Part shown: in pieces, positions 1 to 37,518 of the stretch
How the letters are laid out: each line of letters begins with the position of its first letter
How positions within the stretch are numbered: the stretch's first letter is position 1
NCBI GenBank assembly: GCA_001792305.1
Contig: MGGH01000025.1
Span: 1-37,518 of the forward strand
Reading direction: 5' to 3'
DNA from: Candidatus Woesebacteria bacterium RIFCSPHIGHO2_01_FULL_39_23
Lineage (GTDB): Bacteria > Patescibacteriota > Microgenomatia > UBA8517
DNA: 37,518 bases
Position numbers and translations under genes: made by a program
Notes under the pieces: model-generated
The model's input: only the letters and a program-made list of their open reading frames with translations
What the model was told of the DNA's origin: nothing
The model's database searches: none

Positions 1-190
1 TACCTCCAAGTGCCGACCCACCCATACCGGAGATTACTACGTTTTCAGCTAACGAGCATTCAGTGGGAAGATCCAAATTCTTGAACGACAGCCAAGTGTC
101 TTTTATCTGATCAGCCAAGGCCACAACCGACCCATAAACATTACTCTTGTCTATTTTCTTAACGTATTGAAGATCATCCAGTAAGTGCAC
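1..190 (-). CDS. Bifunctional phosphoglucose/phosphomannose isomerase, N-terminal fragment (runs off window start)
   Basis: Reverse translation from GTG at 190: VHLLDDLQYVKKIDKSNVYGSVVALADQIKDTWLSFKNLDLPTECSLAENVVISGMGGSALGG; the VVISGMGGSALGG motif is typical of the archaeal-type PGI/PMI family; in-frame stop directly upstream. Confidence 0.75.
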   Translation of the reverse strand, partial: MHLLDDLQYVKKIDKSNVYGSVVALADQIKDTWLSFKNLDLPTECSLAENVVISGMGGSALGG

Positions 191-228
191 ATCTTAATAC
201 TACAATTGACAAATAAACATATCAATGT

Positions 229-1563
229 TTAAACATTTGAGATAATACTCTTTACCAATTTTACACCTTCGGAAAAAAGTTTTCTCGAATGCTCCTCAAT
301 CTTGCTTTCGGCAAAAACTCTAAACTCAGGGGCATTCAGAGACGAACGAAAAAGAAGCCATTCATCATCACCAAGCCATATTTTTACACCGTCACGGTCG
401 TCAATCTTTACTCCTTTATATTTTTTCTTTAATGACTCGTAAATTTTGTCCATCAAATCCCAATCATAATCGAACTTGGTTTTAACTAAATAAAACTTCG
501 GCAGTGTGGCAATCAAACCCGAAAGAGTTAGGTTAGATTTTTTCAAAATATTTAATAGTTTTATAGTTGTCGATCCACCATCACGGCTCATCATCACTTC
601 AGCAGAAATACAACCACCGTTAGGTTCAAAGCCAATATGAGAACCGGTTAATTTCATTTTCTCAACCACATAAGGTGAACCGACTTTTGTTCTGTAAACT
701 TTCTTACCAATGTAATCAACTACTTTTGAAGTGCTTATCGGGGTAACTACCGAATAGCCGTCTGCAAATTTTGCAATAATAGAGGCGCTAAAGTCCCCAG
801 GTATAAACTTTCCTTGCTCGTCAACAAAAACGGCTCTGTCACCATCAGAGTCGTACCCGATTCCCAAGGCTGCTTTTTCTCTTAACACCCTTTCTTTAAG
901 CTCTCTAAACTCTTCTTCCACCTCGGTGTCTCTGGCGAAAAATTTGCCCTGTATCGTGGTATTTAACTCTACTACTTCTAACCCAAGTAAATCTAATACC
1001 TGTGGCATTATATCCGACTGAGCTCCATCACCTGCGTCAACTACCACTTTCCATCTTGGATAATCTTTATCTGCAATTTTAATAAGCATTTCGCTGTACT
1101 CAGTTTTAGCGGAATCTTCACTATGAGTTTTTACCTCAAACCCTCTGTAAAACTCCTTTTCTTTTAAAGAATTGTAAATGTTTTCAATTTCCGCTTCTTG
1201 TGATTTGAGTATCTCTTCTTTATTAAAGAAAAACTTGACACCGTTTAAATAGTCCTTAATATGACTACCGGATATCATGACACCGCCTGCGTACTGGCCT
1301 CCAGTTTGCAAAATATAATTTATCGACGGGACACAAGTGGCACCTTGATCATAAATTTCTCTACCCTCAAAAGATAATCCCGACATAACAGCTTTTGAAA
1401 TTCTAGGGCTAGATCCTCTTGGGTCTATACCTACAGCCACGCCTCCATCATTTTTATGTAAAGTTATAAACTTTGCAAAAGTTCTACCCAAGTCAAAACA
1501 GAATTGCTTAGTAAAAAGCCTCTCAGCATCGCCTCTTATGCCGCTTGTTCCAAATAGGGCCAT
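229..1563 (-). CDS. Phosphoglucomutase/phosphomannomutase (alpha-D-phosphohexomutase family)
   Basis: MALFGTSGIRG start, SGSHIKDYLNGVKFF (active serine loop), DSDGDRAVFVDE metal-binding loop. Confidence 0.93.
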   Translation of the reverse strand: MALFGTSGIRGDAERLFTKQFCFDLGRTFAKFITLHKNDGGVAVGIDPRGSSPRISKAVMSGLSFEGREIYDQGATCVPSINYILQTGGQYAGGVMISGSHIKDYLNGVKFFFNKEEILKSQEAEIENIYNSLKEKEFYRGFEVKTHSEDSAKTEYSEMLIKIADKDYPRWKVVVDAGDGAQSDIMPQVLDLLGLEVVELNTTIQGKFFARDTEVEEEFRELKERVLREKAALGIGYDSDGDRAVFVDEQGKFIPGDFSASIIAKFADGYSVVTPISTSKVVDYIGKKVYRTKVGSPYVVEKMKLTGSHIGFEPNGGCISAEVMMSRDGGSTTIKLLNILKKSNLTLSGLIATLPKFYLVKTKFDYDWDLMDKIYESLKKKYKGVKIDDRDGVKIWLGDDEWLLFRSSLNAPEFRVFAESKIEEHSRKLFSEGVKLVKSIISNV

Positions 1564-1570
1564 TAATTTA

Positions 1571-1634
1571 TTCTATACCCAAAATACTTTATCACTAACT
1601 AGAATTGCAAATTCGATTTAGTGGGGTTTAAATT
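1571..1634 (-). repeat. Copy C (shortened) of intergenic hairpin/promoter element, directly upstream of the phosphohexomutase
   Basis: Reverse complement TTTAAACCCCACTAAATCGAATTTGCAATTCTAGTTAGTGATAAAGTATTTTGGGTATAGAA. Confidence 0.75.
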
Positions 1635-2294
1635 CTTAATTATGATAAGGTCAAGGGAAGTGAGTAAATCAACTTTACCTATTTTCGAATTATAGTCAGC
1701 TTCAGCCAAGAGAGATATTATTTTTTTAAGCTTTTGGACACTAAATCTTTCAGATTGTCTTTTGAGTTTTCCTATCCTCCAGGGCGGAGCATTAAAAGTT
1801 TTAGGCTCTGTTTTTACCCAATAGATGTCCCGCAAGTGTCTGGAAAGAATAGCAAGAATCATTTCGACTGCGTTTTTTTCAACGACTTGATGGAGTAGAT
1901 CCAAGATTAACTTGACATTACTCGGATAAAAAGAGTCAAGAAAGGTCCAAAGTTTTTGCGGAATGTCAAATTTTTCAACCTTGGCTCCTTTTGGCAAGTT
2001 TCCTAATATCGTTTTGCCTATTTCTTTCGAAAAGTAAGCAATGACATCAACCTCTAACGTCTTTTTCTGCTTCGTAACAAAATTTTGGAAAATTCTTGGG
2101 TCAACATCGTCAATTACATAGAGTGTCTTTTGACTAAAAAGTGATTGCAAACGGGTTACCTCCTGTAAATTAACATTTTCTTTTCCCCCAATTCTCTTGA
2201 CTTCGTAGCCTTTCTCTTTAATGTTATGAACAATCTCTTCAAGTCGGAGTTTTGATTTGACTAAGTCTTCGCCGTGAACCAAGAGTATTTTCAT
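1599..2294 (-). CDS. DNA polymerase III delta subunit-like protein
   Basis: 231 aa; MKILLVHGEDLVKSKLRLEEIV start and helical C-terminal region resemble small HolA-like proteins. Confidence 0.55.
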   Translation of the reverse strand: MKILLVHGEDLVKSKLRLEEIVHNIKEKGYEVKRIGGKENVNLQEVTRLQSLFSQKTLYVIDDVDPRIFQNFVTKQKKTLEVDVIAYFSKEIGKTILGNLPKGAKVEKFDIPQKLWTFLDSFYPSNVKLILDLLHQVVEKNAVEMILAILSRHLRDIYWVKTEPKTFNAPPWRIGKLKRQSERFSVQKLKKIISLLAEADYNSKIGKVDLLTSLDLIIIKNLNPTKSNLQF

Positions 2295-2704
2295 TTTCTT
2301 TTTTGTCTTCTGTGGTTAGTAATTATTTCATCAAGTTTTTTATGGAAATTGCTTTTACCCCGTCTTGTATGAGCAACAAGTGCACCTGAAAAGTTTTTTG
2401 GAATATGAGCTAACTCATGCAAAATAACTTCATCTTTTTGACCTTCGCTAAGTTTTTCAAATTTTTCTGAAACAGTCTCTATTATATAGGCGGGTTTAAT
2501 ATTAAGTATCTCTTGCCAAATTTTTGAGAGCCCCCAAATTCTCGCTACAGCACGGGAACGTGAATTTATTGAAGAAACAGTAAAGATTCTCATTGCATCT
2601 ACCCAGTTCAAAGATAAACTACTGACTAATCTATTTACCCTCTTTTTCAAAGACTTATTTTCCGAGAAGATAAATTTTCCCCTATACTTTAAATACCTCG
2701 GCAC
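2291..2704 (-). CDS. Putative metallopeptidase (HELAH motif)
   Basis: VILHELAHIPKNFSG zinc-binding HExxH; 4-nt overlap with the downstream holA-like start. Confidence 0.7.
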   Translation of the reverse strand: MPRYLKYRGKFIFSENKSLKKRVNRLVSSLSLNWVDAMRIFTVSSINSRSRAVARIWGLSKIWQEILNIKPAYIIETVSEKFEKLSEGQKDEVILHELAHIPKNFSGALVAHTRRGKSNFHKKLDEIITNHRRQKRK

Positions 2705-2930
2705 CTTCTTTAACCTCCTCAGTTGCTTTTATAGCAACTGTTTCTCCTTTTTTAGCAGTCGTTATCTTTTTGTGCTCCATTTGCATTTCTTCGACACTTT
2801 GTTCAAAAAGATCTTCACCCCCACGGGCAAACTTCAATTTATCTCCAACGGAAACATCGCCAGTTAGATCAACTACCGCTACTTTTATTTTGTCATAGTA
2901 ATGAACTACTCTACCAACTTTGAAACTCAT
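2682..2930 (-). CDS. Small translation elongation factor-like (EF-Tu domain 2-like beta-barrel) protein
   Basis: VGRVVHYYDKIKVAVVDLTGDVSVGDKLKF..KKGETVAIKATEEVKEGAEVFKV resembles a stand-alone EF-Tu/IF2 domain II. Confidence 0.65.
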   Translation of the reverse strand: MSFKVGRVVHYYDKIKVAVVDLTGDVSVGDKLKFARGGEDLFEQSVEEMQMEHKKITTAKKGETVAIKATEEVKEGAEVFKV

Positions 2931-2946
2931 TTATATCACCCCCATC

Positions 2947-3444
2947 TTATCCTGAAACCCGAGTACTATATACGTGGCATAATGCTACAGCTAAAGCATC
3001 TGCACTATTGTCAAAGTGTGTCTTTTTTCGCGCACGGCTTCGAACTTTACTCCCGAGCACTTTTCTGACAGACTGCTGTATCACTTTTTTATCAGCTCTC
3101 CCATCACCCGCTATAACTTTTTTGATAGTTCCAGGTGCGTATTCAAAAACCGGTACCTTAAAAGCTGCCGCTGAAAGGAGCATCACTCCCTGAGCCTGAC
3201 CAACCTGTATAGCTGTTTTGGCATTTGTCGCAAAAAACAACTTTTCAATTGCCAAAACGTCTGGTCGATGTTCTTTTAAAAGAGCACGCATTTCCCTGTA
3301 AATACCAAATAGTCTATTTTCCGCTAAAAGTTCTTTATTAGTTTCGATTAAACCAAATCCACGAAGAATAATACCATTTCCATTTACTTCTATTGCTCCC
3401 CACCCAGTTGTTGCTGTTCCGGGGTCAATACCAATAACAAGCAT
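2947..3444 (-). CDS. ruvC: Crossover junction endodeoxyribonuclease RuvC
   Basis: MLVIGIDPGTATTGWG, AIEKLFFATNAKTAIQVGQAQGV, HFDNSADALAVALCH. Confidence 0.95.
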   Translation of the reverse strand: MLVIGIDPGTATTGWGAIEVNGNGIILRGFGLIETNKELLAENRLFGIYREMRALLKEHRPDVLAIEKLFFATNAKTAIQVGQAQGVMLLSAAAFKVPVFEYAPGTIKKVIAGDGRADKKVIQQSVRKVLGSKVRSRARKKTHFDNSADALAVALCHVYSTRVSG

Positions 3445-3451
3445 TAAATTA

Positions 3452-3552
3452 TTATACCCAAAATACTTTAATTTGCATCCTCAAAATTGTATTTTGGGGG
3501 ATCAAAATCACTTGCGAGGATTGTAAATTCTTTGTAAGTGGAGTTTATACCA
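3452..3552 (-). repeat. Copy A of intergenic hairpin/promoter element, directly upstream of ruvC
   Basis: Reverse complement GGTATAAACTCCACTTACAAAGAATTTACAATCCTCGCAAGTGATTTTGATCCCCCAAAATAC...AAAGTATTTTGGGTATAAT. Confidence 0.8.
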
Positions 3553-3553
3553 G

Positions 3554-3916
3554 TTAAATGCGTCTTGCTGCTCGGCTGTAGATTTTTTCAATCTCTTTTT
3601 TAGACTTTTGCCTTATATAGTACAGCTTAGAACGGCGAACTCCCTCTTTGCCCTTTCTTTTTACAATCACTTTTTCGATCGAAGGCAAGTTTATAGGAAA
3701 TATTCTTTCAATCCCTACTTTTGTAGATCCAATTCGCCGAACAGTAAATGATTTACCAAAACCCCTGCCTTTTATTGAAATTACAGTACCTTCAAATACC
3801 TGTGTGCGGGTTTTCCCTGTTTCGCTAGACGATTCTCCTTCTTTGACATTTATGTGCACAACCACCTTGTCACCTACGCCGAAAACGGAACCTTTAAAGT
3901 TCACTGAAATTGCCAT
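3554..3916 (-). CDS. rplS: 50S ribosomal protein L19
   Basis: FEGTVISIKGRGFGKSFTVRRIGSTKVGIERIFPINLPSIEKVIVKRKGKEGVRRSKLYYIR. Confidence 0.95.
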   Translation of the reverse strand: MAISVNFKGSVFGVGDKVVVHINVKEGESSSETGKTRTQVFEGTVISIKGRGFGKSFTVRRIGSTKVGIERIFPINLPSIEKVIVKRKGKEGVRRSKLYYIRQKSKKEIEKIYSRAARRI

Positions 3917-3928
3917 ATCAACGCTATT

Positions 3929-6900
3929 TTAGCTTAAATCTTCCCTCTCAAGCAAGTCGGAGATTGATCTTGCCAAACTCTCCGTCCACGAAACCTTAAT
4001 GGGCAACATGTATTCTTTATTTTTTTCTTCAAATTTTAATATTACTTGAGTATGCCCTGGATTTTTAAGAAGCAAGTTTTTAAGACTTGTGAGTTTTTCG
4101 ACTGAAGCCTTTTTTGGAATTCTGATAAAGAAATTGTTCTCAATTGTTTCTCCTTCTAAAAAGAGAGAGTCAACCAAAACTACAGGGGTTTCCTCCCTGG
4201 TGTCTAATTTACCTGAAACAAGGAGGGGTTTTCTTGAAACAAGCACCTCCCTATAAGTTTTATATACCTTCGGAAAAATTACGACCTCGATAGTACCTGT
4301 ATCGTCTTCAACTTTTGCAAATGCCATCTCGTCACCTTTCCTTTTTGTAAACACCACTCTCATGTCAGTTACCAAACCTGCAATTTTTAAGTTGTAAGAA
4401 TTTTTGGAGGCCTCAATTTGGTTAATTTTATGCGTAGCAAACTTTTCGAGGTTTCCAAGTAGTTCAAAAATAGACTTGCCAGTTAGAGAAAACCCGAGCA
4501 ATTGTTTTTCAAAACTCTGCAATTCTTCTTCGTTAAATTCGTCAACATCGGGGAATATAAAATCCTTAGGTCCGGCAATTTTATCCAAGTCGTCCCCAAA
4601 AAGTCCCTGTTGAGGAGAGTTGGATTTAAGTCTGTATTTATCTCTTATTGTGTCAATCGAATACAAAAGTGAGGCTCTATTTCCAAACTTACTTAAAGCA
4701 CCGACTTTGATTAAACTCTCTAAAACTTTCTTGTTTACACGTCTTCCGTCAACACGTCTGACAAGGTCTACAAAAGAAGTAAACTTGCTTTTACTTCTTT
4801 CCTCAAGTACCGCTTCTATTGCGGCTTTACCCACATTTTTAATTGCATCGAGTCCAAACCTTATCGCTTCTTCACCATTTTCGACTTTTTCAATATTAAA
4901 TCCGACGCTGGATTCGTTAATATCGGGAGGTAGTACTCTTATTCCCATTCTTTTACATTCATTTATTGCAGCTGAAACTTTATCGGTATCTTTTGCCTCC
5001 GCAGTCAAAAGTGCTGTCATATATTCCACGGGGAAGTTAGCTTTCATGTAAGAAGTCTGGTATGCAACCATGCCGTAACTAGCTGCGTGAGCCTTATTAA
5101 ACCCGTAACCCTGGAATGGCTCGAAAAGTTTCCATAAACCCTCTGCCTCTTTTTTTGTCATAGATGAATGCTTTATACAACCCTCGACAAAGATGTCGTG
5201 TTGCTTGGCCATTTCCTCGGGAATTTTTTTACCCACTGCTTTTCTGAATTTATCGACAGTCTCCCATGTATAACCTGCCATTTCTAGAGCAGTAAACAAA
5301 AGGTCATCTTGGTAAACAAGAATTCCAAAAGACTTGTCCAAAAATTTTTCCATTTTAGGATGGTAATAAGTAACTTTTTTCTCACCTTTTTTCCTTGCAA
5401 TATATTCCGGAATGTTAGCAATGGGTCCTGGCCTAAAAAGGGCTATCATTGCCATAATGTCCTCAATTCGCTCAGGTTTAAGTTCGACTAGATATCTTGT
5501 CATCCCCGAACCTGATAGCTGAAACGTACCCATGGTTTCGCCGCGAGAGAGCATCTCAAAAGTTTTTTTATCATCAAGCGGAATCTTAACTAGGTCGATA
5601 CTAATCGTGCGGTTAATCCGAGCAAGCTCTACAGCTCCTCGTAGAATCGATAGATTTCGAATCCCTAAAACATCAAGCTTGACTAAACCGATCTCCTCAC
5701 AAGAATGCATTTCGTATTGAGTAATAATTTTGGTTCCATTGGGTTCATATTGAATCGGAGTAAATTCTGTTAGCTCTTTGGGTGCAATAACAATACCCGC
5801 TGCGTGAACAGACACATGTCTTGCGTTTCCTTCGATCTGTCTAGCCAAGTCGACTATGACTTTTGCATCTTTATCCATTTTGTATAAGGCACTAAGCTCG
5901 GGGCTATCCTTAAGGGCTCGCTCTATTGTCATTGGAAAACCTTGTGATCCCAAAGGGGTTAGTTTTGCAATCTTATCTCCCGTTGAATATGGAAAACCTA
6001 AGACTCTAGCTATATCACGGACAGAAGCTTTTGCTAACATTCTCCCAAAAGTGCAAATCTGTCCGACTCTGTTCTTGCCGTATTTTTCTTTCAAATAATC
6101 AATCATCTCTTCTCTACGATCATCAGCAATATCTATATCAATGTCAGGGGCAGATGGCCTAAACGGATTTAAAAAACGCTCAAAAGGCAGAACGTATTTA
6201 ATTGGATCTATTGTCGTAATTCCCAAACAGAAAGACACCAAGGAACCTGCCACACTTCCCCTGGTGTTGATTGGGATCTGCCTCGATTTTGCCCATTGAG
6301 CCATATCCTCATAGATTAAAAAATAAGGGGCGTATCCCTTTTTACAAATAACTTCAAGCTCTTTTTCAAGTCTATCCGTAAGTTCTTTATCGACTTTTTT
6401 AAATTTCTCTTTCAATGAGTTTTGGGCTTTATCTTTTAATATTTCCTCCGGTTTTTTACCGTCTTTAATTTCTATTTCAGGAAAATACCACTGTCCCAAA
6501 ACAAACTCGACATTGCATTTATCTGCTATTTTCAAAGAATTTTCCAGAGCGTCGGGCAAATCTGGAAAAAGTTCCTGCATCTGACCGGGAGTTGTTACCC
6601 AAAAACTTGGGCTGTCAATAAATCTCAAACGCTTAATGTCTGATACATTTTTACCAGTCGCAATGCAAACTAATGCATCTTGTGCTGTGGCGTCTTCCTT
6701 TTTTATATAATGGGCGTCATTTGTGGCAACAATCGGTATGCCTAATTCCCTACTCAATTTCAAAACTCCATCGTTTGTTATCTTTTCATTTTTGGCCATA
6801 GTGTATAAAGAGTTTTTAATTTCTTGATTTTGTGTTGACGTAGCAAAGGAGTCATAGTAGTGCCTTTGTATTTCTAAATAATAATCTTCTCCAAAAAGGT

Positions 6901-7390
6901 TCAAGTACCACTCGGCTATTTCTTTAGCCTTTTGGTAAGACTCGTTGACAAAAGCTTGAGCGAGTTCACCCAGGCCACAAGCTGACGTGCAAACTAAACC
7001 CCCGGAGTATTTACCAAGGGTTTCCCTATCAAATCTTGGCCTATAATAATATCCCTCAAGGTGGGCAATGGAGATCAACTTCATAAGATTTTTATAACCT
7101 TCCAAATTTTTAGCTAATAGAAGTAGGTGGAAATTCTGTATCTTGCTTCGCTCTATCCTTTCTGTGTGCTTAACATTCGTGGTATACGCTTCTACGCCGA
7201 TGATTGGTTTAAGACCAGCATCTTTAACCAACTTATAAAATTCGATAGCACCATACATTGCTCCATGGTCAGTTATAGCGACAGAATTCATTCCGTTTTC
7301 TCTAATGTGTTTTGTCAAAACCCTAATTTTAGATAAGCCATCAAGAAGTGAGTATTCTGTATGGAGATGAAGGTGGACAAAGTCAATCAT
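3929..7390 (-). CDS. dnaE: DNA polymerase III alpha subunit
   Basis: 1153 aa; FVHLHLHTEYSLLDGLSKI PHP start, PDIDIDIADDRREEMIDYLKEKYG, GFNKAHAASYGMVAYQTSYMKANFPVEYMTALL. Confidence 0.97.
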   Translation of the reverse strand: MIDFVHLHLHTEYSLLDGLSKIRVLTKHIRENGMNSVAITDHGAMYGAIEFYKLVKDAGLKPIIGVEAYTTNVKHTERIERSKIQNFHLLLLAKNLEGYKNLMKLISIAHLEGYYYRPRFDRETLGKYSGGLVCTSACGLGELAQAFVNESYQKAKEIAEWYLNLFGEDYYLEIQRHYYDSFATSTQNQEIKNSLYTMAKNEKITNDGVLKLSRELGIPIVATNDAHYIKKEDATAQDALVCIATGKNVSDIKRLRFIDSPSFWVTTPGQMQELFPDLPDALENSLKIADKCNVEFVLGQWYFPEIEIKDGKKPEEILKDKAQNSLKEKFKKVDKELTDRLEKELEVICKKGYAPYFLIYEDMAQWAKSRQIPINTRGSVAGSLVSFCLGITTIDPIKYVLPFERFLNPFRPSAPDIDIDIADDRREEMIDYLKEKYGKNRVGQICTFGRMLAKASVRDIARVLGFPYSTGDKIAKLTPLGSQGFPMTIERALKDSPELSALYKMDKDAKVIVDLARQIEGNARHVSVHAAGIVIAPKELTEFTPIQYEPNGTKIITQYEMHSCEEIGLVKLDVLGIRNLSILRGAVELARINRTISIDLVKIPLDDKKTFEMLSRGETMGTFQLSGSGMTRYLVELKPERIEDIMAMIALFRPGPIANIPEYIARKKGEKKVTYYHPKMEKFLDKSFGILVYQDDLLFTALEMAGYTWETVDKFRKAVGKKIPEEMAKQHDIFVEGCIKHSSMTKKEAEGLWKLFEPFQGYGFNKAHAASYGMVAYQTSYMKANFPVEYMTALLTAEAKDTDKVSAAINECKRMGIRVLPPDINESSVGFNIEKVENGEEAIRFGLDAIKNVGKAAIEAVLEERSKSKFTSFVDLVRRVDGRRVNKKVLESLIKVGALSKFGNRASLLYSIDTIRDKYRLKSNSPQQGLFGDDLDKIAGPKDFIFPDVDEFNEEELQSFEKQLLGFSLTGKSIFELLGNLEKFATHKINQIEASKNSYNLKIAGLVTDMRVVFTKRKGDEMAFAKVEDDTGTIEVVIFPKVYKTYREVLVSRKPLLVSGKLDTREETPVVLVDSLFLEGETIENNFFIRIPKKASVEKLTSLKNLLLKNPGHTQVILKFEEKNKEYMLPIKVSWTESLARSISDLLEREDLS

Positions 7391-7397
7391 TTTTCTT

Positions 7398-8636
7398 TCA
7401 TATTATCAGATACTTTTGTCTTTTTTTAAACCAAAGACTAACTAGAATTCCCCCAATCCCCAAGATGAATAACAAAAGCTTAATTCCGAAAATTTCCGTG
7501 ATTGTAGCCGAAAACAAAACAGGTAACAGAGTCGCAACAGTTGTAACAAACCAAATATTACCAAAAACTCTTCCCATAAGGTCTTGGGGCGTAACCTCCT
7601 GCAAAAAAGTAAGAGATGGAATAATCCCAACAACATACGCGCCTCCTGCTAGAAAAAAGCACAAGATTGCAATCAATCTTCCTAGCCAGAAGTAAACATT
7701 TGGAACGATTGTACTTATTATCAATAGACAAATAGACAAAATAAGCAAAGAGTACCAGATTAATTTTCTCTTTCTTACCCGCCTTTCCATAAGTCTTGCG
7801 ACAATGAATGTAGAACTGAGTGCGCCAACAGCACCAGGAACAACAACAATAAGACCAGCTAAACTTACCTCGGTCTTGACTACCTGTGAAACAATCGCCG
7901 GCAAACTAACAACAACAATAGACAAAGTTACTTGCAAACCAATCAAAATTAAGAAAGGAAAGAGTATTTTGGTATTGTTTTTGATGAAACTATAACCTTC
8001 GAGCATGTCAGAGAAAAACTTGCCGACTCCTTTCTCAAAGTCACGGGGTAACTTTTCGTGGGATTTGAGTGTGGGCAATAAGCTTACGCTTAAGGCGGCT
8101 GTTGCTAAAACTACGGATGCGGCTATGGTTGTAACCTTAAAACCTACAAAGTTATAAAGAAAACCAGCAAGTACGAATCCTGAAACCAAACCTGACTGAA
8201 CGGTAATAAAAAATAAACTATTAGCTTGAGGTAATCTTTTTTTGTGTACAATGTGCGGCAAAGTTGCAGCTTCCGAAGGCATATAAAATTGGTTAAACAA
8301 CGAATAAGTAAACACAACTGCATAAGAAAGGAACAAATATTTGTAGTAAAAAAATGAAAAGCTGAAAATAACAAGAGACTGAAATGCCAGACTTAATATC
8401 ATTATTTTTCTCTTGTCGACTATGTCAGCAGTTACTGCGCCGATCGGTCCGAATACAATTGCGGGCATTGCATAAGCAACCCAGACAAAAGAGACGGCTA
8501 TTGTCGAGTTTGTTAACTCGAATATTCTGGTGATAATAAGAAAACTTAAAGTATTGATTATTAACTGGGAAATTATCTGGGAAAACCACAAATAAGTGAA
8601 GTGTCTCGACTTAATCGTGCTGACAAATTCTCTCAT
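7398..8636 (-). CDS. Major facilitator superfamily transporter
   Basis: 412 aa with many hydrophobic segments; MREFVSTIKSRHFTYLWFSQIISQL, GPIGAVTADIVDKRKIM. Confidence 0.85.
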   Translation of the reverse strand: MREFVSTIKSRHFTYLWFSQIISQLIINTLSFLIITRIFELTNSTIAVSFVWVAYAMPAIVFGPIGAVTADIVDKRKIMILSLAFQSLVIFSFSFFYYKYLFLSYAVVFTYSLFNQFYMPSEAATLPHIVHKKRLPQANSLFFITVQSGLVSGFVLAGFLYNFVGFKVTTIAASVVLATAALSVSLLPTLKSHEKLPRDFEKGVGKFFSDMLEGYSFIKNNTKILFPFLILIGLQVTLSIVVVSLPAIVSQVVKTEVSLAGLIVVVPGAVGALSSTFIVARLMERRVRKRKLIWYSLLILSICLLIISTIVPNVYFWLGRLIAILCFFLAGGAYVVGIIPSLTFLQEVTPQDLMGRVFGNIWFVTTVATLLPVLFSATITEIFGIKLLLFILGIGGILVSLWFKKRQKYLII

Positions 8637-8637
8637 C

Positions 8638-9942
8638 TTATTTTAGAAGCCTAATTAACTCGTTCCTGGCGACTTTAGGATCGGCCCTTCCTTTTAATCT
8701 AACCTGCAAGGCTCCTATCAAAAAACCTAAAACTTTGTCGTTACCTTTTTTATAATCGGCAACAGCTTTCTTTTCTTTTTTTATAACTTCTTTTATGGTC
8801 TCCAATAATTCGCTTTGCCCTGAGTATTTTTTAACATTTTTACTCACTAAACTTGATATAAATTTTTCAGGATCACTAAACTTACCATCAATCCCTCTAT
8901 TTAACATTAAATTAGCAATATCCTTAGGGTTAATACTTTGTTTCGCGGCAAAAACACATGCTTTTTCAAAATAATCAGCACGAGACTTATCTTGAACTAA
9001 TATCCCTGCATACTCAGTATTTATACCGTATTTATCGATAAATAAGCGCATTTTATCTTCGGGTAACATCGGTATTTGAGATTTGATTTTCGAAATATAG
9101 GATTTACTAAATATCATAGGAGGAATATCAGGTTCAGGGAAGTATCTGTAGTCATCGGCTGTCTCTTTATATCTTTGTGTAACTGTCTCACTTTTTGCTT
9201 CATTCCATCCCCGTGTTTCCTGTTGGGGAGTCTTGCCCGTTTCCAAAATCTTTTTTTGCCTTTTCAAATCATACTCAATTGCCTTCCCTAAAAATCTAAA
9301 TGAGTTAATATTTTTAATTTCAACTTTATAACCCAAATTAAGCCCCCATGACGTATTAGCTTCCAGTCTCATCGAGCCTTTTTCCATATCGCAATCAGAC
9401 ACGCCAAGGTATCGAATTATCTTTTGTAATTTTTGAGCGAACTCTTTAGCTTCTTGAGCTGAGTGGATATCTGGCTCGGTGACAATTTCGACCAGTGGTA
9501 CACCACTTCTGTTGAAATCTATTAGACTTACTTTTTTACCCCCAATTATTTTGTGCTGCAACTTTCCAGTATCTTCCTCTATATGAACCCTGGTTATTTT
9601 CACCATTCCAGAGGATGTTTGCAAATAGCCACCAAAGCACAAAGGCTCGTCGTATTGGCTAATCTGATACCCCTTAGGTAAATCGGGGTAGAAATAGTGC
9701 TTTCGATCAAACTTTGATTTCTTGTTAATATTTCCCTTTAGTGCAAGCCCTACTAATATTGTCCACTCTATTGCCTTTTTATTCGGTACGGGAAGAGCAC
9801 CTGGCAATCCAAGACAAGTAGGGCACGTCTGAGTATTTGGAGGTTTCCCAAAGTGATCTGCAGGGCAACCGCAAAACATCTTGGATAAAGTCGCTAGTTC
9901 TACATGAATCTCAAGACCAATAATAGGCTTAAAACTTCTCAT
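8638..9942 (-). CDS. gatB: Asp-tRNA(Asn)/Glu-tRNA(Gln) amidotransferase subunit B
   Basis: FKPIIGLEIHVELATLSKMFCGCP..NTQTCPTCLGLPGALPV, C-terminal YqeY-like domain; preferred start ATG 9942 gives a 4-nt ATGA overlap with the upstream gatCA stop (track start is 9966). Confidence 0.95.
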   Translation of the reverse strand: MRSFKPIIGLEIHVELATLSKMFCGCPADHFGKPPNTQTCPTCLGLPGALPVPNKKAIEWTILVGLALKGNINKKSKFDRKHYFYPDLPKGYQISQYDEPLCFGGYLQTSSGMVKITRVHIEEDTGKLQHKIIGGKKVSLIDFNRSGVPLVEIVTEPDIHSAQEAKEFAQKLQKIIRYLGVSDCDMEKGSMRLEANTSWGLNLGYKVEIKNINSFRFLGKAIEYDLKRQKKILETGKTPQQETRGWNEAKSETVTQRYKETADDYRYFPEPDIPPMIFSKSYISKIKSQIPMLPEDKMRLFIDKYGINTEYAGILVQDKSRADYFEKACVFAAKQSINPKDIANLMLNRGIDGKFSDPEKFISSLVSKNVKKYSGQSELLETIKEVIKKEKKAVADYKKGNDKVLGFLIGALQVRLKGRADPKVARNELIRLLK

Positions 9943-11507
9943 GATTGTGGCTCTCTTTTGTGCCAATCGGTAAGCTTTTGATATTGCTCACCAAGATCAA
10001 AAAGAATCTCCTCCGACCATCTTGGACCCATAATTTGCATTCCTACAGGAAGATTAGTCTTAGTAAATCCACAGGGAATGGAAAGAGACGGAGTACCCGA
10101 TAAGCTTGCCGGGGCAGCGTATATATCCATCAAGTAAAGCTCTAGTGGATCACCCGATTTTTCACCAATATCAAAAGGTGGTATTGGTGAAACTGGAGCT
10201 AAAATTGTGTCAACTTTCTTATAAGCTTTTTCAAGGTCTCTAATAAAAAGTGTTCTAACACGAGCAGCTTTCTCATAATATCTGCCAGTATAACCAGCTG
10301 AGGATGCAAATGTCCCAAGCATTATTCTTCTTTTTGCTTCAGGCCCAAAGTAGCCTCTGTCATTTCCATAGCGAACACCATCATACCTTGCCAAGTTACT
10401 AGCTGTTTCGGTCGGAGCAATAATGTAGTAAGCGGCAATTCCATATTTAGTATGGGGAAGTGACACCTTTCTGACTTTAAAATTGGCTTTTCTAAAAGTC
10501 TCCACAGCTTGCATAAATATTTCTTTGATCTCGCTGTCAATTCCCTCGCCTAAAAACTCTATAGGAATCCCAATAATTCCTTTTTGTCTTCCTAAATTTT
10601 GCCCACGGTTTTTACTTTGACTGGTTGCGTCAAATGGATCTTTCTTGTTTATTACTTTAAAATACTTTCTTAAGTTTCGAACGGAGTTGGATAATAACCC
10701 AGGACAGTCTAAACTACTCGCAAAAGCGATAACTCCATACCTACTTACTGCCCCATACGTAGGCTTTATTCCGCACACGTTATTGTAGGAAGAGGGCATG
10801 CGAATCGAGCCGCAGGTATCTGTAGCTGTGGCAACGTCAACTTTTCTGGTTGCGACAACCACCGCGCTCCCACTTGAAGAGCCACCAGCAACTTTATTGC
10901 TATTCCACGGATTTTTCGTCGGGCCAAAGTCGGAATTTTCACCGCTTGCCCCGTGCCCCCAAGCATCTTGATTTAATTTGTATTTCGTAGCATAGCCAGC
11001 CTCTTTAAAGTCATAAACGACGGAAGAATCATACTGCGGTATAAACCCCTCTAAAACTCTCGAACCAGCCGTTGTTTCAATTCCTTTTGTTACGAATAAG
11101 TCTTTATGACCAATATTGCCCTTTGGGTCTGCTACGGATAAAATCGCATTGTATTTATCTATCACCTTTCTTTTTCTGTGATTTAGAGCTTTGACAGAAG
11201 TTTTTCTCTTTTCAAATACATTTTTAGTCAAAAAATAACCTTTATGTGTAACCTTGGATTGTATTAATGCATCTTTTTGAGTGAAGCTATTTTTAATCTT
11301 ATCTTCCCGAAAAACGTTCGTAGTACCGTCTAAAACTTGATAAGTGGGCGGGACATTTTTTGTGTCAACTTCTTGGAGTACTTCCATGTAATTTAATACA
11401 GAAGCTAGTTGTTCTGTGTACACCTGAAGCTCTTTCTCATCTAAAGACAGGTTTGCCAACTTAGCAATATGTTTGATTTGATCTTTTGATAAAATATTTT
11501 TTTTCAT
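9939..11507 (-). CDS. gatCA: GatC-GatA fusion: amidotransferase subunits C and A in one polypeptide
   Basis: N-terminal GatC (LSKDQIKHIAKLANLSLDEKELQVYTEQLASVLNYMEVLQEVDT..) followed in one frame by amidase signature: GHKDLFVTKGIETTAGSRVLEGF, GGSSSGSAVVVA, TDTCGSIRMP. Confidence 0.93.
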   Translation of the reverse strand: MKKNILSKDQIKHIAKLANLSLDEKELQVYTEQLASVLNYMEVLQEVDTKNVPPTYQVLDGTTNVFREDKIKNSFTQKDALIQSKVTHKGYFLTKNVFEKRKTSVKALNHRKRKVIDKYNAILSVADPKGNIGHKDLFVTKGIETTAGSRVLEGFIPQYDSSVVYDFKEAGYATKYKLNQDAWGHGASGENSDFGPTKNPWNSNKVAGGSSSGSAVVVATRKVDVATATDTCGSIRMPSSYNNVCGIKPTYGAVSRYGVIAFASSLDCPGLLSNSVRNLRKYFKVINKKDPFDATSQSKNRGQNLGRQKGIIGIPIEFLGEGIDSEIKEIFMQAVETFRKANFKVRKVSLPHTKYGIAAYYIIAPTETASNLARYDGVRYGNDRGYFGPEAKRRIMLGTFASSAGYTGRYYEKAARVRTLFIRDLEKAYKKVDTILAPVSPIPPFDIGEKSGDPLELYLMDIYAAPASLSGTPSLSIPCGFTKTNLPVGMQIMGPRWSEEILFDLGEQYQKLTDWHKREPQS

Positions 11508-11581
11508 TAAAAAAACGGCTCTTCTTCCGAAGCTAGTTTGTATTTTAAACCATCTTAAAATAAATATCTAATGTGGCTTTT

Positions 11582-12511
11582 TTAGGACATTTGTTGAAGA
11601 GCAGCGATTCTTTCTTTTACAGGAGGATGGGTGTTAAAAAGGTTAGCAAAAGTGCCTCTGGCATCACTTATTTTATCCTTAAAAGGATTTTCAATATAAA
11701 GATGAGCAGTAGCTTTATTGGCGGCTTCCAAGGGCTCATGATCACTACTAATCTTTTGTAGTGCGGAAATTAAACCCGAAGGTTGGCGGGTAAGCATCAC
11801 CGCTCCCGCGTCGGCGAAAAACTCACGTCTACGACTTATTGCCAAACGAATTAGCTGAGCAATAAACGGGGAGAGAATGGCAAAAATTAGACCAACAACA
11901 AAAATTATTGCACCAACATTTCCGCCACCTTTTCTGTCACTCCTACCCCGAAAATATGTTGCACGCAGTAATACATCCGCTAAAAGCGCAATCGAACCTA
12001 CAAGTACGCTTACGATAGACATTAACCTAATATCGTAACTACGAACGTGTGTTAGCTCGTGCCCGATTACTCCTTCAAGCTCTGTTCTATTAAGTTTAGT
12101 TAAAAGCCCTGTCGTTGCACACACAACAGCGTGATCAGGATCACGACCTGTTGCAAAAGCGTTTGTAGCAGTGTCATCGATAACAAAAAGTCTAGGCATG
12201 GGAAGACTAGCCACAAGACATAAGTTTTGGGTAACTGAATAAAAAACCGGATATGATTCTTTTAGTGCTGGTTTTGCTTTGGATATGGAAAGAACTATTG
12301 AGTCGCTGTAATAGTACCCAGCAAAAGACACCAAACCTGATAAAATTAACGCAAGTCCCAAAAACCCCAGTCCGCCTGGTTCATAGCCAAAATAATAAGC
12401 GAGTGCACCACTTAAAAAATACACAGCAGTTGCAAAAAAAAGTGCAAAACAAAAAACCACAATCAAGCTTTTACGCCTATTGACATCAACCGCTTCGTAA
12501 ACATTAATCAT
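11582..12511 (-). CDS. htpX: Membrane zinc metalloprotease HtpX homolog (M48)
   Basis: VIGHELTHVRSYDIRLMSIV, REFFADAGAV, transmembrane segments. Confidence 0.94.
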   Translation of the reverse strand: MINVYEAVDVNRRKSLIVVFCFALFFATAVYFLSGALAYYFGYEPGGLGFLGLALILSGLVSFAGYYYSDSIVLSISKAKPALKESYPVFYSVTQNLCLVASLPMPRLFVIDDTATNAFATGRDPDHAVVCATTGLLTKLNRTELEGVIGHELTHVRSYDIRLMSIVSVLVGSIALLADVLLRATYFRGRSDRKGGGNVGAIIFVVGLIFAILSPFIAQLIRLAISRRREFFADAGAVMLTRQPSGLISALQKISSDHEPLEAANKATAHLYIENPFKDKISDARGTFANLFNTHPPVKERIAALQQMS

Positions 12512-12513
12512 GT

Positions 12514-13098
12514 TTAAAGTTTAATTTTAGGAGCTTTTGTTTCAGACTCACCCACTTCCAAATGAGACCCAACGTCACTTGTTGACAAACCTTTTTGCTC
12601 TTCAAATCCAAACATACTTGCGATCAAACTTGTCGGAAAACTGACTCTTTTAACATTAAAGTCAGCAGACAAATCAATTAGAGTCCGCCTTGAATACATT
12701 ACCTTATCTGACGTGTCACGAAGCTCATCCATAAGTGTAGTCACAACCTCTGAGCCTTTGATTTCTGGATTACTTTCAACTGCAACTCTGATTGACGGCA
12801 AAATTGAGCCGATTTTCTCACTTGCATTAAGCATCTTATCTATATTTCCGGATTTAATGGCAGATGAGATAGCTTTCCTGGCATCTGCCAGTTTTTCAAA
12901 TATCCCCTTCTCGTGTTTTAAATACCCTTTTGTCGATTCTTCCAAATTAGGTATTAATTCTGCCTGCCTTTTTAACTGGTTTCCAATCTCTTGTATAGAA
13001 GCTTTTATTCTGGCACGACTTGAAACAAAAAAGTTATAAGTAGAAACCACCCAACCTACCAAAACAACTATCCCTACTACTAACAAAATTAGCGGCAT
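12514..13098 (-). CDS. lemA: LemA family protein
   Basis: N-terminal TM then LIPNLEESTKGYLKHEKGIFEKLADAR..YSRRTLIDLSADFN..FPTSLIASMFGF. Confidence 0.92.
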   Translation of the reverse strand: MPLILLVVGIVVLVGWVVSTYNFFVSSRARIKASIQEIGNQLKRQAELIPNLEESTKGYLKHEKGIFEKLADARKAISSAIKSGNIDKMLNASEKIGSILPSIRVAVESNPEIKGSEVVTTLMDELRDTSDKVMYSRRTLIDLSADFNVKRVSFPTSLIASMFGFEEQKGLSTSDVGSHLEVGESETKAPKIKL

Positions 13099-13136
13099 AA
13101 TGTTATCACCTCCTGTTCCTTAATTAAAACAGTTTA

Positions 13137-14936
13137 CTATTGAATAAGTATCTTTTCAATCTCCTCTAAGGAATATGTGTTTATTATATCTCTCTTCTTA
13201 GCCCAACCACGTCTTGCTACAGAAACACCGAATACCATATTTCCCATACTTGTAACGTAATGTGTATCTGTTCCCAGAGACATTTTCACACCGAATTTCA
13301 CGGCTTCTCTAACTAATATATCCGGTAAATCGAGCCTTATCGGGTCTGCATTAATTTCAACAATTTTTTTGCTTTTTTTGAAAAAATCAAAAAGAACTCC
13401 CCAATCAAATTCCACACCTTCTCTTTTGTTTAAAATCCTTGTAGTTGGGTGGGCAAATATTCTTGTCTTGGGGTGTTTAAAAGCATTTAAAACACGATTT
13501 GTCATATCCTTTTTATTTTGCCTAAAGCTTGAATGGATTGAACAAAGAGCGAAATCCAAATAGTCAAACCCAGTTTCTGGGACGGGAAGTTCACCGTTTG
13601 GCATGATATCAATTTCAAGGCTATTAAATATTTTTTTTAAACTTTTCATAGTTTTCACGAGAGAGTAATTTAATTTATCAACAGCTTCTCTCTTACGCTT
13701 CAACAACTCAATCATACTTCTTTCGTTATGTCCGCTTTGGCTCGGATTGTGTTCTGTAAAAGCAATATACTCATAACCCAACTCGTCTGCCCTCTTTGCG
13801 ATTTCGTCCATGCTATTTTGGCCAAGATCATGGCTTGTCTCGATGTCAAAACTACTGTGGATCTGTAGGTCACCCTTAATGTCTTTAATATCAACCAAAT
13901 CAGGAAGCTTATTATTAAGAGCTGCCTGAATTTCACCTGTATCTTCCCTTATCTCCGGAGGAATCCACTCCATTCCGAGAGCTTCATAAAACTCAACTTC
14001 CGTTTCGAAGTTTTTCATTTTTTTAGTTTTTAAGTTCTTAATCCCTTTTTCATTTAAACTAAATCCCATTTTTAGAGCATGTTCCCTCAAAGCTATATTG
14101 TGGTGCTTACTGCCCGTAAAGTGTTGCAGTAAAGCTCCGTAACTTCTAGGTGGCGAAACCATGGCATCAACTTGCACATTTCCCGGCAACATGATTGAGG
14201 CACTAGATGGGCCTTCCTCGATTTTTCTAAGTTTCCTGGGGTAATCAACGAAATGGTGCAAAACTTCTACTGGTTTTTTAGTTGAAATCGCAAGATCCAC
14301 GTCACCAACAGTTGAAGCTTTTCGTCTTAGGCTTCCCAAAGGATGAACTTCAAGTCCCGTATTTAACTTTTTAAGCCACTTCATGACTTCATCGGCGACC
14401 AGTGTAGCATAAGGCAAAAGTAGTCTCTTTTCACCTTTTTTAACCTCACCGATAGATTTTTCCAATCTTTGCTCGCTAATTTCACCAAACCCTTCAATCC
14501 TAGCTACTCGTCCACTTCTTAGCGACTTTTTTAATTCTCTAAGTGCATTTTTAGCTTTAGCAATCCCAAGTTCCTTAGAAAGCTTGTATGCCGTCTTTGC
14601 ACCGATTCCTGGCACTTTCATCAGCTCAAACATTGCAGGCGGTAAACCTTTCAAAACCTCATCAAAATGTTTTGACTTGCCTGTTTTGAATAACTCATCG
14701 AGGTGTGCAGTAATAGAAGGGCCAATTCCTGACACATCCATAAGTTTACCTTCGTCCCAAAGATCTTTTGCCTCGCTTGATAGATGCTCTACCGCATCAG
14801 CAGCTCTCTCATAAGCAATTATCCTGAACCTGTTTTTCTTCTCACCTTTAATTTTATACGCAGCAGCGATGTCTCGAAGTAATTCCGCAAGTTCTGTATT
14901 TGTTATCACTTTTCGCACATTATAATAATACAACAT
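13137..14936 (-). CDS. polX: DNA polymerase/3'-5' exonuclease PolX (Pol beta-like plus PHP domain)
   Basis: Helix-hairpin-helix VPGIGAKTAYKL, PolB-like VGDVDLAIST, PHP GDLQIHSSFDIETSHD..AFTEHNPSQSGHN. Confidence 0.92.
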   Translation of the reverse strand: MLYYYNVRKVITNTELAELLRDIAAAYKIKGEKKNRFRIIAYERAADAVEHLSSEAKDLWDEGKLMDVSGIGPSITAHLDELFKTGKSKHFDEVLKGLPPAMFELMKVPGIGAKTAYKLSKELGIAKAKNALRELKKSLRSGRVARIEGFGEISEQRLEKSIGEVKKGEKRLLLPYATLVADEVMKWLKKLNTGLEVHPLGSLRRKASTVGDVDLAISTKKPVEVLHHFVDYPRKLRKIEEGPSSASIMLPGNVQVDAMVSPPRSYGALLQHFTGSKHHNIALREHALKMGFSLNEKGIKNLKTKKMKNFETEVEFYEALGMEWIPPEIREDTGEIQAALNNKLPDLVDIKDIKGDLQIHSSFDIETSHDLGQNSMDEIAKRADELGYEYIAFTEHNPSQSGHNERSMIELLKRKREAVDKLNYSLVKTMKSLKKIFNSLEIDIMPNGELPVPETGFDYLDFALCSIHSSFRQNKKDMTNRVLNAFKHPKTRIFAHPTTRILNKREGVEFDWGVLFDFFKKSKKIVEINADPIRLDLPDILVREAVKFGVKMSLGTDTHYVTSMGNMVFGVSVARRGWAKKRDIINTYSLEEIEKILIQ

Positions 14937-14980
14937 TCGCTCATATCTTTGGCTAATTATTTTGATAAAATATATATACC

Positions 14981-15661
14981 ATGGCTTCAGACAATGAAGA
15001 GATCTATCTCGGACAATATGACCTAAACGCTAGACGTGTTATCGAGTCTTTGACTCTACCTAGATACTGGGATTTTGATCAATTTAAAGGTGTACTAGTT
15101 GCACTCGCTAAAGCTGGAAATGGAGCATCTATACCTGCTCCAAATAGACCTGAATCTATTCATGTTCAATCATGGAGACAGCATATCAACAAATTAAAAC
15201 AGTTAACTGGGGAAACCGGTCGCGAACACGCCAGGGCAGTATTTGCAGATACAGAATCCGGTTCTCTGGTATTTGGTAAAACAACCCGGGAGAGAAATGT
15301 ATCAAAGAGTTGTCGGAAGTGTACATGTACATCCTGGACTCGAAACTGCTCACGGGTTAAGTGGGCAAGATTATCGTACTTTTTAAGCGACAAAAGAGAA
15401 CAAGCTATGTTGATGGCTTTTGGAGAAGAATATTTGATGATTGTCTTAAAAACAAGCGCTACCCCAAATAATATTGATAGCAAAAGAGTTGACAAAAGAA
15501 TACAAGACATTGAAAGAGAGTTCTTAAATAGTGGCAAAAATATGGTAACATCTGTTGTAGATATTAACAAAACAGTTTGTACTGAATTTGGATTAGTGAT
15601 GTACCTGGCAGATGATAAAAGCAGAGATTTATTGAATAGAGTAGAAGTAACCTCTATTTAA
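14981..15661 (+). CDS. Probable JAMM/MPN (JAB)-domain protein disrupted by two compensating frameshifts
   Basis: Track ORF is 226 aa, but the middle (RERNVSKSCRKCTCTSWTRNCSRVKWARLSYF) looks out of frame; the +1 frame reads EMYQRVVGSVHVHPGLETAHGLSGQDYRTF, a HxHP..S..D JAMM-like motif, joined to LSDKREQAMLMAFGEEYLMIVLKTS in the original frame. Confidence 0.55.
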   Translation: MASDNEEIYLGQYDLNARRVIESLTLPRYWDFDQFKGVLVALAKAGNGASIPAPNRPESIHVQSWRQHINKLKQLTGETGREHARAVFADTESGSLVFGKTTRERNVSKSCRKCTCTSWTRNCSRVKWARLSYFLSDKREQAMLMAFGEEYLMIVLKTSATPNNIDSKRVDKRIQDIEREFLNSGKNMVTSVVDINKTVCTEFGLVMYLADDKSRDLLNRVEVTSI

Positions 15662-15996
15662 ACTCCGTAAGATTTTAGGTATTCGTCTGAAGACTTACTT
15701 GCCTCAATGTGTGCTTTTTCTAAATCAATATCATAATAATCTGCAATTCTTATAATTGTAAAGAGAAGATCTGCTAATTCATCTGCAATTTTATCTTTCG
15801 TTGCTTCATAATGTTCATCCTGTTTACCCCTATCTTTAGGGTAATAACCCTCGTAGGACATCACGAGTTTGGATAAGTCACCAACTTGTTTTGATAGTTC
15901 TATCATTGAACCTTCAATCTCCCAAGGTTTTCCCTCAATATTTTCGAATCTTTTGATAATACTTTTTGCCAGGTCAATAGCTTCATTAAAAGTCAT
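15658..15996 (-). CDS. MazG-like nucleotide pyrophosphohydrolase
   Basis: GSMIELSKQVGDLSKLVM..KDKIADELADLLFTIIRIADYYDIDLEKA (EExxE/ExxD-like MazG pattern). Confidence 0.75.
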   Translation of the reverse strand: MTFNEAIDLAKSIIKRFENIEGKPWEIEGSMIELSKQVGDLSKLVMSYEGYYPKDRGKQDEHYEATKDKIADELADLLFTIIRIADYYDIDLEKAHIEASKSSDEYLKSYGV

Positions 15997-16083
15997 TAGC
16001 TAAGTATATCAGAAGTTTTTATTTCTGTTTATGGTAAGAGATCTTCTGAAGCTAAAAAGCGTAGCGCGCCCAATGGGACGAAT

Positions 16084-16176
16084 TTAGAACTTTCTGTCTA
16101 AAGTCTTCTTAATCTTCTCTACCTTGTCCATTCTCCCCATTTTAATATACTCTTCATATTCCTTCTTTAAAGGCAT
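16084..16176 (-). CDS. Candidate 30-aa small protein
   Basis: ATG-initiated MPLKKEYEEYIKMGRMDKVEKIKKTLDRKF*; upstream GGAG; absent from the 60-aa-cutoff ORF track. Confidence 0.35.
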   Translation of the reverse strand: MPLKKEYEEYIKMGRMDKVEKIKKTLDRKF

Positions 16177-16220
16177 AATTGGAATAGTAACTCCTTCGTA
16201 AGTAAAATATTTTTTATATT

Positions 16221-16639
16221 TTAGTCAATTAGAGCCTTCTCCTTAAGTCGGGGAATAATTTCTTGTTCAATTATCGAACCCACCTTAAGATTGCCAAGTA
16301 ACTGAGATGTTAGCCAAAGGATTTCTTCTACTTCATTATCTGGTTTTATAGCGCCTTCCCACTTTTTGACTGTAAACACTTCCATACAAACAATCTTTCC
16401 GTTTTGACCGGCGGCAGGATGACAAAAAGTGCCAAATTCCTCTAAATCTGACTCATCAACAGATATTTGAAATTCTTCTCTTAACTCTCTAACCAACGCT
16501 TGCTTTGGTGTTTCATTATTTTCAATTGAACCTCCAGGAGCAATAAAAATCTCTTTATTCTTTGACCTCTCAACTAAAATTTTCTGTCTTTGATTAGTAC
16601 ACCTGCTGCCTTGTGAATGTCATAGCGACTTTTACTCAT
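16221..16639 (-). pseudogene. Nudix hydrolase interrupted by a 1-nt frameshift
   Basis: Frame 1 from ATG 16639: MSKSRYDIHKAAGVLIKDRKF*; shifted frame: LVERSKNKEIFIAPGGSIENNETPKQALVRELREEFQISVDESDLEEFG.. with Nudix box G-x5-E-x7-RELREE; break at AAAATTTT 16576-16583. Confidence 0.75.
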
Positions 16640-16794
16640 TTTCCAGACAACTTCAGTATATCAAAATGAAATGCTTGAGATAAAACTAAGTACGTACTGA
16701 AGATAAAATTTTGCGGGCTCTAGTGAACTATCTCCGGAACTTCTTCAGAAATATCCGTATTTTTTCCTTTCAATTTTTTTGTATAATTTAATCA

Positions 16795-17163
16795 ATGATT
16801 TATTCAGGTGATGCCATAAGAAAGTTAATAAAAGAAGGGAAACTAAATATTAAACCAAGCCCACAGATCAAAGAAGCTTCGATAAAGATACATTTTTCCA
16901 AAAAATTGATAATTAAACCCAAAGAATTTGTATTGGCTAAATCTGAGGAAATTACTCAACTTTCTCAAAATATTGCAGGATTATATGATGGCTACACACA
17001 CCTTGCAAGAAAAGGAATAATTACACATTTAGGAAGTATGTTTGTAGATCCGGGCACAAATGGTCAAATTACATTTGAAATATTTAATGCTTCAGATGTC
17101 GAAGTAACAGTTTTGAATGGTGAAAGAGCTGGCCAACTAATACTATTCCAAGTTATAAAATAG
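16795..17163 (+). CDS. dCTP deaminase/dUTPase-like protein
   Basis: MIYSGDAIRKLIKEGKLNIKPSPQI..LYDGYTHLARKGIITHLGSMFVDPGTNGQITFEIFN resembles Dcd core. Confidence 0.7.
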   Translation: MIYSGDAIRKLIKEGKLNIKPSPQIKEASIKIHFSKKLIIKPKEFVLAKSEEITQLSQNIAGLYDGYTHLARKGIITHLGSMFVDPGTNGQITFEIFNASDVEVTVLNGERAGQLILFQVIK

Positions 17164-17175
17164 AACAAAATTTTG

Positions 17176-17249
17176 CGGGAGCGACGGGACTCGAACCCGC
17201 AGCCTCTTCCGTGACAGGGAAGCGCTCTGGCCAATTGAGCTACGCCCCC
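17176..17249 (-). tRNA. tRNA-Asp (GTC)
   Basis: Cloverleaf by eye: GGGGGCG/CGCTCCC acceptor, CTTCC-CTGTCAC-GGAAG anticodon arm, T-loop TTCGAGT, G73. Confidence 0.9.
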
Positions 17250-17340
17250 AAACAAAAATATTTTACCATCGAAAATCAACAAAGTAAATTCTAAAATCTG
17301 ATTCACATACGTAAACAAAGCTTGAAATAAGACCCTCCTA

Positions 17341-17458
17341 CGGATAAACTCATCTAACTCAGGTTTGCAACCTTCGTTAGAGATCCTGCCTACCGGCAGG
17401 TAAGTTTGATCCCCAAAAATATTATCTTTATATGCAAATTTAGAATTTTTGGTATAAA
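17341..17458 (+). repeat. Copy D of intergenic hairpin/promoter element (with palindrome insertion)
   Basis: ATAAACTCATCTAACTCAGGTTTGCAACCTTCGTTAGAGAT...TTTGATCCCCAAAAATATT...TATGCAAATTTAGAATTTTTGGTATAAAC aligns with copies A and B. Confidence 0.8.
17385..17400. repeat. GC-rich palindromic repeat CCTGCCTACCGGCAGG
   Basis: 6-bp inverted arms CCTGCC/GGCAGG; absent from paralogous elements A and B at the aligned position. Confidence 0.65.
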
Positions 17459-17466
17459 CTTCAGGC

Positions 17467-17985
17467 ATGGGAGTAATTGAGGATTCAATTTTTGCAAACT
17501 ACAAAAAAGCATTGGAGGAAGGAAACTTTGATCAGGCTAGAAAAGCCGTGAGTTTAATTCAGGAACTAAAAAAAAGAATAGAGTCTGGTGAATTTTTAGA
17601 TTACTCCATAGACTGGAGCCCTGGTCCTACCAGGCGCTACGAGTCTTTCAACCCTTTTCCCTACAGATATTATCCAGATCAGGGGATAGTAGTATTTGGA
17701 AACTCTGCCATTAGACTTACGCCAACCGAAAACCAATTATTTGGTCTTTTTTCCGAAAACGAATCCAGTGGCAATATAATCAAAGTAATCAGTAAAAAAG
17801 CGATAATGAAATGTCTATGGGAAAATAAGACTGTTACACAAAGTGCTCTTCGTATTGCAATTCTTCGGCTTCGGGAAAAAATCGAGCAGGATTATAAAAA
17901 CCCTAAAGTTGTTATTAAATCCTACGCTAGAGGTTATATTTTTCTAGGCAAAAGAGAACCAGATGAGTCTCAAAATATAGAGTAA
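17467..17985 (+). CDS. Winged-helix DNA-binding protein (OmpR/PhoB-type C-terminal domain, no receiver domain)
   Basis: C-terminal IRLTPTENQLFGLF..VTQSALRIAILRLREKIEQDYKNPKVVIKSYARGYIF matches Trans_reg_C pattern. Confidence 0.75.
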   Translation: MGVIEDSIFANYKKALEEGNFDQARKAVSLIQELKKRIESGEFLDYSIDWSPGPTRRYESFNPFPYRYYPDQGIVVFGNSAIRLTPTENQLFGLFSENESSGNIIKVISKKAIMKCLWENKTVTQSALRIAILRLREKIEQDYKNPKVVIKSYARGYIFLGKREPDESQNIE

Positions 17986-18551
17986 TTATTTTGATCATTT
18001 ACAGGTTAACTAACTGTAACAATATTGTTTGGACCCATAATAATACTGTTTGTTAAACGGGTGGTTTATTCTTATCAGTACCTTTTTCATAGTCAAATTG
18101 ATAACAATTTTTAATCTAATCTATGGGGAAAATATTCCAAATAATAGTAACCTATCACTTTATAAGTGAAAATGTCTCAAATGAAAAAATCCAAGTGACT
18201 TATTGAAAAACTACCGAAAAACAATTTTTGCTTTGTTAGCAATCCTATAACCCGATTGCTATTTTAGCTAGTCCGGTTTTTTTCCCAAAAAATTGTCATA
18301 TTTAATAAATTATAAGAATATGTACTTTTTCTTTAAAAACAAGTACTCTAAGATAATTTATATCCTTATTATCGGAACAATTATTTTGTGTAACTAATTT
18401 TTATTCTATTATTAACAACGTATTATAGGCTTTCTAATAGATATTTATGGAATTTGTTATTTTAACAATTTCACAAACTTTATTTTACTCGATCAATAAA
18501 TTTATTTACCAATATCGTAAAAATAACTTATTACAAAAAAGTTACTTTGTT

Positions 18552-18658
18552 CAAAAACCAAAAGAAAACCTAAAGTCATGCTTGACTTTTACAGGTCGTT
18601 CGATAAAATTGGCCTAAACTGATCTCTGCTCCAAATCAGATAAAAATGTCACGATTTG
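18552..18658 (-). ncRNA. Candidate small RNA downstream of element copy B promoter
   Basis: Minus-strand TTTTTGGTATAAAA at 18664-18676 followed ~70-90 nt later by hairpin AAAGTCA-AGCA-TGACTTT (18572-18589) and T-rich AGGTTTTCTTTTGGTTTTT; no ORF. Confidence 0.3.
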
Positions 18659-18660
18659 AT

Positions 18661-18760
18661 TGCTTTTATACCAAAAATACTTTGATCTGCCTTAGAAATA
18701 GCATTTTGGGGATCATAATCTCTCACGAGAGTGCAAACTCGAGTAAGAGGAGTATATGTG
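18661..18760 (-). repeat. Copy B of intergenic hairpin/promoter element
   Basis: Reverse complement CACATATACTCCTCTTACTCGAGTTTGCACTCTCGTGAGAGATTATGATCCCCAAAATGC...AAAGTATTTTTGGTATAAAA. Confidence 0.8.
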
Positions 18761-18817
18761 TCAAAGGTGACTCCGTTTGATTTGTAAGTACAAAACAAGG
18801 AGGTGAACAATAAACGA

Positions 18818-19447
18818 ATGGACATCAAATCTCTTTTAAAAATAATCAAGGAAAACGAATCACGCCTAAGCACGGTTCTTGGAATTGTAGTGATACTGAT
18901 TTTTGGGATTGTCGCAATTAACTACTTTAGAAATATGAACAAACCTGAAGAACTCACTATTCCAGCCGAAACAACCCAAATGGAAGGACTTCCTACCACC
19001 CATACTGTGAAAAGCGGTGAAAACCTTTGGAAAATCGCAGAAGAGTATTACAAATCAGGTTATAATTGGGTTGATATAGCTGAAGCAAACGAAATTCCTT
19101 TTCCGGGTAATATTGAAGAGGGACAAGAACTTACAATCCCAGCAGTCGAGGCCAAAAAGGTTACTGTTGTAGAAAGTCCCTCAATTGTTACCGAGACACC
19201 TGAACCAACAGTTCAAGCTACGCCAACTCAAAGCCCGCAACCTACCCAATCGCCCGAAAGTTTAACTGAGGAGGAAAAAGCATTAGCTACGATAGATAGT
19301 TACACTGTTGTACGAGGAGATAACCTTTGGGAAATCGCAAATAAAGTTTATGCGGACCCCTACAAGTGGGTGGAAATAGCGCGTGCAAATAAATTGGTTA
19401 ATCCTGACTTAATCCACGCCGGCAATGTCTTTGTAATACCCCGCTAG
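18818..19447 (+). CDS. Membrane-anchored protein with two LysM domains
   Basis: TM segment then HTVKSGENLWKIAEEYYKSGYNWVDIAEANEI and YTVVRGDNLWEIANKVYADPYKWVEIARANKL; AAGGAGGTGAAC Shine-Dalgarno favours ATG 18818 over track start 18803. Confidence 0.9.
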   Translation: MDIKSLLKIIKENESRLSTVLGIVVILIFGIVAINYFRNMNKPEELTIPAETTQMEGLPTTHTVKSGENLWKIAEEYYKSGYNWVDIAEANEIPFPGNIEEGQELTIPAVEAKKVTVVESPSIVTETPEPTVQATPTQSPQPTQSPESLTEEEKALATIDSYTVVRGDNLWEIANKVYADPYKWVEIARANKLVNPDLIHAGNVFVIPR

Positions 19448-19482
19448 CTAAAAATTTGATATAGTAAAATTATCACTTATTA

Positions 19483-19553
19483 GCGGGATTAGTACAGTGG
19501 TAGTATGCATCCTTCCCAAGGATGAGACGCCAGTTCAATTCTGGTATCCCGCT
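19483..19553 (+). tRNA. tRNA-Gly (CCC)
   Basis: GCGGGAT/ATCCCGC acceptor, CATCC-TTCCCAA-GGATG anticodon arm, TTCAATT T-loop. Confidence 0.9.
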
Positions 19554-19600
19554 CTTAGGCTATTGACTAATAAGCCAGAGTAAGTCATATAATTAATTTA

Positions 19601-20092
19601 ATGGCAATAAAGAAAAAGTCCTCTCATTATTTCGAAGACAATTTAATCAGTAGCAAAAATATTCTTATGTTACTTGGAGTACTATTTTTAAGCCTGTTTT
19701 TACTTATATTTACTCGATCAATCAGAAACACTTCTAGGATAGAGTCTACGCAAAACATAATACCTCCGGAAGTCCAAATTCGGTTAACTGAGATAAATAA
19801 ATCAAATGAGGAAGGTTTTGTAACTCTTACTCAAGAATTTGGTAAAAAGGTAAAAGTTGTAATTGAGCTTGAAAATACACCTAGAAATATTCGTCAGCCA
19901 GCCCATATTCATAAAGGAAGTTGTATAGACCTTGGCAACGTTCTATTCTCCTTGAATGATGTGGTTAATGGCAAATCAGAAACTACAATTGTAACTTCTA
20001 TGGCAGAGTTATCACAAATGTTGCCTTTAGCCGTAAACGTACACAAATCAACCAGTCAAGCCTCTCTCTTCGTCTCCTGCGGGAATCTTTAA
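19601..20092 (+). CDS. Membrane-anchored protein, possibly CHRD-like extracellular domain
   Basis: N-terminal TM; IRLTEINKSNEEGFVTLTQ..PAHIHKGSCIDLGNVLFSLNDVVNGKSETTI. Confidence 0.5.
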   Translation: MAIKKKSSHYFEDNLISSKNILMLLGVLFLSLFLLIFTRSIRNTSRIESTQNIIPPEVQIRLTEINKSNEEGFVTLTQEFGKKVKVVIELENTPRNIRQPAHIHKGSCIDLGNVLFSLNDVVNGKSETTIVTSMAELSQMLPLAVNVHKSTSQASLFVSCGNL

Positions 20093-20188
20093 ACATATAA
20101 TAACTATGTCTTGTTAAGTTAAAACACCAATCTTCCCCCTCACTATAAACAGCCATAAATAATCTTGACAGGAGTTTAACACAAGGAC

Positions 20189-20752
20189 TTATTTAAGAGA
20201 GTTCCAATCTTTTCTTTGGGAGGGATAAATGCTTCTACTTAATAGATAACTGAACCTTAAAGCCCTGCCTACTTTTGAAGTCGAATAGGATTTTAAAAAA
20301 TATGGAGATACAAAAACTTTTACCCCCGCCTTTTTTGCGTCCTTCTTCTTCTTTGTCAATACCGGGTCAAACGGAGAAACACCATAGTAAGTAGGTTTGA
20401 TTTCTGAGAGAATTTTTTGATTACACGGCCCTTTGAAAACAAATACATAATCCACAATCGAAAGTACAGCGAGCATTTGCGCCCTCTCCGTTTCATCAAA
20501 ATATGGCATATCTTCACCTTTTATACGCTTTGAAGTTTCATTGTCATCAACTCCCACCATAAGTACGTCGACTTTTTTCTTAATAGAATCAAGGAAAAAA
20601 ACGTGGCCTAAGTGTAAAACATCAAAAACTCCCGTGGCAAAACCGATTTTTTTATTTCTGCCAAGTCTCGCACTTAACTTGAAAGCTTTGCTATAAGACA
20701 CAACTTTGTCTTTAAACCTACTTTTTGCCATTGGGCAATTATAACAAATCAC
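20189..20752 (-). CDS. Cytidylyltransferase-like nucleotidyltransferase
   Basis: KIGFATGVFDVLHLGHVFFLDSIKKKVDVLMVGVDDNE (HxGH); true start may be the internal ATG (MAKSRFKDK). Confidence 0.82.
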   Translation of the reverse strand: MICYNCPMAKSRFKDKVVSYSKAFKLSARLGRNKKIGFATGVFDVLHLGHVFFLDSIKKKVDVLMVGVDDNETSKRIKGEDMPYFDETERAQMLAVLSIVDYVFVFKGPCNQKILSEIKPTYYGVSPFDPVLTKKKKDAKKAGVKVFVSPYFLKSYSTSKVGRALRFSYLLSRSIYPSQRKDWNSLK

Positions 20753-20928
20753 TTTTCTAGCTGCTTTTTAAGCATCTTGTAGACCTCTTTTTTAGTATCC
20801 TCCACAGTCATGTTCCACGCTTTTGCCATGTGATCGAAATCACTTTCAACCAAGCTACCACCTCCTTTTCGCAGAGGCCCTTTGCCCATATCATCGTCAG
20901 AAACTTGGCACCCACAGTTATAACACAT
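20749..20928 (-). CDS. Small Cys-motif protein (59 aa), not in ORF track
   Basis: MCYNCGCQVSDDDMGKGPLRKGGGSLVESDFDHMAKAWNMTVEDTKKEVYKMLKKQLEK*; GAGGAGGTGAC ribosome-binding site upstream; overlaps next gene. Confidence 0.75.
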   Translation of the reverse strand: MCYNCGCQVSDDDMGKGPLRKGGGSLVESDFDHMAKAWNMTVEDTKKEVYKMLKKQLEK

Positions 20929-21002
20929 ATTCCGTCGTCACCTCCTCAAACACAAAATTCAAATCTTAAAAGTTAAAATTTGTATGTTAATATAATAATA
21001 CA

Positions 21003-21734
21003 ATGAGACTAGTTTTGGTCGATAAAAAGACTGAGGCTGAGGGAACAAAGTCTTTCTTTTTCGAACCAGAAGAGATTGTCAGCTATTTACCTGGACAATA
21101 CTTCTACTTTACTCTTCCAAAGCTAAAATTTCCGGATGAGAGAGGGGATACTAGGCATTTCACTCTTTCTTCATCGCCTACGGAGGGGAAAACTTTGAGG
21201 ATAACCACTCGAGTGCGAGAAGAATCAGGGTTTAAAAAAACTTTAGACGAGCTTCCGTTCGGCAGTAACCTCGAAGGAAGAGGCCCAAATGGAACGTTTT
21301 GTATCCCTTCCTCAGGCCTGCTTGCCGGCAGGCAGGTTTTTATTGCAGGCGGAATTGGGATCACCCCTTTTAGAAGTATTATTAAATTTAGTGCGGACAA
21401 AAATTATAAAACTCCAATACATCTTATCTACAGTAACTCCACACCTGAACAAATAACCTTTAGAAAAGAGCTTGAAGAACTTGCCCAAAATCACAAAAAT
21501 ATAAAAGTATTTATGACTGTATCAAAACCTGAAGAAGGTCGAGAACTGTGGACAGGTTTAATTGGGAGAGTTGACGAAAAAATGATCAAATCACTAATCA
21601 CCGATCACCAGTCACCAACCATAACTTGGTGGCTCTGTGGCCCTCCGCCGATGGTAGAAGCTACTGAAAAAATTTTAGAAAGCCTCAAGATAACTTCCGA
21701 TCAAATTCGAATCGAAAAGTTTACAGGTTACTAA
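21003..21734 (+). CDS. Ferredoxin-NADP reductase-like FAD/NAD(P)-binding oxidoreductase
   Basis: PGQYFYFTLPK, RHFTLSSSPTEG, FIAGGIGITPFRSII, WWLCGPPPMVEATEKIL. Confidence 0.88.
   Translation: MRLVLVDKKTEAEGTKSFFFEPEEIVSYLPGQYFYFTLPKLKFPDERGDTRHFTLSSSPTEGKTLRITTRVREESGFKKTLDELPFGSNLEGRGPNGTFCIPSSGLLAGRQVFIAGGIGITPFRSIIKFSADKNYKTPIHLIYSNSTPEQITFRKELEELAQNHKNIKVFMTVSKPEEGRELWTGLIGRVDEKMIKSLITDHQSPTITWWLCGPPPMVEATEKILESLKITSDQIRIEKFTGY
21317..21336. repeat. GC-rich palindromic repeat CCTGCTTGCCGGCAGGCAGG within the FNR-like CDS
   Basis: Near-perfect palindrome; related CCTGCCTACCGGCAGG at 17385-17400. Confidence 0.65.
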
Positions 21735-21772
21735 CTTTAGTAATCCAGTAAATATTGTATAATAAGCACGTT

Positions 21773-21845
21773 GCCAGGGTAGCTTAGCTGGTAGAGCAAG
21801 GCTTTCGTAAAGCCGAGGTCGTGGGTTCAAATCCCACCCCTGGCT
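21773..21845 (+). tRNA. tRNA-Thr (CGT)
   Basis: GCCAGGG/CCCTGGC acceptor, anticodon loop TTCGTAA, T-arm GTGGGTTCAAATCCCAC. Confidence 0.88.
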
Positions 21846-21854
21846 CAAAGTAGT

Positions 21855-22571
21855 ATGAAAAAAAGATACTCGAGATTATCAAAACTTGAAGAGAAAAGGG
21901 ACAACAGACACGCTCTCGTGTTGATAGGAACATCAATCTTAATAATTGTATTTCTTGCCACTTTCGGATTTCCATTAGTTACCCGAGTTTCAGAAATACT
22001 CATTAGTTTAAATAAAAGCTCTGCTTCAATTGATATTAACGACCAAACTCCCCCCCCTCCTCCAAGAATAAACACAATCGTGGAATACACAAATCAAAAA
22101 GACGTCGAAATTTCAGGGGTAACAGAACCCGGAGCTTTAGTAAATATCTATTTTAATGAAGCTAAAAGGGAGCTCTTGGCGGGTTCAAGCGGGAGCTTCA
22201 CAGCTAATTTTATTTTAGTCGATGGAGAAAATAAAGTTTATGCAAAAGCTATTGACAACAACGGCAATACAAGCGAGGCAACTAACACTATGGTTATTCA
22301 TTTAGATAACGAGCCCCCAGAACTTGAAATACAGGAGCCACTGGAAAATACAACATTTTACGGGAACAAACAAAGACAGGTTGTAATAAAAGGAAAAACA
22401 GAAACAGACACGAAAATTACAATTAACGACCGTGTTGTAGTAGTCGAAAATACAGGGAATTTTACTTTTTATACTAGCCTTAGCGAGGGAAACAACGAAT
22501 TTAGATTTAAAGCAACTGATAAAGCGGGAAACTTAACCGAGTCCAAACTTAACCTTAACTTCTCTCTTTAA
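21855..22571 (+). CDS. Membrane-anchored protein with tandem bacterial Ig-like domains
   Basis: N-terminal TM; repeats VEISGVTEPGALVNIYFN..GSFTANFILVDGENKVYAKAIDNNGNTS and VVIKGKTETDTKITINDRVV..GNFTFYTSLSEGNNEFRFKATDKAGNLT. Confidence 0.8.
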   Translation: MKKRYSRLSKLEEKRDNRHALVLIGTSILIIVFLATFGFPLVTRVSEILISLNKSSASIDINDQTPPPPPRINTIVEYTNQKDVEISGVTEPGALVNIYFNEAKRELLAGSSGSFTANFILVDGENKVYAKAIDNNGNTSEATNTMVIHLDNEPPELEIQEPLENTTFYGNKQRQVVIKGKTETDTKITINDRVVVVENTGNFTFYTSLSEGNNEFRFKATDKAGNLTESKLNLNFSL

Positions 22572-23232
22572 ACTCTCTAACAATTCGTGCAACCAACAAA
22601 ATTAGTGCAACTGTTATGTAAGTGAAATAAATAAAGCTTGTGGGTTCTAACTTTATATCGGTTCCAACAAAATATGCATGGGCAGAAACTAAAAAGAATG
22701 CTAGGTAATTTAAAACATGTACTCTCCTCCAATTTTTTCTTAATATTATACTTGATCTTAACTTTGCAGCTACAACTCCCGAAGTAATAAGCCAAAAGGA
22801 AATCCTTCCCAATGTATAAAAATACTCCAGTCTTTTACTGCAAAGAACACAGAAATCGGTGAACACATAAAATGGATCGAATTTATTTGTCAGACGGAAA
22901 TTAAGGATAATAAAAAGTAACGGATGCATTATTATAAGCGAATAGGCAAGAGCTCCTTGAATCAAATGAAATTTGAAAATAATACTGCCTAGTTTCCTTC
23001 GTAACTTCGGCATCAAAGAGCCAGTCAGTATTTGAAAAAATAATAAATTGAAAGCCAAAAAACCAGTAAGTCTTTGAAAAAAATTAATCAAAAGGTCTGT
23101 ATCGCTAACTAATTTATTCAAAGGAGCACTATTTACAACAATAGCATAAGTGGAAATTGAAAGTAGCGTAAACCAAATCAATATAAAAGCGGCAAACATA
23201 TAGTAAACGTTTTTGAACAAATTCGAACTCAT
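22555..23232 (-). CDS. Ferric reductase-like transmembrane protein
   Basis: Six-ish hydrophobic segments with FHLIQGALAYSLIIMHPLLF and WRRVHVLNYLAFFLVSAHAYFVG histidine pairs. Confidence 0.75.
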   Translation of the reverse strand: MSSNLFKNVYYMFAAFILIWFTLLSISTYAIVVNSAPLNKLVSDTDLLINFFQRLTGFLAFNLLFFQILTGSLMPKLRRKLGSIIFKFHLIQGALAYSLIIMHPLLFIILNFRLTNKFDPFYVFTDFCVLCSKRLEYFYTLGRISFWLITSGVVAAKLRSSIILRKNWRRVHVLNYLAFFLVSAHAYFVGTDIKLEPTSFIYFTYITVALILLVARIVREFKERS

Positions 23233-23253
23233 TTTAAGTCAATTTGTTAGCTC

Positions 23254-23270
23254 GCCCCGCCCGGCGGGGC
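23254..23270. repeat. GC-rich perfect inverted repeat GCCCCGCC-C-GGCGGGGC
   Basis: Read directly. Confidence 0.85.
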
Positions 23271-23386
23271 TCGCTACTCCAGCGTGACGCCCCCACCCGC
23301 CGCGCTTACGTTACTTTTTGCGCGCGCGATTTGCGATTGCCTCGCGGACGCTTTAATTATAGCGAAAAATTTGAGAGAATAAAAAT

Positions 23387-24328
23387 ATGAAGTACGATAA
23401 CCAAAACACAAAACAATCGGTCATAGACGCATTAAAAAAATATTACCGTATAACTCTCAAATCTATGGACTTTAAGCCTGTAGGCGAAGAAAGTTACTCC
23501 TACTTGGCTATAGACTTCAATGGCAATAAATACTTTGTAAAATATTGCGAAAGAGCAAATGTAACAAAAAATATTGATTTGGTTAATCAATTGCTTGTTC
23601 AGTTGAAAGATTTTAACTTCGTAGTTCCCCCTATCGATGTTCAAGGTAAGACTTCCTTTAGCATTTTAACCGGCAAGATTTATGTATATCCCTATATTGA
23701 TGGAGAAATAGTTACCATTGGTAACGAAAAATTTGATAAAGATCTGGTCGATAAATTACTTGACATTATAGTCAAAATCCATTCTTCAAAAGACAAAATT
23801 ACTGTAAGGCTGTCCGTTGAGGATTTTAATAACGATTTTCTGACAGACTTTGAAAGATTACTTACTTTACAAACAGATAGAGGTGCTAGGTCAAATAGTG
23901 AAGCGGTATCAATTTTGAAATCTAACGAGGCCTTAATTCGTAAGTTGATAAACACGCATACAAAGTTAGGAGAATATTACAAAAAAAATAAACCATATTT
24001 AGTTTTGACTCATGGAGATATAACTGGAAGAAATATTATTTTGTCTGAATATGGTTTAAAGCTTGTGGATTGGGATGGAGCAATGATTTCCCCACCAGAA
24101 AGAGACTTAAACTTTTTATTAGATAATCCTCATTTTTCTGTTGACGAGTATCTTCGAAAAATGGGGATGGATCATTATGATCCAAAATTAAAAGAATATT
24201 ACGGACAACAGTGGGCGTTAGGAAGCATTATCGGTAATTTAGAAAATTTATTGACAATGGAATTAACACTTGAAGACCAAGCAGAATACCTTGATGAAGC
24301 AAAGGAATACTTGGGATATTATCAGTAA
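23387..24328 (+). CDS. Aminoglycoside/choline kinase-like phosphotransferase
   Basis: VLTHGDITGRNIILSEYGLKLVDWDGAMISPPERDLNFLL (APH HGDxxxxN and IDWD motifs). Confidence 0.85.
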   Translation: MKYDNQNTKQSVIDALKKYYRITLKSMDFKPVGEESYSYLAIDFNGNKYFVKYCERANVTKNIDLVNQLLVQLKDFNFVVPPIDVQGKTSFSILTGKIYVYPYIDGEIVTIGNEKFDKDLVDKLLDIIVKIHSSKDKITVRLSVEDFNNDFLTDFERLLTLQTDRGARSNSEAVSILKSNEALIRKLINTHTKLGEYYKKNKPYLVLTHGDITGRNIILSEYGLKLVDWDGAMISPPERDLNFLLDNPHFSVDEYLRKMGMDHYDPKLKEYYGQQWALGSIIGNLENLLTMELTLEDQAEYLDEAKEYLGYYQ

Positions 24329-24472
24329 AAGTTCTTTAAAATTTTTGCGTTTTTCTTCATTCTTTTTCTTAGCGTCGCCTGTCGGCAATCCTCGATTTTC
24401 CCTTTGCAGCGCAGTCTGCGGAGGCGGGCACAGCCAGCGCTGCCCCCAATTCTGCTTCCATTTCCAAAATAG

Positions 24473-24546
24473 TGACCGTTGAAGGATTCGAACCTTCGAC
24501 CTCTTCGATGTGAACGAAGCGCTCTAACCAACTGAGCTAAACGGTC
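24473..24546 (-). tRNA. tRNA-Val (CAC)
   Basis: GACCGTT/AACGGTC acceptor, CTTCG-TTCACAT-CGAAG anticodon arm, T-loop TTCGAAT. Confidence 0.9.
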
Positions 24547-24613
24547 AAGTTTCGGCATTATATTTTAACACCAAATACCATCTAGCGAAAGTTTGTCGTA
24601 GTTAATATAATCT

Positions 24614-25216
24614 TTGTATATGCTAGGCCGACTTGGCGCATTTTTTTTAGATATTTTACAAGTAATCGTATTCGCTGTTGCAATATTCTTATTCGTTTAT
24701 CTTCTTTTATTACAACCCCACAAAATAAAAGGTAGTTCGATGTATCCCAACTTTGAAGATGGCGAGTTTTTACTTACCGACAAAATTACCTATAGATTTA
24801 ATGAGCCCAAAAGAGGCGACGTAGTTGTATTTAAATCCCCCCCCGACGACAGGGACGAATTCATTAAAAGAATAATAGGGCTTCCTGGCGACAAGGTGCT
24901 GATTAGTGGTGGTAAAGTTTATCTTAACGAAAAAGTTTTAGAAGAAAAATATTTAGAGAAAACCGTTTACACCAGCCCAGGAAGATTTTTGGCTGAAAAC
25001 CAGACTTTAGAGGTCCCAACGGATTCGTACCTAGTGCTTGGGGACAATAGGTCATATTCCTCCGACTCCCGAGCTTGGGGTTTTATCGAAAAGAGTAAAA
25101 TTACCGGCCGTGCCTGGCTAGTTTATTGGCCAGTTAAGAAAGCTGGGCTAATAAAATATGAAAATCTCTACGAAGACCCTCGTCAAGCGCCTGTTAGCGC
25201 CTTATATACCTTTTGA
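24614..25216 (+). CDS. lepB: Signal peptidase I
   Basis: N-terminal TM, GSSMYPNFEDGEFLL (catalytic Ser), RGDVVVFKSP, EFIKRIIGLPGD (Lys), LGDNRSYSSDSRAWGFI. Confidence 0.95.
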   Translation: MYMLGRLGAFFLDILQVIVFAVAIFLFVYLLLLQPHKIKGSSMYPNFEDGEFLLTDKITYRFNEPKRGDVVVFKSPPDDRDEFIKRIIGLPGDKVLISGGKVYLNEKVLEEKYLEKTVYTSPGRFLAENQTLEVPTDSYLVLGDNRSYSSDSRAWGFIEKSKITGRAWLVYWPVKKAGLIKYENLYEDPRQAPVSALYTF

Positions 25217-26025
25217 AGATTTGCCTCTGTATCTTCAAGAGACCCTTTAAACACAAATGTAATTCTTGTTTCTCTTCTCGACCTGGCGATTTTTACGGTA
25301 GACTTGATACCCACTGAAGTGCTGGCGACAAACGCTTTTTCAATATCCTTTTCCATCTGGTCAATTTCTATTGAAACTAATCTGGCTTGATCGTGCCTGG
25401 TACCACGTTTTGGTCTTTGTCCGGACTTGGATTTCATTCTTCTTGCCAGGTCCTCGGCTCGTCTAACTGACCCAGACTCTCTAAGTATTATCTTATAGGC
25501 ATCTACCATCAATGGAGTGTCATCAATTGCGCCGAGAGCTCTAGCGTGGCCTTCGGATATCAATCCAGACAAGAGTCCATCTTTAAGAGCATCAGGTAAG
25601 TTAAGTAACCTTAAAGAGTTTGAGACATAAGCGACTGATTTACCAATTCTAACAGCAATCTCGGTGGATGTGAGATTAAATTCGTGCATCAGACGCTCAA
25701 AACCCTTTCCTCTGTCCAGCGGGTTGAGGTCAATTCTTTGGACATTCTCAACCAGAGCCATCTCAAGCATCCCTCTAGGTGTAGTCTCCCGAACCAATGC
25801 AGGAATGTGAGTCATACCTGCAAGCTTTGCAGCTCTCCAACGCCTCTCACCAGCTATTATTTGATATCCCGCGGGGGTTTTTGCAATAACCAGAGGCTCC
25901 AGAACACCGTGCTCTTTGATAGAATCTACTAAATCGACTAAACTCTCGGGGGTAATCGCTCCACGAGGCTGCAAAGGATTTGCCTGTAACTCCTCAACAG
26001 ATATTTGAATAACCTCTTCCACCAT
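25183..26025 (-). CDS. parB: ParB/Spo0J-family chromosome partitioning protein
   Basis: QANPLQPRGAITPESLVDLVDSIKEHGVLEPLVIAK, GERRWRAAKLAGMTHIPALVRE, VENVQRIDLNPLDRGKGFERLM, HTH IAVRIGKSVAYVSNSLRLLNLP. Confidence 0.95.
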   Translation of the reverse strand: MVEEVIQISVEELQANPLQPRGAITPESLVDLVDSIKEHGVLEPLVIAKTPAGYQIIAGERRWRAAKLAGMTHIPALVRETTPRGMLEMALVENVQRIDLNPLDRGKGFERLMHEFNLTSTEIAVRIGKSVAYVSNSLRLLNLPDALKDGLLSGLISEGHARALGAIDDTPLMVDAYKIILRESGSVRRAEDLARRMKSKSGQRPKRGTRHDQARLVSIEIDQMEKDIEKAFVASTSVGIKSTVKIARSRRETRITFVFKGSLEDTEANLQKVYKALTGA

Positions 26026-26026
26026 A

Positions 26027-26278
26027 TTATTTAGCTAACACACTAACGCTTTTTTTGCCGTATCTTTTACCAAAATTTACTATTCCAACTTTCACTGCAA
26101 AAAGAGTATGATCACGTCCAACTCTAACGCCCGAACCTGCATGAAATTTCGTTCCCCTTTGTCTTACAAGTGTGTATCCAGCTTTAACTTCTTGCCCATC
26201 GGACACCTTTGTACCCAGTCTTTTACCTTCGGGTCTTACGTGTTGGGTGGTTTTACCGCCCTGCTTTTTCTTCGACAT
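26027..26278 (-). CDS. rpmA: 50S ribosomal protein L27
   Basis: [47 protein letters not shown]. Confidence 0.96.
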
Positions 26279-26352
26279 TATTTATGACTATATTAACTTT
26301 TTTCACGGATGTCAATATATAAAAAGATATAGAGTGATACTGTTATTTAGTC

Positions 26353-26655
26353 TTAAGCTATTTTTTCAACTAGGATTCTGGAGTATTTGGATCGGAAGCC
26401 TGTTTTTCTTCTATAGCGTGATTTTGCCTTGTATTTCATTATATGAATTTTATTACCCTTAACATTTTCCAACTTTTTAACCTTAATGTTTATCTTTCCC
26501 AAATAGGGTTTGCCTATGGAAACTAGCTTCCCGTCTTTATAGAGAAGTACTCTTGAATTTATTTCTTCTTTCTCGCTATGCAAATCAACAAGATACTCTC
26601 CCCCCTCTTCCACCTTGTATTGTTTACCTTTAATTTCAACTACAGCGTATTTCAT
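26353..26655 (-). CDS. rplU: 50S ribosomal protein L21
   Basis: MKYAVVEIKGKQYKVEEGGEYLVDL..HIMKYKAKSRYRRKTGFRSKYSRILVEKI. Confidence 0.95.
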   Translation of the reverse strand: MKYAVVEIKGKQYKVEEGGEYLVDLHSEKEEINSRVLLYKDGKLVSIGKPYLGKINIKVKKLENVKGNKIHIMKYKAKSRYRRKTGFRSKYSRILVEKIA

Positions 26656-26693
26656 ACCTAGCTATTCTACCTTCAGCAAGAGTTAAAAACAAG

Positions 26694-27737
26694 CTAAGAA
26701 TTCTTTTTTCGTGTACTCATAACTATTCCAAGAGAAATCATGGTCGAAACAAACGAAGAGCCACCTGCTGATATTAAGGGAAGGGGTACACCCGTAATTG
26801 GCAAAAGAGACATATTCATTCCTATGTGTACAAAGGTTTGAACAAATAGTGATAAAAATATACCTGTAATGAACGCTCTCCCCTGCGGCGACTCCGAGTT
26901 TTCAAGGGCTTTAATAATTCTCCAAAATATAAACATCAATGCCCCTAAAACGAAAATGGCACCAACAAATCCAAGCTCTTCCGCAACTGACGCAAAAATA
27001 AAGTCTGTATGCTTTTCTGGTAAAAATTGCAACTGTGTTTGTACTCCTTCCCCCAAACCTCTACCAGTTATCATTCCAGACCCAACAGAAATTGCAGCTT
27101 GAATGCTATTGTAACCCGCACCATAAGGATCATTTTCTGCGAACAAAAAAGAGGTAACTCGCAATTTTTGGTAGTCTGCTAATAAACCCCAGAATATTGG
27201 TGCCGCAATAAATAGCGATACTAGTATAAATAAAAAATATTTTTTATTAATTTTGCTTGCCAAATATATTCCAAGAAACGAAATACCAGTTAGGAACGCT
27301 ATCCCAAACGAGGGCTGAATTAAAACTAAAAAAAGAGGTGCTCCCACCAATATAAAGCTTTTAATAATACGACTAGGTGTCAGCTCATCTAAAAAAAGGT
27401 AGTGTGCGAGAAATAGAGATGTAAACGGTCTTGTAATTTCACTCGGCTGTATTGTAAAAGACCCAATTGGTATCCAACGGATAGCTCCACGAGTAACCTG
27501 ACCTATCACAATTGTTGCCACTAAAAAAAAAATTGAAAACACGTAAATTGGCTTATAAAAAAGTGAAAGAATCGTAAAATCAATTTTACTCATGACCCAA
27601 AACGCTAGAACTCCGGTAATCAAGTACAGGTAATAAAACGGGAAAATCGAAGGAATTAACGATCGAAGAATAATGACTTTAAAGATAACAACTAGTAGAA
27701 TAGCTATAACCAAAAAGACATCAAGTTGCCGTTTCAT
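26694..27737 (-). CDS. rodA: RodA/FtsW/SpoVE-family SEDS protein (RodA-like)
   Basis: RGAIRWIPIGSFTIQPSEITRPF, HTDFIFASVAEELGFVGA, GVPLPLISAGGSSFVSTMISLGIVMS. Confidence 0.9.
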   Translation of the reverse strand: MKRQLDVFLVIAILLVVIFKVIILRSLIPSIFPFYYLYLITGVLAFWVMSKIDFTILSLFYKPIYVFSIFFLVATIVIGQVTRGAIRWIPIGSFTIQPSEITRPFTSLFLAHYLFLDELTPSRIIKSFILVGAPLFLVLIQPSFGIAFLTGISFLGIYLASKINKKYFLFILVSLFIAAPIFWGLLADYQKLRVTSFLFAENDPYGAGYNSIQAAISVGSGMITGRGLGEGVQTQLQFLPEKHTDFIFASVAEELGFVGAIFVLGALMFIFWRIIKALENSESPQGRAFITGIFLSLFVQTFVHIGMNMSLLPITGVPLPLISAGGSSFVSTMISLGIVMSTRKKNS

Positions 27738-30559
27738 TTATTTCTTAAAACCTCAAATTCTCCTTTATTCAATTGGTTAACTAGGCCTTTTGCCTTTATC
27801 TCATCTTCGTGAACTTCAGGCCAGCTGGGAAGAGTAACATTGACTAGCTCATCAAGGGAAGTTTTCAATTTTTTTCGCTCGGCCTGAATTTGTCTGATTA
27901 AGTTTCTTGCTTCACCCATAGCGACAAGTTTAGGCGTCAACTTGGTATCCAACCTGGCATTCTTACTTCCCCAGACAATATGGAGAACATTAATTTCTTC
28001 CTTCACAATAGCATCCAAACCAGCTATTGTTGGTTTTTTTGTCGTAACGTACATCTTTGATAAAGCTTGGCGGACAGGAACTTTTTGGTCTTTTCGTAAA
28101 GAATGTGCTAACTCTACAGCCTTAAGCACCTTTTCCTGCATTTCTTTTTCTAATTTTTTATCTAGGAGTTTAGTGTTAACTGCCGGCCACGCGCTCAAAT
28201 GAACAGATTCTTCCTTAGTAAGATTCTTATATATCTCTTCTGATACAAAAGGTACCAAGGGTGCCAAAGCTTTTGAGTACTCAACTAAAACTTTCCAAAG
28301 AGTCTCAAAAGCGTCCCTAGTTCCCTCACGCGCCCGATCCCGAATTCTTCTTACGTACCAAGTTGAAAGGTCATTAACAATAAAATTCTTTGCCAAGTCC
28401 ACAATATTTGGAGTGTTGAATTTTTCATAGCCTTCTTTTTTAAGATTTCTAATATTTTCGTACATACGAGACAAGATCCACCTGTCCATAATCTCTTTAG
28501 GAACAAATTGAGTTTTAGACGGTTTCCAATTTTTCAGATTTGCATATGTAACAAAAAAGTTATATATGTTCCAAAGAGGAAGTAAAAATGATTTTATTTG
28601 ATTCCTGTAATCACTTTCCGATATTCTAATGTCTTCTCCGTTCATCACCGGGCTCCCTAGTAAGTAAAGCCTTAAAGCATCCCCTCCGTATTTTTCAATC
28701 AATTGCCTTGGATCCGGATAATTACCAAAGTTCTTACTCATTTTACGCCCATCGGTGCCTAATATTACTCCACTTACTAACACGTTTTTTGCCAAAACAT
28801 TATCTTCCTGATTTCCACGAAGCGAGAGAGCTGTTGCGATAACATGAAGAACATAAAACCACGCCCTAATTTGACCTGTATATTCAACTATAAAGTCTGG
28901 AGGCAAAAAGTCTTCCAGATTTAAAGATTTTTCAAATGGATAGTGCCGCTCTGCTAAAGATGCCGATCCAGCTTCTATCCAGCTATCCAAAACTTCCGGT
29001 ACTTTTCTTATTTCCTTGCCACATTTTTTGCACCTGACTGTCACTAAATCTATCTCGGGTTTATGAAGGTCGCGAAGGACTAGTCCACTTTCTTTTTCAA
29101 GTTCTTCCAAACTTTCCGGCACAAACCTTTCCCCACATTCACACTCCCACACAGGAACCGGCGACCCCCAATATCTACTTCTTGATATACACCAGTCTGG
29201 CGCCGCCTCTAAGCTTTTTAAAAACCTGCCATACTTAAAATGCGATGGAAACCAGTTTACATGTTTATTACCCTTTCTCATTGCAGGTTTTAACTTCTGC
29301 ACGTCTATATACCATGCATTTTGAGGAGCGTAATAAAGCCTGGTATGACACCTCCAACACGTAGGGACTTTGTGAATGAAAGGTGTCTCGCTGTAAAGTA
29401 ATTCTCTCTCTTTAAGGTCCGAGTTTACCTTTTCATTTACTTCCAAATAGTTCATTCCAGCCCACTTTGGAACGTTTGAAGTTAATTTACCCTCATCGTC
29501 GACGTGGAGAACAATTTGAATATTATATTTTTTCATTGCGACTAAATCATCTTCGCCATATGCTGCAATTGTCACAATCCCCGTACCTTCATCCGCTGTC
29601 ACAAAATCTCCCGGAATCACAACAAAAGCTCTTTTTCCTCTCTCAATCTTGTAAAAATCGTAATGAGGCTCGAAAAACTTACCGACAATCTTGCTTCCTC
29701 TAAACTTGGAAACTATTTTAAAAGGCTCTTTTTTAAGCATCTTCAAAGTTGCTTCGGCAAGTATGTAATATTCATCTCCCTGCTTAATTTTTACGTAATT
29801 TAATTTAGGGTTTACAGCCAGGGCTGGTGTTACAATCTTATTCCAAGGAGTAGTAGACCAAGCAAGAAGATAAGTATTTTTCTCACCAACGAGTCTATAT
29901 TTATAAGTATCCGCGGGCTCAGTTATTTCTTTATAATTATCTGCATCCATTGCAACTTCAAAATTAGAAATAGGGGTCGCACAATGTGGGCAATAAAGCG
30001 AAACTCGCAAACCTTTATAAATGTAGCCCTTTTTATATATTTGGCTAAAGACCCACATTACAGTCTCCATATAATTTAGGTCCATTGTTTTGTAGGCGTT
30101 TTCAAAATCCACCCACCGAGATATGTGGTCCACATACCACTCCCACTCACTAGAGACATCTTTGACATACAACTTACACTCGTCTATGAAACGCTTTACT
30201 CCAAAAATTTCTTCTATATCTTTTTTGCGCTTTATACCAAACTTGTTTTCAACTTTATTTTCTGCGGGTAGACCGTGACAATCCCAACCCCACACACGCC
30301 TAACTCGATAACCCTTCATTGTCCAGTAACGGGGGAATAGGTCTTTTGGAATACTGGATAGCAAGGTCCCATAATGGGGAAGACCCGTGATAAACGGCGG
30401 GCCATCTAAGAATGTCCAAGTTTTGCCTTCAGGTCTACTATCAATCGATTTTTCAAAAATTTTTCTTTTTTTCCAAAACTTTAGTATTTTTTCCTCAAGT
30501 GCTGGAAAATTTACAGATGGGGAAACAGGATCAAAAAAATTAGTACCTTTTCTTTTCAT
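27734..30559 (-). CDS. ileS: Isoleucyl-tRNA synthetase
   Basis: DGPPFITGLPHYGTLL (HIGH-like), GWDCHGLPAENKVE, DGRKMSKNFGNYPDP (KMSKS), WDSWIEAGSASLAERHYPFE. Confidence 0.96.
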   Translation of the reverse strand: MKRKGTNFFDPVSPSVNFPALEEKILKFWKKRKIFEKSIDSRPEGKTWTFLDGPPFITGLPHYGTLLSSIPKDLFPRYWTMKGYRVRRVWGWDCHGLPAENKVENKFGIKRKKDIEEIFGVKRFIDECKLYVKDVSSEWEWYVDHISRWVDFENAYKTMDLNYMETVMWVFSQIYKKGYIYKGLRVSLYCPHCATPISNFEVAMDADNYKEITEPADTYKYRLVGEKNTYLLAWSTTPWNKIVTPALAVNPKLNYVKIKQGDEYYILAEATLKMLKKEPFKIVSKFRGSKIVGKFFEPHYDFYKIERGKRAFVVIPGDFVTADEGTGIVTIAAYGEDDLVAMKKYNIQIVLHVDDEGKLTSNVPKWAGMNYLEVNEKVNSDLKERELLYSETPFIHKVPTCWRCHTRLYYAPQNAWYIDVQKLKPAMRKGNKHVNWFPSHFKYGRFLKSLEAAPDWCISRSRYWGSPVPVWECECGERFVPESLEELEKESGLVLRDLHKPEIDLVTVRCKKCGKEIRKVPEVLDSWIEAGSASLAERHYPFEKSLNLEDFLPPDFIVEYTGQIRAWFYVLHVIATALSLRGNQEDNVLAKNVLVSGVILGTDGRKMSKNFGNYPDPRQLIEKYGGDALRLYLLGSPVMNGEDIRISESDYRNQIKSFLLPLWNIYNFFVTYANLKNWKPSKTQFVPKEIMDRWILSRMYENIRNLKKEGYEKFNTPNIVDLAKNFIVNDLSTWYVRRIRDRAREGTRDAFETLWKVLVEYSKALAPLVPFVSEEIYKNLTKEESVHLSAWPAVNTKLLDKKLEKEMQEKVLKAVELAHSLRKDQKVPVRQALSKMYVTTKKPTIAGLDAIVKEEINVLHIVWGSKNARLDTKLTPKLVAMGEARNLIRQIQAERKKLKTSLDELVNVTLPSWPEVHEDEIKAKGLVNQLNKGEFEVLRNK

Positions 30560-30616
30560 GGCTTTATTTTACATCAGGCTTGAATTTTTTTATAGACCAG
30601 GTTATCATCGCTTGCC

Positions 30617-30973
30617 ATGATTAAATACATAATTTTAGTTATACTTTTTGTGGTAGCAATAAACCAAACACCGCCAGATATCCGTGTAACAAAAAGGCAA
30701 GATATCGCCCCGCTTGTTACTCCATCTATCACCGAAATCAAGTACGCCACCTCCCCTTCTCCCAACCCCATATATTTACCCGATAATCCTGCTGGCATTG
30801 TCAGTTCTACGTCTGAAAAAAATGATCAGTTAGAATTAGAAAAAGAGTCTAATCTCCAAGCATCTTCAAGTCCCGCCATCACTCCAAGTCCAACACCCCA
30901 GCCTTCGCCAGAAGTCAGTTCTCTTTACCTTTATACCCCTACTCCCGAAGTTTCCCCCGGTCAAACCCCTTAA
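30617..30973 (+). CDS. Small secreted/anchored Pro-Ser-Thr-rich hypothetical protein
   Basis: Hydrophobic N-terminus [15 protein letters not shown] then low-complexity P/S/T-rich tail; convergent 4-nt overlap with ftsZ. Confidence 0.5.
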
Positions 30974-32142
30974 TGAATCTTGCGAAGAAACGCTGGGATA
31001 TCGAAGTCCTTTCCAAATTCATCTTTTCCACCATCATCTCCGTCTTTATCCGCTACTTCAATTTCATCAATGAAGTTTTCCCCATCCCTATCTTTGTCTT
31101 TCTTTTTTTCTTCAGGTACTTCGCTAACTACACCCTGTACCTTAAATCCAACGGCTGGTTTTGTTATCTCTGCTATTCTGGCTTGTGTTTCCGAAAAACC
31201 GGTACCGATGACAGTAATTCTAACTTGATCAGACATATCATCTCTTATTACTGCACCGAAGATGATGTTTGCGTCAGGGTCTGCGGAATTTGAAATAACC
31301 CTGGCTGCTTCATCTACCTCAAACATAGTTAAATCTGGCCCACCGGCAATATTAAATAGAACTCCCCTTGCTCCCTCGATTGATAGATCAAGAAGCGGAG
31401 ATGAGACTGCTGCACGCGCTGCCATCTGAGCTCTGTTTTCACCAACACCATGTCCAATTCCCAAAAGAGCTGTTCCCGAGTCCTTCATCACAGATTTTAC
31501 ATCGGCAAAATCTACATTAATAAGCCCGGGGGTTGTTATAATATCTGCGATACCAGATACTGCTTGGCCCAGTACTGAGTCAACCACTTTAAACGCCTCA
31601 ATGAGAGTCATCTTACGATCAATCACATCCATCAACCGTTGATTTGGAATAACTATCAAAGTGTCTACGTGTTCTTTAAGTTTTTCTATTCCATCCTCAG
31701 CGAGTATCATTCTGCGAGTACCCTCAAAGCTAAATGGCTTAGTAACTATGGCTACAGTTAAAGCTCCAGATTCTTTTGCAAGGCTTGCAATAATAGGTGA
31801 AGCGCCAGTCCCCGTCCCACCTCCCATACCTGCGGTAATAAAAACCATATCAGAGTCGATCAAAATTTCTTTGATTTTTTCAACAGATTCTTCCGCCGCC
31901 TGTGCTCCGGTTTCAGGATTTCCTCCGACCCCGAGTCCTTTTGTAAGTTTTTCCCCAATTTGAATTTTGGTAGAAGCTTTATTAGCAAGAAGGACTTGTG
32001 CATCGGTGTTTACCGCAATAAATTCTACACCCGAAATCTGACTGGTGTCGATCATTGAAGAAATTGCATTTCCTCCTCCACCACCGACCCCGATTACTCT
32101 TATTTTTGCTATTCTTGCCGAATCGGGTTTGACTAATGCCAT
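30970..32142 (-). CDS. ftsZ: Cell division protein FtsZ
   Basis: [33 protein letters not shown]-terminal peptide [10 protein letters not shown]. Confidence 0.97.
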
Positions 32143-32190
32143 GTTCTCCCGCAGATTTTATTCTCTTGAATGACAAATTGCAAATTCAAA

Positions 32191-33459
32191 TCAAGGCAGG
32201 AGATCGCGAATTGTTTGAACGAACTTCCCAATAATTCCTTTAGTGGGTAGTTTTATTCTTTTGGCAATAGACCCAACTCCGGGAGCCTCAATATTCTTAG
32301 AACCCCATAAAATCAACCCTATTGGTGCAGAGTAAGCAGGATTTAATATGTCATCTATCAGGCCCCCTACTCCTTTGGGTTCGCCGATCCTCGCAGGCAA
32401 TGCCATCATTCTTTTACTACTATCAACCACTCCCACAGTTAACGCACCGCCCCCCGTAATTACCACGCCAGATGGAATCTTATTAATTATTTCTGCCTTG
32501 GCCAAGTCAAGCTTTACCATTGTAAAAATTTCATTAAGCCTTGGCCTGATTATTCCTTCCACGAGAGTCTTTTTTGATACCTTCTTTGACTCGTCTGCGC
32601 CAAATGTTGCAATGTCAATGTAATCTACCTCTTTTTCCGTTTTTGAAAGTTTCTCCTTTTTCGATAATGCTAATTTTATCTTCTCAGCACTTTCAATAGA
32701 TACTCTAAGCCCAATAGCCAAATCATTTGTTACATTTTTAGCACCTATTGGGATTTCACTAGAGTATGCCAGTGAACCTTCGATAAATACTGCTACCGAT
32801 GTTGTACCTCCTCCTATATCGACCAACACGCAGCCCAACTCTTTTTCTGTATTCGTTAATACAGCTTCGGCAGCAGCAAGACCAGAAAAAACTAACTCTT
32901 CGACTTCCACCCCCACTTCACTCACAGTTTTGACTATATTTTTAATAGCGGGGGAAGAGGCACTAACTAAATGAGTCTCTACTTCAAGTCGAACACCCGT
33001 CATTCCGACAGGATCCTTTACGCCACCTTCACCGTCAACAGTATATTCTCTGGGTATAACATGAATCACTTCACGCGACGAAGGAAGTGAGACGGCTTTT
33101 GCGGCATCAATTACCCTTTCAATGTCCTCCTGGGAAATTTCCGAATCTGGATTTGATATTGCAACAACCCCATGGCTATTAAGGCTATTTATATGAGCAC
33201 CGCCGACTGATATATACGCTCTACTTAAATTGTATCCTGCCATTCTTTCAGCTGCCTCAACTGAAGAAACAACAGTCTCAACAGCCTCTTCAATATCAAC
33301 TATCTGCCCCTTTCTGACGCCTTTCGAATCAACCGAGGCAACACCAACGATATTGACACTCTTCTCAAGAGAGCTTTCGTTTAAATTAACTTGGGCAATA
33401 ATGGTAGTAACCTTTGCTGAACCCATATCAATCGCGGCAATTACTTTGTTGTCTTTCAT
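32191..33459 (-). CDS. ftsA: Cell division protein FtsA
   Basis: VIAAIDMGSAKVTTIIA, ISVGGAHINSLNSHGVVAI, LVDIGGGTTSVAVF, VVITGGGALTVGVVD. Confidence 0.95.
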   Translation of the reverse strand: MKDNKVIAAIDMGSAKVTTIIAQVNLNESSLEKSVNIVGVASVDSKGVRKGQIVDIEEAVETVVSSVEAAERMAGYNLSRAYISVGGAHINSLNSHGVVAISNPDSEISQEDIERVIDAAKAVSLPSSREVIHVIPREYTVDGEGGVKDPVGMTGVRLEVETHLVSASSPAIKNIVKTVSEVGVEVEELVFSGLAAAEAVLTNTEKELGCVLVDIGGGTTSVAVFIEGSLAYSSEIPIGAKNVTNDLAIGLRVSIESAEKIKLALSKKEKLSKTEKEVDYIDIATFGADESKKVSKKTLVEGIIRPRLNEIFTMVKLDLAKAEIINKIPSGVVITGGGALTVGVVDSSKRMMALPARIGEPKGVGGLIDDILNPAYSAPIGLILWGSKNIEAPGVGSIAKRIKLPTKGIIGKFVQTIRDLLP

Positions 33460-34136
33460 TTTAAGTTGCTCCTTATTACAGGATTTTTATAACGTAAATC
33501 TATTGTAGAACCAGACTGTAGCGGTTTCAACCGTGAAAGCAGGAATCGAAGACTTCCAAGCATTACATCCTTGTCCCCTGAAAGAGGAAATATTACTTTA
33601 GTTTCATTAGCTACTTCGACTTTTAGACTGTCCTTATCCAGGTATCCTCTACTTACCCCATACGCATCTGAAAGCGTTTTTAGTAACTTCGCTCCAAAAA
33701 GTTGCTCACCCTTTACACTTTGGCCTGTAGGGGGCAAATCTTCATCAACCGATAATACTGGAAGGGCTGATTCCTTTTCGTCTTTTATAACGACTCCTTC
33801 AATATCTACAATCATGTAATTTTCCGATCCGTTTCTTTTAAATGCAATATATCCATATCTCTCTATAATAAAAATTCGAAGGACAGACACAGACTCAAGA
33901 CTGACTGAAAAATCGCTTATTAAAGGTTCACGTGCTAAATATGACATTGCAATACTCCTTGCTGTAAAGAGGTTTTCGCTTACTACTCTTGATAAAAATT
34001 TTTCAACCTTAACACTACAGGGGCCAAATTGGCTCGTGCAGCTTACTTTTGATACTTTGGTAAATTTTAAAAAACCAAGGCACAGCAGGACAACTAAAGC
34101 AAGAGAAATAAAAAGGATTTTTTTGGCTTTTCTCAC
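33456..34136 (-). CDS. ftsQ: FtsQ/DivIB-type (POTRA) cell division protein
   Basis: N-terminal TM, POTRA-like region, position between murG and ftsA. Confidence 0.7.
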   Translation of the reverse strand: MRKAKKILFISLALVVLLCLGFLKFTKVSKVSCTSQFGPCSVKVEKFLSRVVSENLFTARSIAMSYLAREPLISDFSVSLESVSVLRIFIIERYGYIAFKRNGSENYMIVDIEGVVIKDEKESALPVLSVDEDLPPTGQSVKGEQLFGAKLLKTLSDAYGVSRGYLDKDSLKVEVANETKVIFPLSGDKDVMLGSLRFLLSRLKPLQSGSTIDLRYKNPVIRSNLK

Positions 34137-35236
34137 AAAGAGTTTTCGATAATGTCACAAATCAATTTATTGGCGTTTACGTCCAGTTTAATGTATTGAC
34201 CGGCTTTTTTAGTCGCCATTTCCTGCCATTTTAAAAATACTTCATTTATTTTTTGAAGTAGTATGGCTGGAGTCAGACTATTTTGGGTGAGGATTAAGGT
34301 AACGCCATATTTTTGTGCAATTTGTGCATTTATCATCTGTTCATTTTTATAAGACCAAGGAATGGGGATAAGTATTGACGGACGCCTAACTGCCATTATT
34401 TCTGATACCATATTTGCCCCCGCGCGTGAAATTATGATATCACTTGCCTTGTAAACACCTTCCATATCTTTTATAAACTCAAAGACCTCATATTTGTCTT
34501 TTAGCGCTGTCGGTAGACTTAGCCGTAACTTCAAAAAAGCGGGGTAATCTATTGAACCAGTTTGGTGAATTACCTTATAATTTTTTAAGATTTCCTGAAG
34601 TTTCGGTTTTAAGTTGTTATTTATAACTTTTGAACCCCTGGAACCCCCTAGAATCAATAACACGGGAGGCAAACCTGGATTCTTTTTGACTGGAACATTC
34701 TTGATACTCTCTCTAATTGGATTACCTACCAAAAAAGTTTTATCTAAAGGATAAAATTTTCGGCTGTTTTCTCTTGAAATTAGAATTTTTTTTGCAAATT
34801 TGCCTGTTAGCAAATTAGCTCGCCCGGCAACGGAGGTTTGCTCGTGTACAAAAACGGGTATTCGAGCGAAAAAAGCGCACAGTGAAACTAGAAATCCAGC
34901 TGAACCTCCCAAAGAAAAAACAATATCTGGTTTAATTTTTCGAATCAGCAAATAAGACTCAAAAAAACCAAGCGGAATCTTTAAAATTGCTGGAATCGTC
35001 CAAATGGAAAACCTCATTTGGACCCTCCCTGAATTTATAGAATAATAACGACACCCAAGTTTAGGTAAGAATTTTGATTCGAAAGGATTAATTTTGGCAC
35101 CTTCAAACGACCTTTTTGATCCAATCCAACTAATTTGCCAGTCATATTTTCTAGAATGTTTTAACATTTGAATGATCGAAATAGCCGTAGTTGCACCATG
35201 GCTACCAGTGAACAAGATTTTTTTGGTTTTTTTCAT
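34133..35236 (-). CDS. murG: UDP-N-acetylglucosamine--N-acetylmuramyl-(pentapeptide) pyrophosphoryl-undecaprenol GlcNAc transferase
   Basis: IVFSLGGSAGFLVSLCAFFARIPVFVHEQTSVAGRAN, LILGGSRGSKVINN, IISRAGANMVSEIMAVRRPSILIPIPWSYKNEQMINA. Confidence 0.95.
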   Translation of the reverse strand: MKKTKKILFTGSHGATTAISIIQMLKHSRKYDWQISWIGSKRSFEGAKINPFESKFLPKLGCRYYSINSGRVQMRFSIWTIPAILKIPLGFFESYLLIRKIKPDIVFSLGGSAGFLVSLCAFFARIPVFVHEQTSVAGRANLLTGKFAKKILISRENSRKFYPLDKTFLVGNPIRESIKNVPVKKNPGLPPVLLILGGSRGSKVINNNLKPKLQEILKNYKVIHQTGSIDYPAFLKLRLSLPTALKDKYEVFEFIKDMEGVYKASDIIISRAGANMVSEIMAVRRPSILIPIPWSYKNEQMINAQIAQKYGVTLILTQNSLTPAILLQKINEVFLKWQEMATKKAGQYIKLDVNANKLICDIIENSL

Positions 35237-36348
35237 ATCCCTTCTCTTGAAATATTCAAAACTATACCAATACTAACTAAAAGAGCAATTAGAGATGTTC
35301 CACCGTACGAAAAAAATGGTAGAGGTATACCCGTTAATGGTACCAACACCACCATTGATCCAATATTTAAGAATGACTGTAGTCCTATCCAAACACCCAC
35401 ACAGGTACTAAACGCAGAAGCAAATCTATCTTCGCTACGTAAAGCAATACGAAAAAGGCGAAAAACCAGAATACTAATAAGTATCAGTACGATAACTGCT
35501 CCCACAAATCCCAACTCCTCGGCAATAACCACAAAAACAGAATCGGTCGCAGATTCGGGTAAAAAAAGAAATTTCTGGCGAGATTGACCGAGCCCAGAAC
35601 CCAAAAATCCCCCAAGTCCTAAACCCAATAGTATTTGCTTCACATGATAAGAGCTCGTCAACGGCTCATTTACCCCACTCAAAAATGACATTAATCTTTC
35701 TCTTCGGTATGTTGAGGTAAAAATAAGTAATAGCCCAGCCAGAAATCCGACAGATAAGATCGAAATAAAACTTACAAAACTTATGCCGTTCACAAAAATT
35801 GCCGATACCCCAATGCTTAAAATTACCAAAGTTGTTCCCATATCAGGCTGTAGCATTACTAAGGCAGCCACAATTAAAAGAGGTAAAACAAAAGATAATA
35901 GATTTTTTTTTGAACTCACTAAACTTGAGACATAGATCGCAAAAAAAAGCTTCACAAATTCCGACGGTTGGAAACTTACTACACTTAAGTCTATCCATCT
36001 TCTGGCACCCAAACTTTTAATTCCAACACCTGGGATTAACACTAACAAAAGCATCGCAATTGTTAAAACAAAAAATGCCACAGAATACCTTTTCCAAACA
36101 CTGTAATGAATCCTACTCGAAATTATTAATCCTACAAAACCCAGGGCCACCGCAACAATTTGACTTCTCAAAAAATAAAAACTGTCTGAAAAAAACTTTA
36201 AAGCCTGGGGCGTCGACGCGTCTGCAACAGCTAATACACCCAGAAATGTTAACCCAATAGTTAAATACAACAAACTTTTGTCGTATGACTTTTTCTTATG
36301 TTCTTTTTTTCTCTTCAAATCCTTATATCGAAGAAAGCCATAGGCCAA
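35233..36348 (-). CDS. ftsW: Lipid II polymerase/flippase family FtsW
   Basis: GARRWIDLSVVSFQPSEFVKLFFAIY, ATDSVFVVIAEELGFVGAV, GIPLPFFSYGGTSLIALL. Confidence 0.93.
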   Translation of the reverse strand: MAYGFLRYKDLKRKKEHKKKSYDKSLLYLTIGLTFLGVLAVADASTPQALKFFSDSFYFLRSQIVAVALGFVGLIISSRIHYSVWKRYSVAFFVLTIAMLLLVLIPGVGIKSLGARRWIDLSVVSFQPSEFVKLFFAIYVSSLVSSKKNLLSFVLPLLIVAALVMLQPDMGTTLVILSIGVSAIFVNGISFVSFISILSVGFLAGLLLIFTSTYRRERLMSFLSGVNEPLTSSYHVKQILLGLGLGGFLGSGLGQSRQKFLFLPESATDSVFVVIAEELGFVGAVIVLILISILVFRLFRIALRSEDRFASAFSTCVGVWIGLQSFLNIGSMVVLVPLTGIPLPFFSYGGTSLIALLVSIGIVLNISREGI

Positions 36349-37378
36349 AAATAGCCATGATGATCCCAGCCAGCCAAGCTCTCATTACGATTTTGGGCTC
36401 CTCCCAACCTATTGCCAAAAACGTGTGATGAATCGGAGCCAATGGCAGAATAGGCCTGTTAAAAAGTCTCCAACCCAAAATCTGAAGTGCAGAGCTAAAT
36501 GCCTCAACTACAAATATCCCTCCTATAACAAACAATCCAAAAATATTCCCAGTTAAAAGACCAATTACTGCTATCATTGCGCCAAAAGAAAGCGCTCCTG
36601 TGTCTCCCAAAAATATTCTAGCAGGCCAGATATTAAAATATAAAAATGCGATAATTGAACCTAACCATAAAGCAATAAATACAGAAAGAGGGGTGTCCAG
36701 TGCCTGCGCAGTTATAATGGCAAATGCTATTAAAAATATCATAAGTAAACCAGACGCAAGACCATCCAACCCATCAGTGAAATTAAATGCATTAGCAAAA
36801 AAAACAATAATAAACGCAGCAAATATAATATAAATGCCCCCTAAATCCACAACCCGGTCAAACACCGGAACATGAATTATTGAAATCCCCATAACTCTAT
36901 TAAGATAAAAGGCAACAAACAAGGCCAAAATCAATTGTAAGAAAAATTTAAAATTTCTGCTCATACCCGTCCACAGACCAACCATTCCTCGCCTTGGCTT
37001 GCCAAATATTTTTATTAGGTCGTCTGAGAGCCCTAACAAACCAAAAGAAACAAGGGTGAAAAAAATTATAAAAAGTTCATTGTTTAAAGAAAAGTTAGAG
37101 TGCACAAAAATTCCGGATCGTTTGGCTATAGGAAATAAAATTGCAAAAAGAACTGTAACAACTATCAAAAGTAATATTCCTCCACCTGTCGGAGTTCCAG
37201 CTTTCAAATCATGAAGCCTATCAAAAAGAGGAATCTTACCTTTTCTTGGCGCTTCCTTTTTTCTAACCAAATTCATTCTGTAAAGAAGATCAATAAAAGG
37301 AACAATAAGAAAACTCGTAACTAAAAATGAAAATAAAACCAAGCCTAAAACCAGTGGTATTGTAGCGGGCAAGTCCAT
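36323..37378 (-). CDS. mraY: Phospho-N-acetylmuramoyl-pentapeptide transferase
   Basis: GTPTGGGILLLIV, GLLGLSDDLIK, NAFNFTDGLDGLASGL, FLGDTGALSFGAM, HHTFLAIGWEEPKIVMRAW. Confidence 0.96.
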   Translation of the reverse strand: MDLPATIPLVLGLVLFSFLVTSFLIVPFIDLLYRMNLVRKKEAPRKGKIPLFDRLHDLKAGTPTGGGILLLIVVTVLFAILFPIAKRSGIFVHSNFSLNNELFIIFFTLVSFGLLGLSDDLIKIFGKPRRGMVGLWTGMSRNFKFFLQLILALFVAFYLNRVMGISIIHVPVFDRVVDLGGIYIIFAAFIIVFFANAFNFTDGLDGLASGLLMIFLIAFAIITAQALDTPLSVFIALWLGSIIAFLYFNIWPARIFLGDTGALSFGAMIAVIGLLTGNIFGLFVIGGIFVVEAFSSALQILGWRLFNRPILPLAPIHHTFLAIGWEEPKIVMRAWLAGIIMAIFGLWLSSI

Positions 37379-37404
37379 AAAATAATTATATGTTACACCA
37401 TTAT

Positions 37405-37518
37405 CTATATCAATTGAGAAACTAATTGATCTAAACCTATCGATCTAGACCCTTTCACCAAAATAATGTAGTTTTTTCTAAGGTATTCCTGCAGGTAGTG
37501 AACAGCTTCGTGCCAATC
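37405..37518 (-). CDS. murF: UDP-N-acetylmuramoyl-tripeptide--D-alanyl-D-alanine ligase MurF, C-terminal fragment (runs off window end)
   Basis: Reverse translation DWHEAVHYLQEYLRKNYIILVKGSRSIGLDQLVSQLI*; LVKGSRSxGLDxLV is the typical MurF C-terminus; adjacent to mraY. Confidence 0.75.
   Translation of the reverse strand, partial: DWHEAVHYLQEYLRKNYIILVKGSRSIGLDQLVSQLI

Follow-up and report, generated by a model that had tools for sequence, protein, structure and literature searches.

A probable miniature mobile element with covarying hairpin ends inserted into -10 boxes in Candidatus Woesebacteria

Within a 37,518-nucleotide contig of Candidatus Woesebacteria bacterium RIFCSPHIGHO2_01_FULL_39_23 (the whole stretch analysed, hereafter the window; contig 25 of the 37 in an 850 kb assembly, 92% complete), four short stretches share a hairpin and a promoter-like TATAA end. 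Are they promoters or RNA elements kept in place, or copies of something that moves? A preliminary description, made by eye from the letters of the window, had aligned them. A covariance model recovered all four at about the same positions and no further solid copy in the window, and a MAFFT alignment of the four spans both hairpins and the terminal TATAA. The shared blocks and arms are as described, apart from details in copies C and D. By its FtsZ (77-79% identical), the host is close to Candidatus Woesebacteria.

Copy A (3451-3549, minus strand, 90.4 bits) lies between rplS (3554-3916) and ruvC (2947-3444), both on the minus strand. Its left TATA (3546-3549) is preceded by CTGG. Hairpin 1 pairs the outer arm CACTTAC (3534-3540) with the inner arm GCAAGTG (3509-3515), and hairpin 2 pairs the inner arm CCCAAAATAC (3489-3498) with the outer arm GTATTTTGGG (3457-3466), which adjoins the TATAAT hexamer of the right end (3451-3456). 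A TGCAAA block (3472-3477) stands 15 bp before the right TATA, at a -35-like position, and this spacing is conserved. The hexamer, -10-like in sequence, is found 6 nt before the ruvC ATG, a leaderless spacing. The same spacing (TATACT, 6 nt, ATG) is present in G001, a genome of the same genus in which the site is empty and reads CTGATATACT; the position of the ruvC box hints that leaderless transcripts may be frequent in this group. Native -10 boxes of the group often read GGTATAAT or TGATATACT (window 3451-3456; L250, L251, L254).

The three other copies differ in their surroundings. After the promoter-like end of copy B (18665-18758, minus strand, 93.6 bits) there is no gene, a point missed in the preliminary description; it is the left end that faces a gene, encoding a LysM protein (18803-19447, plus strand). 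Upstream of this gene and outside the element, TTGACT and TAAAAT form a promoter-like pair with a 16 bp spacer (18582-18609, plus strand), and comparison with G001 reveals a TTGACA pair at the matching place. Because of this pair, we assign copy B to the leader of the LysM gene; it is some 55 bp downstream and does not interrupt the -10 box of the pair. Copy D (17343-17458, plus strand, 62.2 bits) has a third, small hairpin (17385-17406) inserted between the usual two, and its right-end -10 hexamer TATAAA (17453-17458, plus strand) is 8 nt before the ATG of a winged-helix gene (Trans_reg_C in Pfam, 17467-17985); the G001 counterpart is too different for the site to be called occupied or empty. 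Copy C (1562-1632, minus strand, 31.8 bits) is partial: it retains hairpin 1 and the right end, but the GATCCCC block is missing, as is the first arm (5') of hairpin 2. Its -10-like TATAGA (1572-1577, minus strand) is 8 nt before the ATG of a phosphomannomutase-like gene (229-1563, minus strand), and it overlaps the 3' end of a pol III delta-like gene (1599-2294, minus strand), to which it supplies the last codons and the stop. The pol III delta-like gene stops several codons earlier in G001.

Five sites could be compared between the host and G001, whose orthologous DNA is mostly 66-79% identical: ruvC, gyrB, recG, pheS and an RNase H-like gene (the last four named from the encoded protein starts). 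All five are empty in G001, with both flanks continuous, and each holds there a single -10-like box (ruvC TATACT, gyrB TATAAT, RNase H-like TATAAT, pheS TAAAAT, recG TATAGA), in place of which the host has TATA-element-TATAAT/AAA/AAG. At ruvC, the host reads CTGG-TATAA-ACTCC...TTTTGGG-TATAAT-AATTTA-ATG, and G001 CTGA-TATACT-TGGTTA-ATG. The corresponding pairs are ATCTGT-TATATACTC...GGG-TATAAT-AAACAGGC and GTCTGG-TATAAT-GAAATCAGC for gyrB, CTTCGCG-TATAAACTCC...GGG-TATAAT-ATAGCC and CTTCGGG-TATAAT-TGCC for the RNase H-like gene, CTCTAGAG-TATACTCC...TTGG-TATAAAATAACTTC and CTCCAAGG-TAAAATAACTTC for pheS, and GATATT-TGTAAACTCC...GGG-TATAAGTGAGATATG and GTATT-TATAGATACTATCTATG for recG. At every site tested, the element is thus inserted into a -10-like box. 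Since gyrB is also free of the element in other genera whose start region was compared (G005, G009, G013), a gain in the host lineage is the simplest reading. TATA stands on both sides of the element and one TATA-like box at the empty site; a duplicated TATA and one carried in by the element look alike.

Copies of the host and of G001 are up to 92% identical, element identity between genomes reaches 93%, and in every same-genus pair compared (host/G001, G009/G055, G015/G057) similarity ends at the element borders. Empty sites together with the lack of shared flanks argue for mobile insertion, and we regard a mobile element that inserts into -10 boxes as very probable. The proposal that a promoter or RNA element is conserved in these intergenic stretches is not supported, the sites being empty in G001 and the flanks not common between genomes. 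The terminal TATAA, which had been called promoter-like, is genuinely -10-like, and at the five sites open to comparison it falls on the box of the host gene itself; promoter activity itself is inferred from sequence.

The two ends of the element are inverted repeats of each other, another feature that had gone unnoticed: both read TGCAAA-N15-TATA outward, with GG or GAG immediately before TATA. The TGCAAA-to-TATA spacing is 15 at 38 left ends and at 45 right ends; another 11 left ends, most of them of the AACTCC subtype, have a spacing of 17, and in about one third of the ends no TGCAAA block can be recognised. Inspection by eye reveals this plan in diverged subfamilies of three genomes as well (G063, G070, G102), some copies of which have a clear TATA-hairpin-TATA-hairpin-TATA layout.

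How widespread is the family? The element measures about 90-95 nt, is non-coding, and its copies lie mostly between genes. A pattern search of the host genome with the terminal 14-mer gave many more matches, with the same element in the 100 nt upstream, and BLASTN with the consensus gave 29 matches in the host genome and also hit 14 of the 37 other genomes. With the covariance model R1, about 29 copies in the host genome are solid, and 21 of the 76 genomes searched, host included, carry copies. The further copies expected genome-wide and in other CPR genomes therefore exist. Their distribution is patchy, relatives having 0-7 each versus about 29 in the host, and with strict filters across the phylum, copies were found in 6 of 380 genomes, one of which, outside the class, holds eight. 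Repetition on this scale is far beyond chance: a degenerate end pattern matched 41 times in the host genome and never when reversed; the same comparison gave 17/0 in G001, 28/0 in G021, 16/0 in G070 and 12/0 in G068. Phage records and IMG/VR contigs contained no match to the element.

Some copies form groups of their own. Matching extra inserts are found within the host pair L070 and L079 (C33:20841, C23:21536) and within the pair L084 and L085 (C34:4714, C1:9321); in one pair the shared insert is the hairpin AGCGGATTGCCGCT, and the other pair has other matching inserts. It is as if these were amplified subtypes. In G070, a diverged subfamily (L273-L282) is present in many copies, nearly identical to one another, that bear two different hairpins; some are composite and several lie near contig ends. 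This suggests that the subfamily was recently active, and makes G070 a promising genome in which to seek the enzyme. The same flank accompanies a copy in two genomes of different families (L259, G157:C61; L267, G102:C91), and either transfer or faulty binning may be the cause.

Most copies lie near gene starts. In 19 of 57 copies, a possible start codon of a long ORF comes 2-10 nt after the right-end hexamer, versus about 5% at random positions. An outward gene start lies at most 60 nt from an end in 49 of the 57 (P ~7e-9), a test that is weak alone because its null is high (0.49). The ends so used are the right only in 23 copies, the left only in 16, and both in 10. At L008 and L013 a solo right end persists although the remainder of the element is decayed, and copy C of the window persists likewise; this survival would fit their use as promoters. 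Around L008 and L013, where an autonomous element was sought, there are only ordinary genes (peptidase-like and lyase-like, named by eye), and the decayed copies there are promoter-like remnants.

Covariation in the hairpins was measured on 69 distinct copies (set A5, unedited genome matches only, unlike the seed alignment A4, in which rows B and D had been edited) aligned to the model, with 22 pairs. Standard pairs occupy 91.2% of the cells, and 19 of the 22 pairs change on both sides. There are 164 double-change cells, compared to 38 +/- 5 in shuffled alignments (0 of 500 reach the observed value) and at most 51 when the partner was slid; the alignment, being fitted to the model, favours structure, and the margins over both controls are very large. 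Within one genome, the arms of hairpin 2 vary as CCCAAAATAC/GTATTTTGGG, CCCATTTTGC/GTAAAATGGG, CCAATTTTAC/GTAAAATTGG and CCAAACATAC/GTATGTTTGG. Fold z-scores were -3.8 to -6.2 for most single sequences tried; the exception is copy A, whose fold over its full length is poor (z -1.2). Selection thus acts on hairpin pairing, on top of mobility. Compensatory changes had been taken to mean structure rather than just a copied repeat: selection on structure is borne out, and the either/or is false, since the empty sites and the unshared flanks show mobile insertion as well. Wobble counts (GT:AC) have opposite biases in the two hairpins, 5:26 in H1 and 45:20 in H3, as if each were read from a different strand, the one that runs outward through its end, a reading that is suggestive only because few columns carry the counts.

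These observations can be combined as follows. The element would be a non-autonomous miniature mobile element of about 90 bp, of the MITE/REPIN kind, built as TATA-hairpin-linker-hairpin-TATA with the halves inverted. Its target would be TATA, in many cases a promoter's -10 box, and TATA would be left on each side. As TGCAAA lies mostly 15 bp inside TATA at either end, with GG or GAG just before TATA, an outward promoter could be restored from the interrupted box on each side, and insertions may survive for that reason. The folded hairpin ends would be recognised by an enzyme acting in trans.

Two readings without mobility have to be weighed. If the element were a cis-regulatory promoter module, either a global regulator site or a hairpin-controlled promoter, the window would contain four members of a regulon. 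The position of most copies just upstream of gene starts is as expected from such a module, as are the ends, which resemble -35/-10 pairs at fixed spacing. However, the five target genes that lack the element in the same-genus genome keep a -10-like box of their own, and the targets (ruvC, gyrB, recG, pheS, LysM) are unrelated. Moreover, in the one syntenic intergenic region common to the host and another genus (L064/L104), the distances to both flanking genes differ, so that the element occupies different positions. The empty sites largely refute this reading, which we consider very improbable. A structured RNA copied around the genome, whether leader, riboswitch or small RNA, would account for the strong covariation and the wobble pairs; RNA folds reach z -4.8 to -6.1, and some copies (B, C) overlap gene ends or leaders and are thus probably transcribed. 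Against this, the Rfam covariance models gave no match at gathering, nor at E<=1 on three loci, just as no named family had been recognised in the preliminary description. A right-end -10 would also start transcripts outside the element, orientation relative to genes is mixed, and the opposite wobble biases, though dominated by few columns, are unlike those of one transcribed strand. A structured RNA is improbable too, if very slightly less so than the regulatory module.

Granted mobility, which enzyme could move the element? The possibilities considered here lie within the mobile reading, and the weight given to a RAYT-type or a DDE transposase takes nothing from that given to insertion into -10 boxes. 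One candidate is a RAYT-type Y1 transposase, the mover of REP/REPIN elements in Pseudomonas. An element of that type would share with ours the paired inverted hairpins with compensatory changes, the intergenic location, movement in trans and a short tag at the foot of the hairpin (here TATA, there GTAG); Y1 genes are moreover common in the relatives. However, no Y1_Tnp (PF01797) was found in the host genome, complete to 92%, nor in six other carriers (G001, G003, G005, G009, G028, G052), and none of 30 Y1 loci has a copy nearby. Y1 enzymes act on one strand, and the wobble pattern suggests symmetric ends. Y1/RAYT was therefore set aside as the mover, and we hold this origin to be rather unlikely. 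Somewhat better placed, and still doubtful, is a classical DDE transposase acting on a MITE, the hairpins being a by-product of the ends. The inverted repeats at the termini, which contain a fixed motif, the symmetry of the ends and a possible 4-bp TATA duplication speak for it. Yet each hairpin is contained within one end instead of joining the two, the stem sequences change with compensation, for which there would be no need if the ends were bound as double strands alone, and IS630 DDE_3, the candidate tried, is absent from the host genome and was dropped. No pair of ends enclosing a gene was seen among the matches listed, and the neighbouring genes, inspected for a possible partner, yielded a few gene clusters common to copies. 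More speculatively, and with less weight than either transposase, the mover may be neither RAYT/Y1 nor a known IS: it would recognise folded, single-stranded hairpin ends and insert into the -10 box because RNA polymerase melts just this segment in open complexes, promoters being a safe harbour because they are rebuilt both ways. Some arms read RYYYAAC/GTTRRRY, which we take to be reminiscent of integron attC sites; this candidate was abandoned, as no cassette arrays were seen and most copies misfit.

Short, non-coding, multi-copy and mostly intergenic, with terminal inverted repeats and empty sites, the element resembles MITEs in these features, and we file it as a new family of the MITE/REPIN kind, distinguished by -10 box insertion and covarying hairpin ends. 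Closest in logic are the Correia elements (CREE/NEMIS) of Neisseria, non-autonomous elements of about 100-150 bp, often upstream of genes, with terminal inverted repeats of about 26 bp that start with TATA, and a TA target; in their 'Black promoter', a -35 and a partial -10 lie in the element, and the insertion site completes the latter (PMC2649163, PMC10969869). In our element, a TTGCAA-like block at -35 distance and the host -10 at the junction could perhaps compose a promoter of the Correia type. The sequences differ, as the Correia repeat TATAG[CT]GGATTAA... is not matched and the ends here are TATACTCC../..GGGTATA, and 5 of the 5 tested copies of our element occupy a -10-like box that was there before. 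CIR apart, bacterial MITEs are described as forming one stem-loop by pairing of their 5' and 3' ends (PMC2229807). In contrast to these and to Correia, each end of our element folds into a compensated hairpin of its own.

In anatomy, the closest relatives are REP/REPIN sequences, intergenic as well and moved in trans, with two inverted hairpins, a linker and a short conserved tag at the foot. Their GTAG or CGTC tag is not found here, where TATA-like sequence occupies the outer hairpin feet and -10 boxes are targeted; and whereas a RAYT usually accompanies REP/REPIN copies, several genomes hosting our element have none, and RAYT loci lack copies. The CIR repeats of Caulobacter and Brucella have two inverted-repeat arms, a linker and a conserved motif at the loop (PMC2229807). 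Their two-arm layout is like ours, but their sequence is unrelated, no role of GANTC was seen here, and -10 box insertion and empty sites are documented for the present element. ERIC/IRU and RUP are small intergenic mobile repeats with TA at their termini (PMC2229807); they consist of a single stem-loop, unlike the two hairpins described here, and we found no report that they target -10 boxes, as our element does.

The literature search found no small mobile repeat from Patescibacteria, where few seem to have been described. The target of this one is very exact, and its design may restore the promoters it breaks, including those of the core genes gyrB, pheS, ruvC and recG. The family thereby provides natural before/after promoter pairs and a marker of -10 boxes for uncultured genomes, as well as a lead to the mobilising enzyme.

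Between the winged-helix and LysM genes of the window, a 655-bp AT-rich stretch (17986-18640, 26% GC) is free of genes. An RNA gene and a replication origin are both conceivable; inspection revealed no clear DnaA boxes in the stretch. The matching place in G001 is a non-coding stretch of 670 bp with scattered conserved blocks, such as CTAATCTATGGG and CGGAACAATT.

Follow-up and report, generated by a model that had tools for sequence, protein, structure and literature searches.

A JAMM/MPN-like accessory gene with its active-site block out of frame in a Candidatus Woesebacteria contig, possibly a recently inactivated copy

Does the open reading frame (ORF) at positions 14981-15661 of contig MGGH01000025.1 encode a JAMM-type metalloprotease, and why is its putative active site written in a frame other than the one called? 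The contig belongs to assembly GCA_001792305.1 of Candidatus Woesebacteria bacterium RIFCSPHIGHO2_01_FULL_39_23 (genome G000; GTDB lineage Bacteria; Patescibacteriota; Microgenomatia; UBA8517), and the window is the whole stretch that was analyzed, positions 1 to 37,518 of the forward strand (37,518 nt). The ORF consists of 226 codons in a single open frame (Table 1). An earlier inspection of the letters (the sequence-only reading) had proposed that the called middle is a nonsense-like translation and that the +1 frame there holds a JAMM signature.

Both proposals are borne out. The +1 frame inside the ORF reads EMYQRVVGSVHVHPGLETAHGLSGQDYRTF, which holds HVHP...SGQD, and the +1 frame of 15276-15383 as a whole is VKQPGREMYQRVVGSVHVHPGLETAHGLSGQDYRTF, followed by a stop. 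The pattern HxHP-x5..14-SxxD has this sole match across the six frames of the whole window, against an average of 0.005 in 200 random Markov-1 windows as long as this one. By codon usage, 15287-15383 scores +0.127 per codon when read in the +1 frame, within the 5-95% range of real genes (-0.01 to 0.43), and -0.414 per codon when read in the called frame, outside that range. The JAMM motif is absent from the printed window protein: the Glu codon at 15224 is kept in frame, the codons for both His, the Ser and the Asp are out of frame, and the HxH...S..D block is read as SCRKCTCTSWTRNC.

Table 1. Features of the JAMM-like ORF and of the cassette around it (window coordinates)
Feature	Position	Strand	Description
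ORF as called	14981..15661	+	226 aa; JAMM-like N- and C-terminal parts around a middle block in the wrong frame
Segment 1, called frame	14981..15286	+	N-terminal helical region, invariant Glu (codon 15224), strands to 'SLVFGKTT'
Junction 1	15276..15292	+	family-like in both frames, KTTRE (called) and VKQPG (+1); site of the ~44-nt shortfall
Segment 2, +1 frame	15276..15383	+	carries the putative HxH and Asp metal ligands and the JAMM-motif Ser
Junction 2	15380..15384	+	T5 run, ~1 base short relative to relatives; reading returns to the called frame
Segment 3, called frame	15383..15658	+	C-terminal part with conserved TSxTP and K-x2-C-x3-GL motifs
MazG-like gene	15658..15996	-	one open frame; 4-nt overlap with the ORF end; MazG match below cut-off
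Nudix gene	16221..16639	-	frame break after codon 20; ~1 base missing at an A run
Accessory cassette	14937-17466		JAMM-like, MazG-like, Nudix, dCTP-deaminase-like, tRNA-Asp; between PolX and a Trans_reg_C gene

The protein as called has no relative outside its own genome (matches in one of 56 genomes, its own, and in none of 41 contig stretches). A read-through query, built with X at both junctions, gave matches in eight of 95 relatives at E <= 10, its own genome counted, and those in G089, G084 and G090 were strong. A profile made from these three members had matches at E <= 0.01 in eight of the 373 class-level genomes, the strong matches besides the own genome being five (G084, G089, G090, G201 and G274). 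The phylum-level search (379 genomes) returned a strong match in the own genome alone and four weak ones, segment 2 being matched there at E 1.5e-12. A contig scan confirmed six of 34 candidate stretches as family members: two from Amesbacteria and one each from an AMAZON02 patescibacterium and Nomurabacteria, the remaining two carrying the labels Paceibacterota and 'bacterium'. Five of the six are the very copies already found in the genomes above, and the Nomurabacteria copy (L027) is additional; the weak matches in G078, G011, G067, G020, G292, G452, G446, G459 and G700 were left out of the family count. The family members found here come from Patescibacteria-type genomes only. Two weak profile matches, L020 (1196-1960, of G292) and L021 (1429-2166, of G011), include an HTHP or HSHP stretch, and these distant proteins perhaps represent further JAMM-like families in such bacteria.

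All six relatives encode the protein in a single ORF of 226-245 aa (245 aa if the AMAZON02 copy is read from its ATG), and Glu81, His129, His131, Pro132, Ser143 and Asp146 (L027 numbering) are invariant among them. Against the six-relative profile the read-through scores 250.8 bits, and the printed protein 205.9 bits in two pieces (1-103 and 151-242) that leave out the active-site block. Segment 1 covers profile positions 1-103 with 92 bits, the +1-frame block alone positions 114-151 with 47.9 bits, and segment 3 positions 151-242 with 112 bits. The Amesbacteria copy L024 shares 48/98 residues with the N-terminal part, 24/32 with the +1-frame middle and 47/88 with the C-terminal part, so that the middle block in the +1 frame is the best conserved part of the window copy; the called middle gives local alignments to the relatives of 6 to 14 residues at most. 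The comparison with orthologs proposed in the sequence-only reading therefore favors the hidden frame, by profile and by identity, and it is close to certain on these grounds that the +1 frame is the inherited frame of the middle block.

The same relatives indicate what the window copy lacks. The distance from the Gly of 'LVxG' to the Pro of 'PGRx' is 18 codons (54 nt) in five of the six relatives (the sixth, L029, is without this landmark) and 10 nt in the window, which points to about 44 nt missing at junction 1 (mod 3 = 2). The T run at 15380-15384 appears to lack about one base. Two single-base frameshifts had been suggested earlier; the base at the T run agrees with the relatives, whereas the extra base near CCCGGG does not, since ~44 nt are missing there. 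That the two disturbances compensate each other stands: both shortfalls sum to a multiple of three, and the ORF thus remains open. Positions 15276-15292 are claimed by both frames, as called-frame matches end at 15292 or 15298 and +1 matches begin at 15276, and a deletion between short direct repeats would perhaps fit this dual-frame stretch. Mapped on the L027 model, the lost part corresponds to a loop (residues 103-121) leading from the strand after the Glu to the HxH strand; AfJAMM has a disordered loop (P41-M60) between Glu and HxH (PMC300881).

Predicted structure supports the assignment of the intact relatives. AlphaFold2 run on L027 with the five other relatives gave a mean pLDDT of 81.0 and a pTM of 0.82. 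Foldseek with this model found four PDB matches at E <= 0.001, namely human BRISC, BRCC36-KIAA0157, Cap3 (9ild) and the Prp8 Jab1 domain, and its later rows include a few non-MPN proteins such as STIL. VIA-align gave a best Z of 8.3 for an archaeal Rpn11 homologue (3.5 A over 125 residues), and nearly all of the 50 matches listed are, judged by their titles, JAMM/MPN proteins or complexes containing one; DSY2949 is among the matches listed. With low TM-scores and middling Z, fold and motif together give moderate confidence that L027 adopts the predicted MPN fold. With the same relatives in its alignment, the printed window protein reached a mean pLDDT of 66.0, its middle lying near 50.

Profile libraries hold little that resembles the family. 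The read-through protein matched no Pfam family even at E 10, JAB/MPN included, an outcome that the sequence-only reading had regarded as counting against itself and that does so in part. Prok-JAB (PF14464) was found below cut-off in two of the six relatives (15.3 and 12.1 bits, cut-off 25), and DUF4329 (PF14220) below cut-off in L025 (E 0.011; 16.1 bits, cut-off 28.6); the DUF4329 likeness is weak, and the relatives are stand-alone proteins. None of the seven proteins matched NCBIfam or PADLOC, PHROGs gave nothing below E 0.28, and a sequence search of solved structures gave no match. Among the matches listed in literature searches on JAMM/JAB, the Candidate Phyla Radiation, DUF4329 and compensatory frameshift, none was by title on this family, and a search on Patescibacteria pseudogenes and frameshift found nothing. 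Phage, plasmid or viral origin was rejected, as the read-through, a relative and the profile gave no significant match (best plasmid match E 0.7; none of 32 viral contig stretches; no phages). The family appears as small, patchily distributed, uncatalogued and JAMM-like, and is represented in minimal-genome bacteria by six intact copies suited to expression.

Compared with JAMM/MPN+ proteins (Rpn11, Csn5, AMSH, BRCC36 and AfJAMM), the intact relatives share the Glu, HxHP and SxxD elements in the same order, as well as the predicted MPN fold in the case of L027. The Glu-to-HxH distance is 48 residues in L027 and 45 in AfJAMM (E22 and H67; PMC300881). The JAMM motif E-xn-H[ST]H-x7-S-x2-D is present in the intact relatives only, and there as a variant: Glu, HxH, Ser and Asp are found in all six, but the middle residue of HxH is T or V, and 9-13 residues, not 7, separate HxH from Ser. 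The relatives further differ from JAMM/MPN+ proteins by a ~75-residue N-terminal part, by the C-terminal K-x2-C-x3-GL motif and by the lack of a Pfam match above cut-off, and the window copy by having its site out of frame. If the intact relatives work in the JAMM manner, with Glu, His, Asp and Ser in the catalytic roles described for AfJAMM (PMC300881), two His and one Asp would hold a zinc ion, the Glu would serve as acid-base and the Ser would steady the intermediate in peptide or isopeptide hydrolysis. By motif and predicted fold they are probably zinc peptidases. The expectation of a repaired JAMM/MPN-type protein in the window copy is upheld by the profile of the relatives and by their predicted fold, although ~15 of the relatives' residues are missing from the repaired version first sketched. 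In the DNA as given, a usable JAMM peptidase is not supported, because the zinc-ligand block is untranslated in the printed frame; the printed ORF should be unable to yield an active enzyme, and activity would presumably have been lost. Automatic annotation of the ORF would yield an orphan, with ~35 central residues that are not family sequence.

The occurrence of Cap3 among the top Foldseek matches of L027 also suggests a likeness to bacterial JAMM enzymes that remove ubiquitin-like (Ubl) proteins, and JAB enzymes linked to MoaD/ThiS-type ubiquitin-like partners are described in PMC1779556. Unlike such systems, the window genome is without a ThiF or ThiS/MoaD match, and no such neighbors were seen by eye at the relatives. 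ThiF (PF00899) was found in four of eight genomes, not including the window genome, and in two of the five other family-bearing genomes searched (G089 and G274); ThiS (PF02597) was above cut-off in none of the eight, the window genome being 92% complete. E1-like and Ubl genes were not found together in the same genome or operon by these searches, and Ubl deconjugation through a MoaD/ThiS-type partner is thus unsupported as the function. The gene neighbors of the relatives vary, and by eye we take them to include UvrA, UvrB/ComM, SmpB, toxin-antitoxin and transposase genes; with gene names assigned by eye, no conserved genomic partner was found among the six.

In the window, the JAMM-like gene is part of an accessory cassette that differs from the corresponding interval of a congener (G001). 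Contig C1 of the congener is collinear with the window, and its PolX (68757) and Trans_reg_C (67359) genes are separated by 1.4 kb compared with 2.5 kb in the window. The congener has no match to the JAMM-like gene, and in the 100 kb of it examined the JAMM-like, MazG-like, Nudix and dCTP-deaminase-like cassette proteins have none; its interval holds other genes, among which, by eye, are presumably MazG-like and Nudix-like ones. Frame breaks affect two of the cassette's four coding genes. The first 20 codons of the Nudix gene are in a different frame from the rest, while its relative in G010 (L046; 138 aa, 68% identical) is a single ORF. Altogether, three disturbances lie within ~1.4 kb, two of them amounting to roughly one base in a short A or T run. 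An open stretch of 46 codons without a good start (16084-16224, minus strand) matched none of 55 relatives except its own genome and is possibly a gene remnant.

Outside the cassette the picture is different. ORFs of the congener gave 44 alignments to the window at >= 40% identity, some of them antisense ORFs and those below 40% left out, with no frame break; together with PolX they add up to 27,641 nt of unbroken collinear coding sequence, and errors at an even rate along the contig are thereby rejected as the cause. The concentration of disturbances in the cassette fits either weak selection on accessory genes or a poor local consensus, and marks the cassette as a variable site where gene decay or consensus error concentrates.

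We favor, with somewhat better than even confidence, the view that the ORF is a recently inactivated copy of a JAMM/MPN-type metalloprotease accessory gene, and we lean modestly towards a lesion carried by the organism over one introduced by assembly. Some 44 nt would have gone from the stretch linking the Glu-bearing strand to the HxH strand, and roughly one base from the T run 100 nt downstream; with the net frame kept, the HxH, Ser and Asp block would be translated as unrelated residues, at the cost of the metal site. That no part is better conserved than the middle block would make the lesion very recent, and the accessory cassette looks weakly selected because the Nudix gene is frame-broken too. 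However, the otherwise pristine state of the middle block and its flanks is equally expected of a false consensus and counts against a real lesion. A serious, if clearly less probable, alternative is that both the JAMM-like and the Nudix gene are intact in the organism and that the consensus or assembly is in error at this locus, as could happen if the cassette occurred in just a fraction of the strains and was thinly covered. The close spacing of the three disturbances, the position of two of them at short A/T runs and the undamaged remainder of the three segments and of the Nudix gene are in line with such an error, but the unbroken collinear coding sequence on the same contig argues that errors are not general, and a 44-nt shortfall is unlike the usual base-calling error.

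The preserved frame raises the question of whether the product itself is kept. Frame restoration could hint at selection for the product, yet by our reasoning it would occur by chance about one time in three, and 32 random codons are stop-free about 15% of the time. We consider it improbable that the indels were retained in a pseudo-protease whose frame-restored protein has a non-catalytic role through its N- and C-terminal parts: all codons are open and family residues are kept in both flanks, but chance explains the open frame well enough, the called middle is without a relative and is predicted with low confidence, and no second genome is known with the same lesion. Slightly more improbable still is that the two indels, the ~44-nt loss and the compensating base, were fixed together and turned a JAMM protease into a frame-swapped non-catalytic product that was kept with a new middle segment. 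Programmed recoding, with a +1 shift near 15276-15290 and a -1 shift at the T run giving an active enzyme minus one loop, seems very unlikely; both frames cover the junctions, and slippage could take place on the T run ahead of the stop, but none of the six relatives needs a shift, two opposite shifts would be required within ~100 nt, and the product would still be ~15 residues short.

Scanning the window and eight further stretches for frame shifts by codon usage was of no discriminating value, as a low penalty marked gene junctions only and higher penalties marked nothing, the known breaks included. Elsewhere in the window, ~0.8 kb between two conserved genes (17986-18802) is without an ORF of 100 codons. 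The single 522-aa ORF at 9939-11507 (minus strand) presumably represents a GatC and GatA fusion, the names being assigned by eye, and the ORF of the congener aligns with it only from its own residue 83.
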